A stretch of DNA of 64,000 bases, from assembly GCF_002999235.1 (NCBI RefSeq), contig NZ_CP027236.1:620001-684000 (forward strand). The letters are read 5' to 3'. Made by a program: the position numbers and the translations under genes. Shown piece after piece: positions 1-64,000 of the stretch. This DNA comes from Actinomyces sp. oral taxon 897. GTDB lineage: Bacteria > Actinomycetota > Actinomycetes > Actinomycetales > Actinomycetaceae. The notes beneath the pieces are model-generated. The model was not told the origin of the DNA. It did no database searches and saw only the letters and a program-made list of their open reading frames with translations. The stretch's first letter is position 1. Every line of letters begins with the position of its first letter.

Positions 1-1339
1 AGGCGAAGGAGCTCACCAGCAGCGGGGCGACCGCGACCAGCAGCAGCGGGGTGATGATCTTCGTCGTGGCCTGGAAGCCGGTGGCGCCGTCGACCTTGGC
101 GGCCTCCTTGACGTCGGAGGAGATCGACTGGAGGGTCCCGGTGCACACGATGAACATGTAGGGGAAGCCCATCCAGGTGTTGGTCAGCAGAATGGCGACC
201 TTGGCCATGGTCGGGTCGCTGAGCCAGGGGATGCCCACGTGCAGCATCTGGTTGATCAGGCCGAAGTCCTTGTTGTAGAAGTTCGACCAGATGAGCAGGG
301 AGATGAATCCGGGGACGGCGTAGGGCAGCAGGAGGAAGGACCGGTAGAGCTTCCTGCCCTTGATCCGGTCGTCATTGAGGACCAGCGCCAGGAAGAAGCC
401 GAGGATGAAGGTCAGCAGGACCGAGCCGAAGGCGAAGGTCAGCGTCCACAGGAAGGCCTGGAAGAACTGGCCGGCGATCTTGCCGTCGGACAGCAGGCGC
501 GAGTAGTTCGCCAGTCCGACGTTCTGCTGCCAGGACTGGGGCAGCCTGTTCCCGTTCGCGTTGACGAAGTACTCGGAGATGCCGACCTTCTGCACCGTGT
601 AGACGTCTCCGGTCTCGGTGTTGGTGATGGAGTCCGCCGCCTCGTCGTAGACCATGGTCTTGGTGCCCTCGAAGGCGGACTTCACCCCCTGGACCTTGAC
701 GGTGGTGGTCTCCGAGACCGGCACCGTGAGGCTGGTGATCGCGTCGTAGGCGCTGTTGACGTCCGTGTGGGACAGGATGGTGTAGCCGTCGGCCCCGGTG
801 ACGAAGCCGTTCTCGACGGTGACCGTGGAGGGGTCGACCTTCTGGACGGTTTCGCCGTCCGAGCCGCGCAGGACCTCATTGGTTCCCGTGTCGACGAGGA
901 ACAGGGTGAAGGGGCCGCCCGTGGCGGAGCCCGTGGTGGCGACCGTGAGGTTGTAGATGGGCGAATCCGGTGCCTGGACGACCGAGTTGTTGGTGATGGT
1001 CGTGATGGCCTCCTCCTTGGTGTTGCGGAAGCCGTCGCCGAAGTTGGTGAAGGAGGTCTGCACCGTCATGACGATGGGGACGATGAGGAAGACCGCGAGG
1101 AAGAAGGATCCGGGGAACAGGTACTTGCCGGGGATGAAGCGCTTGGTGGAGTACAGGGCGAAGATCGCCGCGGCCGCCAGCAGCACGATCACGAGCCACG
1201 CCCACATCTGGAACTTGATGAGCAGCGGCACGAGGTAGATGGCGGCGGCCAGGGTGAGGGCGAGGACCGCGACGCGGCCGAGGATGGCGGGCACGCTGGT
1301 CGACTTCTCCCGGGGCGCGACGGGGGAGGATGTCGTCAT
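1..1339 (-). CDS. malF: MalF-type sugar ABC transporter permease (3' end outside window)
   Basis: Inner-membrane subunit of a carbohydrate ABC importer. I translated the minus strand from ATG at 1339: three hydrophobic segments fall in the first 95 residues, followed by a large extracytoplasmic region of about 185 residues, as in the MalF P2 loop. A C-terminal permease domain then carries the EAA loop (EAAKVDGATGFQ, near residue 415), which contacts the ATPase. AAAGG lies 12 nt upstream of the start. About 446 codons are visible and the end runs off the window. It follows malE by 89 nt, so the two are probably one operon, with the second permease expected beyond position 1. Maltose or maltodextrin is inferred from MalF-like architecture and the GH13-like neighbour. 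Confidence 0.88.
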   Translation of the reverse strand, partial: MTTSSPVAPREKSTSVPAILGRVAVLALTLAAAIYLVPLLIKFQMWAWLVIVLLAAAAIFALYSTKRFIPGKYLFPGSFFLAVFLIVPIVMTVQTSFTNFGDGFRNTKEEAITTITNNSVVQAPDSPIYNLTVATTGSATGGPFTLFLVDTGTNEVLRGSDGETVQKVDPSTVTVENGFVTGADGYTILSHTDVNSAYDAITSLTVPVSETTTVKVQGVKSAFEGTKTMVYDEAADSITNTETGDVYTVQKVGISEYFVNANGNRLPQSWQQNVGLANYSRLLSDGKIAGQFFQAFLWTLTFAFGSVLLTFILGFFLALVLNDDRIKGRKLYRSFLLLPYAVPGFISLLIWSNFYNKDFGLINQMLHVGIPWLSDPTMAKVAILLTNTWMGFPYMFIVCTGTLQSISSDVKEAAKVDGATGFQATTKIITPLLLVAVAPLLVSSFA

Positions 1340-1428
1340 TGTCGATGAGCCTTTCTAGCACGGGTGGTGCTTGAGGTGGGGGAGGAGCGGGGGTGGGGCG
1401 GAGTATTCCGGGCTCCGGTGACGGGGGT

Positions 1429-2718
1429 TCAGCCGATATTGCGCTTGATCTCCTCGCCGGCGCTCCTCATGGTCTGCTCCGGGTCGGCCCCCTTGACGAT
1501 ATTGGCCTGGGCCAGGCCCAGCGGCTGCCACACCGCGCTCATGGCGGGGATGGCGGGCATGGGGTCGGCTCCGGCGGCGAATTCGGCGATGGTCGCCATG
1601 TCGGGGCTGGAGGACTTGAGCTTGTCGGCCAGGTCCTTCTGGGCCGGCGGGAGCTCGTTGAGGGGGAACATGGCCTCGGCGAAGGAGGAGTCCTTGGCGA
1701 CGTCGGCCACGAGGGTCTCGGCGAAGGCCCTGTTCTTGCCCTTCGAGGCGACGTAGAAGCAGTTGACCCCGGCGAAGGGCGTGGCCGTGGAGCCCTCGAT
1801 GTCCCCGAAGCCCGGGATCTTGGCGATGGTGTAGTTGATCCCGGCCTTCTTGATGTCGGCGATCGCCCAGGGGCCGGAGATCAGGTAGGGGGCCTTGCCC
1901 TCGGTGAACAGGGAGATCGCGTTGTCGATGGTGATCGAGTTCCTGAGCACGCCCTCGGCGCCGAGGGCGCCGATCTTCTTGGCGGCCGCGATCGAGCCCT
2001 CGCCGCCCACGCCGAGGTCGCCGGCGAGGTAGCCGCCGTTGGCGTCCTTGCCGAACAGGTAGCCGCCGGCGGCGGTGTAGATGGGCTCCATGTTGTAGGC
2101 GTCGCCCTTCTCGCCGACGGGCAGGGACAGGACGACCTCGGTGCCCGCGGCCTGGCCGGCGGTCACCAGCTCCTCAATGGTCGCGGGGGCGGTCACGGAG
2201 GTCAGGGCCTTGTTGACGAACAGGGCCAGGGTCTCCACGGAGTAGGGGACGCCGTAGGTCTGGCCCTCGTAGGCGACGGCCCGGAGCGCGATGTCGGTGT
2301 AGTTGGCCCGGGCCTCCGCGGAGAGCGCGATGGGCAGGATGGAGCCGTTCTGGACGAGGTTGCCGATCCAGTCGTGGGCGCCGAGGACCACGTCGGGCCC
2401 GTTGCCCGCCTGGTTCGCGGTGATGAAGTTGGACTGGAGGTCATTGGCGACCGTCTGGACCGTCACCGTGATGCCCTGCTGCTCGCCCCACTTCTTGGCG
2501 AATTCGGTCAGTGAGTCGGCCTTCTTCTGGTCGGCCCAGATAACGAGGTCGACGGCGGCGTCGTGGACCACGGGCTCACCGGAGGCCTGGGCGCTGGGGG
2601 CGTCGGTGGGGCCGGAGGAGGATCCGGAGGTGGTGGAGTCGTCGCTTGAGCAGGCCGCTGCGGTGAGGGTGGCGGCGATGGCGGTCACGGACAGGAACGA
2701 CCGGCGGTTGAGGATCAC
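1429..2718 (-). CDS. malE: Extracellular sugar-binding lipoprotein (MalE-like)
   Basis: Solute-binding protein that delivers sugar to the MalF-type permease. The GTG start at 2718 is chosen because GAAGGAGAA lies just upstream on the minus strand; a longer reading frame upstream lacks such a signal. The product is 429 aa. Residues 1-23 form a lipoprotein signal with a twin-arginine RRSFL motif at 5-9 and a probable lipidated Cys23 after TAAA, so Tat export is possible. A Ser/Thr-rich linker follows, then a type 1 extracellular solute-binding fold (phrases such as GPDVVLGAHDWIGN and FTEGKAPYLISGPWA). A promoter with an inverted repeat lies upstream at 2777-2829. The ligand is not proven by sequence. 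Confidence 0.9.
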   Translation of the reverse strand: MILNRRSFLSVTAIAATLTAAACSSDDSTTSGSSSGPTDAPSAQASGEPVVHDAAVDLVIWADQKKADSLTEFAKKWGEQQGITVTVQTVANDLQSNFITANQAGNGPDVVLGAHDWIGNLVQNGSILPIALSAEARANYTDIALRAVAYEGQTYGVPYSVETLALFVNKALTSVTAPATIEELVTAGQAAGTEVVLSLPVGEKGDAYNMEPIYTAAGGYLFGKDANGGYLAGDLGVGGEGSIAAAKKIGALGAEGVLRNSITIDNAISLFTEGKAPYLISGPWAIADIKKAGINYTIAKIPGFGDIEGSTATPFAGVNCFYVASKGKNRAFAETLVADVAKDSSFAEAMFPLNELPPAQKDLADKLKSSSPDMATIAEFAAGADPMPAIPAMSAVWQPLGLAQANIVKGADPEQTMRSAGEEIKRNIG

Positions 2719-2776
2719 CGTGATTCTCCTTCGAATCGGAGGTAGTGGGTGGGGGGACGGTGCGCCCGGTGAGACG

Positions 2777-2829
2777 AATGTAACTCCTTCGTGCAAGGAT
2801 TGCAAGAGCTTTGGAACAACTCCTTGCAC
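2777..2829 (-). promoter_or_regulatory. malE promoter overlapped by inverted-repeat operator
   Basis: On the minus strand TTGCAA (2805-2800) and TACATT (2782-2777) are separated by exactly 17 nt, a good sigma70-type promoter about 55 nt upstream of malE. A perfect 9-bp inverted repeat, GTGCAAGGA at 2791-2799 and TCCTTGCAC at 2821-2829, brackets the -35 region. This looks like a site for a sugar-responsive repressor, perhaps of the LacI family. No such regulator gene is present in the window. Confidence 0.6.
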
Positions 2830-2938
2830 GGGCCCCTCGGCCGGGCACGCCTGCGCGCCGCCCCGGGGCCAGGCGGCGTGCCGGGGCGGCGCGGGGCGCA
2901 AGGGACCCAGGCGAGGTGGCGGGGTGGCGCGCCGGGGC

Positions 2939-4174
2939 CTAGCGCACCGTGCTGGAGCGCAGCCAGACCGTCGTGGTGGGGGGCACCCTGAGGATGCCGT
3001 CGGACTGGTCCAGCATGTGGGAGGAGAGCAGCACCTTGGCCCCCGCGGGCAGCACGACCGCCTCCTGGGTGGTGTTGACCAGCACCAGGGCGTCACGGAC
3101 CAGGAGGGTCAGCACGCCCGGGGGGCACCACCCCACCCCGGTGACAAAGGCCAGGGGGGCGTTGGCCAGGCCCCGCTCGCGGCGCAGGCTCGCGGCGTAG
3201 CGGATGGTCTCCAGCGGGGAGCAGAACTGGTAGGTCTGGCCGACCAGGGTCTGGGCGATGACCCGGGCCAGGTCGGTGGGGCGCAGGTCGCGTACCTCCT
3301 CGCCCAGGCAGACCTCGTCGCCCTGGCGGACGTAGACCACGCCGGGCAGGGAGAGCATGAGGGTCTGGAGGGCCAGGGCCCGGCGGACGCGGGTGTCGGC
3401 GTCCACGGCGAACCACCGGCGCCCGTCACCGGGGTCGGTCTCGGGACCCAGGGCGTAGCTGGGCAGGACGCGCCACATGGGCGGGGCGCCGAACCGGTCG
3501 TGCTCGCGCAGGGACCGAGAGATGTGCCGGGTGATGGAGCCCGCGTCCCACCGCACCAGCATGAAGGAGTCGTCGCGCAGGTGGTGGAACCAGTCGTCCT
3601 GGAGGTGGTGGCGCAGGTTCTGGGGGTAGCCCGCCGAGACGTCCGCGCCCAGGATCCCCTCGGGGGCGTACTCCACCAGGAGGGCCTGGATGGCCGAGAC
3701 GTAGCCCGAGATACGCTCCAGGTCGGTCCGGCCGGTCACCTGCGGGGGGACGATCGTGCCCAGGTCCACGCCGTCGGAGCCCGCCTCCAGGAAGGCCTCG
3801 GCGCGCCGCAGCAGCCCCGGGCCCAGGGACTCGCGCCCCATGACCACGGGGTTGGGCTCACGGGCGGAGCGGCCGGTGACCGGCCCCAGCGCCCCCGAGA
3901 CGCGGGTAATGACCCTCAGGCCGCGTTCGTGGGCCCTGGCGATAAAGGCCCGTAACGCCTCGACGTCCTTCTCCGCGTCCGGATCCACCCAGGCGGGGCG
4001 CACCAGGAGCGTCTGGAAGCCCAGGGAGCTGACGTGGGCGAGGTCGTCCAGGGCGCCGCGCAGGTCGTCGGCGGTGACCTCGGGGGATATGACCTCGTAC
4101 ACGAGCCCCTCCCGCCACCACTGCGACGGCCCGTTGTACGGGCGGTGGACGAGGGTGGTCGTCGTCGTGGTCAC
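2939..4174 (-). CDS. GH13 alpha-amylase-like protein, probably catalytically inactive
   Basis: 411 aa starting at GTG 4174 with GGAGGAAGGGAG just upstream. The order of elements follows GH13 enzymes of the trehalose synthase/oligo-glucosidase type: N-terminal WWREGLVYEV, a barrel, the late GH13 segment LPGVVYVRQGDEVCLG, and a C-terminal beta domain. The catalytic motifs are degenerate. The nucleophile region reads GSDGVDLGTI where active enzymes have G-F-R-x-D, the acid/base region reads ILGADVSAGY with no Glu, and the N-H-D motif before the last barrel strands is absent. No signal peptide is seen. Its position upstream of malE suggests a role in maltodextrin uptake or sensing. A diverged active enzyme cannot be excluded. 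Confidence 0.75.
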   Translation of the reverse strand: MTTTTTTLVHRPYNGPSQWWREGLVYEVISPEVTADDLRGALDDLAHVSSLGFQTLLVRPAWVDPDAEKDVEALRAFIARAHERGLRVITRVSGALGPVTGRSAREPNPVVMGRESLGPGLLRRAEAFLEAGSDGVDLGTIVPPQVTGRTDLERISGYVSAIQALLVEYAPEGILGADVSAGYPQNLRHHLQDDWFHHLRDDSFMLVRWDAGSITRHISRSLREHDRFGAPPMWRVLPSYALGPETDPGDGRRWFAVDADTRVRRALALQTLMLSLPGVVYVRQGDEVCLGEEVRDLRPTDLARVIAQTLVGQTYQFCSPLETIRYAASLRRERGLANAPLAFVTGVGWCPPGVLTLLVRDALVLVNTTQEAVVLPAGAKVLLSSHMLDQSDGILRVPPTTTVWLRSSTVR

Positions 4175-4319
4175 AGTACTCCCTTCCTCCGGGTGGGGAA
4201 CCCGGACGGTGACCCCGGGGAGGCGGGCCGCAGTATGACGCTAGTGCCAGACCACGAGGCCACGGCCTCACGTCGGGTGGTTGACGTTATGGTAGCGCGA
4301 CCGGCACTACCGTGTGGAC

Positions 4320-5717
4320 ATGCAGAAGACCTCGCCTGTGGGACCGCACACGGACCCCCCGCCCGCCGACCCGCCCGACGCGGGCCTGCCTGACGCAGTC
4401 CTACCCGCCGCTGGCCCGCCTGACGCCGTCCCACCTGACGCGGGCCCGTGCCGTCCGCCTGGGGGCGGGTACACCTGCCACGACACCGAGCGCCGGGTGC
4501 CCGAGGACCACAGCCACTCCGCGCGCACGCCCTTTGAGCGTGACCGCGCCCGGGTCCTGCACTCCTCGGCGCTGCGCCGCCTGGGCGCCAAGACCCAGGT
4601 CCTGGGCCCGGGCAGCGACGACTTCGCGCGCACCCGCCTGACCCACTCCCTGGAGGTGGCCCAGGTGGGTCGCGCCGTGGCCCAGGCCCTGGGCTGCGAC
4701 CCGGACGTGGTCGACGCCGCCTGCCTGTCCCACGACCTGGGCCACCCGCCGTTCGGGCACAACGGCGAGCGGGCCCTGGACACCGTGGCCGCCGGCATCG
4801 GCGGGTTCGAGGGCAACGCCCAGACCTTCCGGATCCTCACCCGACTGGAGCCCAAGACCCTGGACGCCGCCGGGGGCTCGGTGGGCCTGAACCTCACCCG
4901 GGCCGTCCTGGACGCCGTGGCCAAGTACCCCTGGGCCCGGGGCCGGGGACCCGGGGGAGCCCGGGGCAGGAGCGCGCGCAAGTACTCCGTCTACGCCGAG
5001 GACCAGGCCGCCTTCACGTGGGTGCGTACCGACGCCCCCGGGCAGCGCCGCTGCCTGGAGGCCCAGGTCATGGACCTGTCCGACGACGTGGCCTACTCGG
5101 TGCACGACGTGGAGGACGCCATCGCCCTGGGTCTCATGGACCCCTCTGCCCTGGGCCCCCGGGAGGTCGAGTCCGTGGTGGAGGCCACCCGGGGCTGGTA
5201 CGGGGAGGCGGTGGGCCGCGACGCCCTGGGGGCGGCCTGGGAGCGCCTGGCCGCCGACCCGGCCTGGATCCGCTCCTACGACGGGGGGCTGGTCGACGCC
5301 GCCGCCTTAAAGAACCTCACCAGCCAGCTCATCGGCCGGTTCGTCTCCGCCGTGGCCGCCGCCACCCGCCAGGCCTTCGGGGACGGGGACCTGACCCGCT
5401 ACGCCGCCGACCTCGTCGTCCCCGCGGACACCGCCGCCGAGATCCTGGTCCTCAAAGGGGCCGCCGTGCGCTACGTCATGGCCCCCCGTGAGCACGAGCC
5501 GGTCTACCTGCGCCAGCGCACCACCCTGTTCGACCTGGCCGACGTCCTCATGGGCTCCGGCGGGTCCCACCTGGACCCGCTCTTCGCCGAGGGCTGGCAC
5601 CGGGCCCGGGACGAGGGCGGCCGCCTGCGCGTGGTAGTGGACCAGCTCGCCTCACTGACCGACACCTCGGCCCGCAGCTGGCACGCCCGCCTGTGCGGCA
5701 TGTTCTCCGCCATCTAG
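4320..5717 (+). CDS. dgt: Deoxyguanosinetriphosphate triphosphohydrolase (dGTPase)
   Basis: HD-domain enzyme that hydrolyses dNTPs, typically dGTP, to the nucleoside and triphosphate. From ATG 4320 the product is 465 aa. The metal-binding HD signature is clear: THSLEVAQ near residue 107, SHDLGHPPFGHNGE near 136, and a later ...LSDDVAYSVHDVED. The first 45 residues are a Pro/Ala/Asp-rich low-complexity tail. TACCGT at 4308-4313 ends 6 nt before ATG 4320 and no Shine-Dalgarno is seen, so a leaderless transcript is likely. GTG 4314 would add two residues. dnaG lies 216 nt downstream in the same direction, a common pairing in actinobacteria. Confidence 0.92.
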   Translation: MQKTSPVGPHTDPPPADPPDAGLPDAVLPAAGPPDAVPPDAGPCRPPGGGYTCHDTERRVPEDHSHSARTPFERDRARVLHSSALRRLGAKTQVLGPGSDDFARTRLTHSLEVAQVGRAVAQALGCDPDVVDAACLSHDLGHPPFGHNGERALDTVAAGIGGFEGNAQTFRILTRLEPKTLDAAGGSVGLNLTRAVLDAVAKYPWARGRGPGGARGRSARKYSVYAEDQAAFTWVRTDAPGQRRCLEAQVMDLSDDVAYSVHDVEDAIALGLMDPSALGPREVESVVEATRGWYGEAVGRDALGAAWERLAADPAWIRSYDGGLVDAAALKNLTSQLIGRFVSAVAAATRQAFGDGDLTRYAADLVVPADTAAEILVLKGAAVRYVMAPREHEPVYLRQRTTLFDLADVLMGSGGSHLDPLFAEGWHRARDEGGRLRVVVDQLASLTDTSARSWHARLCGMFSAI

Positions 5718-5933
5718 GTGTCCCTCTTGTCCCTCGTGGGAGGCTGAGCGCCGTGCAGTCCGCCCCGGCCTGGGGGCCGCCGGCGTACTCGATCCGCGCC
5801 TCCTCCAGCAGGGCCGCGTCCCCCGCCCGGGGCCGCGACGGCCCGCACTACCTGGGGCCGTGACCCCTGCGCCCCGCCTGGGGCCCGCCGTCCCGCACCG
5901 CCCGCCCCGGGGCGCACGCCCTAGGATGGGCCC

Positions 5934-7901
5934 ATGGCGGGACTGATCAAGCGCGAGGACATTGAGGCGGTGCGTGAGCGCGCCCGCATCGAGGACGTCG
6001 CCGGGGAGCACGTCACCCTCAAGCCCGCCGGCGTGGGCAGTCTCAAGGGACTGTGCCCCTTCCACGACGAGCGCACCCCCTCCTTCCACGTGCGCCCCCA
6101 GCTGGGCCTGTTCCACTGCTTCGGGTGCGGGGAGGGCGGGGACGTCATCGCCTTCGTGGAGAAGATCCACCACCTGTCCTTTACCGAGGCGGTGGAGTAC
6201 CTGGCGGGGCGGACCGGCGTCCAGCTGCGCTACGAGGAGGGCGGGGGAGTGCGCCGGGGCGTGGAGCCGGGCACCCGCCAGCGCCTCCTGGACGCCAACC
6301 GGCTGGCCGAGGCCTTCTTCACCGAGCAGCTGGCCACCCCCCAGGCCCAGGCGGCCCGCGACTTCCTGACCGGGCGCGGCTTCGACCGCCTCGCCGCCGC
6401 CCACTTCGCCGTCGGCTACGCCCCCGCGGGCTGGGACAACCTGGCCCGCCGCCTGCGCGACGCCGGCTACACCGAGCACGAGCTGGTGGAGTCCGGGCTG
6501 TGCTCCCGGTCCAGCGGCGCCCGCGTCTACGACCGCTTCCGTGACCGCCTCATCTGGCCCATACGAGACGTGACGGGGGCCACCATAGGCTTTGGGGCCC
6601 GGAGGCTCTCCGAGGCCGACCAGGGCCCCAAGTACCTCAACACCCCCGAGACCCCGGTCTACCACAAGGGGCAGGTCCTCTACGGCCTGGACCTGGCCAA
6701 GAAGGAGATCGCCCGCAGCCACCAGGTCGTCATCGTCGAGGGCTACACCGACGTCATGGCCGCCCACCTCTCCGGGGTCACCACCGCCGTGGCCACCTGC
6801 GGGACCGCCTTCGGGGAGGGGCACACCCGCCTGGTGCGCCGGCTCCTGGGGGACGTGGCCGACCCCTCCGCCGGGGTCATCGCCGGCAACCGGGCCCGCG
6901 GGGGGGAGGTCGTCTTCACCTTCGACGGCGACGCCGCCGGGCGCAAGGCCGCCCTGCGCGCCTACGCCGAGGACCAGCGCTTCGCCGCCCAGACCTTCGT
7001 GGCCGTGGACACCCGCGGCCTGGACCCCTGCGACCTGCGCCTGGCGGAGGGGGACTTAGGTATCCCCCGCCTGCTGGAGCGCCGTGTGCCCCTGTTCGAG
7101 TTCGTCATCCGCGCCGCCCTGGACGACCTCAACCTGGACACCGCCGAGGGGCGGGTCGCCGGGCTGCGGGCCGCCGCCCCCGTGGTGGCCGGGATCCGTG
7201 ACCTGGCCCTGCGCCGGGAGTACACCCGCCGCCTGGCGGGGTGGGTGGGGATGCCCGAGGAGGAGGCGGTCGCCTCCGTGCGCCAGGTGCAGCGGCGCCA
7301 GCGCCGCTACGAGGAGGAGCCGGGGCTGGTGCCCGCGCCCCCGGCCGGGGCCCTGCCCCCGCCCACCGACCCCGTCACCCAGCTCGAGCGCCAGGTCCTG
7401 GAGGTCATGGTCCAGGTCCCGGTGCTCGCCGCCGAGGTCGGGGCGGACGACCTGGGCCCGGAGGCCTTCTCCCAGCCCGTGCACCGGACCGTCTACGAGG
7501 CCGTGGCCGCGGGCGGGGGCGTGGGCGCCGTCAACGACCTGGTGGACCGGGCGACCGCCGCCGGCCTGTCCCGTCCCGAGGCGGTCGCCCGGGCCACCAC
7601 CCACTGGGTGGAGCGGATCCGCGCCGAGGCGCCCCTGGCCCAGGTCGCCGCGGCGGTGACCGAGCTGGCGGTGGCCCCCCTGCCGGTGCAGGCCTCCCGC
7701 GCCGACCGCGACCAGGACGAGGCGGTGCGCCGCTACGCGGCCGGGGTCTGCGGCGCCCTGGCCGCCACGGAGGTCAACCGGCGCCTGGCCGCCCTGCGGG
7801 CCCGCCAGCGGCGCATGTCCCCCACCGAGGACGGCTACCGGGAGCTCTTCGAGGAGATCGTCGGGCTGGAGAACCGCCGTCAGCAGATACTCAGGCGCTA
7901 G
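5934..7901 (+). CDS. dnaG: DNA primase DnaG
   Basis: Synthesises RNA primers for chromosome replication at the replisome. 655 aa, normal for the family. Domains in order: N-terminal zinc-binding domain with CPFH (41-44) and CFGC (62-65); an RNA polymerase core with TOPRIM motif [10 protein letters not shown] near residue 268 and acidic [12 protein letters not shown] near 326; and a C-terminal DnaB-interacting region with weaker conservation. TAGGAT at 5922-5927 ends 6 nt before the ATG with no Shine-Dalgarno, which indicates a leaderless mRNA. The 216-nt gap before it holds no recognisable gene. Confidence 0.96.
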
Positions 7902-8043
7902 GCGGGCCCTCGCCCCGCGGCCCCGGGGACCGGCTCGGTCAGGGCAGCCTCCACGTCGGCGGCCGTCCGTCGCCCCACGGGGCCGGGCGGCCGCCGGTAG
8001 CGGACCGGCCCCACCGGGGGCCGCCAGCCGCTAGCCTGGGGGC

Positions 8044-8913
8044 GTGGACACCAAGCCCCTCACCGTCGCCGACGTCCTGAGCACCCTGCGCCAGGCCGCC
8101 CCGCCCGAGCTGGCCGAGCCCTGGGACTCCAACCAGCTCATCTGCGGGGACCCCGCTGATCCGGTCTGCTCGGTGCTCCTGGCCGTGGACCCCGTCACCG
8201 CCGTCGTCGACGAGGCGCTGGAGCGGGGCGTGGACATGGTGGTCACCCACCACCCCCTCTACCTGCGCGGCACCGACCACGTCAGCGCCACCGACGCCAA
8301 GGGATGCTGCGTCCACCGGCTCGTCCGGGCCGGGGTCGCCCTGGCCAACGCGCACACCACCTGGGACGCGGCCGCCGGGGGCGTGGCCGAGGCCCTGGCC
8401 GCGACCGTGGGCCTGGGGCGCACCGTCCCCCTGGAGCCCGCGCCCGGCGCACCCCACCTGGGAATAGGTCGGGTGGGGGACCTGGAGGAGGCTACCACCC
8501 TGCGCGACCTGGCCCACCGCGTCGCCGCCGCCCTGCCCGACTCCGCCCCGGGCCTGCTGGTGGGCGGGGACCTGCAGGCCACCGTCCGCCGGGTCGCCGT
8601 CAGCGGGGGTGCCGGGGACTCCCTGCTGGGGGCCGCCCGCGCCAGCGGGGCCGACGTCTTCCTCACCGCCGACCTGCGCCACCACCCGGCCAGCGAGCAC
8701 CTGGAGGAGGGCCGCCCCTACCTGCTGTGCGGCACCCACTGGGCCACCGAGTGGGTGGGCCTGCCCCCGCTCGCCCGGTACCTGGAGCACGGCGCGGCCG
8801 CCCGGGGACGTACACTCACCACGTACGTGTCCGTGCTCGTCACCGACCCCTGGGCCCTGCGCCTGTCCACGGGCGTGACGGACGCGGACCCCGCCCCGGA
8901 GCCCCCAGAGTAA
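8044..8913 (+). CDS. Nif3-like dinuclear metal centre protein (YbgI/DUF34 family)
   Basis: 289 aa from GTG 8044. TAGCCT at 8032-8037 lies 6 nt upstream and there is no Shine-Dalgarno, so the gene is probably leaderless. Family features are AEPWDSNQL at the N terminus, the metal-binding VTHHPLYL near residue 66, the early VHRLVRAGVALANAHTTWDA, and C-terminal FLTADLRHH and LCGTHWATE. Members form hexameric toroids with a two-metal site. The biochemical role is unsettled, with GTP cyclohydrolase-like and tRNA-linked roles proposed. It is followed 11 nt later by the coiled-coil gene and then rnpB, an arrangement common in actinobacteria. Confidence 0.9.
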   Translation: MDTKPLTVADVLSTLRQAAPPELAEPWDSNQLICGDPADPVCSVLLAVDPVTAVVDEALERGVDMVVTHHPLYLRGTDHVSATDAKGCCVHRLVRAGVALANAHTTWDAAAGGVAEALAATVGLGRTVPLEPAPGAPHLGIGRVGDLEEATTLRDLAHRVAAALPDSAPGLLVGGDLQATVRRVAVSGGAGDSLLGAARASGADVFLTADLRHHPASEHLEEGRPYLLCGTHWATEWVGLPPLARYLEHGAAARGRTLTTYVSVLVTDPWALRLSTGVTDADPAPEPPE

Positions 8914-8924
8914 GGACCACGACC

Positions 8925-9659
8925 GTGACGAGCGCCCCCCTTGCCCAGCAGCGGCTGCTGATCGACCTGGCGCGCCTGGACGCCGACCTGGCGCGTCTGT
9001 CCCACGAGCGCCACGACCTGCCGGTGCTGCGTCGTATCGAGGCCACGGTGGAGCGGCTCAGGAGGAACCGCCGCGACGCCGCCGCCGCTGGCGCGGCCCT
9101 GGACGAGGCCCGCGAGCGGGCCGCCCGCTGCGAGCAGGACGTGGCCCAGGTGACCCGACGCGCCCAGGTCCTGCGTGAGCGCCTCCACTCCGGGGCCGCC
9201 CCCGCCCGGGACCTGCCCGCCATCCAGGGGGAGATCGACCAGCTGGGACGGCGTCAGGGGGTGCTGGAGGACGCGCAGCTGGAGGCCCTGGAGGCCCTGG
9301 AGACCGCGCAGGCCCGCCTGGACGACCTGGCCGCCCAGGAGGCCGGGATCCGCGCCGAGGGCCGGGAGATGACGGCCGAGCGCGACGCCGCCTTCGAGCG
9401 CCTGGACGCCGAGCGCTCACGTGTCCAGCGGTCCCGGGACGACCTGGCCGCCAGGATCGACGCCGACCTGCTCGCGGAGTACGAGCGGGTGCGTGCGGCC
9501 ACCGGCGGCCTGGGCGCCGTCGCCCTGTACGGCAGCCGCCTGGAGGGCGGGACCGTCGAGATCGGCCCCCAGGAGCTGGCCCGTATCGCCGCCGCCCCCC
9601 TGGACGCCGTCGTCCACGCCGAGGACAATGACGTCATTGTGGTGCGTATGGAGCCCTGA
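8925..9659 (+). CDS. Coiled-coil protein of the C4 zinc-ribbon (DUF164-like) family, ribbon cysteines lost
   Basis: 244 aa from GTG 8925, preceded by AAGGA. Residues 10-180 are a long heptad-rich antiparallel coiled coil (LARLDADLARL, LDEARERAARCEQDV, RLDAERSRVQ). The order nif3, this gene, rnpB matches actinobacterial homologues that end in a four-cysteine zinc ribbon. Here the positions expected to hold cysteines read LYGSRLEGGTVEI and VVHAEDNDVIVVR, with no Cys in either knuckle. The domain outline is kept, including the final IVVR, but zinc cannot be bound in the usual way. Function is unknown, and nucleic-acid binding has been suggested for the family. Confidence 0.8.
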   Translation: MTSAPLAQQRLLIDLARLDADLARLSHERHDLPVLRRIEATVERLRRNRRDAAAAGAALDEARERAARCEQDVAQVTRRAQVLRERLHSGAAPARDLPAIQGEIDQLGRRQGVLEDAQLEALEALETAQARLDDLAAQEAGIRAEGREMTAERDAAFERLDAERSRVQRSRDDLAARIDADLLAEYERVRAATGGLGAVALYGSRLEGGTVEIGPQELARIAAAPLDAVVHAEDNDVIVVRMEP

Positions 9660-9691
9660 GCCAGCTGGCCGCCCGGCCCTGGAATGGCCAG

Positions 9692-9715
9692 CCGCCCGGC
9701 CCTGGCCCCGGGCGG
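9692..9715 (+). terminator. Hairpin downstream of the coiled-coil gene
   Basis: CCGCCCGG at 9692-9699 pairs perfectly with CCGGGCGG at 9708-9715 around an 8-nt loop, 30 nt after the stop codon and just before the rnpB promoter. There is no U-tract, which is usual in high-GC actinobacteria. Confidence 0.45.
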
Positions 9716-9739
9716 CGGGGTCGGCTAGAGTCAGGGTGC

Positions 9740-10106
9740 GGACGAGCCGACCGGGCGGCCGCGGTACCACCGAATAGTGGGCTGAGGAACGTCCGGGCTC
9801 CACAGGGCAGGGTGGTGGCTAACGGCCACCCGGGGTGACCCGCGGGACAGTGCCACAGAGAACAGACCGCCAGGCAGAGCCTGGTCAGGGTGAAACGGCG
9901 GGGTAAGAGCCCACCAGCGCGCCGGGTGACCGGCGCGGCTCGGTAAACCCCACCCGGAGCAAGACCGCACAGCAGGCGTCCGAGGGCTGCCCGCCCGAGC
10001 CTGCGGGTAGGTCGCGTGAGACCACCAGCAATGGTGGCCCAAGAGGAATGGTCGCCACCGCGGGCGAGCCTGCGGCAACAGAACCCGGCGTACAGGTCGG
10101 CTCACC
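9740..10106 (+). ncRNA. rnpB: RNase P RNA, bacterial class A
   Basis: Catalytic RNA of ribonuclease P, which removes 5' leaders from pre-tRNAs. Diagnostic blocks are the GAGGAACGTCCGGGCTCC-like segment near 9782-9801, AACGGCCACCCGGGG, the CR IV-type GTAAACCCCACC segment, and the 3' block ending GCGTACAGGTCGGCTCACC. CGAGCCGAC at 9743-9751 pairs with GTCGGCTC near 10096 to close helix P1. A -10 element TAGAGT at 9726-9731 sets the 5' end near 9738-9740. Ends are approximate to a few nucleotides. Confidence 0.95.
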
Positions 10107-10112
10107 GCAAGG

Positions 10113-10145
10113 CCGCGGCCCCCGGTTTTGTACCGGGGGCCGCGG
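10113..10145 (+). terminator. rnpB terminator
   Basis: A perfect 14-bp stem (10113-10126 with 10132-10145) with a TTTGT loop lies immediately after the RNase P RNA. It can also serve the convergent gene that ends at 10163. Confidence 0.85.
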
Positions 10146-10162
10146 TTGTCGCATGCGCTGGA

Positions 10163-11419
10163 CTACTTGGCGGAGAAGTACAGCTCGGTGCCGTGGTGGT
10201 AGGAGACCGCGAAGACCCCGGAGTTGACCGCGGACTGGTCGATGAGGAAGGTGAAGTAGCCGGTGACGTTGCCGCCGTCACGGGGCATGGACTGCCTCTG
10301 GAACTCGTCCTTGGCGGAGTAGATGCTCTTGGCCTCCGTGGTGTTGCCGTTGTGGACGTAGTCAATGGACACGTCGTAGGAGCTCATCTGGCCCGAGCCG
10401 TGGTAGGTCACGTTCACCGGCACGCGGATGTAGACCTTGCCCGCCGGGGGCTCCTCGTAGCTGTACTTGCTCGCCGCGGCCTTGACCGAGTCGGTGGCGT
10501 TCCACTCCACGGCCCCCAGGGAGAGCTCGATGGTGGCGTCAGGGTTCGAGCTGTACTTGCTCTGGCCCATGGTCACCGAGGTGGTCGTGGGGTCGAGCGG
10601 GTTGTCCATGGTCGTGCCCTGGCTTCCCGGGGTGATCAGCGTGCCCGGGTCCGAGCTGGGGGTGGCGCTGTTGCCGGGGTTGGGCTTGGGGGCGGGGCCG
10701 GTGGTGGGGCCGGTGGTGGGGCCGGGCGCCGGGGCAGGTGTGGTGGTGGGCCCGGGCTCGGGCTGGGCGGGGGTGCTGGTCGTGGTGGGGTCGGCCTTGG
10801 GGTCACCGTCGCTGCTGGCGTACACGGCCACCACGACGCCAATGACCAGGACCACGGGCAGGCCCACCGCCAGCAGCCAGAACCACCACTGCTGGGTGAC
10901 CTTCTTGGGGCTGCCGCCACCGGGGGCGGGCTGCCAGGTGCTCGGCGGGACCGGGCCCCCCGGCCCCGCTGGTCCGCCCACCGCGGGGGCTCCACCCGGG
11001 AAGGGGGTGTTGGGGGAGCCGGGGGCGGCGCCCCCGTAGGGGGAGGAGGAGTCCATGGCCGCGTAGGGGCTCGCCGAGGGGGCCGAGGACGCGGAGGCCA
11101 CCGGGGCCGAGCCGACCATGGGGGCCGACACGCCGCTCATGGCCGCCGCGGCGGACTGGCCCATGGCCTGGGTGGGGGCGTCGTAGACGGCCGTGGCGGA
11201 GGCGTCGGCGGGGCCCGCCGCGTAGGGGCCGGCGTCAGAGGCCGAGGGGGCGGAGGCGCTCACCCCGGTGGGGGTGGCCACCGGTGCGGCGTCGTCGATC
11301 CAGACCTGCCAGCCCTCGGGCGCAGGCCCCCACGCGGGGTCCGGCTGCCAGCCTGGTGGCGGCACGAACCCCTCCGGCGGCGCCGGCCAGTTCGGTGGTG
11401 GGTTGAAGCGCAGGGCCAT
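10163..11419 (-). CDS. Membrane-anchored protein with Pro-rich N terminus and DUF4352-like extracellular domain
   Basis: 418 aa. ATG 11419 is chosen because GGAGG sits 8 nt upstream. The first 35 residues resemble PPGW-type (DUF2510-like) modules: NWPAPPEGFVPPPGWQPDP. A long Ala/Ser/Pro/Gly-rich disordered stretch follows, then one transmembrane helix near residues 175-200 (WWFWLLAVGLPVVLVIG). An extracellular Thr/Pro-rich stalk leads to a beta-rich domain with a DUF4352-like pattern (VYIRVPVNVTYHG ... YFTFLIDQSAV). This architecture is common in Gram-positive secreted or membrane proteins of unknown function. It sits alone between rnpB and map. Confidence 0.7.
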   Translation of the reverse strand: MALRFNPPPNWPAPPEGFVPPPGWQPDPAWGPAPEGWQVWIDDAAPVATPTGVSASAPSASDAGPYAAGPADASATAVYDAPTQAMGQSAAAAMSGVSAPMVGSAPVASASSAPSASPYAAMDSSSPYGGAAPGSPNTPFPGGAPAVGGPAGPGGPVPPSTWQPAPGGGSPKKVTQQWWFWLLAVGLPVVLVIGVVVAVYASSDGDPKADPTTTSTPAQPEPGPTTTPAPAPGPTTGPTTGPAPKPNPGNSATPSSDPGTLITPGSQGTTMDNPLDPTTTSVTMGQSKYSSNPDATIELSLGAVEWNATDSVKAAASKYSYEEPPAGKVYIRVPVNVTYHGSGQMSSYDVSIDYVHNGNTTEAKSIYSAKDEFQRQSMPRDGGNVTGYFTFLIDQSAVNSGVFAVSYHHGTELYFSAK

Positions 11420-11576
11420 GGGAAACCTCCGGATGGGACGGGGCTCGACGTCGTCGAGCGGTGATGGCGGTGAATCTACCTGTTCAAGAAGGGTCACCGC
11501 ACGGTAACGGCGTGCCGTGTCGGTGCGGTTGCGCCCAGGACGACCGTCCCGGGCGGCCAGGGGTGGTGCCGGGGGC

Positions 11577-12479
11577 TCAGGGCAGGGTCAGGACCTCCGC
11601 CCCGTCCTCGGTGACCACCAGGGTGTGCTCGAACTGGGCGGTCCGGGAGCGGTCCTTGGTCACGACGGTCCAGCCGTCGTCCCACTGCTCCCACTCGATG
11701 CCGCCCAGGGTGAGCATGGGCTCGATGGTGAAGACCATACCAACCTCCATGACGTCGGCATAGAGGGGGGCGGCGTCGTAGTGGGGGATAATGAGGCCGG
11801 AGTGGAAGGCCTCACCCACGCCGTGCCCGGTGTAGTCGCGCACCACCCCGTAGTCGAAGCGGCGCGCCCAGGCCTCGATGACGCGGCCGATGACGTTGAT
11901 CTCACGACCTGGCCGTACCGCCTTGATGCCGCGTTCCATGGCGGTGCGGGTGCGCTCGATGAGCCGTGAGGTCTCCGGGTCCACCTGCCCCACCGGGAAG
12001 GTGGCGTTGGTGTCCCCGTGGACGCCGTCGAGGTAGGCGGTCACGTCGATATTGACCAGGTCCCCCTCCTTAAGGACCGTGGAGTCGGGGATGCCGTGGC
12101 AGATGACCTCGTTGACCGAGGTGCAGATCGACTTGGGGAAGCCCATGTAGCCCAGGCAGGAGGGGTAGGCCCCGTGGTCGCACATGTACTCGTGGGCGAT
12201 CCTGTCCAGCTCGTCGGTGGTCACCCCCGGGGCGATCGCCGCCGCGGCCTCGGCCAGGGCCCGGGCGGCGACGCGCCCGGCGCGCCGGATCCGCTCGACC
12301 GTCTCCGCGTCCTTGACGTCGGAGGCGGTCACGTGCTCGGGCCCGCGGTGGAACATGTACTCGGGACGGGCGATGGAGCGGGGGACGTGCCTCGGGGCGG
12401 ACAGGGTGCCGGGGACGAGGGTGCCGCGCGGGGCGCGGTCGGCCAGCTCGTCGGGGTGGGGGCGGGTGCCGTGGGTCAT
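11577..12479 (-). CDS. map: Methionine aminopeptidase type I
   Basis: Cytosolic metalloprotease that removes N-terminal Met from nascent proteins. 300 aa. The five metal ligands are visible in order: [20 protein letters not shown] (two Asp), DYTGHGVG (His), VFTIEPML (Glu) and QFEHTLVV (Glu). An N-terminal extension of about 45 residues with a Pro/Arg pattern resembles the actinobacterial MapB form. TATGCT at 12491-12486 (minus) ends 6 nt before ATG 12479 with no Shine-Dalgarno, so the gene is probably leaderless. In a genome rich in leaderless genes, Met removal from their products still depends on this enzyme. Confidence 0.95.
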
Positions 12480-12661
12480 GGGCCCAGCATAGGAGCACCC
12501 CCGCCCGTGCCGGGGTCCACGTCCTGAGGTCCGAGGCTCTGACCTGCGTGGACAAGCATCCCCGCCCGTGTCGGGGCCCGCGGGTCGCGCCCGGGAGCGT
12601 GGGGCCCTGGCCGTCGGACCGCCCCGGGGCCAGGGGCGCGGCCGGGCCGTAGAATGACCTA

Positions 12662-13417
12662 ATGGCCACCCTCCACCTCGTCCGCCACGGTCGTACCGTC
12701 CTCAATGAGCAGCACCGCACGCAGGGCCGTGCGGACTCGCCCCTGACCCCCCAGGGGCGTCAGGGGGCCCTGGCGGTGGGGGCCTACCTGCGCGAGGTGC
12801 CCTTCGTGCACGCCTACACCAGTCCCCAGGGGCGGGTCCTGGAGACCACGGACCTGCTCCTGGCCGGGCGCGAGGACGTCCCCCGCACCGTGCTGTCGGG
12901 GCTGCGGGAGTACGACTACGGCGTCTACGAGGCGGGGCCGGACGAGGTCATGCTCGCCGCCCTGCCCGCGCGCACGCACCTGCCAGCGGTCCTGGCCGGA
13001 CGGGACCCGGGCGCCCCCGGCGGCATCAGCGCGCGCGACTACCTGGCCCGCACCGACGCCGCCCTGGCTCGGATCGTGGCCGACCTGCGCCGGTGGGGCG
13101 CGGGCGACGGGGCCGGGCCCCACGTCCTGGTCGTCTCCCACGGCATGACGCTCACGAGCCTGGTGGCCCGCTGGGTCGGCGCCCAGGTCCTGGGCAGGGA
13201 GCCCATGGCCAACTGCTCGGTGACCACCCTCGAGGTGGACCCGGCCGACCCGGCCCGCCCCAGGCTCCTGGCCTGGGCGGCCGACCCGGCCGGGCAGGGG
13301 GTCACCTTCCCGTCCGTGGACCTCGCCCACGCCTTCGACGGCGTCGTCCCGGTCCCGGTGGACCTCACCCACCCCGAGGGACTCACCCGCCCCCAGGGCG
13401 AGGCAGGTGCCTCCTGA
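12662..13417 (+). CDS. Histidine phosphatase superfamily (phosphoglycerate-mutase-like) protein
   Basis: 251 aa. The N-terminal [11 protein letters not shown] contains the phospho-accepting His of the RHG motif, [15 protein letters not shown] supplies the acidic residue region, and [11 protein letters not shown] gives the second catalytic His. These define the superfamily but not the substrate, which could be a small phosphoester or a cofactor precursor. TAGAAT at 12650-12655 ends 6 nt before the ATG, so it is a likely leaderless gene divergent from map. It ends 103 nt from convergent panB. Confidence 0.87.
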
Positions 13418-13520
13418 GCCCGGGCGCCCGGGGCCGGGCCGGCCTTCCCCGCCGCCTCTGAGGTGCAGGCCCCCGGGTCCGGGGCCAGGAGGCCTGGGGC
13501 CCAGGATTGCCCAGGGGGCG

Positions 13521-14357
13521 TCAGGAGGCGAACCAGTGCTCCGGGGCGGGGAAGGAGCCAGCGCGCACGGCCTGCCCGTAGTCGGCGGCGGCCTGGGCCA
13601 GGGCGGCCCCGACCTGGCCGAACTTCCTGGCGAAACGCGGTGACCAGTCGGTCATGCCGGCCATGTCGGTCCACACCAGGACCTGCCCGTCGCAGCGGGC
13701 CCCGGCGCCAATGCCAATGGTGGGCACGTCCAGGGCCTCGGTGACGCGGGCGGCCAGCGGCTCGGGGACCATCTCCAGGACCACGCCCATGACGCCAGCC
13801 CGCTCAATGGCCAGGGCGTCGGCCATTAGCTCGTCGCCGGCCTCGCCGCGGCCCTGCACGCGGAAGCCGCCCAGGGCGTTGACGCTCTGGGGGGTGAAGC
13901 CCAGGTGGCCCATGACGGGGATCCCGGCCTGGGTCAGGGCCTGGATGGTGGCGGTACGCGCCCGCCCGCCCTCGAGTTTGACGGCGTTGGCCCCCACCTT
14001 CACCAGGCGTACCGCGCTGGCCAGGGCCTGGGCGGGGCCCGCCTCGTAGGAGCCGAAGGGCAGGTCCGCCACCACCAGGGCGCGGGTGGTGGCCCGGGCC
14101 ACGGAGCGGGTGGCGACCACCAGCTCGTCGAGCTCCACCGGCAGGGTGGAGTCGTAGCCGAGCACGACGTTGCCCATGGAATCGCCGACGAGCAGCAGGT
14201 CCGTGCCCGCGGCGTCGAGGATCCGGGCGGTGGGGGCGTCGTAGGCGGTGAGCATGACGAGCTTGGTGCCTGCGGCCTTGGCCGCCGTGAGGTGGTGGAC
14301 GCGCACGGGCCTGCCGCCGCCGACGACGGGCCCGTAGGGGGACTCGGGAGTAGCCAT
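13521..14357 (-). CDS. panB: 3-methyl-2-oxobutanoate hydroxymethyltransferase
   Basis: First committed step of pantothenate (coenzyme A) synthesis: transfers the hydroxymethyl group of 5,10-methylene-THF to alpha-ketoisovalerate. 278 aa from ATG 14357. Family signatures are MLTAYDAPTARILDAAGTD, VGDSMGNVVLGYDSTLPV, VKLEGG, GHLGFTPQSVN, and IGAGARCDGQVLVWTDM near the C terminus. The start is set by TAGGCT (14369-14364) ending 6 nt upstream with no Shine-Dalgarno; a GTG two codons earlier overlaps that spacer and is less likely. It is divergent from the metallo-hydrolase gene, with only 31 nt between the start codons. Confidence 0.95.
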   Translation of the reverse strand: MATPESPYGPVVGGGRPVRVHHLTAAKAAGTKLVMLTAYDAPTARILDAAGTDLLLVGDSMGNVVLGYDSTLPVELDELVVATRSVARATTRALVVADLPFGSYEAGPAQALASAVRLVKVGANAVKLEGGRARTATIQALTQAGIPVMGHLGFTPQSVNALGGFRVQGRGEAGDELMADALAIERAGVMGVVLEMVPEPLAARVTEALDVPTIGIGAGARCDGQVLVWTDMAGMTDWSPRFARKFGQVGAALAQAAADYGQAVRAGSFPAPEHWFAS

Positions 14358-14363
14358 GGGCAC

Positions 14364-14382
14364 AGCCTAGTTGCCCTAGGGT
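14364..14382. promoter_or_regulatory. Back-to-back leaderless -10 elements of panB and the MBL hydrolase
   Basis: The minus-strand hexamer TAGGCT (14369-14364) and the plus-strand hexamer TAGGGT (14377-14382) are 7 nt apart, and each lies 6 nt before an ATG (14357 minus, 14389 plus). Each gene's -35 region must therefore lie inside the other gene's coding start, so the two promoters cannot be occupied at the same time. Confidence 0.65.
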
Positions 14383-14388
14383 GGGGCC

Positions 14389-15210
14389 ATGATCCTCGAG
14401 CGCACGATTGCCCCCGTCTTCGCCGCCAACTGCTACGTGCTGGCCCCCGCTCCCGGTGCGGCCGCGCTGGTGGTGGACCCGGGCGCCGGGGCGGCCCGGG
14501 GCGCCCTGGCCCTGCTGCGCTCCCACGGCCTGAGCCTGGGGGCGGTTCTGCTGACCCACGGCCACGCCGACCACGTGTGGGACACCAGCGCCCTGGTCGA
14601 GGGCGCCCGCGACCAGGGGCTCGTCCAGGAGGGCTGTCAGGTGCCGGTCTACGTCCCCGGGCCCGACCTCTACCGGCTTGACGACCCCGACGCCACCACC
14701 GGCATCCGCCTGGCCGAGGGCCTGACCTTCGCCGACCTGGCGGGCGGCCCCTGGGTGCGTCCGGAGGGGGTGCGCCCCTTCCCCGCCCGGGGCCTGTCCG
14801 AGGCGGTCGAGCTCGTCCCCGGCCTCGGGCTGCGGGGCGTGCCGGCCCCCGGGCACTCGGAGGGCTCCAGCCTGTTCCTGCTGGGCGCGTCCCTGGCCGA
14901 CAACCCCCTGCTGTACGAGGCCGAGGTCCCCGCCCTGTGCGAGGCCGACCCCGCCCAGGCCGACGTGGAGCGCGACTACCTGCTGGCCCTGGACGGGGAC
15001 GTCATCTTCAAGGGGTCGGTGGGGCGCACCGACCTGCCCGGCGGGGACCAGGTGCAGATGCTGGCCACCCTGCGGCTGCTGGCCTCGGTCCTGGACCCGG
15101 CCACGGTCCTGCTGCCCGGGCACGGGGCGGCCACGACTATGGCGCACGAGCACCGCGCCAACCCCTACCTGGCCGAGGCCAAGGTCCGCGGCGGGGACCT
15201 GCGGGCCTAG
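14389..15210 (+). CDS. Metallo-beta-lactamase-fold hydrolase (glyoxalase II-like)
   Basis: 273 aa. The metal-binding THGHADHVWD gives the HxHxDH motif near residue 62. PGHSEGS, GSVGRTDLPGGD and the final PGHGAATTMAHEH supply further ligands and the glyoxalase II-like signature. About 35 residues inserted between SLFLLG and the GSVGRTD segment make it longer than typical 210-residue relatives. The substrate is not predictable; thioester hydrolysis or a role like the YcbL family is possible. TAGGGT lies 6 nt before the ATG, so the transcript is probably leaderless. Confidence 0.88.
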   Translation: MILERTIAPVFAANCYVLAPAPGAAALVVDPGAGAARGALALLRSHGLSLGAVLLTHGHADHVWDTSALVEGARDQGLVQEGCQVPVYVPGPDLYRLDDPDATTGIRLAEGLTFADLAGGPWVRPEGVRPFPARGLSEAVELVPGLGLRGVPAPGHSEGSSLFLLGASLADNPLLYEAEVPALCEADPAQADVERDYLLALDGDVIFKGSVGRTDLPGGDQVQMLATLRLLASVLDPATVLLPGHGAATTMAHEHRANPYLAEAKVRGGDLRA

Positions 15211-15394
15211 GGCGCCCCCGGGCCGGGAGCGGCACCACCGGGGCGGCGTCCCTGACGGACGTGTCACGGCCGCCCGTGAGGGGCGCGCACCGGGAGCGCA
15301 GCACCGGATGCCGCCCACCCCGGTACCACCGGGGCCGGTGAGGATCACACCACCTGCTCTCCCGGCCGACGGGCGGGGACGAGGGAGGGGACAG

Positions 15395-15400
15395 TAGACT
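15395..15400 (+). promoter_or_regulatory. -10 element ahead of the terC riboswitch
   Basis: TAGACT is placed so that transcription would begin near 15407, about 9 nt before the first pairing strand of the candidate riboswitch. No strong -35 is visible. The preceding 15211-15394 holds no gene I can support. Confidence 0.5.
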
Positions 15401-15415
15401 CTGACGATCAGCACT

Positions 15416-15565
15416 CGGAGGGGAGTACTCCCACCAACAGCGGCGTCGTCACCACGGTGGAGCGTGCCGGTACCGTGCCACGGTCCGGACTCCCCCGGCG
15501 TCGCGGGCCCGGCCCGGTATGGGCGGGGCGGGAGGAGACCTCCGGTACCCGACCCGTACCGGAGG
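15416..15565 (+). promoter_or_regulatory. Candidate yybP-ykoY manganese riboswitch with RBS-sequestering hairpin
   Basis: The 5' part reads CGGAGG then GGAGTA (15416-15427) and the 3' part reads AGA then CCTCCG (15536-15544). CGGAGG pairs with CCTCCG to form P1, with the conserved GGGGAGTA and AGACCT blocks placed as in known yybP-ykoY RNAs. Between them two GC-rich helical legs can form, including CTCCCACC with GGTGGAG. CCTCCGGTAC (15539-15548) is also a perfect 10-bp complement of GTACCGGAGG (15556-15565), which contains the terC Shine-Dalgarno. P1 and the sequestering hairpin share a strand and exclude each other, predicting Mn2+-activated translation. yybP-ykoY RNAs are established Mn2+ sensors that often precede TerC proteins and cation ATPases. 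Confidence 0.77.
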
Positions 15566-15572
15566 AGCACAC

Positions 15573-16613
15573 GTGCACGTCCATGCCCTGGGGTGGGCGG
15601 CCCTGGCCGCCGTCATCCTGACCATGATCACGATCGACGTCGTCGGCCACGTCAGGGTCCCCCACGTGCCCTCCATGCGGGAGGCCGCCTGGTGGTCGGT
15701 GGCCTACGTGGCCATGGCGGTGGTCTTCGGGGGCGTGGTGTGGGCGGTCTGGGGCCACCCCTACGGGAGCGCGTACTTCGCGGGCTACCTCACCGAGAAG
15801 GCCCTGAGCGTGGACAACCTCTTCGTGTTCGTCATTATGATGTCCACCTTCCGGGTACCCCGCAGGTACCAGCAGGAGGTGCTCCTGGCGGGCGTCGTTA
15901 TCGCCCTGGTGCTGCGCCTGCTCTTTATCCTGGCCGGGGCGGCCCTGGTGGAGAACTTCTCCTTCGTGTTCTACTTCTTCGGCGCCTGGCTGCTGTGGAC
16001 GGCCCTGTCCCAGGCGCGCGAGGGGGTGTCCGAGCCCGGGACCCACGAGGAGGGGGAGTACGAGCCCAGCCGGCTGGTGCGGGCCCTGGCCCGGGTGGTG
16101 CCCATGACCGACGGCTACGTGGGCGGCAAGGTCCTGCACCGTCACGCCGGGCGCACCCTGGTGACCCCCATGCTGCTGGTCATTATCGCCATCGGCACCA
16201 CCGACGTCATGTTCGCCATGGACTCCATCCCCGCGATCTACTCCTGGACCACCGAGCCCTACCTGGTCTTCGCCGCCAACGCCTTCTCCCTGCTGGGCCT
16301 GCGCCAGCTCTACTTCCTCATTGACGGCCTGCTGGACCGCCTGGTCTACCTCCACTACGGGCTGGCCGTGATCCTGGGGTTCATCGGCCTGAAGCTGGTC
16401 AACCACGCCCTGCACACCAACGAGGTCCCCTTCGTCAACGGCGGCCGGCCCTGGCACGTGGTCCCCGAGCCGGGCATCGGGGCCTCGTTGTGCCTTATCG
16501 TTGTCACCATGCTGGTCACGGTGCTCGCCTCCCTGACGGTGGGTCGACGCCGGGCCCGCCGCGACGCCGACCAGGCGCCCCAGCCCGGTCCCGTCACCTC
16601 CACCCCGGCCTAG
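15573..16613 (+). CDS. TerC-family integral membrane protein, probable manganese exporter
   Basis: 346 aa from GTG 15573, with GGAGGAG 7 nt upstream. A longer frame from 15519 would run through the riboswitch hairpin and is rejected. Nine or so hydrophobic helices carry the family acidic signatures TEKALSVDNLFVFVIMM near residue 80 and TTDVMFAMDSIPAI near 215, with an acidic cytoplasmic loop (GTHEEGEYEPS) between. TerC/Alx/YkoY proteins are linked to Mn2+ efflux and metallation of secreted enzymes. The upstream riboswitch and the P-type ATPase 37 nt downstream support a metal-export operon. Confidence 0.9.
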   Translation: MHVHALGWAALAAVILTMITIDVVGHVRVPHVPSMREAAWWSVAYVAMAVVFGGVVWAVWGHPYGSAYFAGYLTEKALSVDNLFVFVIMMSTFRVPRRYQQEVLLAGVVIALVLRLLFILAGAALVENFSFVFYFFGAWLLWTALSQAREGVSEPGTHEEGEYEPSRLVRALARVVPMTDGYVGGKVLHRHAGRTLVTPMLLVIIAIGTTDVMFAMDSIPAIYSWTTEPYLVFAANAFSLLGLRQLYFLIDGLLDRLVYLHYGLAVILGFIGLKLVNHALHTNEVPFVNGGRPWHVVPEPGIGASLCLIVVTMLVTVLASLTVGRRRARRDADQAPQPGPVTSTPA

Positions 16614-16650
16614 CCCCCGGCCCCGACCGTATCCCAACCAGGAGGCGCCC

Positions 16651-19206
16651 ATGAGCCCTGACCCGACACCCTCGCCCACCCAGGCGGACGGGGGACCGGA
16701 CCCCCACCCGGGGCAGGACGACCCCGCGCCCCGCCGCGGCCTGAGCGCCGCCCAGGTGGCCGACGCCGTCCGGGCCGGGCGGACCAACGCCTACCAGGAG
16801 CCCACCTCGCGCTCCGCGCGCGAGATCCTGCGCGCCAACGTCTTCACCGTCTTCAACGCCATCCTCGGCGCCGCCCTGGTGGTCATCCTAGCCGTGGGCA
16901 GCTGGCGTGACGCCCTGTTCGGCTTCGTGCTGCTGATCAACACGGCCACCGGCACGGTGGCCGAGATCCGGGCCAAGCGGGCCCTGGACAGCCTGTCGGT
17001 CCTGGCCGCCCCGCTCACCCAGGTCATCCGTGACGGGACGGAGTCCTCAGTGGGCGTGGCCGAGGTCGTCCTGGGCGACCTCATCCGGGTCTCCAGCGGC
17101 GACCAGGTACCCGCCGACGGCGTGGTGGTCGAGCAGCAGGGCGTGGAGATCGACGAGTCCATCCTCACCGGGGAGTCGGCCACCGTCCGCAAGGAGCCGG
17201 GCGACCGGGTCATGTCGGGCACCACGGTGACCGCCGGCACCGCCCTGGTCACCGTGGACGCGGTGGGCGCCGACGCCTACGCCCACCGCCTGGCGGCCGA
17301 GGCCCGCCGCTACAGCGTGGTCACCTCCGAGCTCCAGGCGGGCACCAACCGGGTCCTGACCTGGATCAGCTGGGTGATCGTTCCCATGACCCTGCTGCTG
17401 CTGTGGTCCCAGATGCGCGTGGCCGGGGGCTGGTCGGCCGCCTGGGCGAACGGCGGCTGGCGGCACGCCGTCGTCCTGGCCGTGGCCGGGGTGGTCGGCA
17501 TGGTCCCCCAGGGCCTGGTGCTCCTGACCAGCGTCAACTTCGCCGCAGCCAGCCTGTCCCTGGCCCGCCAGCACGTCCTGGTCCAGGAGCTGCCCGCCGT
17601 GGAGGTCCTGGCCCGGGTGGACACCCTGTGCCTGGACAAGACCGGCACCCTGACCTCCGGGGGGGTCGAGCTCCAGCAGATCCTGGGCCTGGACGACCAC
17701 GGCCACCTCGTCGGTCCCGCGGGCCCGCAGGACCCCTCGGCGGACGGGCAGGACGGCTCCCACGGGCGCGCCTTGGCGGCCCTGGCCGCCATGGTGGGAG
17801 GCGAGGAGGCCAACGCGACCGCCCGGGCCGTGGCCGCCGGGCTGAGCGGGGTCACCCCCGCCCAGGGGGCCGGGCAGGTCCCCTTCTCCAGCGCCCGCAA
17901 GTGGTCCGCCCTGGCCGTGGAGGAGCCCTCGGGGCGGGCCCACTACGTCCTGGGGGCCCCCGAGATCGTCCTGGCCCCGGCCCTGGCCGCCGGTGACGAC
18001 GCCGCCCGGGCGACCCTGGAGAAGGTCTCCGACCTGGCCGGTGCCGGCCAGCGGGTCCTGTGCCTGGCCCGCTCCACCGGCCTGTGGTACCTGCCCAGGG
18101 AGGGCGAGCCCAGCCTGCCCGAGGGCCTGCACGCCGTCGTCCTGGCCGTCCTGGCCGAGGAGGTCCGCCCTGACGCCGCCCGGACCCTGGGCTACTTCGC
18201 CGAGCAGGGCGTGACCGTCAAGATCATTAGCGGGGACAACCCCACCACGGTGGCGGCGATCGCCCGCGGCGTGGGCGTGCGGGCCCCCGACGGGGGGCAG
18301 GCCGAGGGCGTGGACGCCCGGGTGCTGCCCGACGCCCAGGAGGAGGAGGGGCGGGCCCTGGCCGACGTCCTGGAGACCGGTGCCGTGTTCGGCCGGGTCA
18401 CCCCCGAGCAGAAGCGCGACTTCGTGCGCGCCCTGCGCTCGCGCGGGCACGTGGTGGCCATGACCGGCGACGGCGTCAACGACGCCCTGGCCCTCAAGGA
18501 CGCCGACCTGGGGATCGCCATGGGCAACGCCGCCCCCGCCACCAAGGCCGTGGCCCGCCTGGTGCTCCTGGACGGGCGCTTCGCCTCCCTGCCCGGGGTG
18601 GTGGCCGAGGGGCGGCGGGTCATTGCCAATATGGAGCGCGTGGCCTCCCTGTTCCTGGCCAAGACCACCTACGCGGCCCTCATTGCCGTGGTGGTGGCCC
18701 TGGCCGGGATCTCCTACCCCTACCTGCCCCGCCAGCTGACCATTGTCTCCTCCCTGACCATCGGTATCCCTGCCACGGTCATCGCCCTGGCGCCCACCCA
18801 CCAGCGCTACCGGCCGGGCTTCCTGGGGCGCGTGCTGCGCCTGGCCGTCCCGGCCGGCCTGGTGATCGGGGCCGGGGTCCTGGTCACCCGCACCTGGCTG
18901 TCCCTGGCCGGCGCCGCCTCGGGCCAGGTGACCACCGGGGCCACCCTGGTCCTGGTGCTCGGCGGGCTGTGGCTGCTGTCCTGCACGGCCCGGCCCTGGG
19001 TGTGGTGGCGGGTGGTCCTGGTGGTGCTCATGGCCGCCGCCGCCCTGATGACGGTGTTCCTGGAGGGGCTGCGCAGCTTCTTCGACCTGGCCTGGCCCGC
19101 CCCGCTGACCTGGGTGGTCCTGGGGACGGTCGGGGCGGGTGTGTGCCTGGGCGTGGAGCTGGTGGCCTGGTGGGCCTCCCGGGCCGCCCGCCGTACCCGC
19201 CCCTAG
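16651..19206 (+). CDS. Cation-translocating P-type ATPase (CtpE-like)
   Basis: 851 aa with AGGAGG ahead of the ATG. The P-type core is complete: actuator TGES near residue 173 (LTGESATV), phosphorylation site CLDKTGTLT near 329, and hinge GDGVNDALALKDADLGIAMG near 606. The ion-site helix carries MVPQGLVLLTSVN where many Ca2+/Mn2+ pumps have PEGL. No heavy-metal CPx motif or N-terminal metal-binding domain is present. It most resembles actinobacterial CtpE pumps, which have been tied to Ca2+. Its position behind the Mn2+ riboswitch and terC suggests Mn2+ may be the cargo here. That is inferred from position. Confidence 0.88.
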   Translation: MSPDPTPSPTQADGGPDPHPGQDDPAPRRGLSAAQVADAVRAGRTNAYQEPTSRSAREILRANVFTVFNAILGAALVVILAVGSWRDALFGFVLLINTATGTVAEIRAKRALDSLSVLAAPLTQVIRDGTESSVGVAEVVLGDLIRVSSGDQVPADGVVVEQQGVEIDESILTGESATVRKEPGDRVMSGTTVTAGTALVTVDAVGADAYAHRLAAEARRYSVVTSELQAGTNRVLTWISWVIVPMTLLLLWSQMRVAGGWSAAWANGGWRHAVVLAVAGVVGMVPQGLVLLTSVNFAAASLSLARQHVLVQELPAVEVLARVDTLCLDKTGTLTSGGVELQQILGLDDHGHLVGPAGPQDPSADGQDGSHGRALAALAAMVGGEEANATARAVAAGLSGVTPAQGAGQVPFSSARKWSALAVEEPSGRAHYVLGAPEIVLAPALAAGDDAARATLEKVSDLAGAGQRVLCLARSTGLWYLPREGEPSLPEGLHAVVLAVLAEEVRPDAARTLGYFAEQGVTVKIISGDNPTTVAAIARGVGVRAPDGGQAEGVDARVLPDAQEEEGRALADVLETGAVFGRVTPEQKRDFVRALRSRGHVVAMTGDGVNDALALKDADLGIAMGNAAPATKAVARLVLLDGRFASLPGVVAEGRRVIANMERVASLFLAKTTYAALIAVVVALAGISYPYLPRQLTIVSSLTIGIPATVIALAPTHQRYRPGFLGRVLRLAVPAGLVIGAGVLVTRTWLSLAGAASGQVTTGATLVLVLGGLWLLSCTARPWVWWRVVLVVLMAAAALMTVFLEGLRSFFDLAWPAPLTWVVLGTVGAGVCLGVELVAWWASRAARRTRP

Positions 19207-19451
19207 CCGCGGCGGCGTCGCACCGCGCCCGGTGCCCCTGAGGTGCCTTAAGGCGCCCCCAGGTGCACCCGCCGGGCGGTGCCGCGGGGTGGTGCCGCCG
19301 GGTGGTGGCCGGTGCCCCGACCCGGTGCCGGTCGGCGTCGGACACCGGGCCGCCTGCCCACGGGGCGGTCCACGAGGTGGTCTGGCCAGGTCGCAGGGGG
19401 CCGCGGCCTGTACGCTGGGTGGGCCGTGCCCCCCGACGTCAGGAGAAGTCC

Positions 19452-20852
19452 GTGGTCCTTCACTGGTGGTCCGTCCTGCCCTTCGCGGCCATGCTGGCCT
19501 CGATCGCGGTCCTGCCCCTGGTCCCCGCCACCGCCCACTGGTGGGAGAGGCGCTCCAGCCAGATGACGGTGTCCCTGCTCCTGGGCGTGCCCGTGGCCGC
19601 CTGGGTGTGGGCGGCCCTGGGCTGGCAGGAGGTGCTCGCCTCGGTGGTGGAGTACACGCAGTTCATCTGCCTGCTGCTGGCCCTGTTCGTGGTATCCGGG
19701 GGCATCTACCTCAAGGGCGACATTGAGGCCACGCCCCGCAGCAACACGGTCTTCCTGGCCGTGGGGGCCCTGCTGGCGTCCTTCGTGGGCACCACCGGGG
19801 CGGCCATGCTGCTCGTCCGCCCGCTGCTGGCCACCAACCGCGAGCGCCGCTACCGGGTCCACACCGTCATCTTCACCATCCTGGTGGTGGCCAACTGCGG
19901 CGGCCTGCTCACCCCGCTGGGCGACCCGCCGCTGTTCCTGGGGTTCCTGCGGGGCGTGCCCTTCACCTGGACCCTGGGCCTGGCCCCGGAGTGGCTCTTC
20001 GTCAACACCATGCTGCTGGTGGCCTACTACTCGCTGGACTGCTTCTACCACTCCAAGGAGCCTGCCAGCGCCGTCAGGCAGGACCGGGCCCAGATCGAGC
20101 CCCTGGGCCTGCGGGGCGCGGGCAACTTCGTGTGGTTCGCGGTCATCGTCCTGGCCGTGGCCCTGGCGCCCTCCGTGGACGTGGAGGCCATTGAGGCCGG
20201 CCGTGCCACCCTGGTCAGCTGGCTGCCGGTGCGTGAGGTCATCATGCTCACCGCCGCCGGGCTCTCCTACCGCCTGGGGGACCGGCGGGCCCGGTTTGAG
20301 GACAACCAGTTCCAGTGGGGGCCGATCGCCGAGGTCGCCACCCTGTTCGTGGGGATCTTCCTGACCATGATCCCGGCCCTGGCCTACCTGGACGAGGTGG
20401 CCCCCCACCTGCCCATGAACGAGGTGACCTTCTTCGTCTTCACCGGGGGGCTGTCCTCCGTGCTGGACAACGCCCCCACCTACGCGACCTTCTTCGAGGT
20501 GGCCCGTCACGTGGCCGGCCCCGGGGGGGCCGTGGTGGCGGGGGTCCCCGAGGTCTTCCTGGTGCCTATCTCCCTGGGGGCGGTGCTGTGCGGCGCCATC
20601 ACCTACATCGGTAACGGCCCCAACTTCATGGTCAAGTCCGTGGCGGAGGCCGACGGGGTGGTCATGCCCGGCTTCGGCGCCTACGTGGGGCAGACCTTCC
20701 TGCACCTGGTCCCGGTCCTGGCCGCCATGGTCCTGATCTTCGTCGCCGACGGCCTGGTCACCACGGCTGTCGGCGTGGGCCTGGCGGCGGCGCTGCTGGC
20801 CAAGGACGCCGTCCTGGTCCTGCGCAGCAGGCGCCTGGCCCTGGCGGACTGA
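19452..20852 (+). CDS. NhaD/CitM-like sodium:proton antiporter or anion transporter
   Basis: 466 aa from GTG 19452, chosen because AGGAGA precedes it; a longer upstream frame is GC-rich noise. About twelve hydrophobic helices are present. The two ion-transporter-superfamily hairpins are visible: GTTGAAMLLVRPLL with VVANCGGLLTPLGDPPLFLGF, and GGLSSVLDNAPTYATF with AITYIGNGPNFMVKSV. This matches the UIT3/NhaD-like group found in diverse bacteria. The substrate (Na+/H+ or an organic anion) cannot be set by sequence. TACGCT at 19411-19416 may be its -10. It lies 245 nt after the ATPase and probably has its own promoter. Confidence 0.82.
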   Translation: MVLHWWSVLPFAAMLASIAVLPLVPATAHWWERRSSQMTVSLLLGVPVAAWVWAALGWQEVLASVVEYTQFICLLLALFVVSGGIYLKGDIEATPRSNTVFLAVGALLASFVGTTGAAMLLVRPLLATNRERRYRVHTVIFTILVVANCGGLLTPLGDPPLFLGFLRGVPFTWTLGLAPEWLFVNTMLLVAYYSLDCFYHSKEPASAVRQDRAQIEPLGLRGAGNFVWFAVIVLAVALAPSVDVEAIEAGRATLVSWLPVREVIMLTAAGLSYRLGDRRARFEDNQFQWGPIAEVATLFVGIFLTMIPALAYLDEVAPHLPMNEVTFFVFTGGLSSVLDNAPTYATFFEVARHVAGPGGAVVAGVPEVFLVPISLGAVLCGAITYIGNGPNFMVKSVAEADGVVMPGFGAYVGQTFLHLVPVLAAMVLIFVADGLVTTAVGVGLAAALLAKDAVLVLRSRRLALAD

Positions 20853-20858
20853 CGCCCC

Positions 20859-20992
20859 GGGGACGTGCCCTGGCCGGTGACGTGCCCTGGTCATTGGCGA
20901 CGTACTTTAGTTGCCGGCGACGTACCCTGGAAGCCTTCTAAGGTACGTCCCTGATAGCTATCGTACGCCCTCGGTGACTAGGGTACGTCCCC
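20859..20992. repeat. Cluster of 15-bp direct and inverted repeats between convergent genes
   Basis: Four direct copies of GGNGACGTRCCCTGG start at 20859, 20876, 20896 and 20916. The third is degenerate (GGCGACGTACTTTAG). Inverted copies lie at 20938-20952 and 20978-20992, with a weaker one near 20957-20971. Copies 4 and 5 can fold on each other. The array begins 6 nt after the transporter stop codon, and its last copy contains the DUF3097 stop codon. It may act as a composite bidirectional terminator. Confidence 0.75.
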
Positions 20993-22063
20993 GGCAATGA
21001 CGGGGGCGGTGACGAAGTCAATGAGCTCCTCCACGCGCCCCAGCAGGGCGGGCTCCAGGTCCTTGTAGCTGCGCACGCTGCCCAGGATGCGCTGCCAGCC
21101 GCGGGCGACGTCGGCCTGGGTGGCGTGGGGCCACCCCAGGGCCTGGAGGGTGCCGTGCTTGACGTCGGTGCCCCGGGGCACCTCCGGCCAGCGGCGCAGC
21201 CCCACCCGCTCGGGCCGCACGGCCTGCCACACGTCCACGTAGGGATGGCCCAGGACCAGGACGTCGTCCCCGCCGGGCAGGGAGCGCACCCTCTGGGCGA
21301 TCCGGGACTCCTTGGAGCCCGCCACCAGGTGGTCCACCAGGACGCCGGCACGCCGGGCGGGGCCGGGGCCGAAGTCGGATATGACCCGCTCCAGGTTGTC
21401 CACGCCGTCGAGCATGAGGACGACCACCCCCTCGTGGCGCAGGTCGTCGCCCCAGACCTTCTCCACGAGCTCTGCGTCGTGCCTGCCCTCGACCCAGATC
21501 CGTGAGGCCCGGGCCACCCTGGCGCGCTCACCGGCCACGGCGTAGGAGCCCGAGGCGGTCAGGGCGCGGCCCGCGGCGCTGACCGGGCCGGTGGGGCGGA
21601 CGCGCCCAGGCGGCGGGGCCAGGACGACGGGCCGCCCCTCCAGCCAGAAGCCGGGGCCCAGGGGGAAGCCGCGCCGCAGCCCGTGGCGGTCCTCCAGGAC
21701 CACCAGGTAGGTGCCCCCCGACTTCTCCACGGCCACGACCGCCCCCACGAACCCGGTCTGGCGGTCCTCCAGGACCATGCCGGGCTCCGCGGCCACCTCC
21801 ACGGAGCGGGGCCGGGTCGCGGCGGGGCCCACGCGGTGGGGGTCGGTTGCCAGGACGTCGGAGCCGTAGCGGTCGGCGGCCCCGGGGGCTCGCGGTGGGG
21901 CGGGGTCCTGTCCATGGCCGCGAAGGTCCTGTGACCGTGCCCCGGGGCCACGCGGTGGGGCGGGGTCGCGGCGGGGACGGGCGGGCGTAGCGGTGGCGGC
22001 CTGCTGGCGCAGGGCGGCACGGCGGGCCGCGGTCGATCCGGGTACGGGCCGGTAGGGGTTCAC
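20978..22063 (-). CDS. DUF3097 family protein
   Basis: 361 aa from GTG 22063. TACCGT (22076-22071) ends 7 nt upstream and no Shine-Dalgarno is seen; a GTG at 22072 overlaps that hexamer and is rejected. After a basic, Pro-rich N terminus of about 60 residues comes a conserved body with EPGMVLEDRQTGFVGAVV, FWLEGRPV and a Toprim-like segment (IWVEGRHDAELVEKVWG, VVLMLDGVDNL). The family is restricted to actinobacteria and has no assigned function; the Toprim-like motifs hint at a nucleic-acid role. Its final codons (GDVP-stop) lie inside the last repeat of the 20859-20992 array. It is divergent from hrcA. Confidence 0.85.
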   Translation of the reverse strand: MNPYRPVPGSTAARRAALRQQAATATPARPRRDPAPPRGPGARSQDLRGHGQDPAPPRAPGAADRYGSDVLATDPHRVGPAATRPRSVEVAAEPGMVLEDRQTGFVGAVVAVEKSGGTYLVVLEDRHGLRRGFPLGPGFWLEGRPVVLAPPPGRVRPTGPVSAAGRALTASGSYAVAGERARVARASRIWVEGRHDAELVEKVWGDDLRHEGVVVLMLDGVDNLERVISDFGPGPARRAGVLVDHLVAGSKESRIAQRVRSLPGGDDVLVLGHPYVDVWQAVRPERVGLRRWPEVPRGTDVKHGTLQALGWPHATQADVARGWQRILGSVRSYKDLEPALLGRVEELIDFVTAPVIAGDVP

Positions 22064-22122
22064 GACGGGCACGGTAGGCGAAGGTCACGGGCGCACCCCT
22101 GGGGGCGCGCCGGACCCGGGCG

Positions 22123-22153
22123 TAGGATGGCACTCACGGACACCGAGTGCTAA
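22123..22153 (+). promoter_or_regulatory. CIRCE element over the hrcA promoter
   Basis: GCACTC, nine bases, then GAGTGCTAA (22130-22153) matches the CIRCE consensus TTAGCACTC-N9-GAGTGCTAA at 9/9 on the right arm and 7/9 on the left (22127-22135). The -10 hexamer TAGGAT (22123-22128) abuts the left arm, so HrcA binding would block transcription of hrcA-dnaJ. Confidence 0.9.
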
Positions 22154-22187
22154 GGGGGCGGGACGCCCCCGGCGGGAAGGAGGAGCA

Positions 22188-23258
22188 GTGCCCAGTGAGC
22201 GCAGGCTGCAGGTCCTCTCCGCCATCGTGACCGACTACGTGCGCACCCGCGAGCCGGTGGGCTCCCGGGCCCTGACCGAGCGCTACCGGCTCGGCGTCTC
22301 CCCGGCGACCATCCGCAACGACATGGCCGCCCTGGAGGACGAGGGCTACATCTACCAGCCCCACACCAGCGCCGGGCGGGTCCCCACCCAGAAGGGGTAC
22401 CGGCTCTTCGTGGACGAGGTCGCCCGTGTCAAGCCCCTGTCGGCACCCGAGCGCGAGGCCATGACCGCCCTGCTGGCGGGGGCGGTGGACCTGGACCAGG
22501 TGGTGGTGCGCACCGTGCGCGTCCTGGCCCAGCTCACCGGCCAGCTCGCCGTGGTGGAGTACCCCAGCCTGCGCCGCACCGCCCTGCGGCACCTGGAGCT
22601 GGTGGCCCTGGGGCCCGCGCGCCTGCTCATGGTCATTGTCACCGACACCGGGCGGGTGGAGCAGCGTACCGTGACCCTGGCCGGGCCCGGGCCCCAGGTG
22701 GTGGGCGCCCTCGACCCCCTGGTCCTGGAGCGGCTGCGGCTGCGGCTCAACGCCGCCCTGGTGGGGCGCCGCGCCCAGGAGGTGGTGCCGGTCCTGACCC
22801 ACCTGGCCGAGCAGGCCCCTGACGACGAGCGCACCCTGCTGGCGGCGGTCATAGGCGAGCTGGTGGCCGCGCTGCGCCCCGACGCCGAGGAGCGCCTGGC
22901 CGTGGCCGGCACCGCCAACCTGGCCCGCTCCACACCGGACTTCTCCTCCCTGGGGCCCCTGCTGGACGCCATCGAGGAGCAGGTGGTCCTGCTGCGCCTG
23001 CTGAGCCCCGAGACCGACGAGGACCCCACGGGCGATGAGGACCCCACGGGCATGCGGGTGAGCATCGGCAGCGAGAACCACGACGACGTCCTGGCCGAGG
23101 CCTCCGTGGTCACCGCCGGCTACGGCGTCGGCCAGGGCCGGGTCCTGGCCCGCCTGGGGGTCATCGGCCCCACCCGCATGGACTACCCCGCCACCATGAC
23201 CGTGGTGCGGGCCGTGGCCCGCTACCTCTCCCGGTTCATGGCCGGGCCCGCGGGGTAG
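22188..23258 (+). CDS. hrcA: Heat-inducible transcription repressor HrcA
   Basis: Represses class I heat-shock genes by binding CIRCE, with activity set by GroEL. 356 aa from GTG 22188 behind AAGGAGGAG. The N-terminal winged helix is typical (RRLQVLSAIVTDYVRTREPVGSRAL, VSPATIRNDMAALEDEGYIYQPHTSAGRVPT), followed by a GAF-like dimerisation domain. A short acidic tandem repeat, two copies of D-E-D-P-T-G near residues 278-288, interrupts the C-terminal half and comes from an 18-bp duplication. The upstream CIRCE indicates autoregulation, and dnaJ follows after 86 nt. Confidence 0.96.
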   Translation: MPSERRLQVLSAIVTDYVRTREPVGSRALTERYRLGVSPATIRNDMAALEDEGYIYQPHTSAGRVPTQKGYRLFVDEVARVKPLSAPEREAMTALLAGAVDLDQVVVRTVRVLAQLTGQLAVVEYPSLRRTALRHLELVALGPARLLMVIVTDTGRVEQRTVTLAGPGPQVVGALDPLVLERLRLRLNAALVGRRAQEVVPVLTHLAEQAPDDERTLLAAVIGELVAALRPDAEERLAVAGTANLARSTPDFSSLGPLLDAIEEQVVLLRLLSPETDEDPTGDEDPTGMRVSIGSENHDDVLAEASVVTAGYGVGQGRVLARLGVIGPTRMDYPATMTVVRAVARYLSRFMAGPAG

Positions 23259-23344
23259 GGCGCCACCCGCACCCCACACCACCGGGCGGACGCGACGCCG
23301 TCGGCCCTCCCAACCACAACGCGCCCAGCGTGAGAAGGACAACA

Positions 23345-24454
23345 GTGAGCGACTACTACGAGGTCCTCGGCGTCACCCGACAGGCCGACGCCGAGGAGAT
23401 CAAGAGGGCCTACCGACGCAAGGCCCGCCAGCTCCACCCCGACGTCGCCGGCCCGGGCCACGAGGAGGAGTTCAAGGAGGTCACGGTCGCCTACGAGGTG
23501 CTCTCCGACCCCGAGAAGCGCCAGGTCTACGACCTGGGCGGCCAGGACGCCCTGCGCGGGGGCCCGGGGTTCACCGGCGACTTCGGCACCTTCTCGGACA
23601 TCTTCACCTCCTTCTTCGGCGGCTCCATGACCCAGCGCGGACCCGCCTCCCGGGCCCGCCGCGGCCAGGACGTCCTGGTGGCCGTGGAGGTGGACCTGGC
23701 CGACGTGGCCTTCGGCGCCACCCGTACCGTGGAGGTGGACACCTACGTCACCTGCGGACGCTGCCACGGCGCCTGCGCCGAGCCGGGCACCGAGCCGGTG
23801 ACCTGCTCGACGTGCAACGGCAGCGGCTCCGTGCAGCGCATGGCCCGCTCCTTCCTGGGCAACGTCATGACCAGCTCACCCTGCCCCGACTGCCGGGGCT
23901 ACGGCACCGTCATCGTCACCCCCTGCAAGGAGTGCTCCGGGCAGGGGCGGGTGGTGGCCCACCAGGACATCGAGGCCACCATCCCCGCGGGCGTGACCAC
24001 CGGCACCCGTATCCGCATGCCCGGCCGGGGCGAGGCCGGGCCCGCCGGGGGGCCCGCCGGGGACCTCTACCTGGAGGTGGTCGAGAAGCGCCACGACTTC
24101 CTGGAGCGTCAGGGTGACGACCTCCACACCGAGCTGCGCGTGCCCATGACGGCCGCCGCCCTGGGAGCGACGTTCTCCATCGACACCCTGGACGGGACGC
24201 GCCAGGTCTCCGTCAAGGCTGGCACCCAGGGCGGGGACGAGGTGGTCCTCAGCGGCCTGGGCGTGGGCCGCCTGCGCCGTCACGGCCGCGGCGACCTCCA
24301 CGTGAGCATCGTGGTGGAGACCCCCACCCGCCTGGACGAGCGCCAGAGGACGCTCCTGCGCGAGCTCGCCGCCCTGCGCGGGGAGGACAGCTACCCGCCG
24401 GCCCGCGACGAGGGCCTGCGCGGGAAGATCAAGGACAAGCTCGCCGGACGCTGA
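23345..24454 (+). CDS. dnaJ: Chaperone DnaJ (second actinobacterial type)
   Basis: Co-chaperone that stimulates DnaK ATPase and delivers unfolded clients. 369 aa from GTG 23345 behind GAAGGAC. Domains in order: J domain with QLHPDVAG near residue 37; a Gly/Phe region; a zinc finger of four CxxCxGxG-type repeats (CGRCHGAC, CSTCNGSG, CPDCRGYG, CKECSGQG) between about 137 and 205; and a C-terminal substrate-binding domain. It is co-transcribed with hrcA, as is usual for the actinobacterial DnaJ2 paralogue. Another dnaJ with grpE-dnaK is expected elsewhere. Confidence 0.95.
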   Translation: MSDYYEVLGVTRQADAEEIKRAYRRKARQLHPDVAGPGHEEEFKEVTVAYEVLSDPEKRQVYDLGGQDALRGGPGFTGDFGTFSDIFTSFFGGSMTQRGPASRARRGQDVLVAVEVDLADVAFGATRTVEVDTYVTCGRCHGACAEPGTEPVTCSTCNGSGSVQRMARSFLGNVMTSSPCPDCRGYGTVIVTPCKECSGQGRVVAHQDIEATIPAGVTTGTRIRMPGRGEAGPAGGPAGDLYLEVVEKRHDFLERQGDDLHTELRVPMTAAALGATFSIDTLDGTRQVSVKAGTQGGDEVVLSGLGVGRLRRHGRGDLHVSIVVETPTRLDERQRTLLRELAALRGEDSYPPARDEGLRGKIKDKLAGR

Positions 24455-24468
24455 GGGCCGGCCCCCAG

Positions 24469-24484
24469 GGGCGCCTGCGCGCCC
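24469..24484. terminator. Short hairpin between convergent dnaJ and yggS
   Basis: GGGCGC (24469-24474) pairs with GCGCCC (24479-24484) across a 4-nt loop, 14 nt after the dnaJ stop and just before the yggS stop. It could act in both directions. Confidence 0.4.
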
Positions 24485-24486
24485 GG

Positions 24487-25248
24487 TCAGCGGGAGCCGG
24501 CCGGACGCGGCCCGAAGACCGCCTGGCCCACGCGCACACAGGTCGAGCCCTCCTCGACGGCGAGCTCGAGGTCCCCGCTCATGCCCATGGACAGCTGGCC
24601 GTCACCGACCGTGCCGTCCTGGAGCCCGGCGTCGCGCAGGGCGCGCACGGTCCGGAAGCACTCGCGGACGCGCGCCTGGTCACCGGTGCGGGCGGCCAGC
24701 GTCATGAGGCCGCGCACCCGCAGCGAGGAGAAGACGGGCAGGGCCGCCAGGAAGGCGGGCACCTCAGCGGGCTCGAGGCCGAACTTGGAGGCCTCGCCCG
24801 AGGAGTTGACCTGCACGTAGACGTCCAGGCCCCGCCCCGCCGCCTGCAGGCGACGGTCCAGGGCCTGGGCCACGCGCAGGGAGTCCAGGGCCTGGAACTC
24901 GTCGGCGAAGGCCGCCACGTCCCCGGCCTTGTTGGTCTGCAGGTGGCCGATGAGCACCCAGCGGATGCCCAGGTCCGCCAGTGCCCGGGCCTTGCGCCTG
25001 GCCTCCTGGACCTTGTTCTCACCCATCTGGGTGACGCCAGCGGCGTGGGCGAGCCGCAGCCGCTCCTCGGGCACGGTCTTGGACACCGGCAGCAGGCGGA
25101 TCCCGGCGGCGGGTCGCCCGGCGCGCTCTGCGGCCCCGGCGATCCGGGCTCGTACGGCCGCCAGGTTGCGGCGGAGGTCCTCCACGGTGGCGGGTACGGC
25201 CTGGGGCGCGGGGGAGGGGGCCCGGTCCGGGAGCTGCGGCTCGGTCAT
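24487..25248 (-). CDS. YggS-family pyridoxal-phosphate homeostasis protein
   Basis: 253 aa from ATG 25248. The longer frame to 25314 is rejected because TAGCGT (25261-25256) ends 7 nt before ATG 25248. The PLP lysine is in LLPVSKTVPEE (about Lys57), followed by MGENKVQEARRKA, IGHLQTNKA, the fold-III barrel strand VQVNSSGEASKFG, and LSMGMSGDLELAVEEGSTCVRVG. Members bind PLP without known catalysis and affect B6 and amino-acid balance. It sits antisense between dnaJ and rsmE, splitting the hrcA-dnaJ-rsmE run often seen in relatives. Confidence 0.92.
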   Translation of the reverse strand: MTEPQLPDRAPSPAPQAVPATVEDLRRNLAAVRARIAGAAERAGRPAAGIRLLPVSKTVPEERLRLAHAAGVTQMGENKVQEARRKARALADLGIRWVLIGHLQTNKAGDVAAFADEFQALDSLRVAQALDRRLQAAGRGLDVYVQVNSSGEASKFGLEPAEVPAFLAALPVFSSLRVRGLMTLAARTGDQARVRECFRTVRALRDAGLQDGTVGDGQLSMGMSGDLELAVEEGSTCVRVGQAVFGPRPAGSR

Positions 25249-25325
25249 GCGCGTGACGCTAGCACCGGTGCGCCGGCGCGGGCTACCGGTTCCCCCGGGT
25301 CCCGCGGCGGCCATAGGCTGGGGCA

Positions 25326-26117
25326 GTGAGCGCCCCCGTCTTCGTCCTGACCCCCGACACGCTTGAGCCCGCCGGCGGCGCGCAGACGGCCCGCCGAGGC
25401 GGGACGCTGACGCTGACGGGCCCCGAGGCCCACCACGCCGTGGCCGTGCGCCGCCTGCGCCCGGGGGAGCGGGTGGACCTGGTTGACGGCGCCGGGCTGC
25501 GCCTGGTGTGCGAGGTGGCCGAGGGCGGGCGCCCGGACCGCCTGGGGGTGCGGGTGGTCGAGCGCGTCGTCGAGACGCCCCCGCCGCTGCGCCTGGCCCT
25601 GGTGCAGGCCCTGGCCAAGGGGGGCCGTGACGAGCAGGCCGTCCAGACCGCCACCGAGGTGGGGGTCGAGGTGGTGGTGCCCTGGCAGGCGGAGCGGTGC
25701 GTGTCGGTGTGGAGGGGCCCGAGGGCCGTCAGGGGGCGGGACCGGTGGCAGGCGACGGCCCGGGAGGCCGCCAAGCAGGCCCGCCGCGCCCGCGTGCCGC
25801 AGGTGGACCAGGTGCGTACGACCAGGGACCTGGCCGGCTGGACGGGCGAGGTCGTGGCGGCCGGGGGGCTGGTCCTGGTCCTGCACGAGGCGGCGACGGC
25901 CCCCATCGGCGGGGTGGGCCTGCCCCGGCCGGGCCCGCACCGCCCGGTGGTGGCCGTCGTCGTCGGGCCGGAGGGGGGCGTGAGCGAGACGGAGACGACG
26001 GCGCTGCGGGACGCCGGTGCGCTCGTGGTGCGGCTGGGACCGCACGTGCTGCGCACCGCCTCGGCCGGGCCCGTCGCGCTGGCCGTCCTGGCCCAGCGGG
26101 CGGGGCTGTGGTCATGA
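25326..26117 (+). CDS. rsmE: 16S rRNA m3U1498 methyltransferase RsmE
   Basis: SPOUT methyltransferase that N3-methylates U1498 of 16S rRNA. 263 aa from GTG 25326. TAGGCT (25314-25319) ends 6 nt upstream, so the mRNA is probably leaderless. Signatures are GPEAHHAVAVRRLRPGERVDLVDG near the N terminus, LALVQALAKGGRDEQAVQTATEVGV, and the C-terminal knot VVVGPEGGVSETET with LGPHVLRTASAGPVAL. The stop codon overlaps the ATG of the downstream TetR gene (ATGA), giving translational coupling. Confidence 0.94.
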   Translation: MSAPVFVLTPDTLEPAGGAQTARRGGTLTLTGPEAHHAVAVRRLRPGERVDLVDGAGLRLVCEVAEGGRPDRLGVRVVERVVETPPPLRLALVQALAKGGRDEQAVQTATEVGVEVVVPWQAERCVSVWRGPRAVRGRDRWQATAREAAKQARRARVPQVDQVRTTRDLAGWTGEVVAAGGLVLVLHEAATAPIGGVGLPRPGPHRPVVAVVVGPEGGVSETETTALRDAGALVVRLGPHVLRTASAGPVALAVLAQRAGLWS

Positions 26118-26713
26118 CCCCCCGGGGACGGCGCCCCGCGGGCAGCCCCGACGCCCGCGCGGCCATCCTGGTGGCCGCCCGTGCCGCCTTCGCCCGGGAG
26201 GGCTACCGCGCCTCCCTGCGCGGCGTGGCCCGTGACGCCGGGGTCGACCCCGCCCTGGTCCACCACTACTTCCCCGACCGGGAGCAGCTCTTCGTGGAGG
26301 CCGTCATCTCCACCGCCGCCGGGGCCCCGGTGGCCCTGGCCCAGCGGGCCGCGCTGGTGCGCACCCTGCCCGCCCAGGGGGTGGGGGCCGCGCTGGTGCG
26401 CCTCTTCGTGTCCCTGTGGGACGAGATGGGGGCCGACCGCTTTATGGCGGTGGTCCGCGCCGCCCTGGAGAACGAGCTCATTATCAACCCGGTGCGCGAC
26501 TTCGTCGTCACCGCCGTCCTGGGGCCCCTGACCCGGCGCCTGTCCCCTGACCGTCCCGCCCTGCGCGCCCAGCTGGTGGCCACCCAGCTGATCGGCCTGG
26601 GGATCGCCCGCTGGGGGGCGCGCATGGGCGAGATCGCGGCCCTGGACGCCGAGGGGCTGGCGGCCCTGGTGGGTCCCTCCATTGAGCGCTACGTCCTGGG
26701 CGACCTGCCTTAA
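26114..26713 (+). CDS. TetR/AcrR-family transcriptional regulator
   Basis: 199 aa. The N-terminal helix-turn-helix has the TetR pattern: AILVAARAAFAREGYRASLRGVARDAGVDPALVHHYFPDREQLF. The C-terminal ligand domain resembles the TetR_C tail of drug-efflux regulators (PALRAQLVATQLIGLGIARW). It overlaps rsmE by 4 nt, so it is expressed with that housekeeping gene. An ABC exporter begins 162 nt downstream, with a 16-bp palindrome over its start, a likely target of this repressor. Confidence 0.9.
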   Translation: MTPRGRRPAGSPDARAAILVAARAAFAREGYRASLRGVARDAGVDPALVHHYFPDREQLFVEAVISTAAGAPVALAQRAALVRTLPAQGVGAALVRLFVSLWDEMGADRFMAVVRAALENELIINPVRDFVVTAVLGPLTRRLSPDRPALRAQLVATQLIGLGIARWGARMGEIAALDAEGLAALVGPSIERYVLGDLP

Positions 26714-26863
26714 GGCCCCGGCGCCGGTGCTGCCCCGGGACGGGCTCCCCTGAGCGCACCCGCCCGCGGCCTCGCCCACAGCCCCGCCTGCGGCTCCGGC
26801 CAACGCCCGGGCGGCCAGCCGCGGCAGCCGCCCGGCGGACTGGACAGGGGTGGGTCACGCCCT

Positions 26864-26883
26864 TATATTCATCACATGATGAA
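26864..26883 (+). promoter_or_regulatory. Leaderless promoter and palindromic operator at ABC exporter start
   Basis: TATATT (26864-26869) ends 6 nt before ATG 26876. TTCATCA-CA-TGATGAA (26868-26883) is a perfect 7-bp inverted repeat that covers the end of the -10, the presumed transcription start and the first codons. TetR repressors bind palindromes of this size. Confidence 0.7.
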
Positions 26884-27652
26884 AATCGTGCCGGGACCCG
26901 GCGGACCCACCCGACCCGCCGTCACCACCCGGGCGCTGACCGTCTCCCGGGGAGGCACCGAGATCCTCCACGGCCTTGACCTGGACCTGCCCGCAGGCTC
27001 CGTCACCGGGCTGCTGGGCCCCTCCGGCTGCGGCAAGACCACCCTCATGCGCACCCTGGTCGGCGTCCAGCGCTACCGGGGCCAGGTCACCGTCCTGGGC
27101 CACCGGCCCGGGGCCCGCCCCCTGCGCGACCGCGTCGGCTACATGACCCAGGGCAGGAGCGTCTACACCGACCTCACCGCCCGCCAGAACGTCACCTACT
27201 TCGCACGCCTGGCGGGCCCCCGCGCCATGGACCCCGCCGAGGTCCTGGAGCGCGTCCGCCTCACCGCCCTGGCGGACCGCCCGGGCTCGACCTACTCCGG
27301 CGGCGAGACCAACCGGGTGTCCCTGGCCTGCGCCCTGGTGGGGGCCCCCGAGCTGCTCGTCCTGGACGAGCCCACCGTCGGCCTGGACCCGCTGACCCGG
27401 GAGGACCTGTGGGTGACCTTCCGCGACCTGGCCGAGCGCGGGACCACCCTGCTGGTCTCCAGCCACGTCATGGACGAGGCCCTGCGCTGCGACTCCGTCC
27501 TGCTCATGCGCGACGGCCGCTTCCTGGCCCACGAGACCGCCTCGGACCTCATGGAGCGCACCGGCGCCCCCACCATGGACGCCGCCTTCCTGGCCGTCAT
27601 CCGCCAGGCCGACCACGCCCGCACCGCCAGCACCACGGAGGCCGTCCGATGA
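26876..27652 (+). CDS. ABC exporter ATP-binding protein (DrrA-like)
   Basis: 258 aa. Walker A GPSGCGKTT near residue 48, Q-loop at YMTQGRSVY, signature YSGGETNRVSLA, Walker B LLVLDEPTVGLDP, and switch His in SSHVMDEAL. The C-terminal tail is short. With the adjacent ABC-2 permease it would form an exporter of the DrrAB or drug-resistance type; the substrate is unknown. The start is ATG 26876 by the leaderless rule, with ATG 26879 immediately after. Its stop overlaps the permease ATG by 4 nt. Confidence 0.92.
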   Translation: MMKIVPGPGGPTRPAVTTRALTVSRGGTEILHGLDLDLPAGSVTGLLGPSGCGKTTLMRTLVGVQRYRGQVTVLGHRPGARPLRDRVGYMTQGRSVYTDLTARQNVTYFARLAGPRAMDPAEVLERVRLTALADRPGSTYSGGETNRVSLACALVGAPELLVLDEPTVGLDPLTREDLWVTFRDLAERGTTLLVSSHVMDEALRCDSVLLMRDGRFLAHETASDLMERTGAPTMDAAFLAVIRQADHARTASTTEAVR

Positions 27653-28395
27653 ACCCGCGCACCTACCTGGCGACCACCGCCCGCGTCCTGACCCAGCTCG
27701 GCCACGACCGGCGCACCATCGGCCTCATTATGGTGGTGCCCTCTGCCCTGGTGACGCTGCTGTACCTGGTCTACCTCGACTCCCCCCTGGGCGAGGTGCT
27801 CTTCGACTCCCTGGCGGTCTCCATGATCGCGATCCTGCCCATGGCCGTCATGTTCCTGGTTACCAGCGTCACCATGCTCCGGGAGCGGGCCAGCGGCACC
27901 CTGGAGCGCCTGTGGACCACGCCCCTGCACCGGGCCGACCTGGTCATGGGCTACGCCACCGCCTTCACCCTGCTGTCCCTGGGGCAGTCCCTCCTCCTGG
28001 TGGCGGTGTGCGCCTGGGGCCTGGGCGTGAGCCTGGCCGGCAGCTGGGCCTGGGTGGTCCTGGTGGCGCTGGTGGACGCCTTCGTGGGGGTGGCCCTGGG
28101 CCTGCTCGTCTCGGCCTTCTCACGCAGCGAGTTCCAGGCGGTCCAGTTCATGCCCCTGGTCGTCGGCATCCAGCTCTTCCTGTGCGGGATCCTGGTGCCG
28201 CGCGGTGAGCTGCCGCGCGTCCTGGAGCTGGTCAGCCGCCTGCTGCCCATGAGCTGGGCCGTCAACGCCGTTGACGAGGTCCGCACCAGCGACGTCGTGA
28301 CCGCCGGCCTGGTGTGCGACCTGGGGGTCCTGGTGGTCACCGGCCTGGTCGTGCTCGCCGCCGCGCCCCTGACCATGCCGCGGCGCACCCGCTGA
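27649..28395 (+). CDS. ABC-2 type transporter permease
   Basis: 248 aa with six hydrophobic helices in the ABC-2 pattern. The conserved MLRERASGTLERLWTTPLHRADLVMGY lies after the second helix, a Gly-rich core follows, and the late LLPMSWAVNAVDEV resembles LSPLTHALDAL-type motifs. It overlaps the ATPase gene by 4 nt and must form the membrane half of the same exporter. Likely controlled by the upstream TetR protein through the palindrome at 26868-26883. Confidence 0.9.
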   Translation: MNPRTYLATTARVLTQLGHDRRTIGLIMVVPSALVTLLYLVYLDSPLGEVLFDSLAVSMIAILPMAVMFLVTSVTMLRERASGTLERLWTTPLHRADLVMGYATAFTLLSLGQSLLLVAVCAWGLGVSLAGSWAWVVLVALVDAFVGVALGLLVSAFSRSEFQAVQFMPLVVGIQLFLCGILVPRGELPRVLELVSRLLPMSWAVNAVDEVRTSDVVTAGLVCDLGVLVVTGLVVLAAAPLTMPRRTR

Positions 28396-28576
28396 GGCCC
28401 GCCCTCCTACCCCCCCGCGCCGCCCCACCGCGCCCGCCCCCACCGCGAGAACGGTACTTATTCGTCGTGAGAACGGACATATTCACAGCAGGCTCCCAGG
28501 ATCGTCCCACAGACGGCGGGCCGTCTCCGGGGGCGGGGGCCCGGGGCGGGGCAGGAGACACGAGGAACAGCCTCAG

Positions 28577-28588
28577 AATACCGGTATT
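28577..28588. promoter_or_regulatory. 12-bp palindrome upstream of the MDR oxidoreductase
   Basis: AATACCGGTATT is a perfect palindrome 28 nt before the start at 28617. About 110 nt further upstream, GAGAACGG occurs twice (28446-28453 and 28469-28476), each followed by an AT-rich segment. In this GC-rich context such AT-rich palindromes are good operator candidates, but the regulator is unknown. Confidence 0.45.
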
Positions 28589-28616
28589 GGGCCCGAGGCA
28601 TGACAGGATGCCGCTC

Positions 28617-29720
28617 ATGACGATGCGCGCGCTTGTTCTCGACGCCCCCGGTGACCCGCAGTCCCTTCACATCGCACAGATCCCCGTCCCCGAGCCCGGC
28701 CCCGGTCAGGTGCTGGTGCGGGTCCACGCCTGTGGCCTGAACCCGGTGGACGTCAAGACCGCCCGCAGCGGCGACGACGCCTGGCACTGGCCCCACGTGC
28801 TGGGCCTGGACGTGGCCGGGACCGTGGAGGCCGTGGGGGAGGGGGCCGAGCAGGCCGCGACCATCCCCGAGCTGGGCGTGGGCAGCCGCGTGGTCCTCCA
28901 CCACGACCTGCGCCGCGGCGGGGGCTACGCCGACTACGTGGTGGTGGACGCCTGCGCCCTGGCCCGGATCCCCCAGGGGGTCTCGGCCCAGGACGCCGCC
29001 GCCCTGCCCTGCGCCGCCATGACCGCCTACCAGGCGCTGACCCGCCTGGCGCTGACCTCGGGCAGCAGCTTCCTGGTCACCGGCGGCGCCGGAGGGGTGG
29101 GGGGCTACGCCGTCCAGCTGGCCCGTCACCTGGGGACCCGGGTCATTGCCACGGCCTCGGCGGCCAACCTGGACTACGTGCGCTCCCTGGGCGCGGACGA
29201 GGTCATTGACTACCAGGCCCAGGACGTGGTGGCCCAGGTGCGTGAGCGCACTGACGGGCGCGGGGTCGACGCCGTCCTGGACACGGTGGGCAGCCGGTCG
29301 GCCACCGACAACCTGCGTGCCCTGGCCTTCAACGGCGCCCTGGCGTACACGGCCGGCCGCCCCGACCTGGACGTCCTGCCCCCCTTCGGGGTCGCCCCCT
29401 CGCTGCACGAGATCTCCCTGGGGGCGGCCTACTCCCACGGGGACGAGGTCGCCGTGCGCGACCTGTCTGTCATGCTCGCCGAGTTGCTCTCCCTGCTGCT
29501 GGAGGGCGGCATCGACCCCTGTGTCCAGGAGGTAGTCGACCTGGAGGACGTGCCCCGCGGCCTGGAGCGCCTGGCCACCGGGCACGGGCGGGGCAAGATC
29601 GTGGCCGCCGTCAGCCCCGAGCCCCAGGAGGACCTGGTCGCGAGCGACGACGCCGGGGACAGGATCCGCGAGGAGGTGGCCCAGGTGATCAGTGCCGGGA
29701 TCGAGGACGAGGACGCCTAG
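28617..29720 (+). CDS. Zinc-type alcohol dehydrogenase/quinone oxidoreductase (MDR family)
   Basis: 367 aa from ATG 28617; CAGGA lies 8 nt upstream, and ATG 28608 or 28623 are alternatives. The GroES-like half has PGPGQVLVRVHACGLNPVDVK and GLDVAGTVEAVG. The Rossmann half has VTGGAGGVGGYAVQLARHLG and GADEVIDYQAQDV. No catalytic or structural zinc cysteines are visible, so it belongs with NADPH:quinone reductases (QOR-like). An acidic C-terminal tail of about 40 residues (DEDA end) extends beyond the usual length. It lies between two exporter cassettes and may serve detoxification. Confidence 0.88.
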   Translation: MTMRALVLDAPGDPQSLHIAQIPVPEPGPGQVLVRVHACGLNPVDVKTARSGDDAWHWPHVLGLDVAGTVEAVGEGAEQAATIPELGVGSRVVLHHDLRRGGGYADYVVVDACALARIPQGVSAQDAAALPCAAMTAYQALTRLALTSGSSFLVTGGAGGVGGYAVQLARHLGTRVIATASAANLDYVRSLGADEVIDYQAQDVVAQVRERTDGRGVDAVLDTVGSRSATDNLRALAFNGALAYTAGRPDLDVLPPFGVAPSLHEISLGAAYSHGDEVAVRDLSVMLAELLSLLLEGGIDPCVQEVVDLEDVPRGLERLATGHGRGKIVAAVSPEPQEDLVASDDAGDRIREEVAQVISAGIEDEDA

Positions 29721-30065
29721 GAGGTGCGTGCCGCCTCCGGCGCCGGGGACGACGCCGCGCGGCAGAGAGGCCTGAGCCGGTAGGACCGGTCGGGCCCCGT
29801 CCCTCGTCTCCTGCCGCGGCAGGCGCCCCGCCGTCACCGACGCCGGGGCGCGAGCACCGGCCCCTGCCGTAGCGGACCGGCCGTCGGCGTCGCGTGAGGC
29901 GACGTCGGCACTGACACCCGGCCCCTGCCGCGGCAGGCGGCCGCCTCGGCACTGCGCCCACCGCCGCCTACCTGGTCCACAGGTCTGAGAGGCAGCGGAC
30001 ACCCGGATTGCTTGCACTAGAAGATATATCGTGTCATAGTCTCTTCCAGTGCTAGCAGGATTGAG
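29721..30065. other. Intergenic region with two copies of a 14-bp palindrome
   Basis: 345 nt with no supportable gene. The perfect palindrome CCTGCCGCGGCAGG occurs at 29810-29823 and again at 29924-29937, with a partial copy near 29863 (CCCCTGCCGTAGCGG). The context CGGCCCCTGCCG is shared by the partial and second copies. The right end holds the MarR promoter region. Confidence 0.55.
30012..30052 (+). promoter_or_regulatory. marR promoter with inverted repeat
   Basis: GCACTAGAAGA (30014-30024) and TCTTCCAGTGC (30042-30052) form a 10 of 11 bp inverted repeat. It spans TTGCAC (30012-30017) and CATAGT (30035-30040), which are 17 nt apart and could be the -35 and -10. The arrangement fits autorepression by the MarR protein encoded just downstream. 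The region is clearly AT-richer than its surroundings. Confidence 0.6.
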
Positions 30066-30776
30066 GTGGTCGGGTTGCCGCGTCCGTCGGACCCTTTGAG
30101 GGCCCCGGATCCCGGGCCCGCCCCGGGAACCGAGGAACCCACCCCTGGTGCTGGGCCCACGCCCAGTGCCGGGCCCGCCCCGAGCGCCGAGCTCACCTCA
30201 GACACCGGCCCCGCCTCAGGCACCCGGCCCACTGGCACCGGGGCTGCCGGGACCGGCTCCCCGGGAACCGGGGCCGCCACCAGCCCGGCGTGGGAGGCCG
30301 AGGCCCGTGACCTGGCCGGCCAGGTGCTGCGTCACCTGGGGGCGATGCACCACGGCAGGAGCCAGGACATCCAGGCCGGCACGCGGGGTGAGACCGCCGT
30401 CCTGCTCTTCCTGTCCCACCGGCGTGGCGGACCGGGGCGCCCGGAGACGGACGCCTGTCTCACCCCCGGCGTCCTGGCTGCCGCCCTGGGCCTGAGCAGC
30501 GCCCGCGTAGCCAATATCCTCAAGAGCCTGGAGCGCAAGGGACGGGTCGAGCGTCTCCACGACACCGTGGACCGCCGGCGGGTGCTCGTCCGGCTCACCC
30601 CGGCGGGGCAGAAGGAGGTCCGCCGTCGGGGCGAGGAGATGCTGGCCAGCACCACCTGCCTGCTCACGGCCCTGGGTCCTGAGGACGGGCGCGCCGCGGT
30701 GCGCATCCTCGGACGGATCCGCGAGCTCGTGGACTCCGGGGCCCTCCCCCCGCCCCCGCCGCCTGCGGACACCTGA
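30066..30776 (+). CDS. MarR-family transcriptional regulator with Pro/Ala-rich N-terminal extension
   Basis: 236 aa if translation starts at GTG 30066, behind AGGATTGAG. Residues 1-75 are low-complexity Pro/Gly/Ala/Thr, which is unusual, as MarR proteins are mostly about 150 aa. From about residue 78 a normal winged-helix MarR domain runs: VLRHLGAMHH, LSSARVANILKSLERKGRVERL (recognition helix), and the wing DTVDRRRVLVRLTPAGQ. No better internal start is apparent, so the extension may be real. The two ABC half-transporters downstream are the expected targets. Confidence 0.85.
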   Translation: MVGLPRPSDPLRAPDPGPAPGTEEPTPGAGPTPSAGPAPSAELTSDTGPASGTRPTGTGAAGTGSPGTGAATSPAWEAEARDLAGQVLRHLGAMHHGRSQDIQAGTRGETAVLLFLSHRRGGPGRPETDACLTPGVLAAALGLSSARVANILKSLERKGRVERLHDTVDRRRVLVRLTPAGQKEVRRRGEEMLASTTCLLTALGPEDGRAAVRILGRIRELVDSGALPPPPPPADT

Positions 30777-30786
30777 CCACCGGCCC

Positions 30787-30895
30787 ACCGCGCAGCTGGC
30801 CGGCCACGCACGCAGCCAGCTGGCCTACGCAGCCAGCCCACCAGCTGGCCCGCACACGCAGCTGGCCCGCGCAGCCAGCCGGCCCACCGCGCCCC
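30787..30895. repeat. Degenerate tandem repeat between marR and the exporter genes
   Basis: Four to five imperfect copies of an 11-15 bp unit around CGCAGCTGGCC and GCAGCCAGC follow one another (GCAGCTGGCC, GCAGCCAGCTGGCC, GCAGCCAGCC, CAGCTGGCCC, GCAGCTGGCCC). CAGCTG is itself palindromic. No gene is present here. The copies are too irregular for a CRISPR array. Confidence 0.6.
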
Positions 30896-30950
30896 AGACC
30901 ACCTTCCGCCCTGCCCCTTGGAGGCAGGGCCGTACGCTAAGGAGCAGCAC

Positions 30951-32756
30951 ATGCTGAACGTCCTGAGACGTCTTCCCCCCAGGGAGAGGCGTATGGCGGG
31001 CACCGCCCTCGTCTTTATCGTGCTCCAGGTCTGGCTGGATCTGAGGCTCCCGGACTACATGTCCACCATTACCACCCTGGTGACCACCCAGGACTCGGCC
31101 ATGGGCGAGGTGCTCAGGCAGGGCGGCTACATGCTCGCCTGCGCCCTGGGCTCCATGGCCTGCGCGGTCGCCGTGGGCTACCTCGCCGCCCGCACCGCCG
31201 CGGGCCTGGCCCGCTCTCTGCGCGAGGAGGTCTTTGACCACTCCCTGGCCTTCTCCGACGCCGAGGTCGACCGGTTCTCGGCACCGAGCCTGATCAACCG
31301 CGTCACCAACGACGTCACCCAGATCCAGGGCGTCATCGCCATGGGCATGCAGGCCGTGGTCAAGGCCCCCATCCTCGCGGTGTGGGCGGTCATTAAGATC
31401 TCGGGCAAGGCCTGGGAGTGGACCACCGCCACGGCCGTGGCCGTCATTGTCCTGTGCACAATGCTCGGGGTCATTATCGTCGTGGCCATCCCGCGCTTCC
31501 AGCGCATCCAGGGCCTCACCGACGTCCTGGGGAGGGTCTCGCGCGAGCAGCTCACCGGCATCCGCGTGGTGCGCGCCTACAACGCCGAGGCGTACCAGGA
31601 GCGCAAGTTCGCCGGTGCCAATGACGACCTCACCGGCAACAACCTCGTGGCCAACCGGGTCATGGCGATTATGGGCCCTGGTATGATCTTTATCTCCTCG
31701 GGCCTGACCCTGTCGGTCTACGCCATTGGCGCCCACCTCGTCGAGGCCGCCGCCGGAGCGGACCGCGTGGCCCTCTTCGCGGACATGGTGGTCTTCTCCA
31801 ACTACGCCATGCAGGTCGTCATGGCCTTTATGCTCCTGACGCTGGTCTTTATCCTCCTGCCGCGCGCCCAGGTCTCCGCCCGCCGCATTACCGAGGTCCT
31901 GCGCACCGTCCCCAGCGTCGCCGACGGCGCCACGGCCGACAGGGCCCCATCGGCCGCGCCCGGCCAGGGGACCGGCCAGGAGGGGACCGGCCAGGAGGCC
32001 GGTAGCGTCACCTTCGAGAACGTGTCCTTCCGCTACGCGGGGGCGGGCGACGACGCCCTGACTGACATCAGCTTCACCGCCCTGGCCGGCCAGACGGTCG
32101 CCTTTATCGGCGCCACCGGAAGCGGCAAGTCCACCCTGGTCAACCTCGTCCCCCGCTTCGCCGACGTCACTGCCGGACGTGTCCTCGTGGACGGCCGGGA
32201 CGTGCGCGACCACGCCCTGAGCGACCTGCGCGACCGTATCGGCTACGTGCCCCAGCGCTCCTACCTCTTTAGCGGGACCGTGGCCTCCAACGTCGCCTAC
32301 CCCCATGGGGACGAGCTCACCGAGCAGGGGCGTGACGCCGTGGGGCGGGCCCTGGAGACCGCCCAGGCCTCCGGGTTCGTCGCCGAGATGGAGGGCGGGG
32401 CCGACGCCACCATCACCCAGGGCGGTACCAACGTCTCCGGCGGGCAGCGCCAGCGCCTGTCCATTGCCCGGACCCTGGCCGCCAGCCCCGGGATCCTCAT
32501 CTTCGACGACTCCTTCTCGGCCCTGGACTACACCACCGACCGCGCCCTGCGCCGCGCCCTGGCCCGGCGCGACCCGCGCGCCACCACCCTCGTGGTGGCC
32601 CAGCGCATTGGCACCATCCGCGACGCCGACCAGATCATCGTCCTGGAGCACGGCCAGGTGGTGGGCCAGGGGACCCACGCGGAGCTCCTCGCCACCTGCC
32701 CCACCTACCAGCAGATCGCCAGCTCTCAGCTCAGCAAGGAGGAGCTCCGTGCCTGA
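30951..32756 (+). CDS. ABC exporter half-transporter with degenerate ATP site (subunit A)
   Basis: 601 aa from ATG 30951 behind AAGGAG. An N-terminal six-helix exporter domain is followed by an ATPase. Walker A GATGSGKST lies near residue 386 and the signature VSGGQRQRLSIA is intact. Walker B reads ILIFDDS near 515, with Asp in place of the catalytic Glu, and the switch motif reads VVAQRI near 549, with Gln instead of His. Such a pattern is known from heterodimeric exporters with one degenerate site (BmrCD, TM287/288 type). The last codons overlap the partner gene by 8 nt, so the two form one transporter. Confidence 0.92.
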   Translation: MLNVLRRLPPRERRMAGTALVFIVLQVWLDLRLPDYMSTITTLVTTQDSAMGEVLRQGGYMLACALGSMACAVAVGYLAARTAAGLARSLREEVFDHSLAFSDAEVDRFSAPSLINRVTNDVTQIQGVIAMGMQAVVKAPILAVWAVIKISGKAWEWTTATAVAVIVLCTMLGVIIVVAIPRFQRIQGLTDVLGRVSREQLTGIRVVRAYNAEAYQERKFAGANDDLTGNNLVANRVMAIMGPGMIFISSGLTLSVYAIGAHLVEAAAGADRVALFADMVVFSNYAMQVVMAFMLLTLVFILLPRAQVSARRITEVLRTVPSVADGATADRAPSAAPGQGTGQEGTGQEAGSVTFENVSFRYAGAGDDALTDISFTALAGQTVAFIGATGSGKSTLVNLVPRFADVTAGRVLVDGRDVRDHALSDLRDRIGYVPQRSYLFSGTVASNVAYPHGDELTEQGRDAVGRALETAQASGFVAEMEGGADATITQGGTNVSGGQRQRLSIARTLAASPGILIFDDSFSALDYTTDRALRRALARRDPRATTLVVAQRIGTIRDADQIIVLEHGQVVGQGTHAELLATCPTYQQIASSQLSKEELRA

Positions 32757-34662
32757 CACCACCGACAGGACCGCCCGCCCCACCGGCCGGGCCGACGCCC
32801 GCCCCACCGGCCTGGCCACCAGCCGGGCCGACGACCGGACCGACGCCCGGCCCGAGGCGGAGGAGGTAGCGGAGGCGGCCCTGGCCCTGCGTCCCCGCCT
32901 CGTGGCCCGCCACACCGTCCGGGAGGGCTTTAAGGCCTACCTGCGGCCCCACCGCTGGACGATCTGCCTCTCGGCGCTCATGGCGCTGGGCGGCTCCGTC
33001 CTCAATCTCGTCGGCCCCTCCCAGCTCTCCAGGATCACGAACATCGTGGCCGAGGGGCTCACGGGCGGCGTCGACCTGGCCCGGGTCGGGCGCCTCACCG
33101 CGGTCCTGGCCCTCCTCTACGCCCTGGGGCTCGTGCTCAACTACGTCCAGGGCTACCTCATGGCCGGCGTGGTCCAGTCCACCACCCGCGCCGTGCGCCA
33201 GGACCTGTCGCGCAAGTTCAACCGGCTCCCGCTGAGCTACCTGGACTCACGCTCCACCGGCGACGTGCTCTCCCGCGTCACCAACGACGTGGACACCATG
33301 AGCCAGTCCATGAACCAGTCCATGTCCTCCCTGGTCTCCTCGGCGGCCCTCCTGGTGGGCAGCACCGTCATGATGCTCTGGACGAACTGGGTCCTCGCGC
33401 TGGCCGGCATTGCCGCGGCCCTGCTGGGCATGACCCTGACCATGGGGACCGTGCGTAGGTCCCAGGTGTACTTCCAGCGCCAGGCCGAGCAGCTGGGGGC
33501 GCTCAACGGCCACGTGGAGGAGACCTACGACGGCTTCACCGTGGTCAAGGCCTTCCGGGGCGAGGCGCGGGCCAGCCGCGTCATGCACGAGCGCAACGAC
33601 GAGCTCTACGACTCCGCCTGGAGGAGCCAGTTCCTCTCGGGTCTCATGATGCCCCTGATGATCTTCGTCGGGAACCTCTCCTACGTGGTGGTCTGCGTGG
33701 TGGGCGCCGTGCTGACCATGAACGGGTCCATCGAGTTCGGCACGATCGTGGCCTTCATGGTCTACATCCGCCTGTTCACCCAGCCCCTGCAGACCGTCGG
33801 CCAGGTGGCCGCCTCCATCCAGCCCATGACGGCGGCGGCGCGCCGCGTCTTCACCCTGCTGAACGAGGAGGAGATGGGGCCGGAGATCACCAGCGACGAC
33901 CCGGCGGGGGCGCCGCGCCCGGGGGAGGTGGTGCGCGGCGAGGTGGACGTGGAGCACCTGCGCTTCGGCTACACCAGGGACCGCGTCATCCTCCACGACC
34001 TGTCCGCACGGGTGGAGCCCGGCCAGAAGGTGGCCATCGTGGGACCCACCGGGGCGGGCAAGACCACCATCGTCAACCTCCTCATGCGCTTCTACGAGGC
34101 CGACTCCGGGAGGATCCGCATCGACGGGCACGACGTGACGGCCATGACCCGCGCCCAGCTGCGCGACCTGTTCGGCATGGTCCTCCAGGACACGTGGACC
34201 TTCCAGGGGACCCTGCGGGAGAACCTCGTCTACAACGTCGAGGGCGTGAGCGACGAGCGCCTGGACGAGGTCTGCGCCGCCACCGGGATCACCGAGCTGG
34301 TCCGCCAGCTGCCGCAGGGCTACGACACGCTCCTGGACGAGACGGTCACCCTCTCGGCGGGCCAGAAGCAGCTGATGACCATCGCCCGGGCCATGGTCAA
34401 GGACGCGCCCCTGCTCATCCTGGACGAGGCGACCTCCTCGGTGGACACGCGCACCGAGCTCCAGGTCCAGGCGGCCATGGACCGCCTCATGCACGGGCGG
34501 ACCAGCTTCGTCATCGCCCACCGCCTGTCCACGATCAAGAACGCGGACCTCATCCTCTACCTCGAGGGCGGGGACGTGAAGGAGTCCGGCACCCACGACG
34601 AGCTCCTGGAGCGCGGCGGGGCCTACGCCACGCTGTACAACAGCCAGTTCGACCCCGCCTGA
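32749..34662 (+). CDS. ABC exporter half-transporter, catalytic partner (subunit B)
   Basis: 637 aa from GTG 32749 behind AAGGAGGAG. It starts with a 50-residue Arg/Asp/Thr/Pro-rich tail (RPTGRADARPTGLATSR and similar), then six helices, then a complete ATPase: Walker A GPTGAGKTT near residue 432, Walker B LLILDEATSSVD near 554 with the catalytic Glu, and switch His in VIAHRLST near 588. Its signature is LSAGQ rather than LSGGQ. In the heterodimer the consensus site uses this protein's Walker motifs with subunit A's VSGGQ, while its LSAGQ faces the degenerate site. The cargo, a drug or lipid, is unknown; MarR control suggests a toxic compound. Confidence 0.92.
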   Translation: MPDTTDRTARPTGRADARPTGLATSRADDRTDARPEAEEVAEAALALRPRLVARHTVREGFKAYLRPHRWTICLSALMALGGSVLNLVGPSQLSRITNIVAEGLTGGVDLARVGRLTAVLALLYALGLVLNYVQGYLMAGVVQSTTRAVRQDLSRKFNRLPLSYLDSRSTGDVLSRVTNDVDTMSQSMNQSMSSLVSSAALLVGSTVMMLWTNWVLALAGIAAALLGMTLTMGTVRRSQVYFQRQAEQLGALNGHVEETYDGFTVVKAFRGEARASRVMHERNDELYDSAWRSQFLSGLMMPLMIFVGNLSYVVVCVVGAVLTMNGSIEFGTIVAFMVYIRLFTQPLQTVGQVAASIQPMTAAARRVFTLLNEEEMGPEITSDDPAGAPRPGEVVRGEVDVEHLRFGYTRDRVILHDLSARVEPGQKVAIVGPTGAGKTTIVNLLMRFYEADSGRIRIDGHDVTAMTRAQLRDLFGMVLQDTWTFQGTLRENLVYNVEGVSDERLDEVCAATGITELVRQLPQGYDTLLDETVTLSAGQKQLMTIARAMVKDAPLLILDEATSSVDTRTELQVQAAMDRLMHGRTSFVIAHRLSTIKNADLILYLEGGDVKESGTHDELLERGGAYATLYNSQFDPA

Positions 34663-34787
34663 CCCCCGCCCGGCGCCCGGCAGGTGGCGCGGGGCCGCAG
34701 GTGGCGCCAGGTAGTGGGGCCCGCAGGGCCGTGGCGCGGGGGCGGCGCACGCGCTTCTGGGCGCCTCACGCATAGGATCAGGCCACA

Positions 34788-35870
34788 ATGACAGACAGCC
34801 CCGCCACCGGTACCACCCGCACCCTCGTCCTGCCCGGCGACCTCGCCCCCGTCCAGATCCTCGGCGCCCGCGACGAGGTGCTGCGCGCCGTCGAGAAGGG
34901 GTTCCCGGACGTGGACATCCATGTGCGCGGCACCGCCGTCACCGTCAGCGGCCAGGCGCCCCGGGTGGACACCGTCATGGTGCTGCTCAGCGAGCTCATT
35001 GACGTCGCCCGCACGGGCACGCCCCTGGGCGCGGACGCCGTCGAGCGCGCCATCAGCCTGCTGGAGGCCGCCGCCCGCCCCGTCGAGGTCCTGGCCGAGG
35101 ACGTCCTGACCGCCCGCGGCCGCACCATCCGCCCCAAGTCGCTGGGGCAGAAGGCCTACACCGACGCCATTGAGGAGTCCACCATCACCTTCGGCGTCGG
35201 CCCGGCCGGGACCGGCAAGACCTACCTGGCCATGGCCAAGGCCGTGGACGCCCTGGCCCGCCAGCAGGTCTCCCGCATTATCCTGACCCGCCCCGCCGTG
35301 GAGGCCGGGGAGAGCCTGGGCTTCCTGCCCGGGAGCCTGACCGACAAGATCGACCCCTACCTGCGCCCCCTCTACGACGCCCTGCACGACATGCTCGAGC
35401 CCCAGGCCCTGCCCCGGCTCATGGCCGCCGGCACCATCGAGGTGGCGCCCCTGGCCTACATGCGCGGACGCACCCTCAACGACGCCTTCGTCATCCTGGA
35501 CGAGGCCCAGAACACCACTCCCGAGCAGATGAAGATGTTCCTCACCCGCCTGGGCTTCGGCTCCAAGATGGTGGTCACCGGGGACACCTCCCAGGTGGAC
35601 CTGCCCGGGGGCCGCCCCAGCGGGCTCGTCGTGGTACGGCGTATCCTTCAGGACGTGGAGGGGGTGCGCTTCTGCGAGCTCGGGGCGGCCGACGTCGTGC
35701 GCCACCGCCTGGTGGGCCGCATTATCGAGGCCTACTCCCGCTACGACGCCGAGGCGGCCGCCCTGGCGGCGGGGGAGGGCGGGCGCCACCGCGGGGGCCG
35801 CTACCGTCCCGGGGCCCGCCCCCGCAACCAGCCCGCCGCAGCCGTGAGGAGAACCGCGTATGACCACTGA
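34788..35870 (+). CDS. phoH: PhoH-like ATPase
   Basis: 360 aa. An N-terminal KH-like region ([14 protein letters not shown] to SGQAPRVD) precedes the PhoH ATPase domain with [15 protein letters not shown] near residue 137, Walker [26 protein letters not shown] cut here to its key DEAQN near 235, and [11 protein letters not shown] basic Gly/Arg tail ends the protein. PhoH is paired with YbeY in ribosome-associated RNA quality control. TAGGAT at 34773-34778 ends 9 nt before the ATG, so at most a very short leader. It overlaps ybeY by 11 nt. Confidence 0.94.
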
Positions 35871-36318
35871 GGTCAACAACGAGACCGACGTCCAGATCGA
35901 CGGCGCCGAGTTCGCCGCCCTGGCCGACCACGTGCTGCGGGCCATGCACGTCAACCCCATGGCCGAGCTCAATATCATCTTCATTGAGCCCGACCCCATG
36001 GCCGAGCTCCACCTGCGCTGGCTGGACCTGCCCGGCCCCACCGACGTCATGAGCTTCCCCATGGACGAGCTGCGCCCGGGCACACCCGGCTCCGAGACCC
36101 CGCCGGGGACCCTGGGCGACATTGTCATCTGCCCCCAGGTGGCCGCCCAGCAGGCCCTGGCGGCCGGGCACTCCACGGTGGAGGAGATGCTGCTGCTGAC
36201 CACCCACGGCATCCTCCACCTGCTGGGCTACGACCACGCCGAGCCCAAGGAGAAGCAGGAGATGTTCGAGCTCCAGCGCACCCTGCTGCTGACCTTCCTG
36301 GCGGAGCGGCAGGCATGA
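35860..36318 (+). CDS. ybeY: Endoribonuclease YbeY (rRNA maturation factor)
   Basis: 152 aa. The zinc-binding H-x3-H-x5-H motif is [11 protein letters not shown] near residue 117. [16 protein letters not shown] and [11 protein letters not shown] complete the family pattern. It processes 16S rRNA 3' ends and works in ribosome quality control. Its start overlaps phoH by 11 nt and its stop overlaps the next ATG by 4 nt, so phoH-ybeY-CorC-type gene is one tightly coupled operon. Confidence 0.96.
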
Positions 36319-37589
36319 GCCACGTGCCAGTCGCCTTCCTGGTGCTCTGCGCCGTCGTGGCGCTCGCCCTCGGGGCCGTCCTGGCCGCGGGGGAGTCGGC
36401 GCTGGTGCGCATGACCCGGGCCGCCGCCGAGGACCTGGTGGACCAGGGGCACCGGGGGGCGGAGCAGGTCGTGGAGCTGACCCGACGCCGCAGCCAGGTG
36501 CTGACCACCGTGGGCAGCACCCGGGTGGCGGTCTACATGCTCGCCGCGATCCTGCTGACCCTGGCCGTCGCCGGCGTCCTGACCTCCTGGTGGCAGGTCC
36601 TGGGGGTGGCGCTGGTGCTCAACACCCTGCTGCTGGGCGGGGTCGTGGGCCTGTCCCCGCGCACCCTGGGACGGCGCGACCCCGAGGGCGTCCTGCTGGT
36701 CCTGGCCGGCCTGCTGCTGCGGGTCAACTCCCTGGGGGCCCCCTGGCGCTGGCTGGAGCAGCGTTTCGGGCGCTCCTCCACCCTGACCCAGGCCGAGGCC
36801 CGGGAGGTCGTGGGCCAGGAGCTGCGTGAGATGATCGACGAGATCGGGCAGCCGCAGTCCATTGAGGACGAGGACCGCCAGATGCTGCGCAGCGTGGTCG
36901 AGCTGGGGCAGACCCTGGTGCGCGAGGTCATGGTGCCCCGTACCGACATGGTCACCATCGACGCCGCCAAGACCATGGCCTCCGCGCTGCGCCTGTTCGT
37001 GCGCTCGGGCTACTCGCGCGTGCCCGTGGTGGGGGAGGACGCCGACGACGTGCGCGGCATCCTCTACCTCAAGGACGTGCTGCGCCACGTCACCGAGGAC
37101 CCCGGGCGCGAGCACCACGAGGTGGGCTCCTACGCCAGGGAGGCCGTCTACGTCCCGGAGACGAAGCTCGCCGACGACCTCCTGCGCGAGATGCAGGTCA
37201 GCCACGTCCACATGGTCCTGGCCGTGGACGAGTACGGGGGCACCGCCGGGCTGGTGACCCTGGAGGACCTGCTGGAGGAGGTCGTCGGCGACCTGACCGA
37301 CGAGCACGACCACGCCGAGCCGGAGGCCGAGGACCTGGGCGGGGGCGTCTACCGGGTCCCGGTGCGCCTGGGCCTGGACGAGCTCGGGGAGCTCTTCGGC
37401 ACCCAGGTCGAGGACGACGACGTGGACACCGCCGGGGGCCTGCTCACCAAGGCCGTCGGCCGGGTCCCCCTGCCCGGGGCGGTGGGCTACGCCCAGGGCC
37501 TGCGCCTGGAGGCCGAGCAGGCCATGGGGCGACGCCGCCAGGTCGCCACCCTCCTTGCCAGCCGCGACCCCGGGCCCGCCTCCGGGTAG
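36315..37589 (+). CDS. Hemolysin/CorC-family membrane protein with CNNM and CBS domains
   Basis: 424 aa. The N-terminal DUF21/CNNM part (residues 1-150) has three to four helices and [16 protein letters not shown] small residues. A linker with [18 protein letters not shown] leads to two CBS repeats ([15 protein letters not shown] near 205; a second with [27 protein letters not shown] near 290-315), then a C-terminal CorC_HlyC domain ending about 410. The family is linked to Mg2+ or Co2+ efflux. It is fourth-codon coupled to ybeY by an ATGA overlap and precedes era, a conserved order. Confidence 0.92.
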
Positions 37590-37770
37590 CGGCCCGCCGG
37601 CGCGCCCCGCCTCCCGGCCGCCTGCCCCCGGGACCGGCTGCGCCTGCCGCGCCGAGGGCGTGGCAGACTACCGGGTGGTACCCGTAAGACCTCGCCTCGG
37701 CGCCGGGCCGCCCGCAGCGCGGGCACGGCGCGTGGCGGAGCCCCCAGAGAGGCCAGAGAGGACAGCGCCC

Positions 37771-38829
37771 ATGAGCGACCCAGCCAGCGAGCAGACCGGC
37801 GACGGCGGTGCCGGCACCGACACCACCGCCGCCGGTGAGCCCGTCCGCCCTCCCGGCGGCGCGCACGACCCCCTGCCCGCCTCGGCGCGCGTGGAGGTCC
37901 CCGAGGCCCTTCAGGGCTTCCGCGCCGGCTTCGTGTGCCTGGTCGGGCGCCCCAACACGGGTAAGTCCACCCTGACCAACGCCCTGGTGGGCACCAAGGT
38001 GGCGATCACCTCCGGCCGCCCCCAGACCACCCGGCACAACGTGCGCGGCGTCGTCCACCGCGAGGGCGCCCAGCTGGTCCTGGTGGACACCCCCGGGCTC
38101 CACCGTCCCAGGACCCTGCTGGGCAGGCGGCTCAACGACCTGGTCCGCGAGACCCTGGCGGACGTGGACGTCATCGCCTTCTGCCTGCCGGCCAACGAGA
38201 GGATCGGGCCGGGTGACCGCTACATCGCCCGCGACCTGGCCGGGCTGCGCGCTCCCGTGGTCGCCGTGGTCACCAAGACGGACACCGTCAGCCGCCAGGC
38301 CCTGGCCGCCCAGCTCCTGGCCGTGGACGCGCTGGGGGACTGGGCGGACATCGTCCCGGTCTCGGCCGTGCGCGGCGAGCAGGTCGGCGTGCTGACCGAC
38401 GTGCTCGTCTCCCACCTGCCCCCCTCCCCGCCCCTGTACCCCACCGGGGAGGTCACCGACGAGCCCGTGGAGGTCATGGTCGCCGAGCTCGTGCGCGAGG
38501 CCGCCCTGGAGGGGGTGCGTGACGAGCTGCCGCACTCCCTGGCGGTGGTCGTGGACGAGATCGTCGACCCCCGCTCCGCCCGCGAGCGGGGCAGCCGTGT
38601 CAAGGGGTCGGGCAACCGCCTCCAGGTGCGGGTGAGCCTGGTCGTGGAGCGTGACTCCCAGAAGGCCATTGTCATCGGGCGGGGCGGGGCCCGCCTCAAG
38701 GAGGTGGGGGTGCGCGCCCGCGCCGGGATCGAGCGGCTCCTGGGCCGCAGGGTCTACCTGGACCTGCACGTGCGCACCGCCAGGGACTGGCAGTCCGACC
38801 CCAGGGCCCTGGCCCGGCTCGGCTTCTGA
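37771..38829 (+). CDS. era: GTPase Era
   Basis: Ribosome-assembly GTPase that binds the 3' end of 16S rRNA. 352 aa from ATG 37771 behind AGAGAGGAC. Motifs: G1 GRPNTGKST near residue 59, G2 QTTRHNVRG, G3 DTPG, and G4 TKTD. A C-terminal KH domain includes VIGRGGARLKEVG. The first 45 residues are an acidic Gly/Ala/Pro tail absent from E. coli Era. The 180-nt gap after the CorC-type gene leaves room for its own promoter. It acts in the same ribosome-maturation process as YbeY. Confidence 0.95.
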   Translation: MSDPASEQTGDGGAGTDTTAAGEPVRPPGGAHDPLPASARVEVPEALQGFRAGFVCLVGRPNTGKSTLTNALVGTKVAITSGRPQTTRHNVRGVVHREGAQLVLVDTPGLHRPRTLLGRRLNDLVRETLADVDVIAFCLPANERIGPGDRYIARDLAGLRAPVVAVVTKTDTVSRQALAAQLLAVDALGDWADIVPVSAVRGEQVGVLTDVLVSHLPPSPPLYPTGEVTDEPVEVMVAELVREAALEGVRDELPHSLAVVVDEIVDPRSARERGSRVKGSGNRLQVRVSLVVERDSQKAIVIGRGGARLKEVGVRARAGIERLLGRRVYLDLHVRTARDWQSDPRALARLGF

Positions 38830-38833
38830 GCGC

Positions 38834-38850
38834 GGGCGGCGGGCCCGCCC
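38834..38850 (+). terminator. Hairpin after era
   Basis: GGGCGG (38834-38839) pairs with CCGCCC (38845-38850) around a 5-nt loop, 5 nt after the era stop codon. No U-tract follows. Confidence 0.45.
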
Positions 38851-38879
38851 ACTGACACCGCTGGTCAGCGCCCCTGGCG

Positions 38880-38892
38880 GGGACTTTAGTCC
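38880..38892. promoter_or_regulatory. DevR/DosR-box-like palindrome upstream of putA
   Basis: GGGACTTTAGTCC matches the core GGGACTWWAGTCC of the mycobacterial DosR/DevR box at all 13 positions. It stands about 180 nt before putA. A possible putA -10, TAATAT at 38984-38989, lies roughly 90 nt downstream of it. No cognate response regulator is encoded in the window. Confidence 0.4.
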
Positions 38893-39058
38893 TAGTCGTG
38901 TCGGCGTCTGCGCCATCTCCCTGCCCGTCGCCCCCAGGCCCCGCGCCCTGGTTCCGCCCGGGCGCCCCCGAGGCGACACCTCGTAATATAGGTGCGTAGA
39001 ACGCCGCAATGACGCACACTGTGGGGGTCACCGCACGCCTCGCGAAAGGCAGCCCCCC

Positions 39059-42000
39059 ATGAAGGCCCCCGTCTCCGGCCCCACCTGTCCGCCCTCCGCC
39101 CGGGAGCGCCGCTGCCCCGATCACCTGTGGGACCTTGGTCTCAAAGCAGTGGAGCGGGCCCGCCGCTGGGCCGACGAGTCCGTCAACGAGCCCACGCCGC
39201 GCACCGCCAGGCTCCTGTCCTCCGTCCTGGCCGACCCCGAGGGCCTGGGCTTCACCACCCGCTTCGTGGACGACGTGGTGCGCCCCGCCGACCTCGACGT
39301 GGCCGCTGCGGCCCTGACCAGGCTCGCCGCCGGGCGCACCGACTTCCTGCCCGTCCCCCTGGCCGCCGCCATGGGCCTGGGGGGCGCGGCCGCCCGCCTG
39401 GCCCCCAGGGCCGTGGCCGCCGTGGCCCGCCGCACCTTCCGGGAGCTGGTGGGCGACCTCGTGGTCGACGCCACCGACCGGGGCCTGGGCCCCGCCCTGG
39501 CCAGGCTGCGCGCCGGAGGCAACCGCCTCAACGTCAACCTCCTGGGGGAGGCGGTCCTGGGGGAGAGGGAGGCCGCCCGCCGCCTGGCCGAGGTCTCCCG
39601 CCTGGTCACCCGCGAGGACGTGGACTACGTCTCCGTCAAGGTCTCGGCCGTCACCGGCCCCCACAACCCCTGGGGCTTTACCGAGGTCGTCGCCCACGGC
39701 GTGGAGGTCCTCAGCCCCCTGTACCGCCTGGCCCGCGACCACGGCACCTTTGTCAACCTGGACATGGAGGACTACAAGGACCTCGACCTCACCCTGGCGG
39801 TCTTCACCGGGATCCTCGACCAGGAGGACCTGCGCGACTACGAGGCCGGCATCGTCCTGCAGGCCTACCTGCCCGACTCCCCGGCCGCCATGGAGCGCCT
39901 CCAGGCCTGGGCGGCCCGGAGGGTGGCAGGGGGCGGGGCCCGGGTCAAGGTGCGCGTGGTCAAGGGCGCCAACCTGTCCATGGAGAGGGTGGACGCCGAG
40001 ATCCACGGCTGGGAGCTGACCACCTGGCCCACCAAGCAGGCCACCGACACCAACTACAAGCGCATGCTCACCTGGGCCATGACCCCCGAGCGCACCGCCA
40101 ACGTGCGCCTGGGCGTGGCCGGGCAGAACCTCTTCGACATCGCCTTCGCCTACGAGCTGCGCGCCGCCCGCCTGGAGGACGCCGACGCCGTGGAGTTCGA
40201 GATGCTCTCGGGCATGGCCACCGACCTGGCCGAGGTGGTGCGCCGTGACGTGGGGCACCTGCTGCTCTACGTCCCCGTGGTCCACCCCCACGAGTTCGAC
40301 GTCGCCGTCTCCTACCTGGTGCGCCGCCTGGAGGAGAACGCCGCCCCCGCGAACTTCATGTCCGGGGTCTTCTCCCTGGCCACCGACGGGTCCGTGTTCG
40401 CCCGTGAGCGCGACCGCTTCCTGGCCTCCCTGGCCGACCTCGACCCCGGTGCGCCCTCACCCGCCCCCCGCCGGGTCCAGGACCGCCTGGCCGAGGCCGG
40501 GGCCGGGGTGCCCGAGCCGACCGGGAGCCTGGAGGAGCGGGCCCGCCGCCCCTTTGCCTCCACCCCCGACTCCGACCCGTCCCTGGAGGCCAACCGCCGC
40601 TGGGCCCGCGGCATCGCCGAGGCCGTGCCCACCTCCACGCGCGGCGCCCAGGCGGTCCAGGACGCCCAGGGGGCCTGGGCCACCACCGCCGACGTCGACG
40701 CCGTCCTCGCCTCCGTGGCCCGGGCCGCCGCCGACTGGGCCGCGCTGGGGGCCCGGGAGCGGGCCGCCGTCCTCCACCACGCCGGGGACGTCCTGGCCGC
40801 CCGCCGCGGCGAGCTCATCGAGGTCGCCGCCTCCGAGGCCGGCAAGACCATTGACCAGGCCGACCCGGAGGTCAGTGAGGCCATTGACTTCTGCCACCAC
40901 TACGCGGCCGCCGCCCTGGATCTGGAGGACCCCGCCTACCTGGTGGGGGCGCGCTTCGAGCCCGTGGCCGTGACCGTGGTCGCCTCCCCCTGGAACTTCC
41001 CGCTGGCCATCCCCGTGGGCGGCACCGTGGCGGCCCTGGCCACCGGCAGCGGCGTCGTCCTCAAGCCGGCGCCCCCGGCCCGCCGCTGCGCCGCCGAGCT
41101 CGTGCGGGCCCTGCACGACGCGGGCGTGCCCGCTGACGTCCTGGTCCTGGCCCCCGTGGAGGACGGCGAGGTCTCCCGGCACCTGGTGACCCACCCGGGT
41201 GTGGGGCGCGTGGTCCTCACCGGCTCCTACGACACCGCCCGCCTCTTCCGCTCCTGGAGGCCGGACATGCACCTGCTGGGGGAGACCAGCGGCAAGAACG
41301 CCATTGTGGTCACCCCCTCGGCCGACCCGGACCTGGCGGTGCGCGACGTGGTGGCCTCCGCCTTCGCCCACGCCGGGCAGAAGTGCTCGGCGGCCTCCCT
41401 GCTGGTCCTGGTGGGCTCGGCGGGCCGCTCCGCGCGCCTGGCCCGACAGCTCATTGACGCCACCGCCTCCCTGCGGGTGCTCGGCCCCGCGCACCTGGAC
41501 TCCCAGGTCGGCCCGGCCGTGGTGCCCGACGACCCCAAGGCCCTGCGGGGCCTGACCACCCTGGGGCCCGGTGAGCGCTGGGTGCTCGAGCCCCGCTACC
41601 TGGGTGGCGGGCTGTGGCGCCCCGGCATCCGCGTGGGGGTGGCCCCCGGCAGCGAGTTCCACCTCACCGAGTACTTCGCCCCGGTCCTGGGGGTCATGCG
41701 CGTGGAGACCCTCCAGGAGGCCGTGGACGTCGTCAACGCCGTGGACTACGGGCTCACCTCGGGCCTGCAGACCCTTGACCGCGACGAGCTGGCCACCTGG
41801 CTGGAGGGCGTCCAGGCCGGCAACCTCTACGTCAACCGCGGCATTACCGGCGCCATTGTGCGCCGCCAGCCCTTCGGCGGCTGGAAGCGCTCGGCGATCG
41901 GCGCGACCACCAAGGCCGGCGGCCCCAGCTACCTGCTGGGCCTGGGGGAGGTCGTGGCCGCCGACGCCGCCCCGCCCGGGGCCGGGGACCTGCGGGCGCA

Positions 42001-42622
42001 CCTGGACGGAGGGGTCAGGGCCGTCTACGACGCCGTCCGCTCCGGCCTGGGCCGTGAGGACTCCGTGTTCCTCCACCAGGCGCTGCTGGCCGACGCCGAG
42101 GCCTGGGAGAACGCCTACGGGCGCAGCCGGGACGTGGGCGCCCTGGTGTGCGAGCGCAACGTCCTGCGCTACCGGCCCACCGCGGTGGTCGTGCGGGCCG
42201 AGGCCGGCACCCACCTGGCCGACCTGGTCCGGGTCCTGGCGGCCGGCGTGCGCGCCGCGGGGCCGCTGAGCCTGTCGGTGGCCGAGCCGCTGCCCCCGGA
42301 GCTGGGCGCCGCCCTGACGGGTGCCGGGGTGGTGGTGGCCGTGGAGCGGGGCCGGGTGTGGAGCGCCCGCCTGGCCGACACGGCCGCCTGCGGCCCCCAG
42401 GGGGCGCGGGTGCGGATCCTCGGCCCGCGCACCCAGTCGGCCCGGGAGCGGTGGGAGCAGGCCTGCCGGGCCACCTCCGGCAGCCCCGACGTCGCCCTGT
42501 ACACCGGTGCGGTGACCGCCTGCCCGCACACCGAGCTGCTGCCCTTCCTGCGTGAGCAGGCCGTGTCGGTCACCGCCCACCGCTTCGGCACCCCGCTGGA
42601 CCTGGCCGCCGGGCTGCTCTAG
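39059..42622 (+). CDS. putA: Bifunctional proline dehydrogenase / delta-1-pyrroline-5-carboxylate dehydrogenase
   Basis: Oxidises proline to glutamate in two steps, using FAD then NAD+. 1187 aa. The N-terminal 450 residues form the proline dehydrogenase barrel (VSVKVSAVTGPHNPWG, VNLDMEDYKDLDLT, VKGANLSMERVD, RRLEENAAPANFMSG). From about 540 an aldehyde dehydrogenase domain follows, with LGETSGKNAIVV near 741, catalytic Cys in HAGQKCSAASLL near 775, and NLYVNRGITGAIV later. A C-terminal domain of about 200 residues is conserved in type B PutA. There is no N-terminal DNA-binding domain, so it does not autoregulate as in enterics. GAAAGG precedes the ATG. Confidence 0.94.
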   Translation: MKAPVSGPTCPPSARERRCPDHLWDLGLKAVERARRWADESVNEPTPRTARLLSSVLADPEGLGFTTRFVDDVVRPADLDVAAAALTRLAAGRTDFLPVPLAAAMGLGGAAARLAPRAVAAVARRTFRELVGDLVVDATDRGLGPALARLRAGGNRLNVNLLGEAVLGEREAARRLAEVSRLVTREDVDYVSVKVSAVTGPHNPWGFTEVVAHGVEVLSPLYRLARDHGTFVNLDMEDYKDLDLTLAVFTGILDQEDLRDYEAGIVLQAYLPDSPAAMERLQAWAARRVAGGGARVKVRVVKGANLSMERVDAEIHGWELTTWPTKQATDTNYKRMLTWAMTPERTANVRLGVAGQNLFDIAFAYELRAARLEDADAVEFEMLSGMATDLAEVVRRDVGHLLLYVPVVHPHEFDVAVSYLVRRLEENAAPANFMSGVFSLATDGSVFARERDRFLASLADLDPGAPSPAPRRVQDRLAEAGAGVPEPTGSLEERARRPFASTPDSDPSLEANRRWARGIAEAVPTSTRGAQAVQDAQGAWATTADVDAVLASVARAAADWAALGARERAAVLHHAGDVLAARRGELIEVAASEAGKTIDQADPEVSEAIDFCHHYAAAALDLEDPAYLVGARFEPVAVTVVASPWNFPLAIPVGGTVAALATGSGVVLKPAPPARRCAAELVRALHDAGVPADVLVLAPVEDGEVSRHLVTHPGVGRVVLTGSYDTARLFRSWRPDMHLLGETSGKNAIVVTPSADPDLAVRDVVASAFAHAGQKCSAASLLVLVGSAGRSARLARQLIDATASLRVLGPAHLDSQVGPAVVPDDPKALRGLTTLGPGERWVLEPRYLGGGLWRPGIRVGVAPGSEFHLTEYFAPVLGVMRVETLQEAVDVVNAVDYGLTSGLQTLDRDELATWLEGVQAGNLYVNRGITGAIVRRQPFGGWKRSAIGATTKAGGPSYLLGLGEVVAADAAPPGAGDLRAHLDGGVRAVYDAVRSGLGREDSVFLHQALLADAEAWENAYGRSRDVGALVCERNVLRYRPTAVVVRAEAGTHLADLVRVLAAGVRAAGPLSLSVAEPLPPELGAALTGAGVVVAVERGRVWSARLADTAACGPQGARVRILGPRTQSARERWEQACRATSGSPDVALYTGAVTACPHTELLPFLREQAVSVTAHRFGTPLDLAAGLL

Positions 42623-42638
42623 GGCGCCGGCCCTTAAG

Positions 42639-42689
42639 CGGTAGCGGGGGCGGGAGGCCGATCCGATCGGCCTCCCGCCCCCGCTACCG
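42639..42689. terminator. Bidirectional terminator between putA and the sugar transporter
   Basis: A 24-bp perfect stem (42639-42662 with 42666-42689) closes on a 3-nt loop, 16 nt after the putA stop and 22 nt after the stop of the opposite-strand transporter. It is the longest perfect hairpin I found in the window. Confidence 0.88.
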
Positions 42690-42711
42690 GTCTGTCGGCC
42701 CGTGGCGCGCG

Positions 42712-44136
42712 CTACCGGCTCGCGCCAGCCGTCTTGGGCTCCTCCAGGCCCAGGTACTCGTCCATGTCCTCCAGGGCGACCCCCTTGGTCTCGGGCATGA
42801 CGAGGATGACCCAGAACAGCAGGCCCACCATGCACACGAAGAAGAAGCCGAAGCCGGCCGCCGGCCCGATCCTGGCCACGACGCCGGGGAAGAGCCAGGT
42901 AATGATCGCGGCCGCGGTCCAGTGCGTCAGCGAGCCCAGCGACTGTCCCCGGGCCCTGATGCGCGAGGGGAAGATCTCGGACAGGAAGACCCAGATGACC
43001 GACCCCTCGCCGAAGGCGTGCGAGGCGATGAACAGGGCCAGGGCCGCGAGCACCAGGTAGGAGGCCCCGCCGGGGCTGCCGGTGCTCTCGGCGCCGTTGT
43101 TCTTGATGACGGTGAAGAACAGGACCGTCAGGGTCCCCAGGGAGACCAGGTAGCCCACGGTCCCGATGAGCATGAGCCTGCGCCGGCCCACCCGGTCGAT
43201 AATGGAGACCGCCGCCACGGTGGCCACCAGGTTGACCAGGCCGATGCCGGCGGACTGCAGGAAGGAGGCCGTCGTGTCGAAGCCGGCGAGCCTGAAGATC
43301 TCGGGGGCGTAGTACAGGACGGCGTTAATGCCCGAGAGCTGGTTGAAGGCCGCGATGGCGATGGCCAGGAGGATGACCTTGCGGTTCTGCCTGACGAAGA
43401 AGGGCGCCTTGGTGGCGTTGAGGGCCCGGTCCTGCTCGATCTGGGCGCGGACCTCGGCGACCATGGTGGCGGCCTCCTCCTCGTCGTCCGTCAGGCGCTG
43501 GGCGACGGCCTCGCCCTCGGCGATGCGGCCCTGGCCGATGAGCCAGCGCGGGGTCTCGCAGATGGTGGGCAGCAGGGCCAGGAAGATCAGCGTGGGGATG
43601 GCCATGGCCGCCAGCATGTAGCGCCACTCGACCGTTGTCGGGTCGCCGGACACGATCGCCGGGACGAGCTTGAGGACCACGACATTGGACAGGTAGGCCG
43701 TCAGGATACCGATGACCACGGACAGCTGCACCAGGCCCACCAGGCGGCCGCGCTTTGAGGGCGGGGCGATCTCCGCGGTGTAGATGGGCGACAGGACGCT
43801 GGCCATGCCCACGCCCACGCCTCCCAGGAGCCGGAAGGCCATGAGGAGCCACAGGTTGGGGGAGATGGCCGTGAGCAGGGACCCGGCGAGGAAGAGGAAG
43901 CCGATCCACACCAGGACGCGCTTGCGCCCGTAGCGGTCGGCGGGCCTGCCGGCGATCACGGCCCCGATAATGGTGCCGATGAGCGCGGTGGCCACCACGA
44001 AACCGTACCGGGTCTCGGTGATGCCGAAGTGCGCGATAATGCCTCTCTGGGCTCCGGAGATGACCGCGGTGTCAAAACCGAAGATGAGTCCTCCGACTGC
44101 TGCGACAATGGATGATCGTAGGACGAGTGGGTTCAT
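42712..44136 (-). CDS. MFS sugar:proton symporter (sugar porter family)
   Basis: 474 aa, twelve helices. ATG 44136 has AGGAGAAG upstream on the minus strand. Sugar-porter signatures: GFDTAVISGAQ in helix 1, GRPADRYGRKR between helices 2 and 3, GVGVGMASVLSPIYTAEIAPPSKRG, the CETPRWL version of the PESPR motif, QLSGINAVLYYAPEIF in helix 7, and PETKG at the C terminus. Likely substrates are hexoses or pentoses, as in GlcP or XylE. Its promoter lies about 280 nt upstream, giving a long leader with a 20-bp palindrome. Confidence 0.93.
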   Translation of the reverse strand: MNPLVLRSSIVAAVGGLIFGFDTAVISGAQRGIIAHFGITETRYGFVVATALIGTIIGAVIAGRPADRYGRKRVLVWIGFLFLAGSLLTAISPNLWLLMAFRLLGGVGVGMASVLSPIYTAEIAPPSKRGRLVGLVQLSVVIGILTAYLSNVVVLKLVPAIVSGDPTTVEWRYMLAAMAIPTLIFLALLPTICETPRWLIGQGRIAEGEAVAQRLTDDEEEAATMVAEVRAQIEQDRALNATKAPFFVRQNRKVILLAIAIAAFNQLSGINAVLYYAPEIFRLAGFDTTASFLQSAGIGLVNLVATVAAVSIIDRVGRRRLMLIGTVGYLVSLGTLTVLFFTVIKNNGAESTGSPGGASYLVLAALALFIASHAFGEGSVIWVFLSEIFPSRIRARGQSLGSLTHWTAAAIITWLFPGVVARIGPAAGFGFFFVCMVGLLFWVILVMPETKGVALEDMDEYLGLEEPKTAGASR

Positions 44137-44361
44137 AGTTGTGACTTCTCCTGGGGTGGGGTGGTGCGTGCTCACGCTGTTGTGCAGCACGCCGGAGAGA
44201 GTTGGGCCGATAGGAGTCAGCGGGCCTGCGCGCAGGCGTCGGCGTACACGGGGCGGGGGAGGTGCCGACGGTCCTGCGTGCCGTTGGTAGTCTCCCCGCG
44301 CGAGGGTGCCGGTGACCGGCACCGAGGGCCCTGCGCGGTGGGCGCACGGCTGGGGCGGGTC

Positions 44362-44421
44362 CCCTCCCGACGTCGGGAGGGACATACCAGTAAGTAAAAT
44401 ATGGTGCGCAACACATGTCAA
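44362..44421 (-). promoter_or_regulatory. Promoter and leader palindrome of the MFS sugar transporter
   Basis: On the minus strand a perfect TTGACA (44421-44416) is followed 17 nt later by TTTACT as a plausible -10. Just downstream of the expected start lies the perfect 20-bp palindrome CCCTCCCGAC-GTCGGGAGGG (44362-44381), either an operator or an RNA hairpin. About 225 nt of leader then precede the start codon. Confidence 0.5.
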
Positions 44422-44466
44422 GTTGTAGCGGTGTGCGTCTTAAGGGGACCAGGCGGCGGGCACGCG

Positions 44467-44502
44467 CGCGTGCCGCCCTCCTGGTCGGCAGGGCGGCACG
44501 CG
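44467..44502 (-). terminator. Terminator of the ABC-XRE operon
   Basis: CGCGTGCCGCCC (44467-44478) pairs perfectly with GGGCGGCACGCG (44491-44502) around a 12-nt loop, about 50 nt after the XRE stop codon and upstream of the transporter promoter. An overlapping 16-bp palindrome at 44459-44474 could form an alternative fold. Confidence 0.65.
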
Positions 44503-44552
44503 GCGGGGGACGGATCCTGGCTCGGCCCGCGGGGGCGCTCGGCGGCCTGGTC

Positions 44553-44777
44553 TCACCTCAGGCGGGGGAACTCCTCCAGGGAGAACACCGACTCCACGGG
44601 CACGTCGAAGTACCGGGCGATGCGCAGCGCCAGGTGCAGGGAGGGGGCGTACTCGCCGCGCTCCAGGTAGCCCACCGTCTGGTAGTGCACACCCAGGGCC
44701 TGGGCGAGCTCGCGGCGGCTGACCCTGCGGTCGGCGCGTAGGACCGCGATCCGGTTGTGGACGCTCTCCTCGGCCAT
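44553..44777 (-). CDS. XRE-family helix-turn-helix regulator (YozG/Xre-like, 74 aa)
   Basis: 74 aa, essentially one DNA-binding domain: HNRIAVLRADRRVSRRELAQALGVHYQTVGYLERGEYAPSL, cut here at its key helix residues, followed by LRIARYFDVPVESVF. Such mini-Xre proteins commonly control an adjacent ABC-2 transporter. Its ATG at 44777 overlaps the last base of the permease stop codon (TAATG), so it is translated by re-initiation as the third gene of the cassette. Confidence 0.9.
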   Translation of the reverse strand: MAEESVHNRIAVLRADRRVSRRELAQALGVHYQTVGYLERGEYAPSLHLALRIARYFDVPVESVFSLEEFPRLR

Positions 44778-45613
44778 TACAGGCCCGACTGCGAGCGGAT
44801 AGTGGACTGCATACGGGACAGGGTACCGATGCTCTCCCTGCGGAAGGAGCGGCGGACGACCGCGGGCACCGCCGCGAAGCCGACGACGGCCCAGGCCGCC
44901 AGGACCCCTGCGGCCAGGGCCGGGGCGAAGGCCCCGCCGATCTCCCAGGCCGGGTCGCCCGCCAGCGCCCACCGGCTCAGGTGCCCCGACCAGTACGTGG
45001 GCAGCACGAGCTGGACCCCCTGGGCCCAGCCCGGGAGCCAGGACAGGGGGAAGAGGACGCCGCTGGTGAGCACGAGGGCGAAGATGACCAGGTAGGTGAC
45101 CAGCATGCTGTAGACGCCCCGTGCCAGGGCGCCCATGAGGAAGCCCAGGGGGGCCGAGGCGACGGCGGACAGCGCGATGAGCGGCAGGCAGGTCAGGATC
45201 TGGGACGCGCTCAGGGGCAGGTCGACGAAGAGCACGGCGGCCAGGAGCATGACCGCCTGGATCGCCATGGTGTTCGCAATGGTGGAGATCGTCTTGCCGA
45301 GCGCCCACACGGCCGGGCCGTGGGGCAGGATGCGCACCCGCAGCAGGGCGCCTCCGACGCGGTCGCCGTACGTCTCCCCGACGATCTGCATGGTGATAAA
45401 GCAGCCGAACGCGCCGATGCTGCCGGCGACGAACATGGGGCCGAACGCCGTAGCCGCGTCGACGGCGCCGTTGCTGAGCCTGCCGACCAGGATGACGGGG
45501 ACGGCCGTGAACAGCAGCGAGACGGCCCCCGTTCCCAGGATGACCGGCCGCAGGTCGCTGGCCGCCTGCCGGGCGGCCGCGTGCAGGACGGCGGGGACGG
45601 TGCGCATGGTCAT
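44777..45613 (-). CDS. ABC-2 type transporter permease
   Basis: 278 aa from ATG 45613, which overlaps the ATPase stop (ATGA); ATG 45607 is a close alternative. Six helices in the ABC-2 pattern, with VGETYGDRVGGALLRVRILPHGP after helix 2 (cytosolic coupling region) and FPLSWLPGWAQGVQLVLPTYW before the last helix. It forms the membrane half of an exporter with the upstream ATPase. The substrate is unknown; the XRE regulator at the operon end suggests stress- or compound-induced export. Confidence 0.9.
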   Translation of the reverse strand: MTMRTVPAVLHAAARQAASDLRPVILGTGAVSLLFTAVPVILVGRLSNGAVDAATAFGPMFVAGSIGAFGCFITMQIVGETYGDRVGGALLRVRILPHGPAVWALGKTISTIANTMAIQAVMLLAAVLFVDLPLSASQILTCLPLIALSAVASAPLGFLMGALARGVYSMLVTYLVIFALVLTSGVLFPLSWLPGWAQGVQLVLPTYWSGHLSRWALAGDPAWEIGGAFAPALAAGVLAAWAVVGFAAVPAVVRRSFRRESIGTLSRMQSTIRSQSGL

Positions 45614-46467
45614 GACTGCTCCTCCTTGTTCACCAGGGCGAGGTAGGTCTCCTCCAGGGTGGGGCGGGTAATGGTGAGGTCGGTGATAGCGCCCAGGTCG
45701 AGCTGGGCCAGGAAGCGCTCGGGGGCGGCGGTGGCGTGGACGTGGTGCTCCCCGTCCTGGACCCAGGTGACCTCGGCGTCGTGGCCCAGGCGCTCGCGCA
45801 GGGCGGTCACAGTCCCGTCGGCGATCACGCGCCCCCGGCTCATAATGAGCACGCGCGAGGCGATGCGCTCGGCCTCGGCCAGATCGTGGGTGGTCATGAG
45901 GACGGTGGCGTTGTCGTCGTCCACGCACTGGAGGATGAGGTCGTGCAGGTGGGCCTTGGAGGCCGGGTCCAGGCCCGTGGTCGGCTCGTCCATGACGAGC
46001 AGCTCGGGGCGGCCCATGAGGGCGGCGGCGAAGTCGATGGTGCGCCGCTGCCCGCCTGAGAGGCGGGACAGGCGGGAGGTCGCCTTGTCGGCCAGCCCGA
46101 CGGCGTTAAGCACCTCGGAGGTGCCCATGACGTCGGGGGAGGCGGTCAGCTGGATGGCGCGGATCCACTCCAGCTGGTCCACCACCCGCCACTTGGGGTG
46201 GTCGGTCCAGTTCTGCTGGACCAGGCCCACGCGCGCCCAGAAGGCGGCGCCCGCCCGGCGCGGGTCGGTGTCCAGGACCCGGACCGAGCCGGCGGTGGGG
46301 GTCAGGGAGCCCAGCAGGTTCTCCACCAGGGTCGTCTTGCCGACCCCGTTGGGGCCCAGCAGGCAGACGACCTCGCCGGCCTCGACCGACAGGCTCAGGC
46401 CCCGCAGGACCGGCTCCGCCCCGTAGGAGAACTCCAGGCTCTCCGTGGTGATGATAGCAGGGGGCAA
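45610..46467 (-). CDS. ABC transporter ATP-binding protein
   Basis: 285 aa from TTG 46467, chosen because AGGAGG lies 6 nt upstream. A longer reading from ATG 46493 would translate the Shine-Dalgarno itself as LLRRF and is less likely. Walker A GPNGVGKTT, signature LSGGQRRTIDFA, Walker B LLVMDEPTTGLDP and switch His TTHDLAEAE are intact. A C-terminal domain of about 80 residues is typical of drug or peptide exporters. An imperfect palindrome (TGTAG ... CTACA, 46499-46516) sits in its promoter region and may bind the XRE protein. Confidence 0.9.
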   Translation of the reverse strand: MPPAIITTESLEFSYGAEPVLRGLSLSVEAGEVVCLLGPNGVGKTTLVENLLGSLTPTAGSVRVLDTDPRRAGAAFWARVGLVQQNWTDHPKWRVVDQLEWIRAIQLTASPDVMGTSEVLNAVGLADKATSRLSRLSGGQRRTIDFAAALMGRPELLVMDEPTTGLDPASKAHLHDLILQCVDDDNATVLMTTHDLAEAERIASRVLIMSRGRVIADGTVTALRERLGHDAEVTWVQDGEHHVHATAAPERFLAQLDLGAITDLTITRPTLEETYLALVNKEEQS

Positions 46468-46633
46468 CAGAAACCTCCTCAGTAGGTATGCCATTGGATG
46501 TAGTACACATGCTACAGAATGACGGAGGAGTCCGCTACCTCCTGTGTGTCCCTGCCCCCCTCCGCCTGCCTCCCGGTGGGGCCCGGCCCCGGCCACGCGA
46601 CGCGCGGCGCGTCATTGCGGTAACGTCGTCTCC

Positions 46634-46693
46634 GTGCGAGCGACCACGCGCCCGGGGGCGGGCCTCCTGCTTAGTCGCCGCGGCGGGGTCTGA
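46634..46693 (+). CDS. leuA leader peptide (attenuator, Leu-Leu-Leu)
   Basis: A 19-aa reading frame, MRATTRPGAGLLLSRRGGV, runs from GTG 46634 to TGA 46691-46693. Codons 11-13 are CTC CTG CTT, three consecutive leucines, 103 nt before leuA. TAACGT (46621-46626) ends 7 nt before the GTG, so the leader peptide would itself be leaderless. Downstream of the Leu codons CGCGGCGGGGT (46680-46690) can pair with ACCCCGACCGCG (46703-46714), and a larger hairpin follows at 46737. This is the layout of ribosome-mediated transcription attenuation: leucine shortage stalls the ribosome on the Leu codons and changes the downstream fold. Confidence 0.75.
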   Translation: MRATTRPGAGLLLSRRGGV

Positions 46694-46736
46694 ACGGCCG
46701 GCACCCCGACCGCGGCTGACGCCCCCTGCCCGGCCA

Positions 46737-46764
46737 GGCCCGTGGCAGGCGCCTGCCACGGGCC
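46737..46764 (+). terminator. Perfect 28-nt palindrome in the leuA leader (putative attenuator hairpin)
   Basis: GGCCCGTGGCAG and its exact complement form a 12-bp stem with a GCGC loop, 43 nt after the leader-peptide stop and 31 nt before leuA. It lacks a U-tract. It could be the terminator of the attenuator. Confidence 0.6.
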
Positions 46765-46795
46765 CACAAGCACCACGTCACAGGAGAAGTCCCCG

Positions 46796-48574
46796 ATGCG
46801 CACCGCCCGCCCCGCCCCCCAGCAGCCCTCCGGCATGCCGTACGCCAAGTACAGGCCCTTCCTGGACACGGTGGTCACGGACCTGCCCGACCGCACCTGG
46901 CCCACCAGGCGCATCACCCACGCCCCCCGGTGGCTGAGCACCGACCTGCGTGACGGCAACCAGAGCCTCATCGAGCCCATGGGCCCCGCCGCCAAGCGCG
47001 CCGTCTTCGACCTGCTGGTGGACATGGGGTTCAAGGAGATCGAGATCGGCTTCCCCGCCGCCTCCCAGACCGACTACGACTTCGTGCGCTCCCTGGTCCA
47101 GGACGGTGCCGTGCCCCAGGACGTGACCGTCTCGGTGCTCACCCAGTCCCGTGAGGACCTCATTGACCGCACCCTGGACGCCTGCGTGGGCCTGCCCCGG
47201 GCCACCGTCCACCTCTACAACGCCCTGTCCCCGCTCTTCCGCGAGGTCGTCTTCCGCATGGGCCGGGACGACATCCGCGAGCTCGCCGTGGACGGCACCC
47301 GCCAGGTGCTGGCCCGGGCCGAGAAGGTCCTGGGCGACGAGACGGTCTTCGGCTTCGAGTACTCCCCGGAGATCTTCGTGGACACCGAGCGCGAGTACGC
47401 CCTGGAGGTCTGCGAGGCCGTCATGGGGGTGTGGCAGCCGGGGGAGGACCGGGAGATCATTATCAACCTGCCGGCCACCGTGGAGCGGGCCACCCCCAAC
47501 GTCTACGCCGACCAGATCGAGTGGATGAGCCGCAACCTGCCCCACCGGGAGCACGTGTGCCTGTCCCTGCACAACCACAACGACCGCGGCTCCGGGGTGG
47601 CCGCCGCCGAGCTGGGCCTGCTGGCCGGGGCCGACCGGGTGGAGGGCTGCCTGTTCGGCCACGGCGAGCGCACCGGCAACGTGGACCTGGTCACCCTGGC
47701 CCTCAACCTCTTCAGCCAGGGCGTGGACCCCATGCTCGACATCTCCGACATCGACGGCATCCGGCGCACCGTGGAGCGCTCCACCGGCATGGACGTGCCC
47801 CCGCGCACCCCCTACGTCGGCGAGCTGGTCTACACCTCCTTCTCCGGGAGCCACCAGGACGCCATTAAGAAGGGCTTCGCCGCCCGCGCCAAGCAGGTCG
47901 AGGCCGCCCGGGCCGAGGGGCTCGACGCCGAGGGCGCCGAGACCGCGGTGACCTGGTCCATGCCCTACCTGCCCATCGACCCCCACGACGTGGGCCGCTC
48001 CTACGAGGCCGTGGTGCGCGTCAACTCCCAGTCCGGCAAGGGCGGCGTGGCCTACCTGCTGAGGACCACGCACAACCTGGAGCTGCCCCGCCGCCTCCAG
48101 ATCGAGTTCTCCCGCATTGTCCAGCGGCACGCGGACACCTACGGCGGGGAGATCGACGCCGCGACCCTGTGGACGATCTTCACCGACGAGTACCTGCCCG
48201 CCAAGGCCGCCCCCGGGGCCGACCTGGCCCCCTGGGGCCGCTTCGCGCTCACGGGGGCGACCCTGACCCAGAGCCAGGACGAGGACTCCGTCCTCACCGT
48301 CACCCTGCGCGACGGCGGCGCCCGGCGGCTGCTGACCGCCTCGGGCAACGGCCCCCTGGACGCCTTCGTCCTCGCCCTGGAGTCCACCGGGGTGGACGTG
48401 CGCATCCTGGACTACGCCGAGCACGCCCTGAGCCAGGGGCGCGACGCCCTGGCCGCCTCCTACGTCGAGTGCGAGGTGGACGGCCAGGTCCTGTGGGGCG
48501 TGGGTATCGACCCCTCCATCACCACCTCCTCCTTCAGGGCCGTCATCTCCGCGGTCAACCGCGCCCTGCGCTGA
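46796..48574 (+). CDS. leuA: 2-isopropylmalate synthase
   Basis: First enzyme of leucine synthesis: condenses acetyl-CoA with 2-ketoisovalerate. 592 aa from ATG 46796 behind CAGGAG; a longer frame from 46742 would begin inside the attenuator hairpin and is rejected. [11 protein letters not shown] near residue 50 supplies catalytic Arg and Asp, [10 protein letters not shown] the metal-binding His pair, and residues 430-590 the LeuA regulatory dimer domain that binds leucine. It therefore has two levels of leucine control, allosteric and the upstream leader. recO follows after 7 nt. Confidence 0.96.
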
Positions 48575-48581
48575 GGCGGAC

Positions 48582-49331
48582 GTGGGCGTCAGGCTGTACC
48601 GGGACGAGGCCGTGGTCCTGCGGACCTACCAGCTGGGTGAGGCCGACCGGATCGTGGTCGCCCTCACCCGCCACCACGGCCAGGTCCGGGCCGTGGCCAA
48701 GGGGGTGCGGCGCACCACCTCCCGCATCGGGGCCCGCCTGGAGCCCTTCAGCATGGTCGACGTCCAGCTGCGCCCCGGACGCAGCCTGGAGGTGGTCACC
48801 CAGGTGGAGACCATCGACCCCTTCTGCCGCGTCGTGTGCGCCGACTACGCCATGTTCACCTGCGCCACCACCATGGCCGAGACCGCCGAGCGCCTCACCC
48901 GGGACGACGGGGACCTGGGCACCGAGTCCAGCCCCCGGCAGTACCTCCTCCTGGCCGGGGCCCTGGCGGCCATGGCCCGACGCCGTCACGCCCCCGGCCT
49001 GGTCCTGGACTCCTACCTCCTGCGGGCCCTGGCCCTGGCCGGGTGGGCGCCGTCGTGCTACGACTGCGCCCGGTGCGGCGCGCCGGGGCCCCACGCCGCC
49101 TTCCACGTCCAGAACGGCGGGGCCGTGTGCGCCTCCTGCCGCACCGCCGGGGCCGTGGAGGTCGAGCCCGGCGCCATGGCGCTCCTGGGGGCGCTCCTGT
49201 CCGGGGACTGGGCGGTGGCGGACGCCTCCACGGCCCGCGACCGGGCCCAGGCCTCGGGGGTGGTCTCGGCCTACCTGACCTGGCACCTGGAGCGTAGGCT
49301 GCGTTCCCTGAGCCTCGTGGAAAGGACCTGA
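48582..49331 (+). CDS. recO: DNA repair protein RecO
   Basis: Loads RecA on gapped DNA with RecR. 249 aa from GTG 48582. The N-terminal OB fold has [20 protein letters not shown] and [13 protein letters not shown]. The C-terminal zinc site is intact: CARCG (about residues 163-167) and CASC (about 184-187), the four-Cys arrangement of most RecO proteins. It lies 7 nt after leuA and one nucleotide before uppS, so all three are probably one transcript. Confidence 0.95.
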
Positions 49332-49332
49332 G

Positions 49333-50133
49333 ATGGCTGACACCGACCGGCTGGCCGTCGAGCACGTGCCCCTGCACCGCCCGGGGCTGACGCCCCCGGA
49401 CCTGGACGCCCAGGCCCTGCCCCAGCACGTGGCCTGCGTCATGGACGGTAACGGCCGGTGGGCCAACAGCCGGGGCCTGCCGCGCACCGAGGGCCACCGG
49501 GTGGGGGAGGCCACCATGATGGACGTCATCGCCGGGGCGGTGGAGCTGGGCATCCCCGAGCTGAGCGTCTACGCCTTCTCCACGGAGAACTGGAGGCGTT
49601 CGCCGGCCGAGGTCCGCTTCCTCATGGGCTTCACCCGTACCGTCCTGCGCTCCCAGACCGACGACCTGGACCGCTGGGGCGTGCGGGTGCGCTGGGTGGG
49701 CCGGGAGCCGCGGCTGTGGAAGTCGGTCCTCTCCGAGGTCCGCCGCGCCGAGCGCATTACCGCCGCCAACACCGGCACGGTGCTCAATATGTGCCTGAAC
49801 TACGGGGGCCGGGCGGAGATCGCCGACGCCGCCCGCGCCATGGGCCAGGACGTGGCCGCCGGGCGGCTCAAGGCCTCCTCCATCACCGAGAGGACGGTCC
49901 GGCGCTACCTCTACTCGCCGACCATGCGCGACGTGGACCTCTTTATCCGCACCTCCGGCGAGCTGCGCACGAGCAACTTCCTCATGTGGGAGTCGGCCTA
50001 CGCCGAGCTGTACTTCTCGCCCCTGCCCTGGCCGGAGTTCGACCGCGTCCAGCTGTGGAAGGCGGTCGAGGCGTACGTGAACCGCGACCGCCGCTTCGGG
50101 GGGGCCGTGGACCACGCGGCCCAGGCCGGCTAG
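49333..50133 (+). CDS. uppS: Isoprenyl (undecaprenyl) diphosphate synthase
   Basis: cis-Prenyltransferase making the C55 lipid carrier for cell-wall synthesis, or a shorter decaprenyl product in some actinobacteria. 266 aa. The first catalytic block is CVMDGNGRWANSRG near residue 36 with the Mg2+-binding Asp, then FSTENWRRSPAEV and the C-terminal LFIRTSGELRTSNF and YAELYFSPLPWPEF. AAAGGACC precedes the ATG. It converges on zur across 43 nt that contain GGCTGGCCAGCC, a short palindrome. Confidence 0.95.
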   Translation: MADTDRLAVEHVPLHRPGLTPPDLDAQALPQHVACVMDGNGRWANSRGLPRTEGHRVGEATMMDVIAGAVELGIPELSVYAFSTENWRRSPAEVRFLMGFTRTVLRSQTDDLDRWGVRVRWVGREPRLWKSVLSEVRRAERITAANTGTVLNMCLNYGGRAEIADAARAMGQDVAAGRLKASSITERTVRRYLYSPTMRDVDLFIRTSGELRTSNFLMWESAYAELYFSPLPWPEFDRVQLWKAVEAYVNRDRRFGGAVDHAAQAG

Positions 50134-50176
50134 GGGCGCAGGCCGGCGAGCGGCCTCGGCTGGCCAGCCAGGGGCG

Positions 50177-50617
50177 TCAGCCCTGCCTCGCCGAGCACGC
50201 GGCGCACAGGCCGAAGAGCTCGGCGGTGTGCTCCACGTCGGTGAACCCGTTCTTCTGGCTGATCCTGGCGACCCAGGTCTCCAGCGGGGCGGCGGAGACC
50301 TCCACGGTGGTGCCGCAGGAGCGGCACACGAGGTGGTGGTGGTGGCTGTGGGCGTCGCAGCGCCGGTAGAGGGTCTCGCCCTCCGCGTTGCGGATCTGGT
50401 CCACCTCCCCGCTCCCCGCCAGGGCCGTGAGGTTGCGGTAGACGGTCGCCAGCCCCACCCGCGTGCCCTCGGCGTCGAGCGCGGCGTGGATCTGCTGGGC
50501 GGAGCGGAACTCCTCGGTGCGGGACAGGATGTCGGCGACCGCCGCCCGCTGCCTGGTGGCCCGCTGCCTGCGGACGCCGGGCGTGGCCGGTCCGTCCTGC
50601 CTGGCTGCCGTGCTCAT
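50177..50617 (-). CDS. zur: Fur-family zinc uptake regulator Zur
   Basis: 146 aa. Winged-helix N terminus (TRQRAAVADILSRTEEFRSAQQIH, RVGLATVYRNLTALA), then a metal-binding region with RRCDAHSHHHHLVCRSCG and CAACS giving the structural CxxC pair, plus His ligands. Its position at the end of znuCB and the Zur box at znuA identify the metal as zinc. Its ATG overlaps the znuB stop (ATGA). With Zn2+ bound it should repress znuA and perhaps its own operon. Confidence 0.93.
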   Translation of the reverse strand: MSTAARQDGPATPGVRRQRATRQRAAVADILSRTEEFRSAQQIHAALDAEGTRVGLATVYRNLTALAGSGEVDQIRNAEGETLYRRCDAHSHHHHLVCRSCGTTVEVSAAPLETWVARISQKNGFTDVEHTAELFGLCAACSARQG

Positions 50618-51495
50618 GTGCTGACCTCCTCACGGCGGCGCCCACGCACCGCCAACCGGACAATGGAGGTCACCATAGCGGTCAGGGCGTAGGCGCCCAC
50701 CAGGATGACCACGATCATCGCGCCCGGCGAAGCGGACACCACGTAGGTGACCACCAGGCCCAGGACGCAGGAGACCACCCCGATCCCCATGGCCAGGCGC
50801 ATGGTCAGGGCGAAGGAGCCGGACACGAGCTGGGCGATCGCCACCGGCACGATCATGACGGCGCTGACCAGCAGGGCCCCGACCACCCGCATGGACACCG
50901 AGACGGTCAGGGCGGCCACCACCGCGACCAGGACGTTGAGGGCCCCTGTGGGCAGGCCGATGGAGCGGGCGAACTCCTCGTCGTGGCACAGGCAGAACAG
51001 CGGGCCGCGCAGCCCCAGGCCGACGAGCAGCACGAGGGCCGCCAGGGCGATGGTGAACCAGGCGTCCGGGACGCTGACCGTGGCGATGGAGCCGAACAGG
51101 TAGCTGGTCAGGTTCGTCGTCGTGCCCCCGGCGAGCTTAATGAGGATGACCCCGCCGGCGATGCCCCCGTAGAACAGGATCGCCAGGGCCACGTCGCCGC
51201 GGGTGCGGCCCCGGGCGCGGATGACCTCGATGAGGACGGCGCCCGCCACCGAGGTCAGGATCGCCCCGGGCACGGCCCAGGCGTCGTTGGGGGTGACGTT
51301 GGCCCCGGCCCCGGCCAGCCACCCCAGGGCCACCCCGGTCAGGGCGATGTGCCCGATCCCGTCGCCCAGCAGCGCCAGCCCCCGCTGGACCAGGTAGGTG
51401 CCCACCACCGGGGCGGACAGGCCCACGAGCACGGCCACAATGAGCGCCCGCTGCATGAGGGGGCTGGAGAGCATGTCGTAGAGCGTGTCCGTCAT
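50614..51495 (-). CDS. znuB: Zinc ABC transporter permease ZnuB
   Basis: 293 aa from ATG 51495. ABC-3 family permease with eight to nine helices, opening DMLSSPLMQRALIVAVLVGLSAPVVGTYLV. It carries the family segments RGLALLGDGIGHIALTGVALG and FCLCHDEEFARSIGLPTG. It pairs with ZnuC to import Zn2+ delivered by ZnuA. Start and stop each overlap a neighbour by 4 nt (znuC and zur), so znuC-znuB-zur is one coupled unit. Confidence 0.94.
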   Translation of the reverse strand: MTDTLYDMLSSPLMQRALIVAVLVGLSAPVVGTYLVQRGLALLGDGIGHIALTGVALGWLAGAGANVTPNDAWAVPGAILTSVAGAVLIEVIRARGRTRGDVALAILFYGGIAGGVILIKLAGGTTTNLTSYLFGSIATVSVPDAWFTIALAALVLLVGLGLRGPLFCLCHDEEFARSIGLPTGALNVLVAVVAALTVSVSMRVVGALLVSAVMIVPVAIAQLVSGSFALTMRLAMGIGVVSCVLGLVVTYVVSASPGAMIVVILVGAYALTAMVTSIVRLAVRGRRREEVST

Positions 51496-52382
51496 GGGCG
51501 GTCCCTCCAGGTGTCGTGGTCCAGGAGCCGGGGGGCGTGGTGGACCACGGGGGCGGTGCTCCCGTGGACGTGCTCGTGCTCGCACCCCAGGGCGGGGTCG
51601 TGCCCGACGGGGTCGGCCGGGTCGTACTGCGTGGGGGCCAGGTCCGCCGCGGGCCGGTCGGCCACCAGGCGCCCCTCGGCCAGGACGACGGCGCGGTGGA
51701 CCACCGGGGCGAGCTCACCCATCTCGTGGAGCACGGTCACCAGGGTCAGGCCCGAGGCGCTCAGGGCGGTGAGGATGCCTGCCAGCCCCTGGCGGCTCTC
51801 CCGGTCGATGCCGGCCAGGGGCTCGTCCAGCAGCAGCAGCTCGGGGCGGCGCACCAGGGCGCGGGCGATGAGGACCCGCTGGGCCTGCCCGCCGGAGAGG
51901 ACCTGGACGTGGTCGTGGGCGCGGTGGGCCAGGCCCACGGCCTCCAGCGCCTCCTCGGCCCGCGCCCGGGCCCGCCGCCCCCGGTCCGCCCAGGGCCGGC
52001 GCGGCCCCAGCAGTCCCGAGCGCACCACCTCCAGGGCGGTGGCGGGCACCCCCGCGGCGGCCCCCACCCGCTGGGGCACGTAGCCCACCCGGTCCCAGGG
52101 CACGCGGGAGCGCTGGCGGACGTCGGCGCCGAACAGGCGCACGCTGCCGCCGGCCACCGGGTTCAGGCCCAGCAGGGTCCTGACCAGGGTCGACTTGCCC
52201 GAGCCGTTGGCCCCCAGCAGGGCCACCGACTCCCCGGCGCCCACGGTCAGGTCGATGCCGGACAGGATGAGGCTGGTGCCCAGGACCACGCTGAGGTCCT
52301 GCACCCTGACGGGCGGGTCGGGGGGCCTGCCGGGGGCGCGGGGCGCCCGGGCCTGGGCCGGCTCGGTGGGGGAGGGTGCCAT
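51492..52382 (-). CDS. znuC: Zinc ABC transporter ATP-binding protein ZnuC
   Basis: 296 aa from ATG 52382. Walker A GANGSGKST near residue 56, signature LSGGQAQRVLIA, Walker B LLLLDEPLAGID, and switch His in VTVLHEMGEL. The C terminus has many His and Asp residues (GHDPALGCEHEHVHG) that may sense or buffer zinc, similar to some ZnuC proteins. A 54-nt gap separates it from znuA upstream, with no terminator seen. Confidence 0.94.
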   Translation of the reverse strand: MAPSPTEPAQARAPRAPGRPPDPPVRVQDLSVVLGTSLILSGIDLTVGAGESVALLGANGSGKSTLVRTLLGLNPVAGGSVRLFGADVRQRSRVPWDRVGYVPQRVGAAAGVPATALEVVRSGLLGPRRPWADRGRRARARAEEALEAVGLAHRAHDHVQVLSGGQAQRVLIARALVRRPELLLLDEPLAGIDRESRQGLAGILTALSASGLTLVTVLHEMGELAPVVHRAVVLAEGRLVADRPAADLAPTQYDPADPVGHDPALGCEHEHVHGSTAPVVHHAPRLLDHDTWRDRP

Positions 52383-52436
52383 AGACCGTGTCCTGTGGGT
52401 GGTGGGGACGGCGCGGCGCCGTCGGCGGGCGGGGGG

Positions 52437-53429
52437 CTACTTGCAGGCCAGGGCGGTACGCAGCTCGGAGAGGTTGTTCTTCATCTCCGAGGCGTAGTCA
52501 CCGGAGTCCGGGGCGGACTCCAGGGGGTTGAGCACCTTGGTGGTGGTGCCGGTCTCGCTGGCCAGGGCCTGGGCGGTCTTGGGCGAGACGAGCTCCTCGG
52601 TGAAGATCGTGGTGGTGCCCGTGGACTGGACCACCTGCTTGATCGCGGCGAGGTCGGCGGGGCTGGGCTCGGACTCGGGGTCGATGCCGGAGATGGGGGC
52701 CTGGGTGAGGTGGTAGCGGTCGGCCAGGTAGCCGAAGGCGGCGTGGGAGGTGATGAAGGTCGTCCGCTCGCACTGGGACAGGCCCTGGGTGTAGGAGGTG
52801 TCCACGTCGGTCAGGGTGGCGGTCAGGGCCTTGAGGTTGGCCTCGTAGTCGCCGGCGTGCTGCGGGTCGGCCGCGGCCAGGGCCTTCTCCACGGCGTCGG
52901 CCGCCTTCTGCATCCGGGACGGGTCGAGCCAGAAGTGGGGGTCCAGGGCGCTGGCGTCGTGGTCGTGGTCGGCCTCGGTGGCCGAGGCGTCGTCGTGGTG
53001 CTCCTCCTCGACGCCGTCGTGGTGGCGCAGGTCCACCACCCCGGAGAGGTCCGTGACCGAGGGGCCGGAGACCTGGCTGACGGCGTCGTCCATGGAGGCC
53101 TGGAAGCCCGCGACGTAGAGGACCACCTTGGCGGAGGACAGGGACGTGACGTCCTTGGGGGAGAGCTCGAAGTCGTGGGGCTCGACGTTGGCGGGGGTCA
53201 CGGAGGTGACCGAGACGTGCTCCCCGCCGATCGCCTCGGCGAGGTAGGCGATGGGGTAGAAGGACACCGAGACCGCCAGCTTGCCCTGGGAGGCCGTTGA
53301 GGAGGGGTCGGCGGAGGCCCCCGAGGTGGAGGGGGAGTCGGAGGACAGCGCCGAGCAGGCGGTCAGGGCGGCGGTCAGGGTCAGGGCGGCGCCGACGGCG
53401 GTCAGGCGCCTCAGGTTGAGGGTCCGCAT
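52437..53429 (-). CDS. znuA: Zinc-binding lipoprotein ZnuA
   Basis: 330 aa from ATG 53429. Signal peptide with lipobox LTAC and lipidated Cys25, then the cluster A-I metal-binding fold. A His/Asp/Glu-rich loop near residues 135-165 (HHDGVEEEHHDD ... DHDHDAS) is the hallmark of ZnuA and precedes DPHFWLDP. Further ligands lie in TFITSHAAFGYLADRY and a late E (IFTEELVSP). GTG 53444 would place the start inside the Zur box. GAGAAT lies 7 nt upstream and there is no Shine-Dalgarno, so translation may be leaderless. Confidence 0.93.
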   Translation of the reverse strand: MRTLNLRRLTAVGAALTLTAALTACSALSSDSPSTSGASADPSSTASQGKLAVSVSFYPIAYLAEAIGGEHVSVTSVTPANVEPHDFELSPKDVTSLSSAKVVLYVAGFQASMDDAVSQVSGPSVTDLSGVVDLRHHDGVEEEHHDDASATEADHDHDASALDPHFWLDPSRMQKAADAVEKALAAADPQHAGDYEANLKALTATLTDVDTSYTQGLSQCERTTFITSHAAFGYLADRYHLTQAPISGIDPESEPSPADLAAIKQVVQSTGTTTIFTEELVSPKTAQALASETGTTTKVLNPLESAPDSGDYASEMKNNLSELRTALACK

Positions 53430-53443
53430 GGGAATGATTCTCA
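53429..53443 (-). promoter_or_regulatory. Zur box at the znuA start
   Basis: Read on the minus strand: TGAGAAT-C-ATTCCCA, two 7-bp arms matching at 6 of 7 positions, close to the Zur consensus TGNNAATCATTNNCA. It abuts the znuA ATG and covers the likely -10, so zinc-loaded Zur would block initiation. Confidence 0.85.
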
Positions 53444-53555
53444 CTTAAGGGTGGGGTGCCGTCAAACGGGGTCGGGGTGAGCCCGGGCACCCGGCGTACA
53501 CTGACCGCACTCGTTCCCACCAACCAGGTGCGGACAACGACCCAGGAGATCACCG

Positions 53556-54947
<1,392 letters not shown>

Positions 54948-54962
54948 GGCGGGGGCGGGGTA

Positions 54963-56240
54963 ATGGGCCACGGACACGGCCACTCCCACGCGTCGGGGCC
55001 GCTGGTCCTGCCCGACCACGAGGCCCGGCGGGTCCGGTTCGTCCTGGCGGCGGTCATCGTGCCCCTGGTCCTGGCCGCCGTCGTCGGCATGGTGGTGCTC
55101 TGGCCCCGGGGGGAGGGCAGCCCGATCGGCTCGCGGCCCTTCGCCGCCCCGGGGGCGAGCCTGGAGACCGCCACGGTCACCTCCCTGGACGTGGGCGACT
55201 GCCGCCAGGCTGCCGCCTCCCTGGGCGGCAGCGCGGACGCCTCCCTGCTGGCCGACGCGCTGTGCGCCAGGATCACCTCCGGGGCGGGCAAGGATCTGGT
55301 CCTGCCCGTCCACGTGCCCACCGAGTCCCGCCGGGTCGCTGACGTGGGCGACCGCCTGCAGGTCATGTACACGCCCTCGGCCCTGGCCGGGGGGACCCCC
55401 TACGTGTTCGTGGACTACCAGCACCAGCTGCCGGTGGCGGCCCTGGGGGTCGTCTACCTGGTCCTGGTGGTGGCGGTGGCGGGCCGCCGCGGGGCGCTCA
55501 GCGTCGTCGGGCTGCTGCTGGCCACGGCGGTCCTGGTGCTCTTCATGATCCCGGCCCTGCTCTCCGGCCGCTCCCCCCTGGCGGTGACCCTGGTGGGCTC
55601 CACCACCATGATGCTGGTGGCCGTCTACGTGGCCCACGGGATATCGGTGCGTACCACCACGGCGCTGCTGGGCACCTTCGCCGGGGTGGTCATCACGGTC
55701 GGGCTGTCCCTGTGGGGGACCGGGGCAGCCAACCTGACCGGGGCCAGCGACGAGACCTCCGTGACGCTCATGAGCCTGGTGCCGGGCCTGAGCCTGACCT
55801 CCCTGCTGACCTGCGGCATGGTCATAGCCGGCCTGGGCGTCCTCAACGACGTGACCATCACCCAGGCCTCGGCCGTGTGGGAGCTGCACGCCGCCAACCC
55901 GGGGCTGTCCCGGGCGCGGCTGTTCACCGGCGGTATGAGGATCGGGCGGGACCACATCGCCTCGACGGTGTACACCCTGGCCTTCGCCTACGCGGGCACC
56001 GCCCTGCCCCTGATCCTGACGGCCTCCCTGATCGACCGGGCCGTGGTGGACACGGTCCTGAGCGGGGAGATCGCCGAGGAGGTGGTGCGTACCCTGGTGT
56101 CCTCCATCGGCCTGGTCCTGGCCATCCCGGTCACCACGGCCATTGCCGCGGCCCTGTGCCCCACCACGGCGGCCCCCGCACCGGCCCCCGTGCCGGATCC
56201 CGGGCCGCGGGAGGTGCGGCGTGGACGCCACAGCGCCTGA
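54963..56240 (+). CDS. YibE/F-family membrane protein
   Basis: 425 aa. An N-terminal MGHGHGHSHASG segment is rich in His and might bind metal. A first helix near residue 30, an extracytoplasmic domain of about 100 residues, and then seven or eight helices including GISVRTTTALLGTFAGV and VIAGLGVLNDVTITQA follow, which mark YibE/F proteins. The function is unknown; transport is suspected. It follows glyS by 15 nt and overlaps dusB by 20 nt, so it is in an operon with both. Confidence 0.88.
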   Translation: MGHGHGHSHASGPLVLPDHEARRVRFVLAAVIVPLVLAAVVGMVVLWPRGEGSPIGSRPFAAPGASLETATVTSLDVGDCRQAAASLGGSADASLLADALCARITSGAGKDLVLPVHVPTESRRVADVGDRLQVMYTPSALAGGTPYVFVDYQHQLPVAALGVVYLVLVVAVAGRRGALSVVGLLLATAVLVLFMIPALLSGRSPLAVTLVGSTTMMLVAVYVAHGISVRTTTALLGTFAGVVITVGLSLWGTGAANLTGASDETSVTLMSLVPGLSLTSLLTCGMVIAGLGVLNDVTITQASAVWELHAANPGLSRARLFTGGMRIGRDHIASTVYTLAFAYAGTALPLILTASLIDRAVVDTVLSGEIAEEVVRTLVSSIGLVLAIPVTTAIAAALCPTTAAPAPAPVPDPGPREVRRGRHSA

Positions 56241-57504
56241 GCGCGCCCCCGTGCCGGCCCCGGCGCCCGGCCCCTTCCCTCCGCTGCGCATCGGGCCGCT
56301 CACCGTCACCGTCCCCGTGGGGCTCGCCCCCATGGCCGGGGTCACCAACGCCTCCTTCCGGCGCCTGTGCCGCGAGCAGGGGGAGTCGGCCCTGCCCGCC
56401 TCGCTGCGCCCGGGCGCCCCCGGCCCCCTGAGGGCGCCTGACGGGTCCCTGACGGCCCCGGCCGGCCTGTACGTCACCGAGATGGTCACCACCCGGGCGC
56501 TGGTGGAGCGCAACGAGAGGACCCTGGCCATGGTCCGCCCTGACCCCGCCGAGCGGGTCCGCTCCGTCCAGCTCTACGGCGTGGACCCGGTGGTGGCGGG
56601 GCAGGCGGTGAGGATCCTGGTGGAGGAGGACCTGGCGGACCACATTGACCTCAACTTCGGCTGCCCTGTGTCCAAGGTCACCCGTAGGGGCGGGGGCGCG
56701 GCCCTGCCCTGGAAGCGCGACCTGCTGGCCGCGATCCTGCGTGAGACGGTCCGTGCCGCCGAGGCGGCCTCGCGCGCCGCCCACCGCGACGCCGTCCCGG
56801 TGACCATGAAGATGCGCATTGGCATCGACCCCGAGCACGAGACCTTCCTGGAGGCGGGGCGCACCGCCCAGGACGCCGGTATCGCCGCCGTCACCCTGCA
56901 CGCCCGCACCGCCCAGGAGCACTACTCCGGGCACGCCCACTGGGAGCGGGTCGCCGCCCTCAAGGAGGCCGTGGACATCCCGGTCCTGGGCAACGGGGAC
57001 GTCTGGACGGGGGACGACGCGGCGGCCATGATGCGCTCCACGGGGGCAGACGGGGTGGTCGTGGGGCGCGGCTGCCAGGGGCGCCCCTGGCTCCTCGCCG
57101 ACATCGTCCACGCCCTGACCGGCTCGGGGGAGCGCGCCCGCCCCGACCTGGACGCCGTCCTGGACACGCTCCGGCAGCACGCCCGCCTCCTGGCCGCGGA
57201 GCTGGGGGAGGACCGGGGGGTACGCGACCTGCGCAAGCACGTGGGCTGGTACCTCAGGGGCTACCCGGTGGGCGGGGCCGGGCGCGCCGCCCTGGCCCGG
57301 GTGGGCTCCCTGGCCGGCCTGGAGGCCGCCCTGGAGCAGGTGCGCTCGGGCCTGCCCCGGGTCGTGCCCTACCCGGGCCAGGCCGTCGAGGGGCCGCGGG
57401 GCCGGGCCGGGGCGCCCCGACGACCCCACCTGCCCGACGGCTGGCTGGACTCACCCTACCTGTCCCCGGACCAGCGGGCCCTGCTACACTGTCCACTGGC
57501 GTGA
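56221..57504 (+). CDS. dusB: tRNA-dihydrouridine synthase DusB
   Basis: FMN enzyme reducing uridines in tRNA. 427 aa from GTG 56221, with GGAGG nearby. LAPMAGVTNASFRRLC near residue 34, FVSEMVT-type YVTEMVTTRAL, catalytic Cys in NFGCPVSKVTRRGGG near 147, VKMRIG and LHARTAQEHYSGHAHW, and GNGDVWTGDDA are present. A C-terminal helical domain completes it. Odd: the end is disturbed by a 61-bp out-of-frame repeat, so the product ends ALLHCPLA instead of the probable ancestral ALLGQAESDASGG encoded further on (57541-57580). Confidence 0.93.
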   Translation: MDATAPERAPVPAPAPGPFPPLRIGPLTVTVPVGLAPMAGVTNASFRRLCREQGESALPASLRPGAPGPLRAPDGSLTAPAGLYVTEMVTTRALVERNERTLAMVRPDPAERVRSVQLYGVDPVVAGQAVRILVEEDLADHIDLNFGCPVSKVTRRGGGAALPWKRDLLAAILRETVRAAEAASRAAHRDAVPVTMKMRIGIDPEHETFLEAGRTAQDAGIAAVTLHARTAQEHYSGHAHWERVAALKEAVDIPVLGNGDVWTGDDAAAMMRSTGADGVVVGRGCQGRPWLLADIVHALTGSGERARPDLDAVLDTLRQHARLLAAELGEDRGVRDLRKHVGWYLRGYPVGGAGRAALARVGSLAGLEAALEQVRSGLPRVVPYPGQAVEGPRGRAGAPRRPHLPDGWLDSPYLSPDQRALLHCPLA

Positions 57505-57546
57505 ACGCGGCAGGCAATACCTGTCCCCGGACCAGCGGGCCCTGCT
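57457..57546 (+). repeat. 29-bp direct repeat at the 3' end of dusB
   Basis: The 29 bp at 57457-57485 recur exactly at 57518-57546, a period of 61 bp. The 32 bp between contain TACACT (57485-57490), a -10-like hexamer. The period is not a multiple of three, so dusB changes frame and stops at 57502-57504. Confidence 0.95.
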
Positions 57547-57601
57547 GGGGCAGGCCGAGTCCGACGCCTCCGGCGGCTGAGAGAACGATAAGGAGCGGAC
57601 A

Positions 57602-58096
57602 GTGCTTGCCCACGACCTCCTGGTACTGGATCTCCTGAGGATCCCGGCCCCGCCCACGGGGGAGGCGGATCTTCGCCCGCTGCTGGGGGAGGACCCGGAC
57701 CAGCTGGCCCGGATCTACCTGGAGGGCTACCCTCCCGGCGTGGCGGCCGCGGACCTGGCCCAGGCCCGTGCCGAGATGGCCCTGACCCTTACCGGTGGGT
57801 ACGGCGTCCTGCGGCCGGACGCCAGCCTGGTGGCGTACGACGGCGGGGCGGCCGTCGGGGCCGTCTTCACCGTCGAGCGCTCGATCTGGGACGCGGACCT
57901 CCCCGGCCCCTTCATTATCGACCTCGTCGTGGTCCCCGGCGCCCGGGGGCGAGGCACCGGGCGGGCGCTGCTGGGCGGCGCCGTGCGCGCCTGCGCCCGT
58001 GCCGGGGAGAAGACCCTCTCCCTGCGCACCGGCGAGGGGACCTCCGCGGCCGCCGCGCACCTGTACCGGGAGCTCGGCTTCCGGCCGCCGTCCTGA
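57602..58096 (+). CDS. GNAT-family N-acetyltransferase
   Basis: 164 aa from GTG 57602 behind AAGGAG. The acetyl-CoA loop is visible: LVVVPGARGRGTGRALLGGAVRAC, key R-G-x-G-x-G/A, near residue 108, with a final AAHLYRELGF. An acidic N-terminal segment precedes the fold. The substrate is unknown. It lies 97 nt after dusB and could use the -10-like hexamer in the dusB repeat or its own signals. Its GC and codon use match its neighbours. Confidence 0.85.
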   Translation: MLAHDLLVLDLLRIPAPPTGEADLRPLLGEDPDQLARIYLEGYPPGVAAADLAQARAEMALTLTGGYGVLRPDASLVAYDGGAAVGAVFTVERSIWDADLPGPFIIDLVVVPGARGRGTGRALLGGAVRACARAGEKTLSLRTGEGTSAAAAHLYRELGFRPPS

Positions 58097-58210
58097 CGTG
58101 CCGGGGCGTGCCGCTGGCGGTCAACGCGATGGGGGGCACCTCGCCGTCCTGACGTTGAGTGCCACCCCCTGGGGGGCGGGCGGGGCCACACGTGTCGTAC
58201 AGTGTGGGGC

Positions 58211-58732
58211 GTGACCCCGCAGACCCCAGGTGCCGCCCACACGCTCGTGCTCGTCCGCCACTCCAAGGCCTCCCACGACGCCCCCACGGACCTGGAGAGG
58301 CCCCTGACGCCCCGGGGGGTCGACCTGGCCGACGCCCTGGCCCGCAAGGTCAGCTCCCGCGTCCCCGAGGTCCAGACCCTCCTGGTCTCCCCGGCGGCCC
58401 GCACCCGTCAGACGGCCCTGCCCCTGGCCGACTACTACCCGCAGGCCGCCTTCGTGGTCGAGCCCGCCATCTACCACGCGGGGATCGAGCGTATCCTCGC
58501 CCTCATCCGGGCCCTGGACGAGACCACCCGGGCCGGTGTCGTGGTCGGGCACGAGCCCACCATCAGCGCCCTGGCCTACGCCCTCCACGACGCCGACGAC
58601 GACGAGCTGGCCCGCCAGGTCTCCTTCGGCCTGCCCACGGCCACCGCCTGCGTCCTGGAGGTCCCGGTGCCCTGGGCGGTCCTGGGGGCCCGCAGCGCCC
58701 ACCTGTACGACGTCCTCAGCGCGCGCCGATAA
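58211..58732 (+). CDS. SixA-like histidine phosphatase
   Basis: 173 aa from GTG 58211. TACAGT (58198-58203) ends 7 nt upstream, so GTG 58202, which overlaps that hexamer, is rejected. The catalytic motif is LVLVRHSKASHD (His17), with SPAARTRQTALPLADYY and VVGHEPTISALAYAL supplying the second Arg and His. SixA proteins act on phospho-His or related phosphoesters. Its last 17 bp overlap the 3' end of serB on the other strand. Confidence 0.88.
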   Translation: MTPQTPGAAHTLVLVRHSKASHDAPTDLERPLTPRGVDLADALARKVSSRVPEVQTLLVSPAARTRQTALPLADYYPQAAFVVEPAIYHAGIERILALIRALDETTRAGVVVGHEPTISALAYALHDADDDELARQVSFGLPTATACVLEVPVPWAVLGARSAHLYDVLSARR

Positions 58733-59396
58733 GCTCCAGCACCGCCGCCAGGTCACGTACCCTCACGGCGGCCCGGGCGGCCCGGTCCACTACCGGCTTG
58801 GCGCAGAAGGCCACGCCGAGCCCCGCCGCGCGGAGCATGTCCAGGTCGTTGGCGCCGTCGCCTACGGCCAGGGTGCGCTCCAGGGGCACACGGTGCCGGG
58901 CGGCCCAGGCGCGCAGGCACCGCTCCTTGACGCCCCGGTCCACGACGCGGCCCAGGACCCTCCCGGTCAGGACGCCGTCGGCGACCTGCAGGCGGTTGGC
59001 CGCCACGTGGTCAATACCCAGGCGCCGGGCCAGGGGGCCCACCACCTCCTCAAAGCCGCCCGAGACCACCCCCACCGCGCAGCCCGTGGCGTGCAGGGTG
59101 CCAATGAGCTCCTGGGCGCCGGGGGTCAGGCGGACCTCGGCGAGCACCTCGGCGAAGACGCCCTCGCCCACGCCTTCGAGCGTGGCCACGCGCTCACGCA
59201 GGGAGGCGGCGAAGTCCAGCTCACCGCGCATGGCCCGCCTCGTGACCTCGGCGACCTGCGCCCGGGTGCCGGCGCGCTCGGCAATGAGCTCAATGACCTC
59301 CTGCTCAATGAGGGTGGAGTCCACGTCCATGACCAGCAGGCCGGGCCCCTCCTCCACCAGGGGGCCGCTGCTCAGCGCGCCACGAAGTCGCTCCAT
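58716..59396 (-). CDS. serB: Phosphoserine phosphatase SerB
   Basis: Final step of serine synthesis. 226 aa. HAD motifs: VMDVDSTLIEQEVIELI with Asp24 and Asp26, VGVVSGGFEEVVGP (motif II Ser), a Lys in LRAWAARHR context, and AVGDGANDLDML (motif III/IV). There is no N-terminal ACT domain, so this is the short form. TAGCCT (59408-59403) ends 6 nt before ATG 59396, so the gene is probably leaderless. It overlaps SixA-like gene convergently. Confidence 0.94.
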   Translation of the reverse strand: MERLRGALSSGPLVEEGPGLLVMDVDSTLIEQEVIELIAERAGTRAQVAEVTRRAMRGELDFAASLRERVATLEGVGEGVFAEVLAEVRLTPGAQELIGTLHATGCAVGVVSGGFEEVVGPLARRLGIDHVAANRLQVADGVLTGRVLGRVVDRGVKERCLRAWAARHRVPLERTLAVGDGANDLDMLRAAGLGVAFCAKPVVDRAARAAVRVRDLAAVLELIGAR

Positions 59397-59460
59397 GGCC
59401 CCAGGCTAGCCCGGCCGGCCACCGCCCCGCAGCCGGCCCGGCCCGGCTGCGAGAACAGAG

Positions 59461-59492
59461 TCCGGCCGGCCACCGGTGGGTGGCCGGCCGGA
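59461..59492 (-). terminator. glgC terminator
   Basis: A perfect 14-bp stem (59461-59474 with 59479-59492) with a 4-nt loop lies 17 nt after the glgC stop on the minus strand and upstream of the serB promoter. Confidence 0.85.
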
Positions 59493-59508
59493 CGGGTGCC
59501 GGGGGGCC

Positions 59509-60753
59509 TCAGCGCGAGACCACCTGCCCCTTGGCCACCACGGTGATACCGGAGTCGGTCACGGTGAAGCCGCGCTCACGGTCGTGCTCGGGGTCGATCC
59601 CCACCATGGCGCCCTCCTCCACGCGGACGTACTTGTCCAGGATGGTGCGGTTGACCACCGTGTTACGGCCCACGTTCACCCCGTCCATGAGGACGGACTC
59701 GCGCACCGAGGACCAGGAGTTCACGCGCACGCCCGGGGACAGGACCGAGGAGATGACCTCGCCGCCGGAGACAATGACACCGGGGGAGACGATCGAGTCC
59801 ACCGCGTGGCCCAGGCGCTCGTGGTGGCCGTAGACGAACTTGGCCGGGGGCACGGAGTTCTGGCTCCCGGCGAAGACCGGCCACTGCTCGTTGTACAGGT
59901 TGAACACGGGGGTGACGCTAATGAGGTCCTGGTGGGCCTCGTAGAAGGCGTCCACGGTACCCACGTCACGCCAGTAGTCGCGGTCGCGCTCAGAGGCGCC
60001 GGGGACGTCGTTGTCCTTGAAGTCGTAGACGCCCGCGCCGCCCTGGGACACGAACCACGGCACGATGTTGCCGCCCATGTCGTGCTTGGAGTCCTCCTCG
60101 GCCGCGTCCTTGGTCACGGCCTCCATGAGGGCGTCGGCGCTAATAATGTAGTTGCCCATGGAGGCCAGGACCTCGTCGGGGGAGTCCGGCAGGCCGGGGG
60201 TCTCCTTGGGCTTCTCCACGAAGGCCTTGATGACGCCGCGGCGCTCGGGGTCGGACTCGATGACGCCGAACTGGTCCGCCAGCGAGCGCGGCTGGCGGAT
60301 GCCCGCCACGGTGCACGGCAGCCCGGAGGCGACGTGGTGCTCCAGCATCTGGGAGAAGTCCATGCGGTAGATGTTGTCCGCACCGGTGATGACCACGTAG
60401 TCCGGGCGCTCGTCGTCGAGCAGGTTGAGGGACTGGTAGATGGCGTCGGCCGACCCGAGGAACCAGTGCTTGCCCACACGCTGCTGGGCGGGGACCGGGG
60501 CGACGTAGTTGCCGAGCATGGAGGACAGGCGCCAGGTCTTGGCGATGTGCCGGTCCAGGGAGTGGGACTTGTACTGGGTGAGCACCACGACCTTCAGGAA
60601 GCCGGAGTTGATCATGTTGGACAGTGAGAAGTCGATGAGCCGGTAGATCCCGCCGAAGGGGACGGCCGGCTTGGCGCGGTCGACGGTCAGGGGCATGAGG
60701 CGCTTGCCTTCACCGCCGGCGAGGATGATTGCGAGGACTCGAGGAGAAGCCAT
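59509..60753 (-). CDS. glgC: Glucose-1-phosphate adenylyltransferase
   Basis: Makes ADP-glucose from ATP and glucose-1-phosphate for glycogen and maltose-1-phosphate synthesis. 414 aa from ATG 60753. The long frame upstream is rejected because TATGGT (60765-60760) ends 6 nt before this [18 protein letters not shown] (residues 10-23), [38 protein letters not shown] and a left-handed helix C terminus are typical. It is divergent from glgA, as in mycobacteria. Confidence 0.96.
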
Positions 60754-61039
60754 GGGCCAACCATACGGTGACCCCAGACACGTCCGCGACCAATCCGGAA
60801 AATTTGGGTCGGGCGCGTCGCGCCACAGGCTCCCCTCCACGCCCCTCAGGACCTGTGATCTAGGACCTATGGCCGGGCGACGGCGCCCCCGGGGCCCCCA
60901 GGGCCCGCCTTGGGGCGACACGGGCCCCCTCCACGCCCCAACATGTGACGCGCACCCTGTTTTACCGGGTACCGTCGGCCGTGGTGGCCACGAGCGCCAC
61001 CGTCCGACCCCACCCCGAGCCCACAGAGGAGACGTGACT

Positions 61040-62257
61040 ATGAGGGTTGACCTGCTCACCAAGGAGTACCCGCCGTACATCTACGGAGGAGCCGGCGTCC
61101 ACGTCAACGAGCTGGCCAAGGTCCTGCGACCCCTCGCCGACGTCCGCGTCCACGCCTTCGGCGGCCCCCGCGAGGACGCCGAGCCAGGCGTCACCGGCTA
61201 CCCCGAGATCGCCGAGCTCGAGGGCGCGAACGCGGCCCTGAAGACCTTCGGCGTGGACCTGGAGATGGCACAGGGCTGCCAGGGGGCGGACATCGTCCAC
61301 TCCCACACCTGGTACGCCAACCTCGCCGGCCACCTGGCCTCCCTGCTCCACGGGGCCCCGCACGTGCTGTCCGCCCACTCCCTGGAGCCGCTGCGCCCCT
61401 GGAAGGCCGAGCAGCTCGGCGGCGGCTACGCCCTGTCCTCCTGGGCGGAGAAGACCGCCTACGAGGCCGCCGCCGGCATTATCGCGGTGTCCAACGGCAT
61501 GCGCGCCGACATCCTGCGCTCCTACCCGGCCGTGGACCCCGAGCGGGTCAAGGTCGTCCACAACGGCATCGACCTGGACGCCTGGCAGCGCCCCGAGGGC
61601 GAGGAGGCCGCCGCCCAGGCCGCCGCCACCCTCAAGCGCCTGGGCATCGACCCCGACCGCCCCACGGTCGTCTTCGTGGGACGCATCACCCGCCAGAAGG
61701 GCCTGCCCTACCTCCTGCGCGCCTGCGAGCTCCTGCCCGCCGAGGTCCAGGTGGTCCTGTGCGCCGGCGCCCCGGACACCGCCGAGATCAAGGCCGAGGT
61801 CGAGGGCCTGGTGGCACGCCTGCGCGAGAAGCGCACCGGCGTGGTCTGGGTCGAGGAGATGCTGCCCCGCCCCCAGCTCATCGCCGTCCTGACCGCCTCC
61901 GACGTCTTCGTGTGCCCCAGCGTCTACGAGCCCCTGGGCATCGTCAACCTGGAGGCCATGGCCGTGGGCCTGCCCGTGGTGGGCAGCGCCACCGGCGGCA
62001 TCCCCGACGTCATCGTGGACGGCACCACCGGCCTGCTGGTGCCCATCGAGCAGGTCCAGGACGGCACCGGCACCCCGCTCCACCCCGAGATCTTCGTGTC
62101 CGACCTGGCCGAGCGCCTCACCAGCCTGGCCACGGACCCCGAGCGGGCCCGCCAGATGGGGGCCGCCTCCCGCAAGCGCGTCGAGGAGCACTTCTCCTGG
62201 CAGTCCATCGCCGTCAAGACGATGGCGGTCTACAACTGGGTGCTCCAGAACGGCTGA
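61040..62257 (+). CDS. glgA: Actinobacterial GlgA/GlgM-type glycosyltransferase
   Basis: 405 aa from ATG 61040 behind GAGGAGA. GT4-type fold: [20 protein letters not shown] (loop near residue 8), [33 protein letters not shown], and the donor-binding [18 protein letters not shown] with catalytic Glu. This family is annotated as ADP-glucose glycogen synthase; the mycobacterial orthologue makes maltose-1-phosphate from ADP-glucose and glucose-1-phosphate (GlgM). Which reaction applies here cannot be set by sequence alone. The 286-nt gap from glgC holds TACCGT at 60970-60975, a possible -10. Confidence 0.9.
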
Positions 62258-62262
62258 CCGAC

Positions 62263-62295
62263 CCGGGGCGGGGCGCCTTGTGCACCCCGCCCCGG
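62263..62295 (+). terminator. glgA terminator
   Basis: CCGGGGCGGGG (62263-62273) pairs perfectly with CCCCGCCCCGG (62285-62295) around an 11-nt loop, 5 nt after the glgA stop codon; it also faces the convergent hypothetical gene. Confidence 0.8.
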
Positions 62296-62311
62296 CAGGC
62301 CGCCCCGGCCC

Positions 62312-63004
62312 CTAGGCCCACCACTCGGTCGCCGCGCAGACGCCCCTGCGCGCCACAGCCAGCAGAGGACGCAGGACGGCGGACCGGCGGGCGGCCTGGG
62401 CGGCGCTCGCGGCCGCGCCGTCGTCCTCCAGCGCCCGCTCGCACAGGCCCGCCAGCCGCAGGGAGCGCTCCAGCAGGTCACGACGACGTGACGGCATCGG
62501 CGGCAGCAGACGCGGGTCCACCACCGCGGTGACCAGGTCGGTGAGCTCGTCGGCCAGCTCAGGACGCTCCCTGGCCAGATCCAGGCCGGTCAGGGCCGCA
62601 ATGGCCTCCTCGGTGGCCAGGTGGACCTCCCGGCGCAGCTGGGTGGCGTCCAGCGGCGGGACCACCGCCTCCAGGACGTCGGCCCGCCAGGCCTCACCGT
62701 CCCCCTGCGGGATTAGGACCACGGCGGTCCCGGCCGGGTCGGCGGCACCCTCCAGGAGCACCGCCTGACCCCGGTCACCAGCCGGCACGCCGCCGGGGAG
62801 CCCGTCCCCGGGCACCGGCAGGAGCGCGGCACAGCGCCGCAGGGGACGGACGGCGTCCAGCCAGGCCCCCAGGGGGACGAGCGCCCCGGTCCTCTGGTCA
62901 CGGACCAGGTGGGGGCCCGGACCCGCGACGACCGCGCCCCAGGAGGAGGGCAGGGGCGCCCACAGGGCCAGGAGGACACTGACCGGCGCACTGAGAGACG
63001 ACAT
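62312..63004 (-). CDS. Hypothetical protein (actinobacterial, 230 aa)
   Basis: I do not recognise a family. From ATG 63004 (TAGGCT at 63018-63013 ends 8 nt upstream) the protein begins with a short hydrophobic stretch (PVSVLLALWAPLPSSWGAVVAG), perhaps a structural core rather than a signal. It continues with a mixed alpha/beta part (RCAALLPVPGDG, GTAVVLIPQGDGEAWRADVL) and ends with Ala/Arg/Leu-rich helices. No membrane helix or Cys cluster stands out. It is convergent with glgA and divergent from the ABC ATPase. Confidence 0.75.
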   Translation of the reverse strand: MSSLSAPVSVLLALWAPLPSSWGAVVAGPGPHLVRDQRTGALVPLGAWLDAVRPLRRCAALLPVPGDGLPGGVPAGDRGQAVLLEGAADPAGTAVVLIPQGDGEAWRADVLEAVVPPLDATQLRREVHLATEEAIAALTGLDLARERPELADELTDLVTAVVDPRLLPPMPSRRRDLLERSLRLAGLCERALEDDGAAASAAQAARRSAVLRPLLAVARRGVCAATEWWA

Positions 63005-63085
63005 GGGACCAGAGCCTACGACGCCAGGCACACCCGGAGCCGGCAGTTAGGACCTCTGTCACGGGTACGCGCTAAGGTTAGGCCC

Positions 63086-63901
63086 ATGACCAGTGTGCTT
63101 CGCCTCACCGACGTCTCCCTGCACCGGGGCGACACCCAGATCCTCTCCCACGTCAGCTGGGTGGTGGACGAGGGCCAGCACTGGGTGGTCCTGGGCCCCA
63201 ACGGGGCGGGCAAGACCACCGTCTCACGCATTGCCGCAGCCCGCCTCTTCCCCTCCAGCGGGACCGTGGAGGTCCTGGGGGAGAGGCTGGGGCGCGTGGA
63301 CGTCAGCGAGCTCCGCCCCCGCATCGGCCTGACCTCCTCCGCCCTGGCCCAGCACGTCCAGGACCGGGAGAGCGTGCTGGGCGTGGTCCTGTCCGCCTCC
63401 TACGGGCGGATCGGGGTGTGGCGCGAGGAGTACGACGCCCTCGACGTGGAACGGGCCCGGGCCCTGCTGGAGGCCCTGGGCGCCGACGGCCTAGCAGGAC
63501 GCGCCTGGGGGAGCCTGTCCTCCGGGGAGCGCAAGCGGGTGGAGATCGCCCGCGCCCTCATGCCCGACCCCGAGCTCCTCATCCTGGACGAGCCCGCCTC
63601 AGGACTGGACGTGGCCGGACGCGAACAGCTCCTGGCCGCCCTGGCCGAGATCGTGCAGGCCCCCGGGGCCCCCGCCATGGTGCTGGTCACCCACCACCTG
63701 GAGGAGATCCCCCAGGGCTTCACCCACGCCCTGGCCCTGAGAGCAGGATCAGTGGTACGAGCCGCCCCCCTGACCCAGGTCCTGACCAGCCAGGTCATGA
63801 GCACCACCTTCGGCCTGGAGCTAGAGGTCAGCCACGACCGCGGACGCTACACCGCCCGCGGCGCCCTACCCGGCCCCACCAGGGGCGAGCACACGGCCTG
63901 A
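63086..63901 (+). CDS. ABC transporter ATP-binding protein
   Basis: 271 aa from ATG 63086. TAAGGT (63073-63078) ends 7 nt upstream, so the mRNA is probably leaderless; longer frames are rejected. Walker A GPNGAGKTT near residue 39, signature LSSGERKRVEIA (a variant with SSGE), Walker B LLILDEPASGLD, and switch His in VTHHLEEI. The variant signature and ModF/YlmA-like outline suggest it may not be a standard transporter ATPase; no permease is next to it. An NfeD gene follows 37 nt later. Confidence 0.88.
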   Translation: MTSVLRLTDVSLHRGDTQILSHVSWVVDEGQHWVVLGPNGAGKTTVSRIAAARLFPSSGTVEVLGERLGRVDVSELRPRIGLTSSALAQHVQDRESVLGVVLSASYGRIGVWREEYDALDVERARALLEALGADGLAGRAWGSLSSGERKRVEIARALMPDPELLILDEPASGLDVAGREQLLAALAEIVQAPGAPAMVLVTHHLEEIPQGFTHALALRAGSVVRAAPLTQVLTSQVMSTTFGLELEVSHDRGRYTARGALPGPTRGEHTA

Positions 63902-63938
63902 AGGGCCCCTACCCTCACCTCAAAGCAAGGAGACAACT

Positions 63939-64000
63939 ATGATCTGGCTCTGGTGGCTGGCGGCAGCGATCGCCCTGGGCGCCATCGAGACACTCGTCGC
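63939..64000 (+). CDS. NfeD-family membrane protein (5' end only)
   Basis: ATG 63939 behind AAGGAGA begins M-I-W-L-W-W-L-A-A-A-I-A-L-G-A-I-E-T-L-V, a first transmembrane helix with the acidic Glu typical of NfeD proteins. Only about 20 codons are visible before the window ends. NfeD proteins are usually followed by an SPFH/flotillin gene, which would lie outside. Confidence 0.6.
   Translation, partial: MIWLWWLAAAIALGAIETLV

Follow-up and report, generated by a model that had tools for sequence, protein, structure and literature searches.

What governs the expression of terC in Actinomyces sp. oral taxon 897, and does the leader that precedes the gene sense a metal? We addressed this question in a 64,000-nucleotide stretch of the genome (the window), to which all coordinates without a locus label refer; features are on the forward strand unless otherwise stated. 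The original prediction placed a yybP-ykoY-type aptamer before a TerC/Alx gene, set its P1 helix against a hairpin that masks the Shine-Dalgarno (SD) sequence, and proposed that translation is switched on; this much is retained here, but the accompanying claim of unusual compactness is not. We consider it highly likely that the terC leader is a Mn2+ riboswitch of the yybP-ykoY class that acts on translation, and the best reading of its sequence is that Mn2+ would turn terC translation on. The anatomy and conservation of the leader, the co-change of its shared strand with the SD, and its association with particular genes were computed and are described below.

Organization of the terC locus

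The terC gene (15573-16613) begins with a GTG codon at 15573-15575 and encodes a 346-residue protein of the TerC/Alx family, which matches TIGR03718 (R_switched_Alx) at 349.7 bits, against a cut-off of 246.4, and also matches PF03741. A P-type cation ATPase gene (16651-19206; PF00122) begins 37 nt after terC and is presumed to be the second gene of an operon; the nearest solved relative of its product is the Listeria Ca2+-ATPase lmo0841. Among the 30 genus loci with long flanks, an ATPase gene follows terC at 29, at 7 of them with a second TerC gene in between; tandem second TerC genes are present at 8 of the 30 loci and precede the ATPase gene at 7, whereas the flank of the other locus (L025) showed no ATPase gene.

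The sequence TAGACT at 15395-15400, 21 nt upstream of P1, is a putative -10 element. The motif TA[AG]ACT lies within the 45 nt that precede P1 in 46 of the 49 genus leaders (mean of 0.5 and maximum of 3 in shuffled sequences); a general sigma-70 scan found no promoter at the locus, and the assignment therefore rests on conservation. Neighboring genes encode a histidine phosphatase family protein (12662-13417), a ketopantoate hydroxymethyltransferase (13521-14363, reverse strand), and a CitMHS_2-type transporter (19263-20852).

Anatomy of the leader and its putative metal site

TerC is present in all 49 genomes of the genus, including that of the window, and a leader of the same form is present in all 49, although in G028 it lies upstream of the matched TerC, a more distant one, by approximately 350 nt, and at L060 P1 is short of one G. 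The 49 leaders give 48 distinct rows in the genus alignment. From 25 of the 49 aptamers, including the window's own row, we built a model, R1, leaving out L028 and L060 (with a changed and a shortened P1, respectively), rows that were near identical (similarity threshold of 0.93), and four rows in which the P3-P4 joint is 1 nt shorter, because the aligner had shifted these four. Searched with R1, the window's own genome yields the window copy at 97.6 bits, and the next-best match reaches 21 bits.

Every element that the original prediction named is in place, namely, GGGGAGUA, AGACCU, a 6-bp P1, and a second, perfect 10-bp pairing. The predicted aptamer (15416-15544) is of a form without P2. 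Its P1 5' strand, CGGAGG (15416-15421), overlaps the GGGGAGTA block (15420-15427) and leads into the 5' side of L1, GGAGUA (15422-15427), which is invariant in the genus alignment; the 3' side of L1, GAGA (15535-15538), is part of the GAGACC block, within which AGACCT occupies 15536-15541. The L1 GGGGAGUA with its conserved adenosine and the 3' AGACC block are present in both the window and the genus. P1.2 pairs CUCCC (15428-15432) with GGGAG (15530-15534). Across the distinct rows, the proportion of paired cells is 98.6% for P1, 98.3% for P1.2, 97.9% for P3, and 98.3% for the three helices together.

In the place of P2 is a joining strand, ACCAACA (15433-15439), that is too short to form a hairpin; every one of the 49 genus leaders has 6 to 8 nt separating P1.2 from P3, and the four-way junction of four helices, P1 to P4, is absent, a feature that does not define the class if alx also lacks P2. 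P3 pairs GCGGCGUCG (15440-15448) with CGGCGUCGC (15496-15504), and its pairs change in the genus from A-U to G-C in 12 of the 48 distinct rows and from C-G to U-A in 2. The P4 arm (15505-15529) is closed by GCCC (15507-15510) with GGGC (15526-15529); over 25 rows, three closing pairs are invariant, and the fourth is A-U, C-G, U-A, or G-C in 18 and unpaired in 7, with both letters of this outer pair changed in 5. The L3 bulge, UCACCAC (15449-15455), conforms to UCA(U/C)C(A/G)C in each of the 49 leaders from the genus, with UCA invariant.

Our tentative placement of these residues on the metal site of the Lactococcus lactis riboswitch uses the L. lactis sequence together with published residue numbers. 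Those numbers assign the site to G9, U39, C40, A41, U44, and C45 (PMC9190785), and A48 and the L1 adenosine A10 of Xanthomonas oryzae are reported to play the same roles as their L. lactis counterparts (PMC6754395). The presumed window counterparts are G15423, U15449, C15450, A15451, and C15455; G15423 would correspond to G9, A15424 to the L1 adenosine, and A15451 to the Mn2+-binding adenosine (A41 in L. lactis and A48 in X. oryzae). The U44 position is A in the window, and the U44 contact is reported to be made through phosphate.

A strand shared with the Shine-Dalgarno helix

The P1 3' strand, CCTCCG (CCUCCG in RNA; 15539-15544), doubles as an anti-SD strand. It begins CCTCCGGTAC (15539-15548), which forms a perfect 10-bp helix with GTACCGGAGG (15556-15565), the segment holding the SD GGAGG (15561-15565), 7 nt before the GTG codon; the resulting hairpin (15539-15565) has a 7-nt loop. 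Both helices use 15539-15544 and are thus mutually exclusive, as had been foreseen. The masking helix is paired in 99.8% of cells of the genus alignment, and pairing falls to between 27 and 42% when the partner is slid by 1 to 3 columns. A match of CCUCC to any GGAGG, amounting to 5 bp, is nearly automatic, and the meaningful part of this pairing is therefore its extension beyond those letters together with co-change. Within the genus, one shared column of the hairpin has a U-G pair in 6 rows and a U-A pair in 2; the latter are L027 and L036, in which the SD strand has changed from GGAGG to GAAGG and the shared strand from CCTCC to CCTTC, a compensatory C-G to U-A change that keeps the masking hairpin and gives P1 a G-U pair, so that both helices are kept.

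Co-change was assessed over 160 leaders, 66 of which differ from CCTCCG in the P1 3' strand. Among these variants, 25 carry a perfect 6-nt downstream complement, whereas 1,000 permutations, which ignore the relatedness of the leaders, gave 3.05 on average and at most 9; with repeats removed (147 leaders remaining), the corresponding values were 23 of 62, with a permuted mean of 3.1 and a maximum of 8. Examples are CCTTGA with TCAAGG, CCTCAG with CTGAGG, and CCTCCA with TGGAGG. The other 41 variants have no perfect complement, and some form only 3 or 4 pairs. The P1 5' strand shows little co-change, forming 5.50 of 6 pairs with its own strand versus 5.38 with a constant TGGAGG.

Strand sharing is not peculiar to this locus. 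In leaders found by R1 across the class, the P1 3' strand pairs with a downstream segment over 6 bp or more in 88 of 104 TerC-linked hits and over 7 bp or more in 76, with masking of less than 6 bp in the remaining 16; in 58 of the 104, the helix length was reached by no more than 5% of 200 shuffles of the hit's own leader. We rejected the idea that the window holds an unusually compact switch, given how often the design recurs in the class as sampled, and the window's element is itself ordinary for its class.

We propose that, without Mn2+, 15539-15544 would extend into the 10-bp hairpin with the SD, leaving terC untranslated. Mn2+ would dock L1 onto L3, through the L3 adenosine A15451, whereupon P1 would form and take the shared strand; the SD would be freed and terC, and probably also the ATPase gene behind it, turned on. 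The same competition might instead operate mainly on transcription, with P1 preventing Rho-dependent or other early termination in a leader that is not translated and SD masking being secondary, and E. coli mntP, a translational member of the class, is reported to be under Rho control as well (PMC11647493). We regard this as improbable, since there is no intrinsic terminator between 15200 and 15700 and the alternative helix has its end precisely at the SD and varies in step with the shared strand.

Folding energetics and the probable timing of the choice

In ligand-free folding, the masking hairpin had a probability above 0.5 in 46 of the 49 leaders from the genus and, among the 88 class leaders in which masking spans 6 bp or more, in 85; P1 exceeded that probability in none of the 49 and none of the 88. 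Folding in the genus thus agrees with the proposed exclusion, but the window leader is one of the three exceptions. Its minimum-energy fold (-86.8 kcal/mol) is a third structure, offered by the GC-rich P3 arm, that contains neither helix and in which the SD is still largely buried; when forced, the masked and aptamer states reach -81.2 and -76.6 kcal/mol, respectively, and the folding energy of the leader is not unusual (z score of -1.09). Energy folding was accordingly rejected as a proof of the switch. A conserved leader that does not switch, for example, a stability hairpin with a constitutive weakening effect on terC translation, would need only the 10-bp hairpin and would suit a best fold that lacks the aptamer, but it leaves unexplained the invariant letters of L1 and L3, the pair changes in P3 and P4, and the match of R1 to alx, and we give it almost no credence.

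For a translational Mn2+ switch, the duplex energies bear on timing. The masking hairpin is worth -18.4 kcal/mol as a duplex (-17.6 kcal/mol for the hairpin alone) versus -9.4 kcal/mol for P1, which cannot prevail at equilibrium without energy from the ligand; the window leader therefore probably commits to one helix while transcription is under way and the SD has yet to emerge. In L. lactis, the P1.1 helix is reported to nucleate early and to suppress the later hairpin (PMC11087558).

Distribution in the class and associated genes

When R1 was run over a sample of 246 genomes of the class, 107 genomes, including the window's own, had a match at E≤0.01. Besides the window's, there were 116 hits, of which 104 precede TerC genes, 2 precede genes of GDT1, a divalent-cation transporter family, 1 precedes a P-type ATPase frame, 4 precede genes of a family of approximately 280 residues, and 5 have other or unclear neighbors; the counts for TerC and GDT1 fit the association of yybP-ykoY RNAs with genes of Mn2+ homeostasis. 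At named TerC loci (the best 80 among the matches listed), a hit lies just upstream in 56 of the 80, and all 59 R1 hits at these loci are on the strand of the gene; beyond the 56, two precede a second TerC gene, and one (L244 3868), which lacks the L1 motif, appears to be spurious. Over the class and named sets together, the looser motif GGGAGUA is present in 161 of 163 hits, being absent from the L205 and L244 3868 hits, and L1 and L3 are 18 to 28 nt apart in 160 of 163, a distance that leaves no room for P2; of the others, L254 has a spacing of 50 nt that contains a hairpin-like insert, and the two hits without the L1 motif have no measurable distance.

R1 also reaches beyond the actinobacteria. 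In 14 kb of E. coli DNA, searched on both strands, its best match is the alx leader (22.7 bits; E = 1e-4), with the next at 8.7 bits, and this match carries the L3 sequence UCAUUAC; the alignment to E. coli alx was computed. The leader of E. coli mntP scored 6.8 bits, no better than noise. Three lines of sequence evidence, namely, a genus-wide leader with kept L1 and L3 letters, the finding of alx by R1, and the association with TerC and GDT1, point to what is very probably a yybP-ykoY Mn2+ aptamer. The same architecture might serve another ligand or signal, either a different divalent metal or pH; the alx element was first described as pH responsive (PMC3874183), and the ATPase encoded downstream is similar to Ca2+-ATPases. 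Against this, the letters of the Mn2+ site in L3 are conserved and the gene partners include TerC and GDT1, and we judge a different ligand to be very unlikely.

Several individual loci merit a record. In one genus (L113, L117, L141, and L155, in G302, G172, G233, and G214), the aptamer stands before an undescribed family of approximately 280 residues; the L113 protein has no Pfam match, the other three are 50 to 56% identical to it, and the family is a possible new member of the Mn2+ regulon. At L135/L268 (G270), the aptamer precedes an open frame of at least 1,235 codons with a match to P-type ATPases that shares 31% identity with the window's ATPase; the first 357 residues encoded by this frame have no Pfam match. 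At L163 (G259), a hit precedes a gene with a GreA/GreB C-terminal domain. Tandem TerC pairs in which each gene has its own aptamer directly upstream were seen in Rothia koreensis (L210; 1361-1473 and 2604-2724) and Brevibacterium daeguense (L225; 1294-1406 and 2661-2761). The L254 hit of Cryobacterium breve (1243-1374), weak at 18.7 bits, is the sole one with an insert, CCACTG...CAGTGG, at the usual place of P2. At L205, labeled as the nonactinobacterium Salinicola peritrichatus, a TerC protein 53% identical to that of the window accompanies a 35.6-bit R1 hit that lacks GGGAGUA, reflecting either transfer or contamination.

The Rfam model and its controls

The check proposed with the original prediction, a match to the yybP-ykoY covariance model, came back negative: RF00080 (Rfam 15) has no match in the window at its gathering score, nor any at E≤10 in 15200-15700. 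The window's only Rfam match over its cut-off is a bacterial class A RNase P RNA (9743-10108; 278.9 bits). RF00080 likewise found nothing in 15 genus loci (E≤0.5), in 20 class loci with an R1 hit (E≤0.01), or in 17 named loci (E≤0.05), 9 of which carry an R1 hit. In the window's own genome, it gave one 10.4-bit match, located elsewhere than the terC leader, and over 59 genomes, including this one, it gave 10 weak matches, none above the cut-off; 6 of these are in the genus, away from the TerC places, and the other 4 are in other genera.

The negative result says little about the leader because RF00080 also falls short on reported switches. Both alx and mntP of E. coli are reported to sense Mn2+ (PMC9603457); the mntP leader (L061 2462-2558) scores 41.6 bits, under the cut-off of 45, and the alx leader (L062 4376-4499) is unmatched at E≤0.5. 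We therefore treat a match to RF00080 as diagnostic of the class but not as defining it, since alx fails as well, and we set the model aside as a judge of membership. These controls expose a blind spot in the Rfam 15 model, which may need rebuilding.

Comparison with known systems

Two parts of this account are already known: a translational yybP-ykoY switch in which Mn2+ acts positively by uncovering a ribosome-binding site, in mntP (PMC11647493), and the assignment of a terC leader of Corynebacterium glutamicum to the yybP-ykoY class (PMC3890552). The present study adds the P2-less form in the genus and the class, common to alx by sequence, and the repeated sharing of a strand with the SD, and it brings the proposed control of TerC by manganese in many actinobacteria under a single RNA design that is open to testing. 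In the largely open-access literature surveyed, we recognized no description of the P2-less form or of actinobacterial Mn2+ switches beyond the C. glutamicum assignment. A wider proposal, which we offer tentatively and think less probable than not, is that actinobacteria harbor a widespread subgroup of P2-less, three-way-junction Mn2+ riboswitches, unseen by the current Rfam model, in which a single strand, the P1 3' strand that in its commonest form includes CCUCC, a copy of the 16S anti-SD, would serve as the platform of a kinetic translational switch acting on TerC, GDT1, a long P-type ATPase, and the undescribed family of approximately 280 residues.

One of the closest relatives is E. coli alx, a yybP-ykoY member reported to be Mn2+ sensing and pH responsive. 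Like the window leader, it has GGGGAGUA, GAGACCU, and a TerC-family gene, it has the L3 sequence UCAUUAC and 20 nt between L1 and L3, with no room for P2, and it is found by R1; unlike in the window, the downstream hairpin within which its P1 3' strand can pair, AGACCUUGCC/GGCGAGGUCU, leaves out the SD. E. coli mntP resembles the proposed switch in its logic, translation being turned on when Mn2+ frees a hidden ribosome-binding site (PMC11647493), but it has a P2 hairpin in the Rfam alignment and is barely scored by R1, as noted above. The L. lactis yybP-ykoY riboswitch, for which a crystal structure exists, shares the L1/L3 metal site (PMC9190785) and the competition of a switch helix, P1.1, with a downstream hairpin (PMC11087558, PMC9190785); it differs in being a transcriptional on switch, in which the competing hairpin is a terminator, and in having four helices, P1 to P4, around a four-way junction (PMC9190785, PMC6754395). 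The leader of C. glutamicum cg2157 (terC), likened here by description only, is an actinobacterial terC 5' untranslated region of the yybP-ykoY class, with an earlier Rfam match of 49.13 bits and an observed transcript (PMC3890552).
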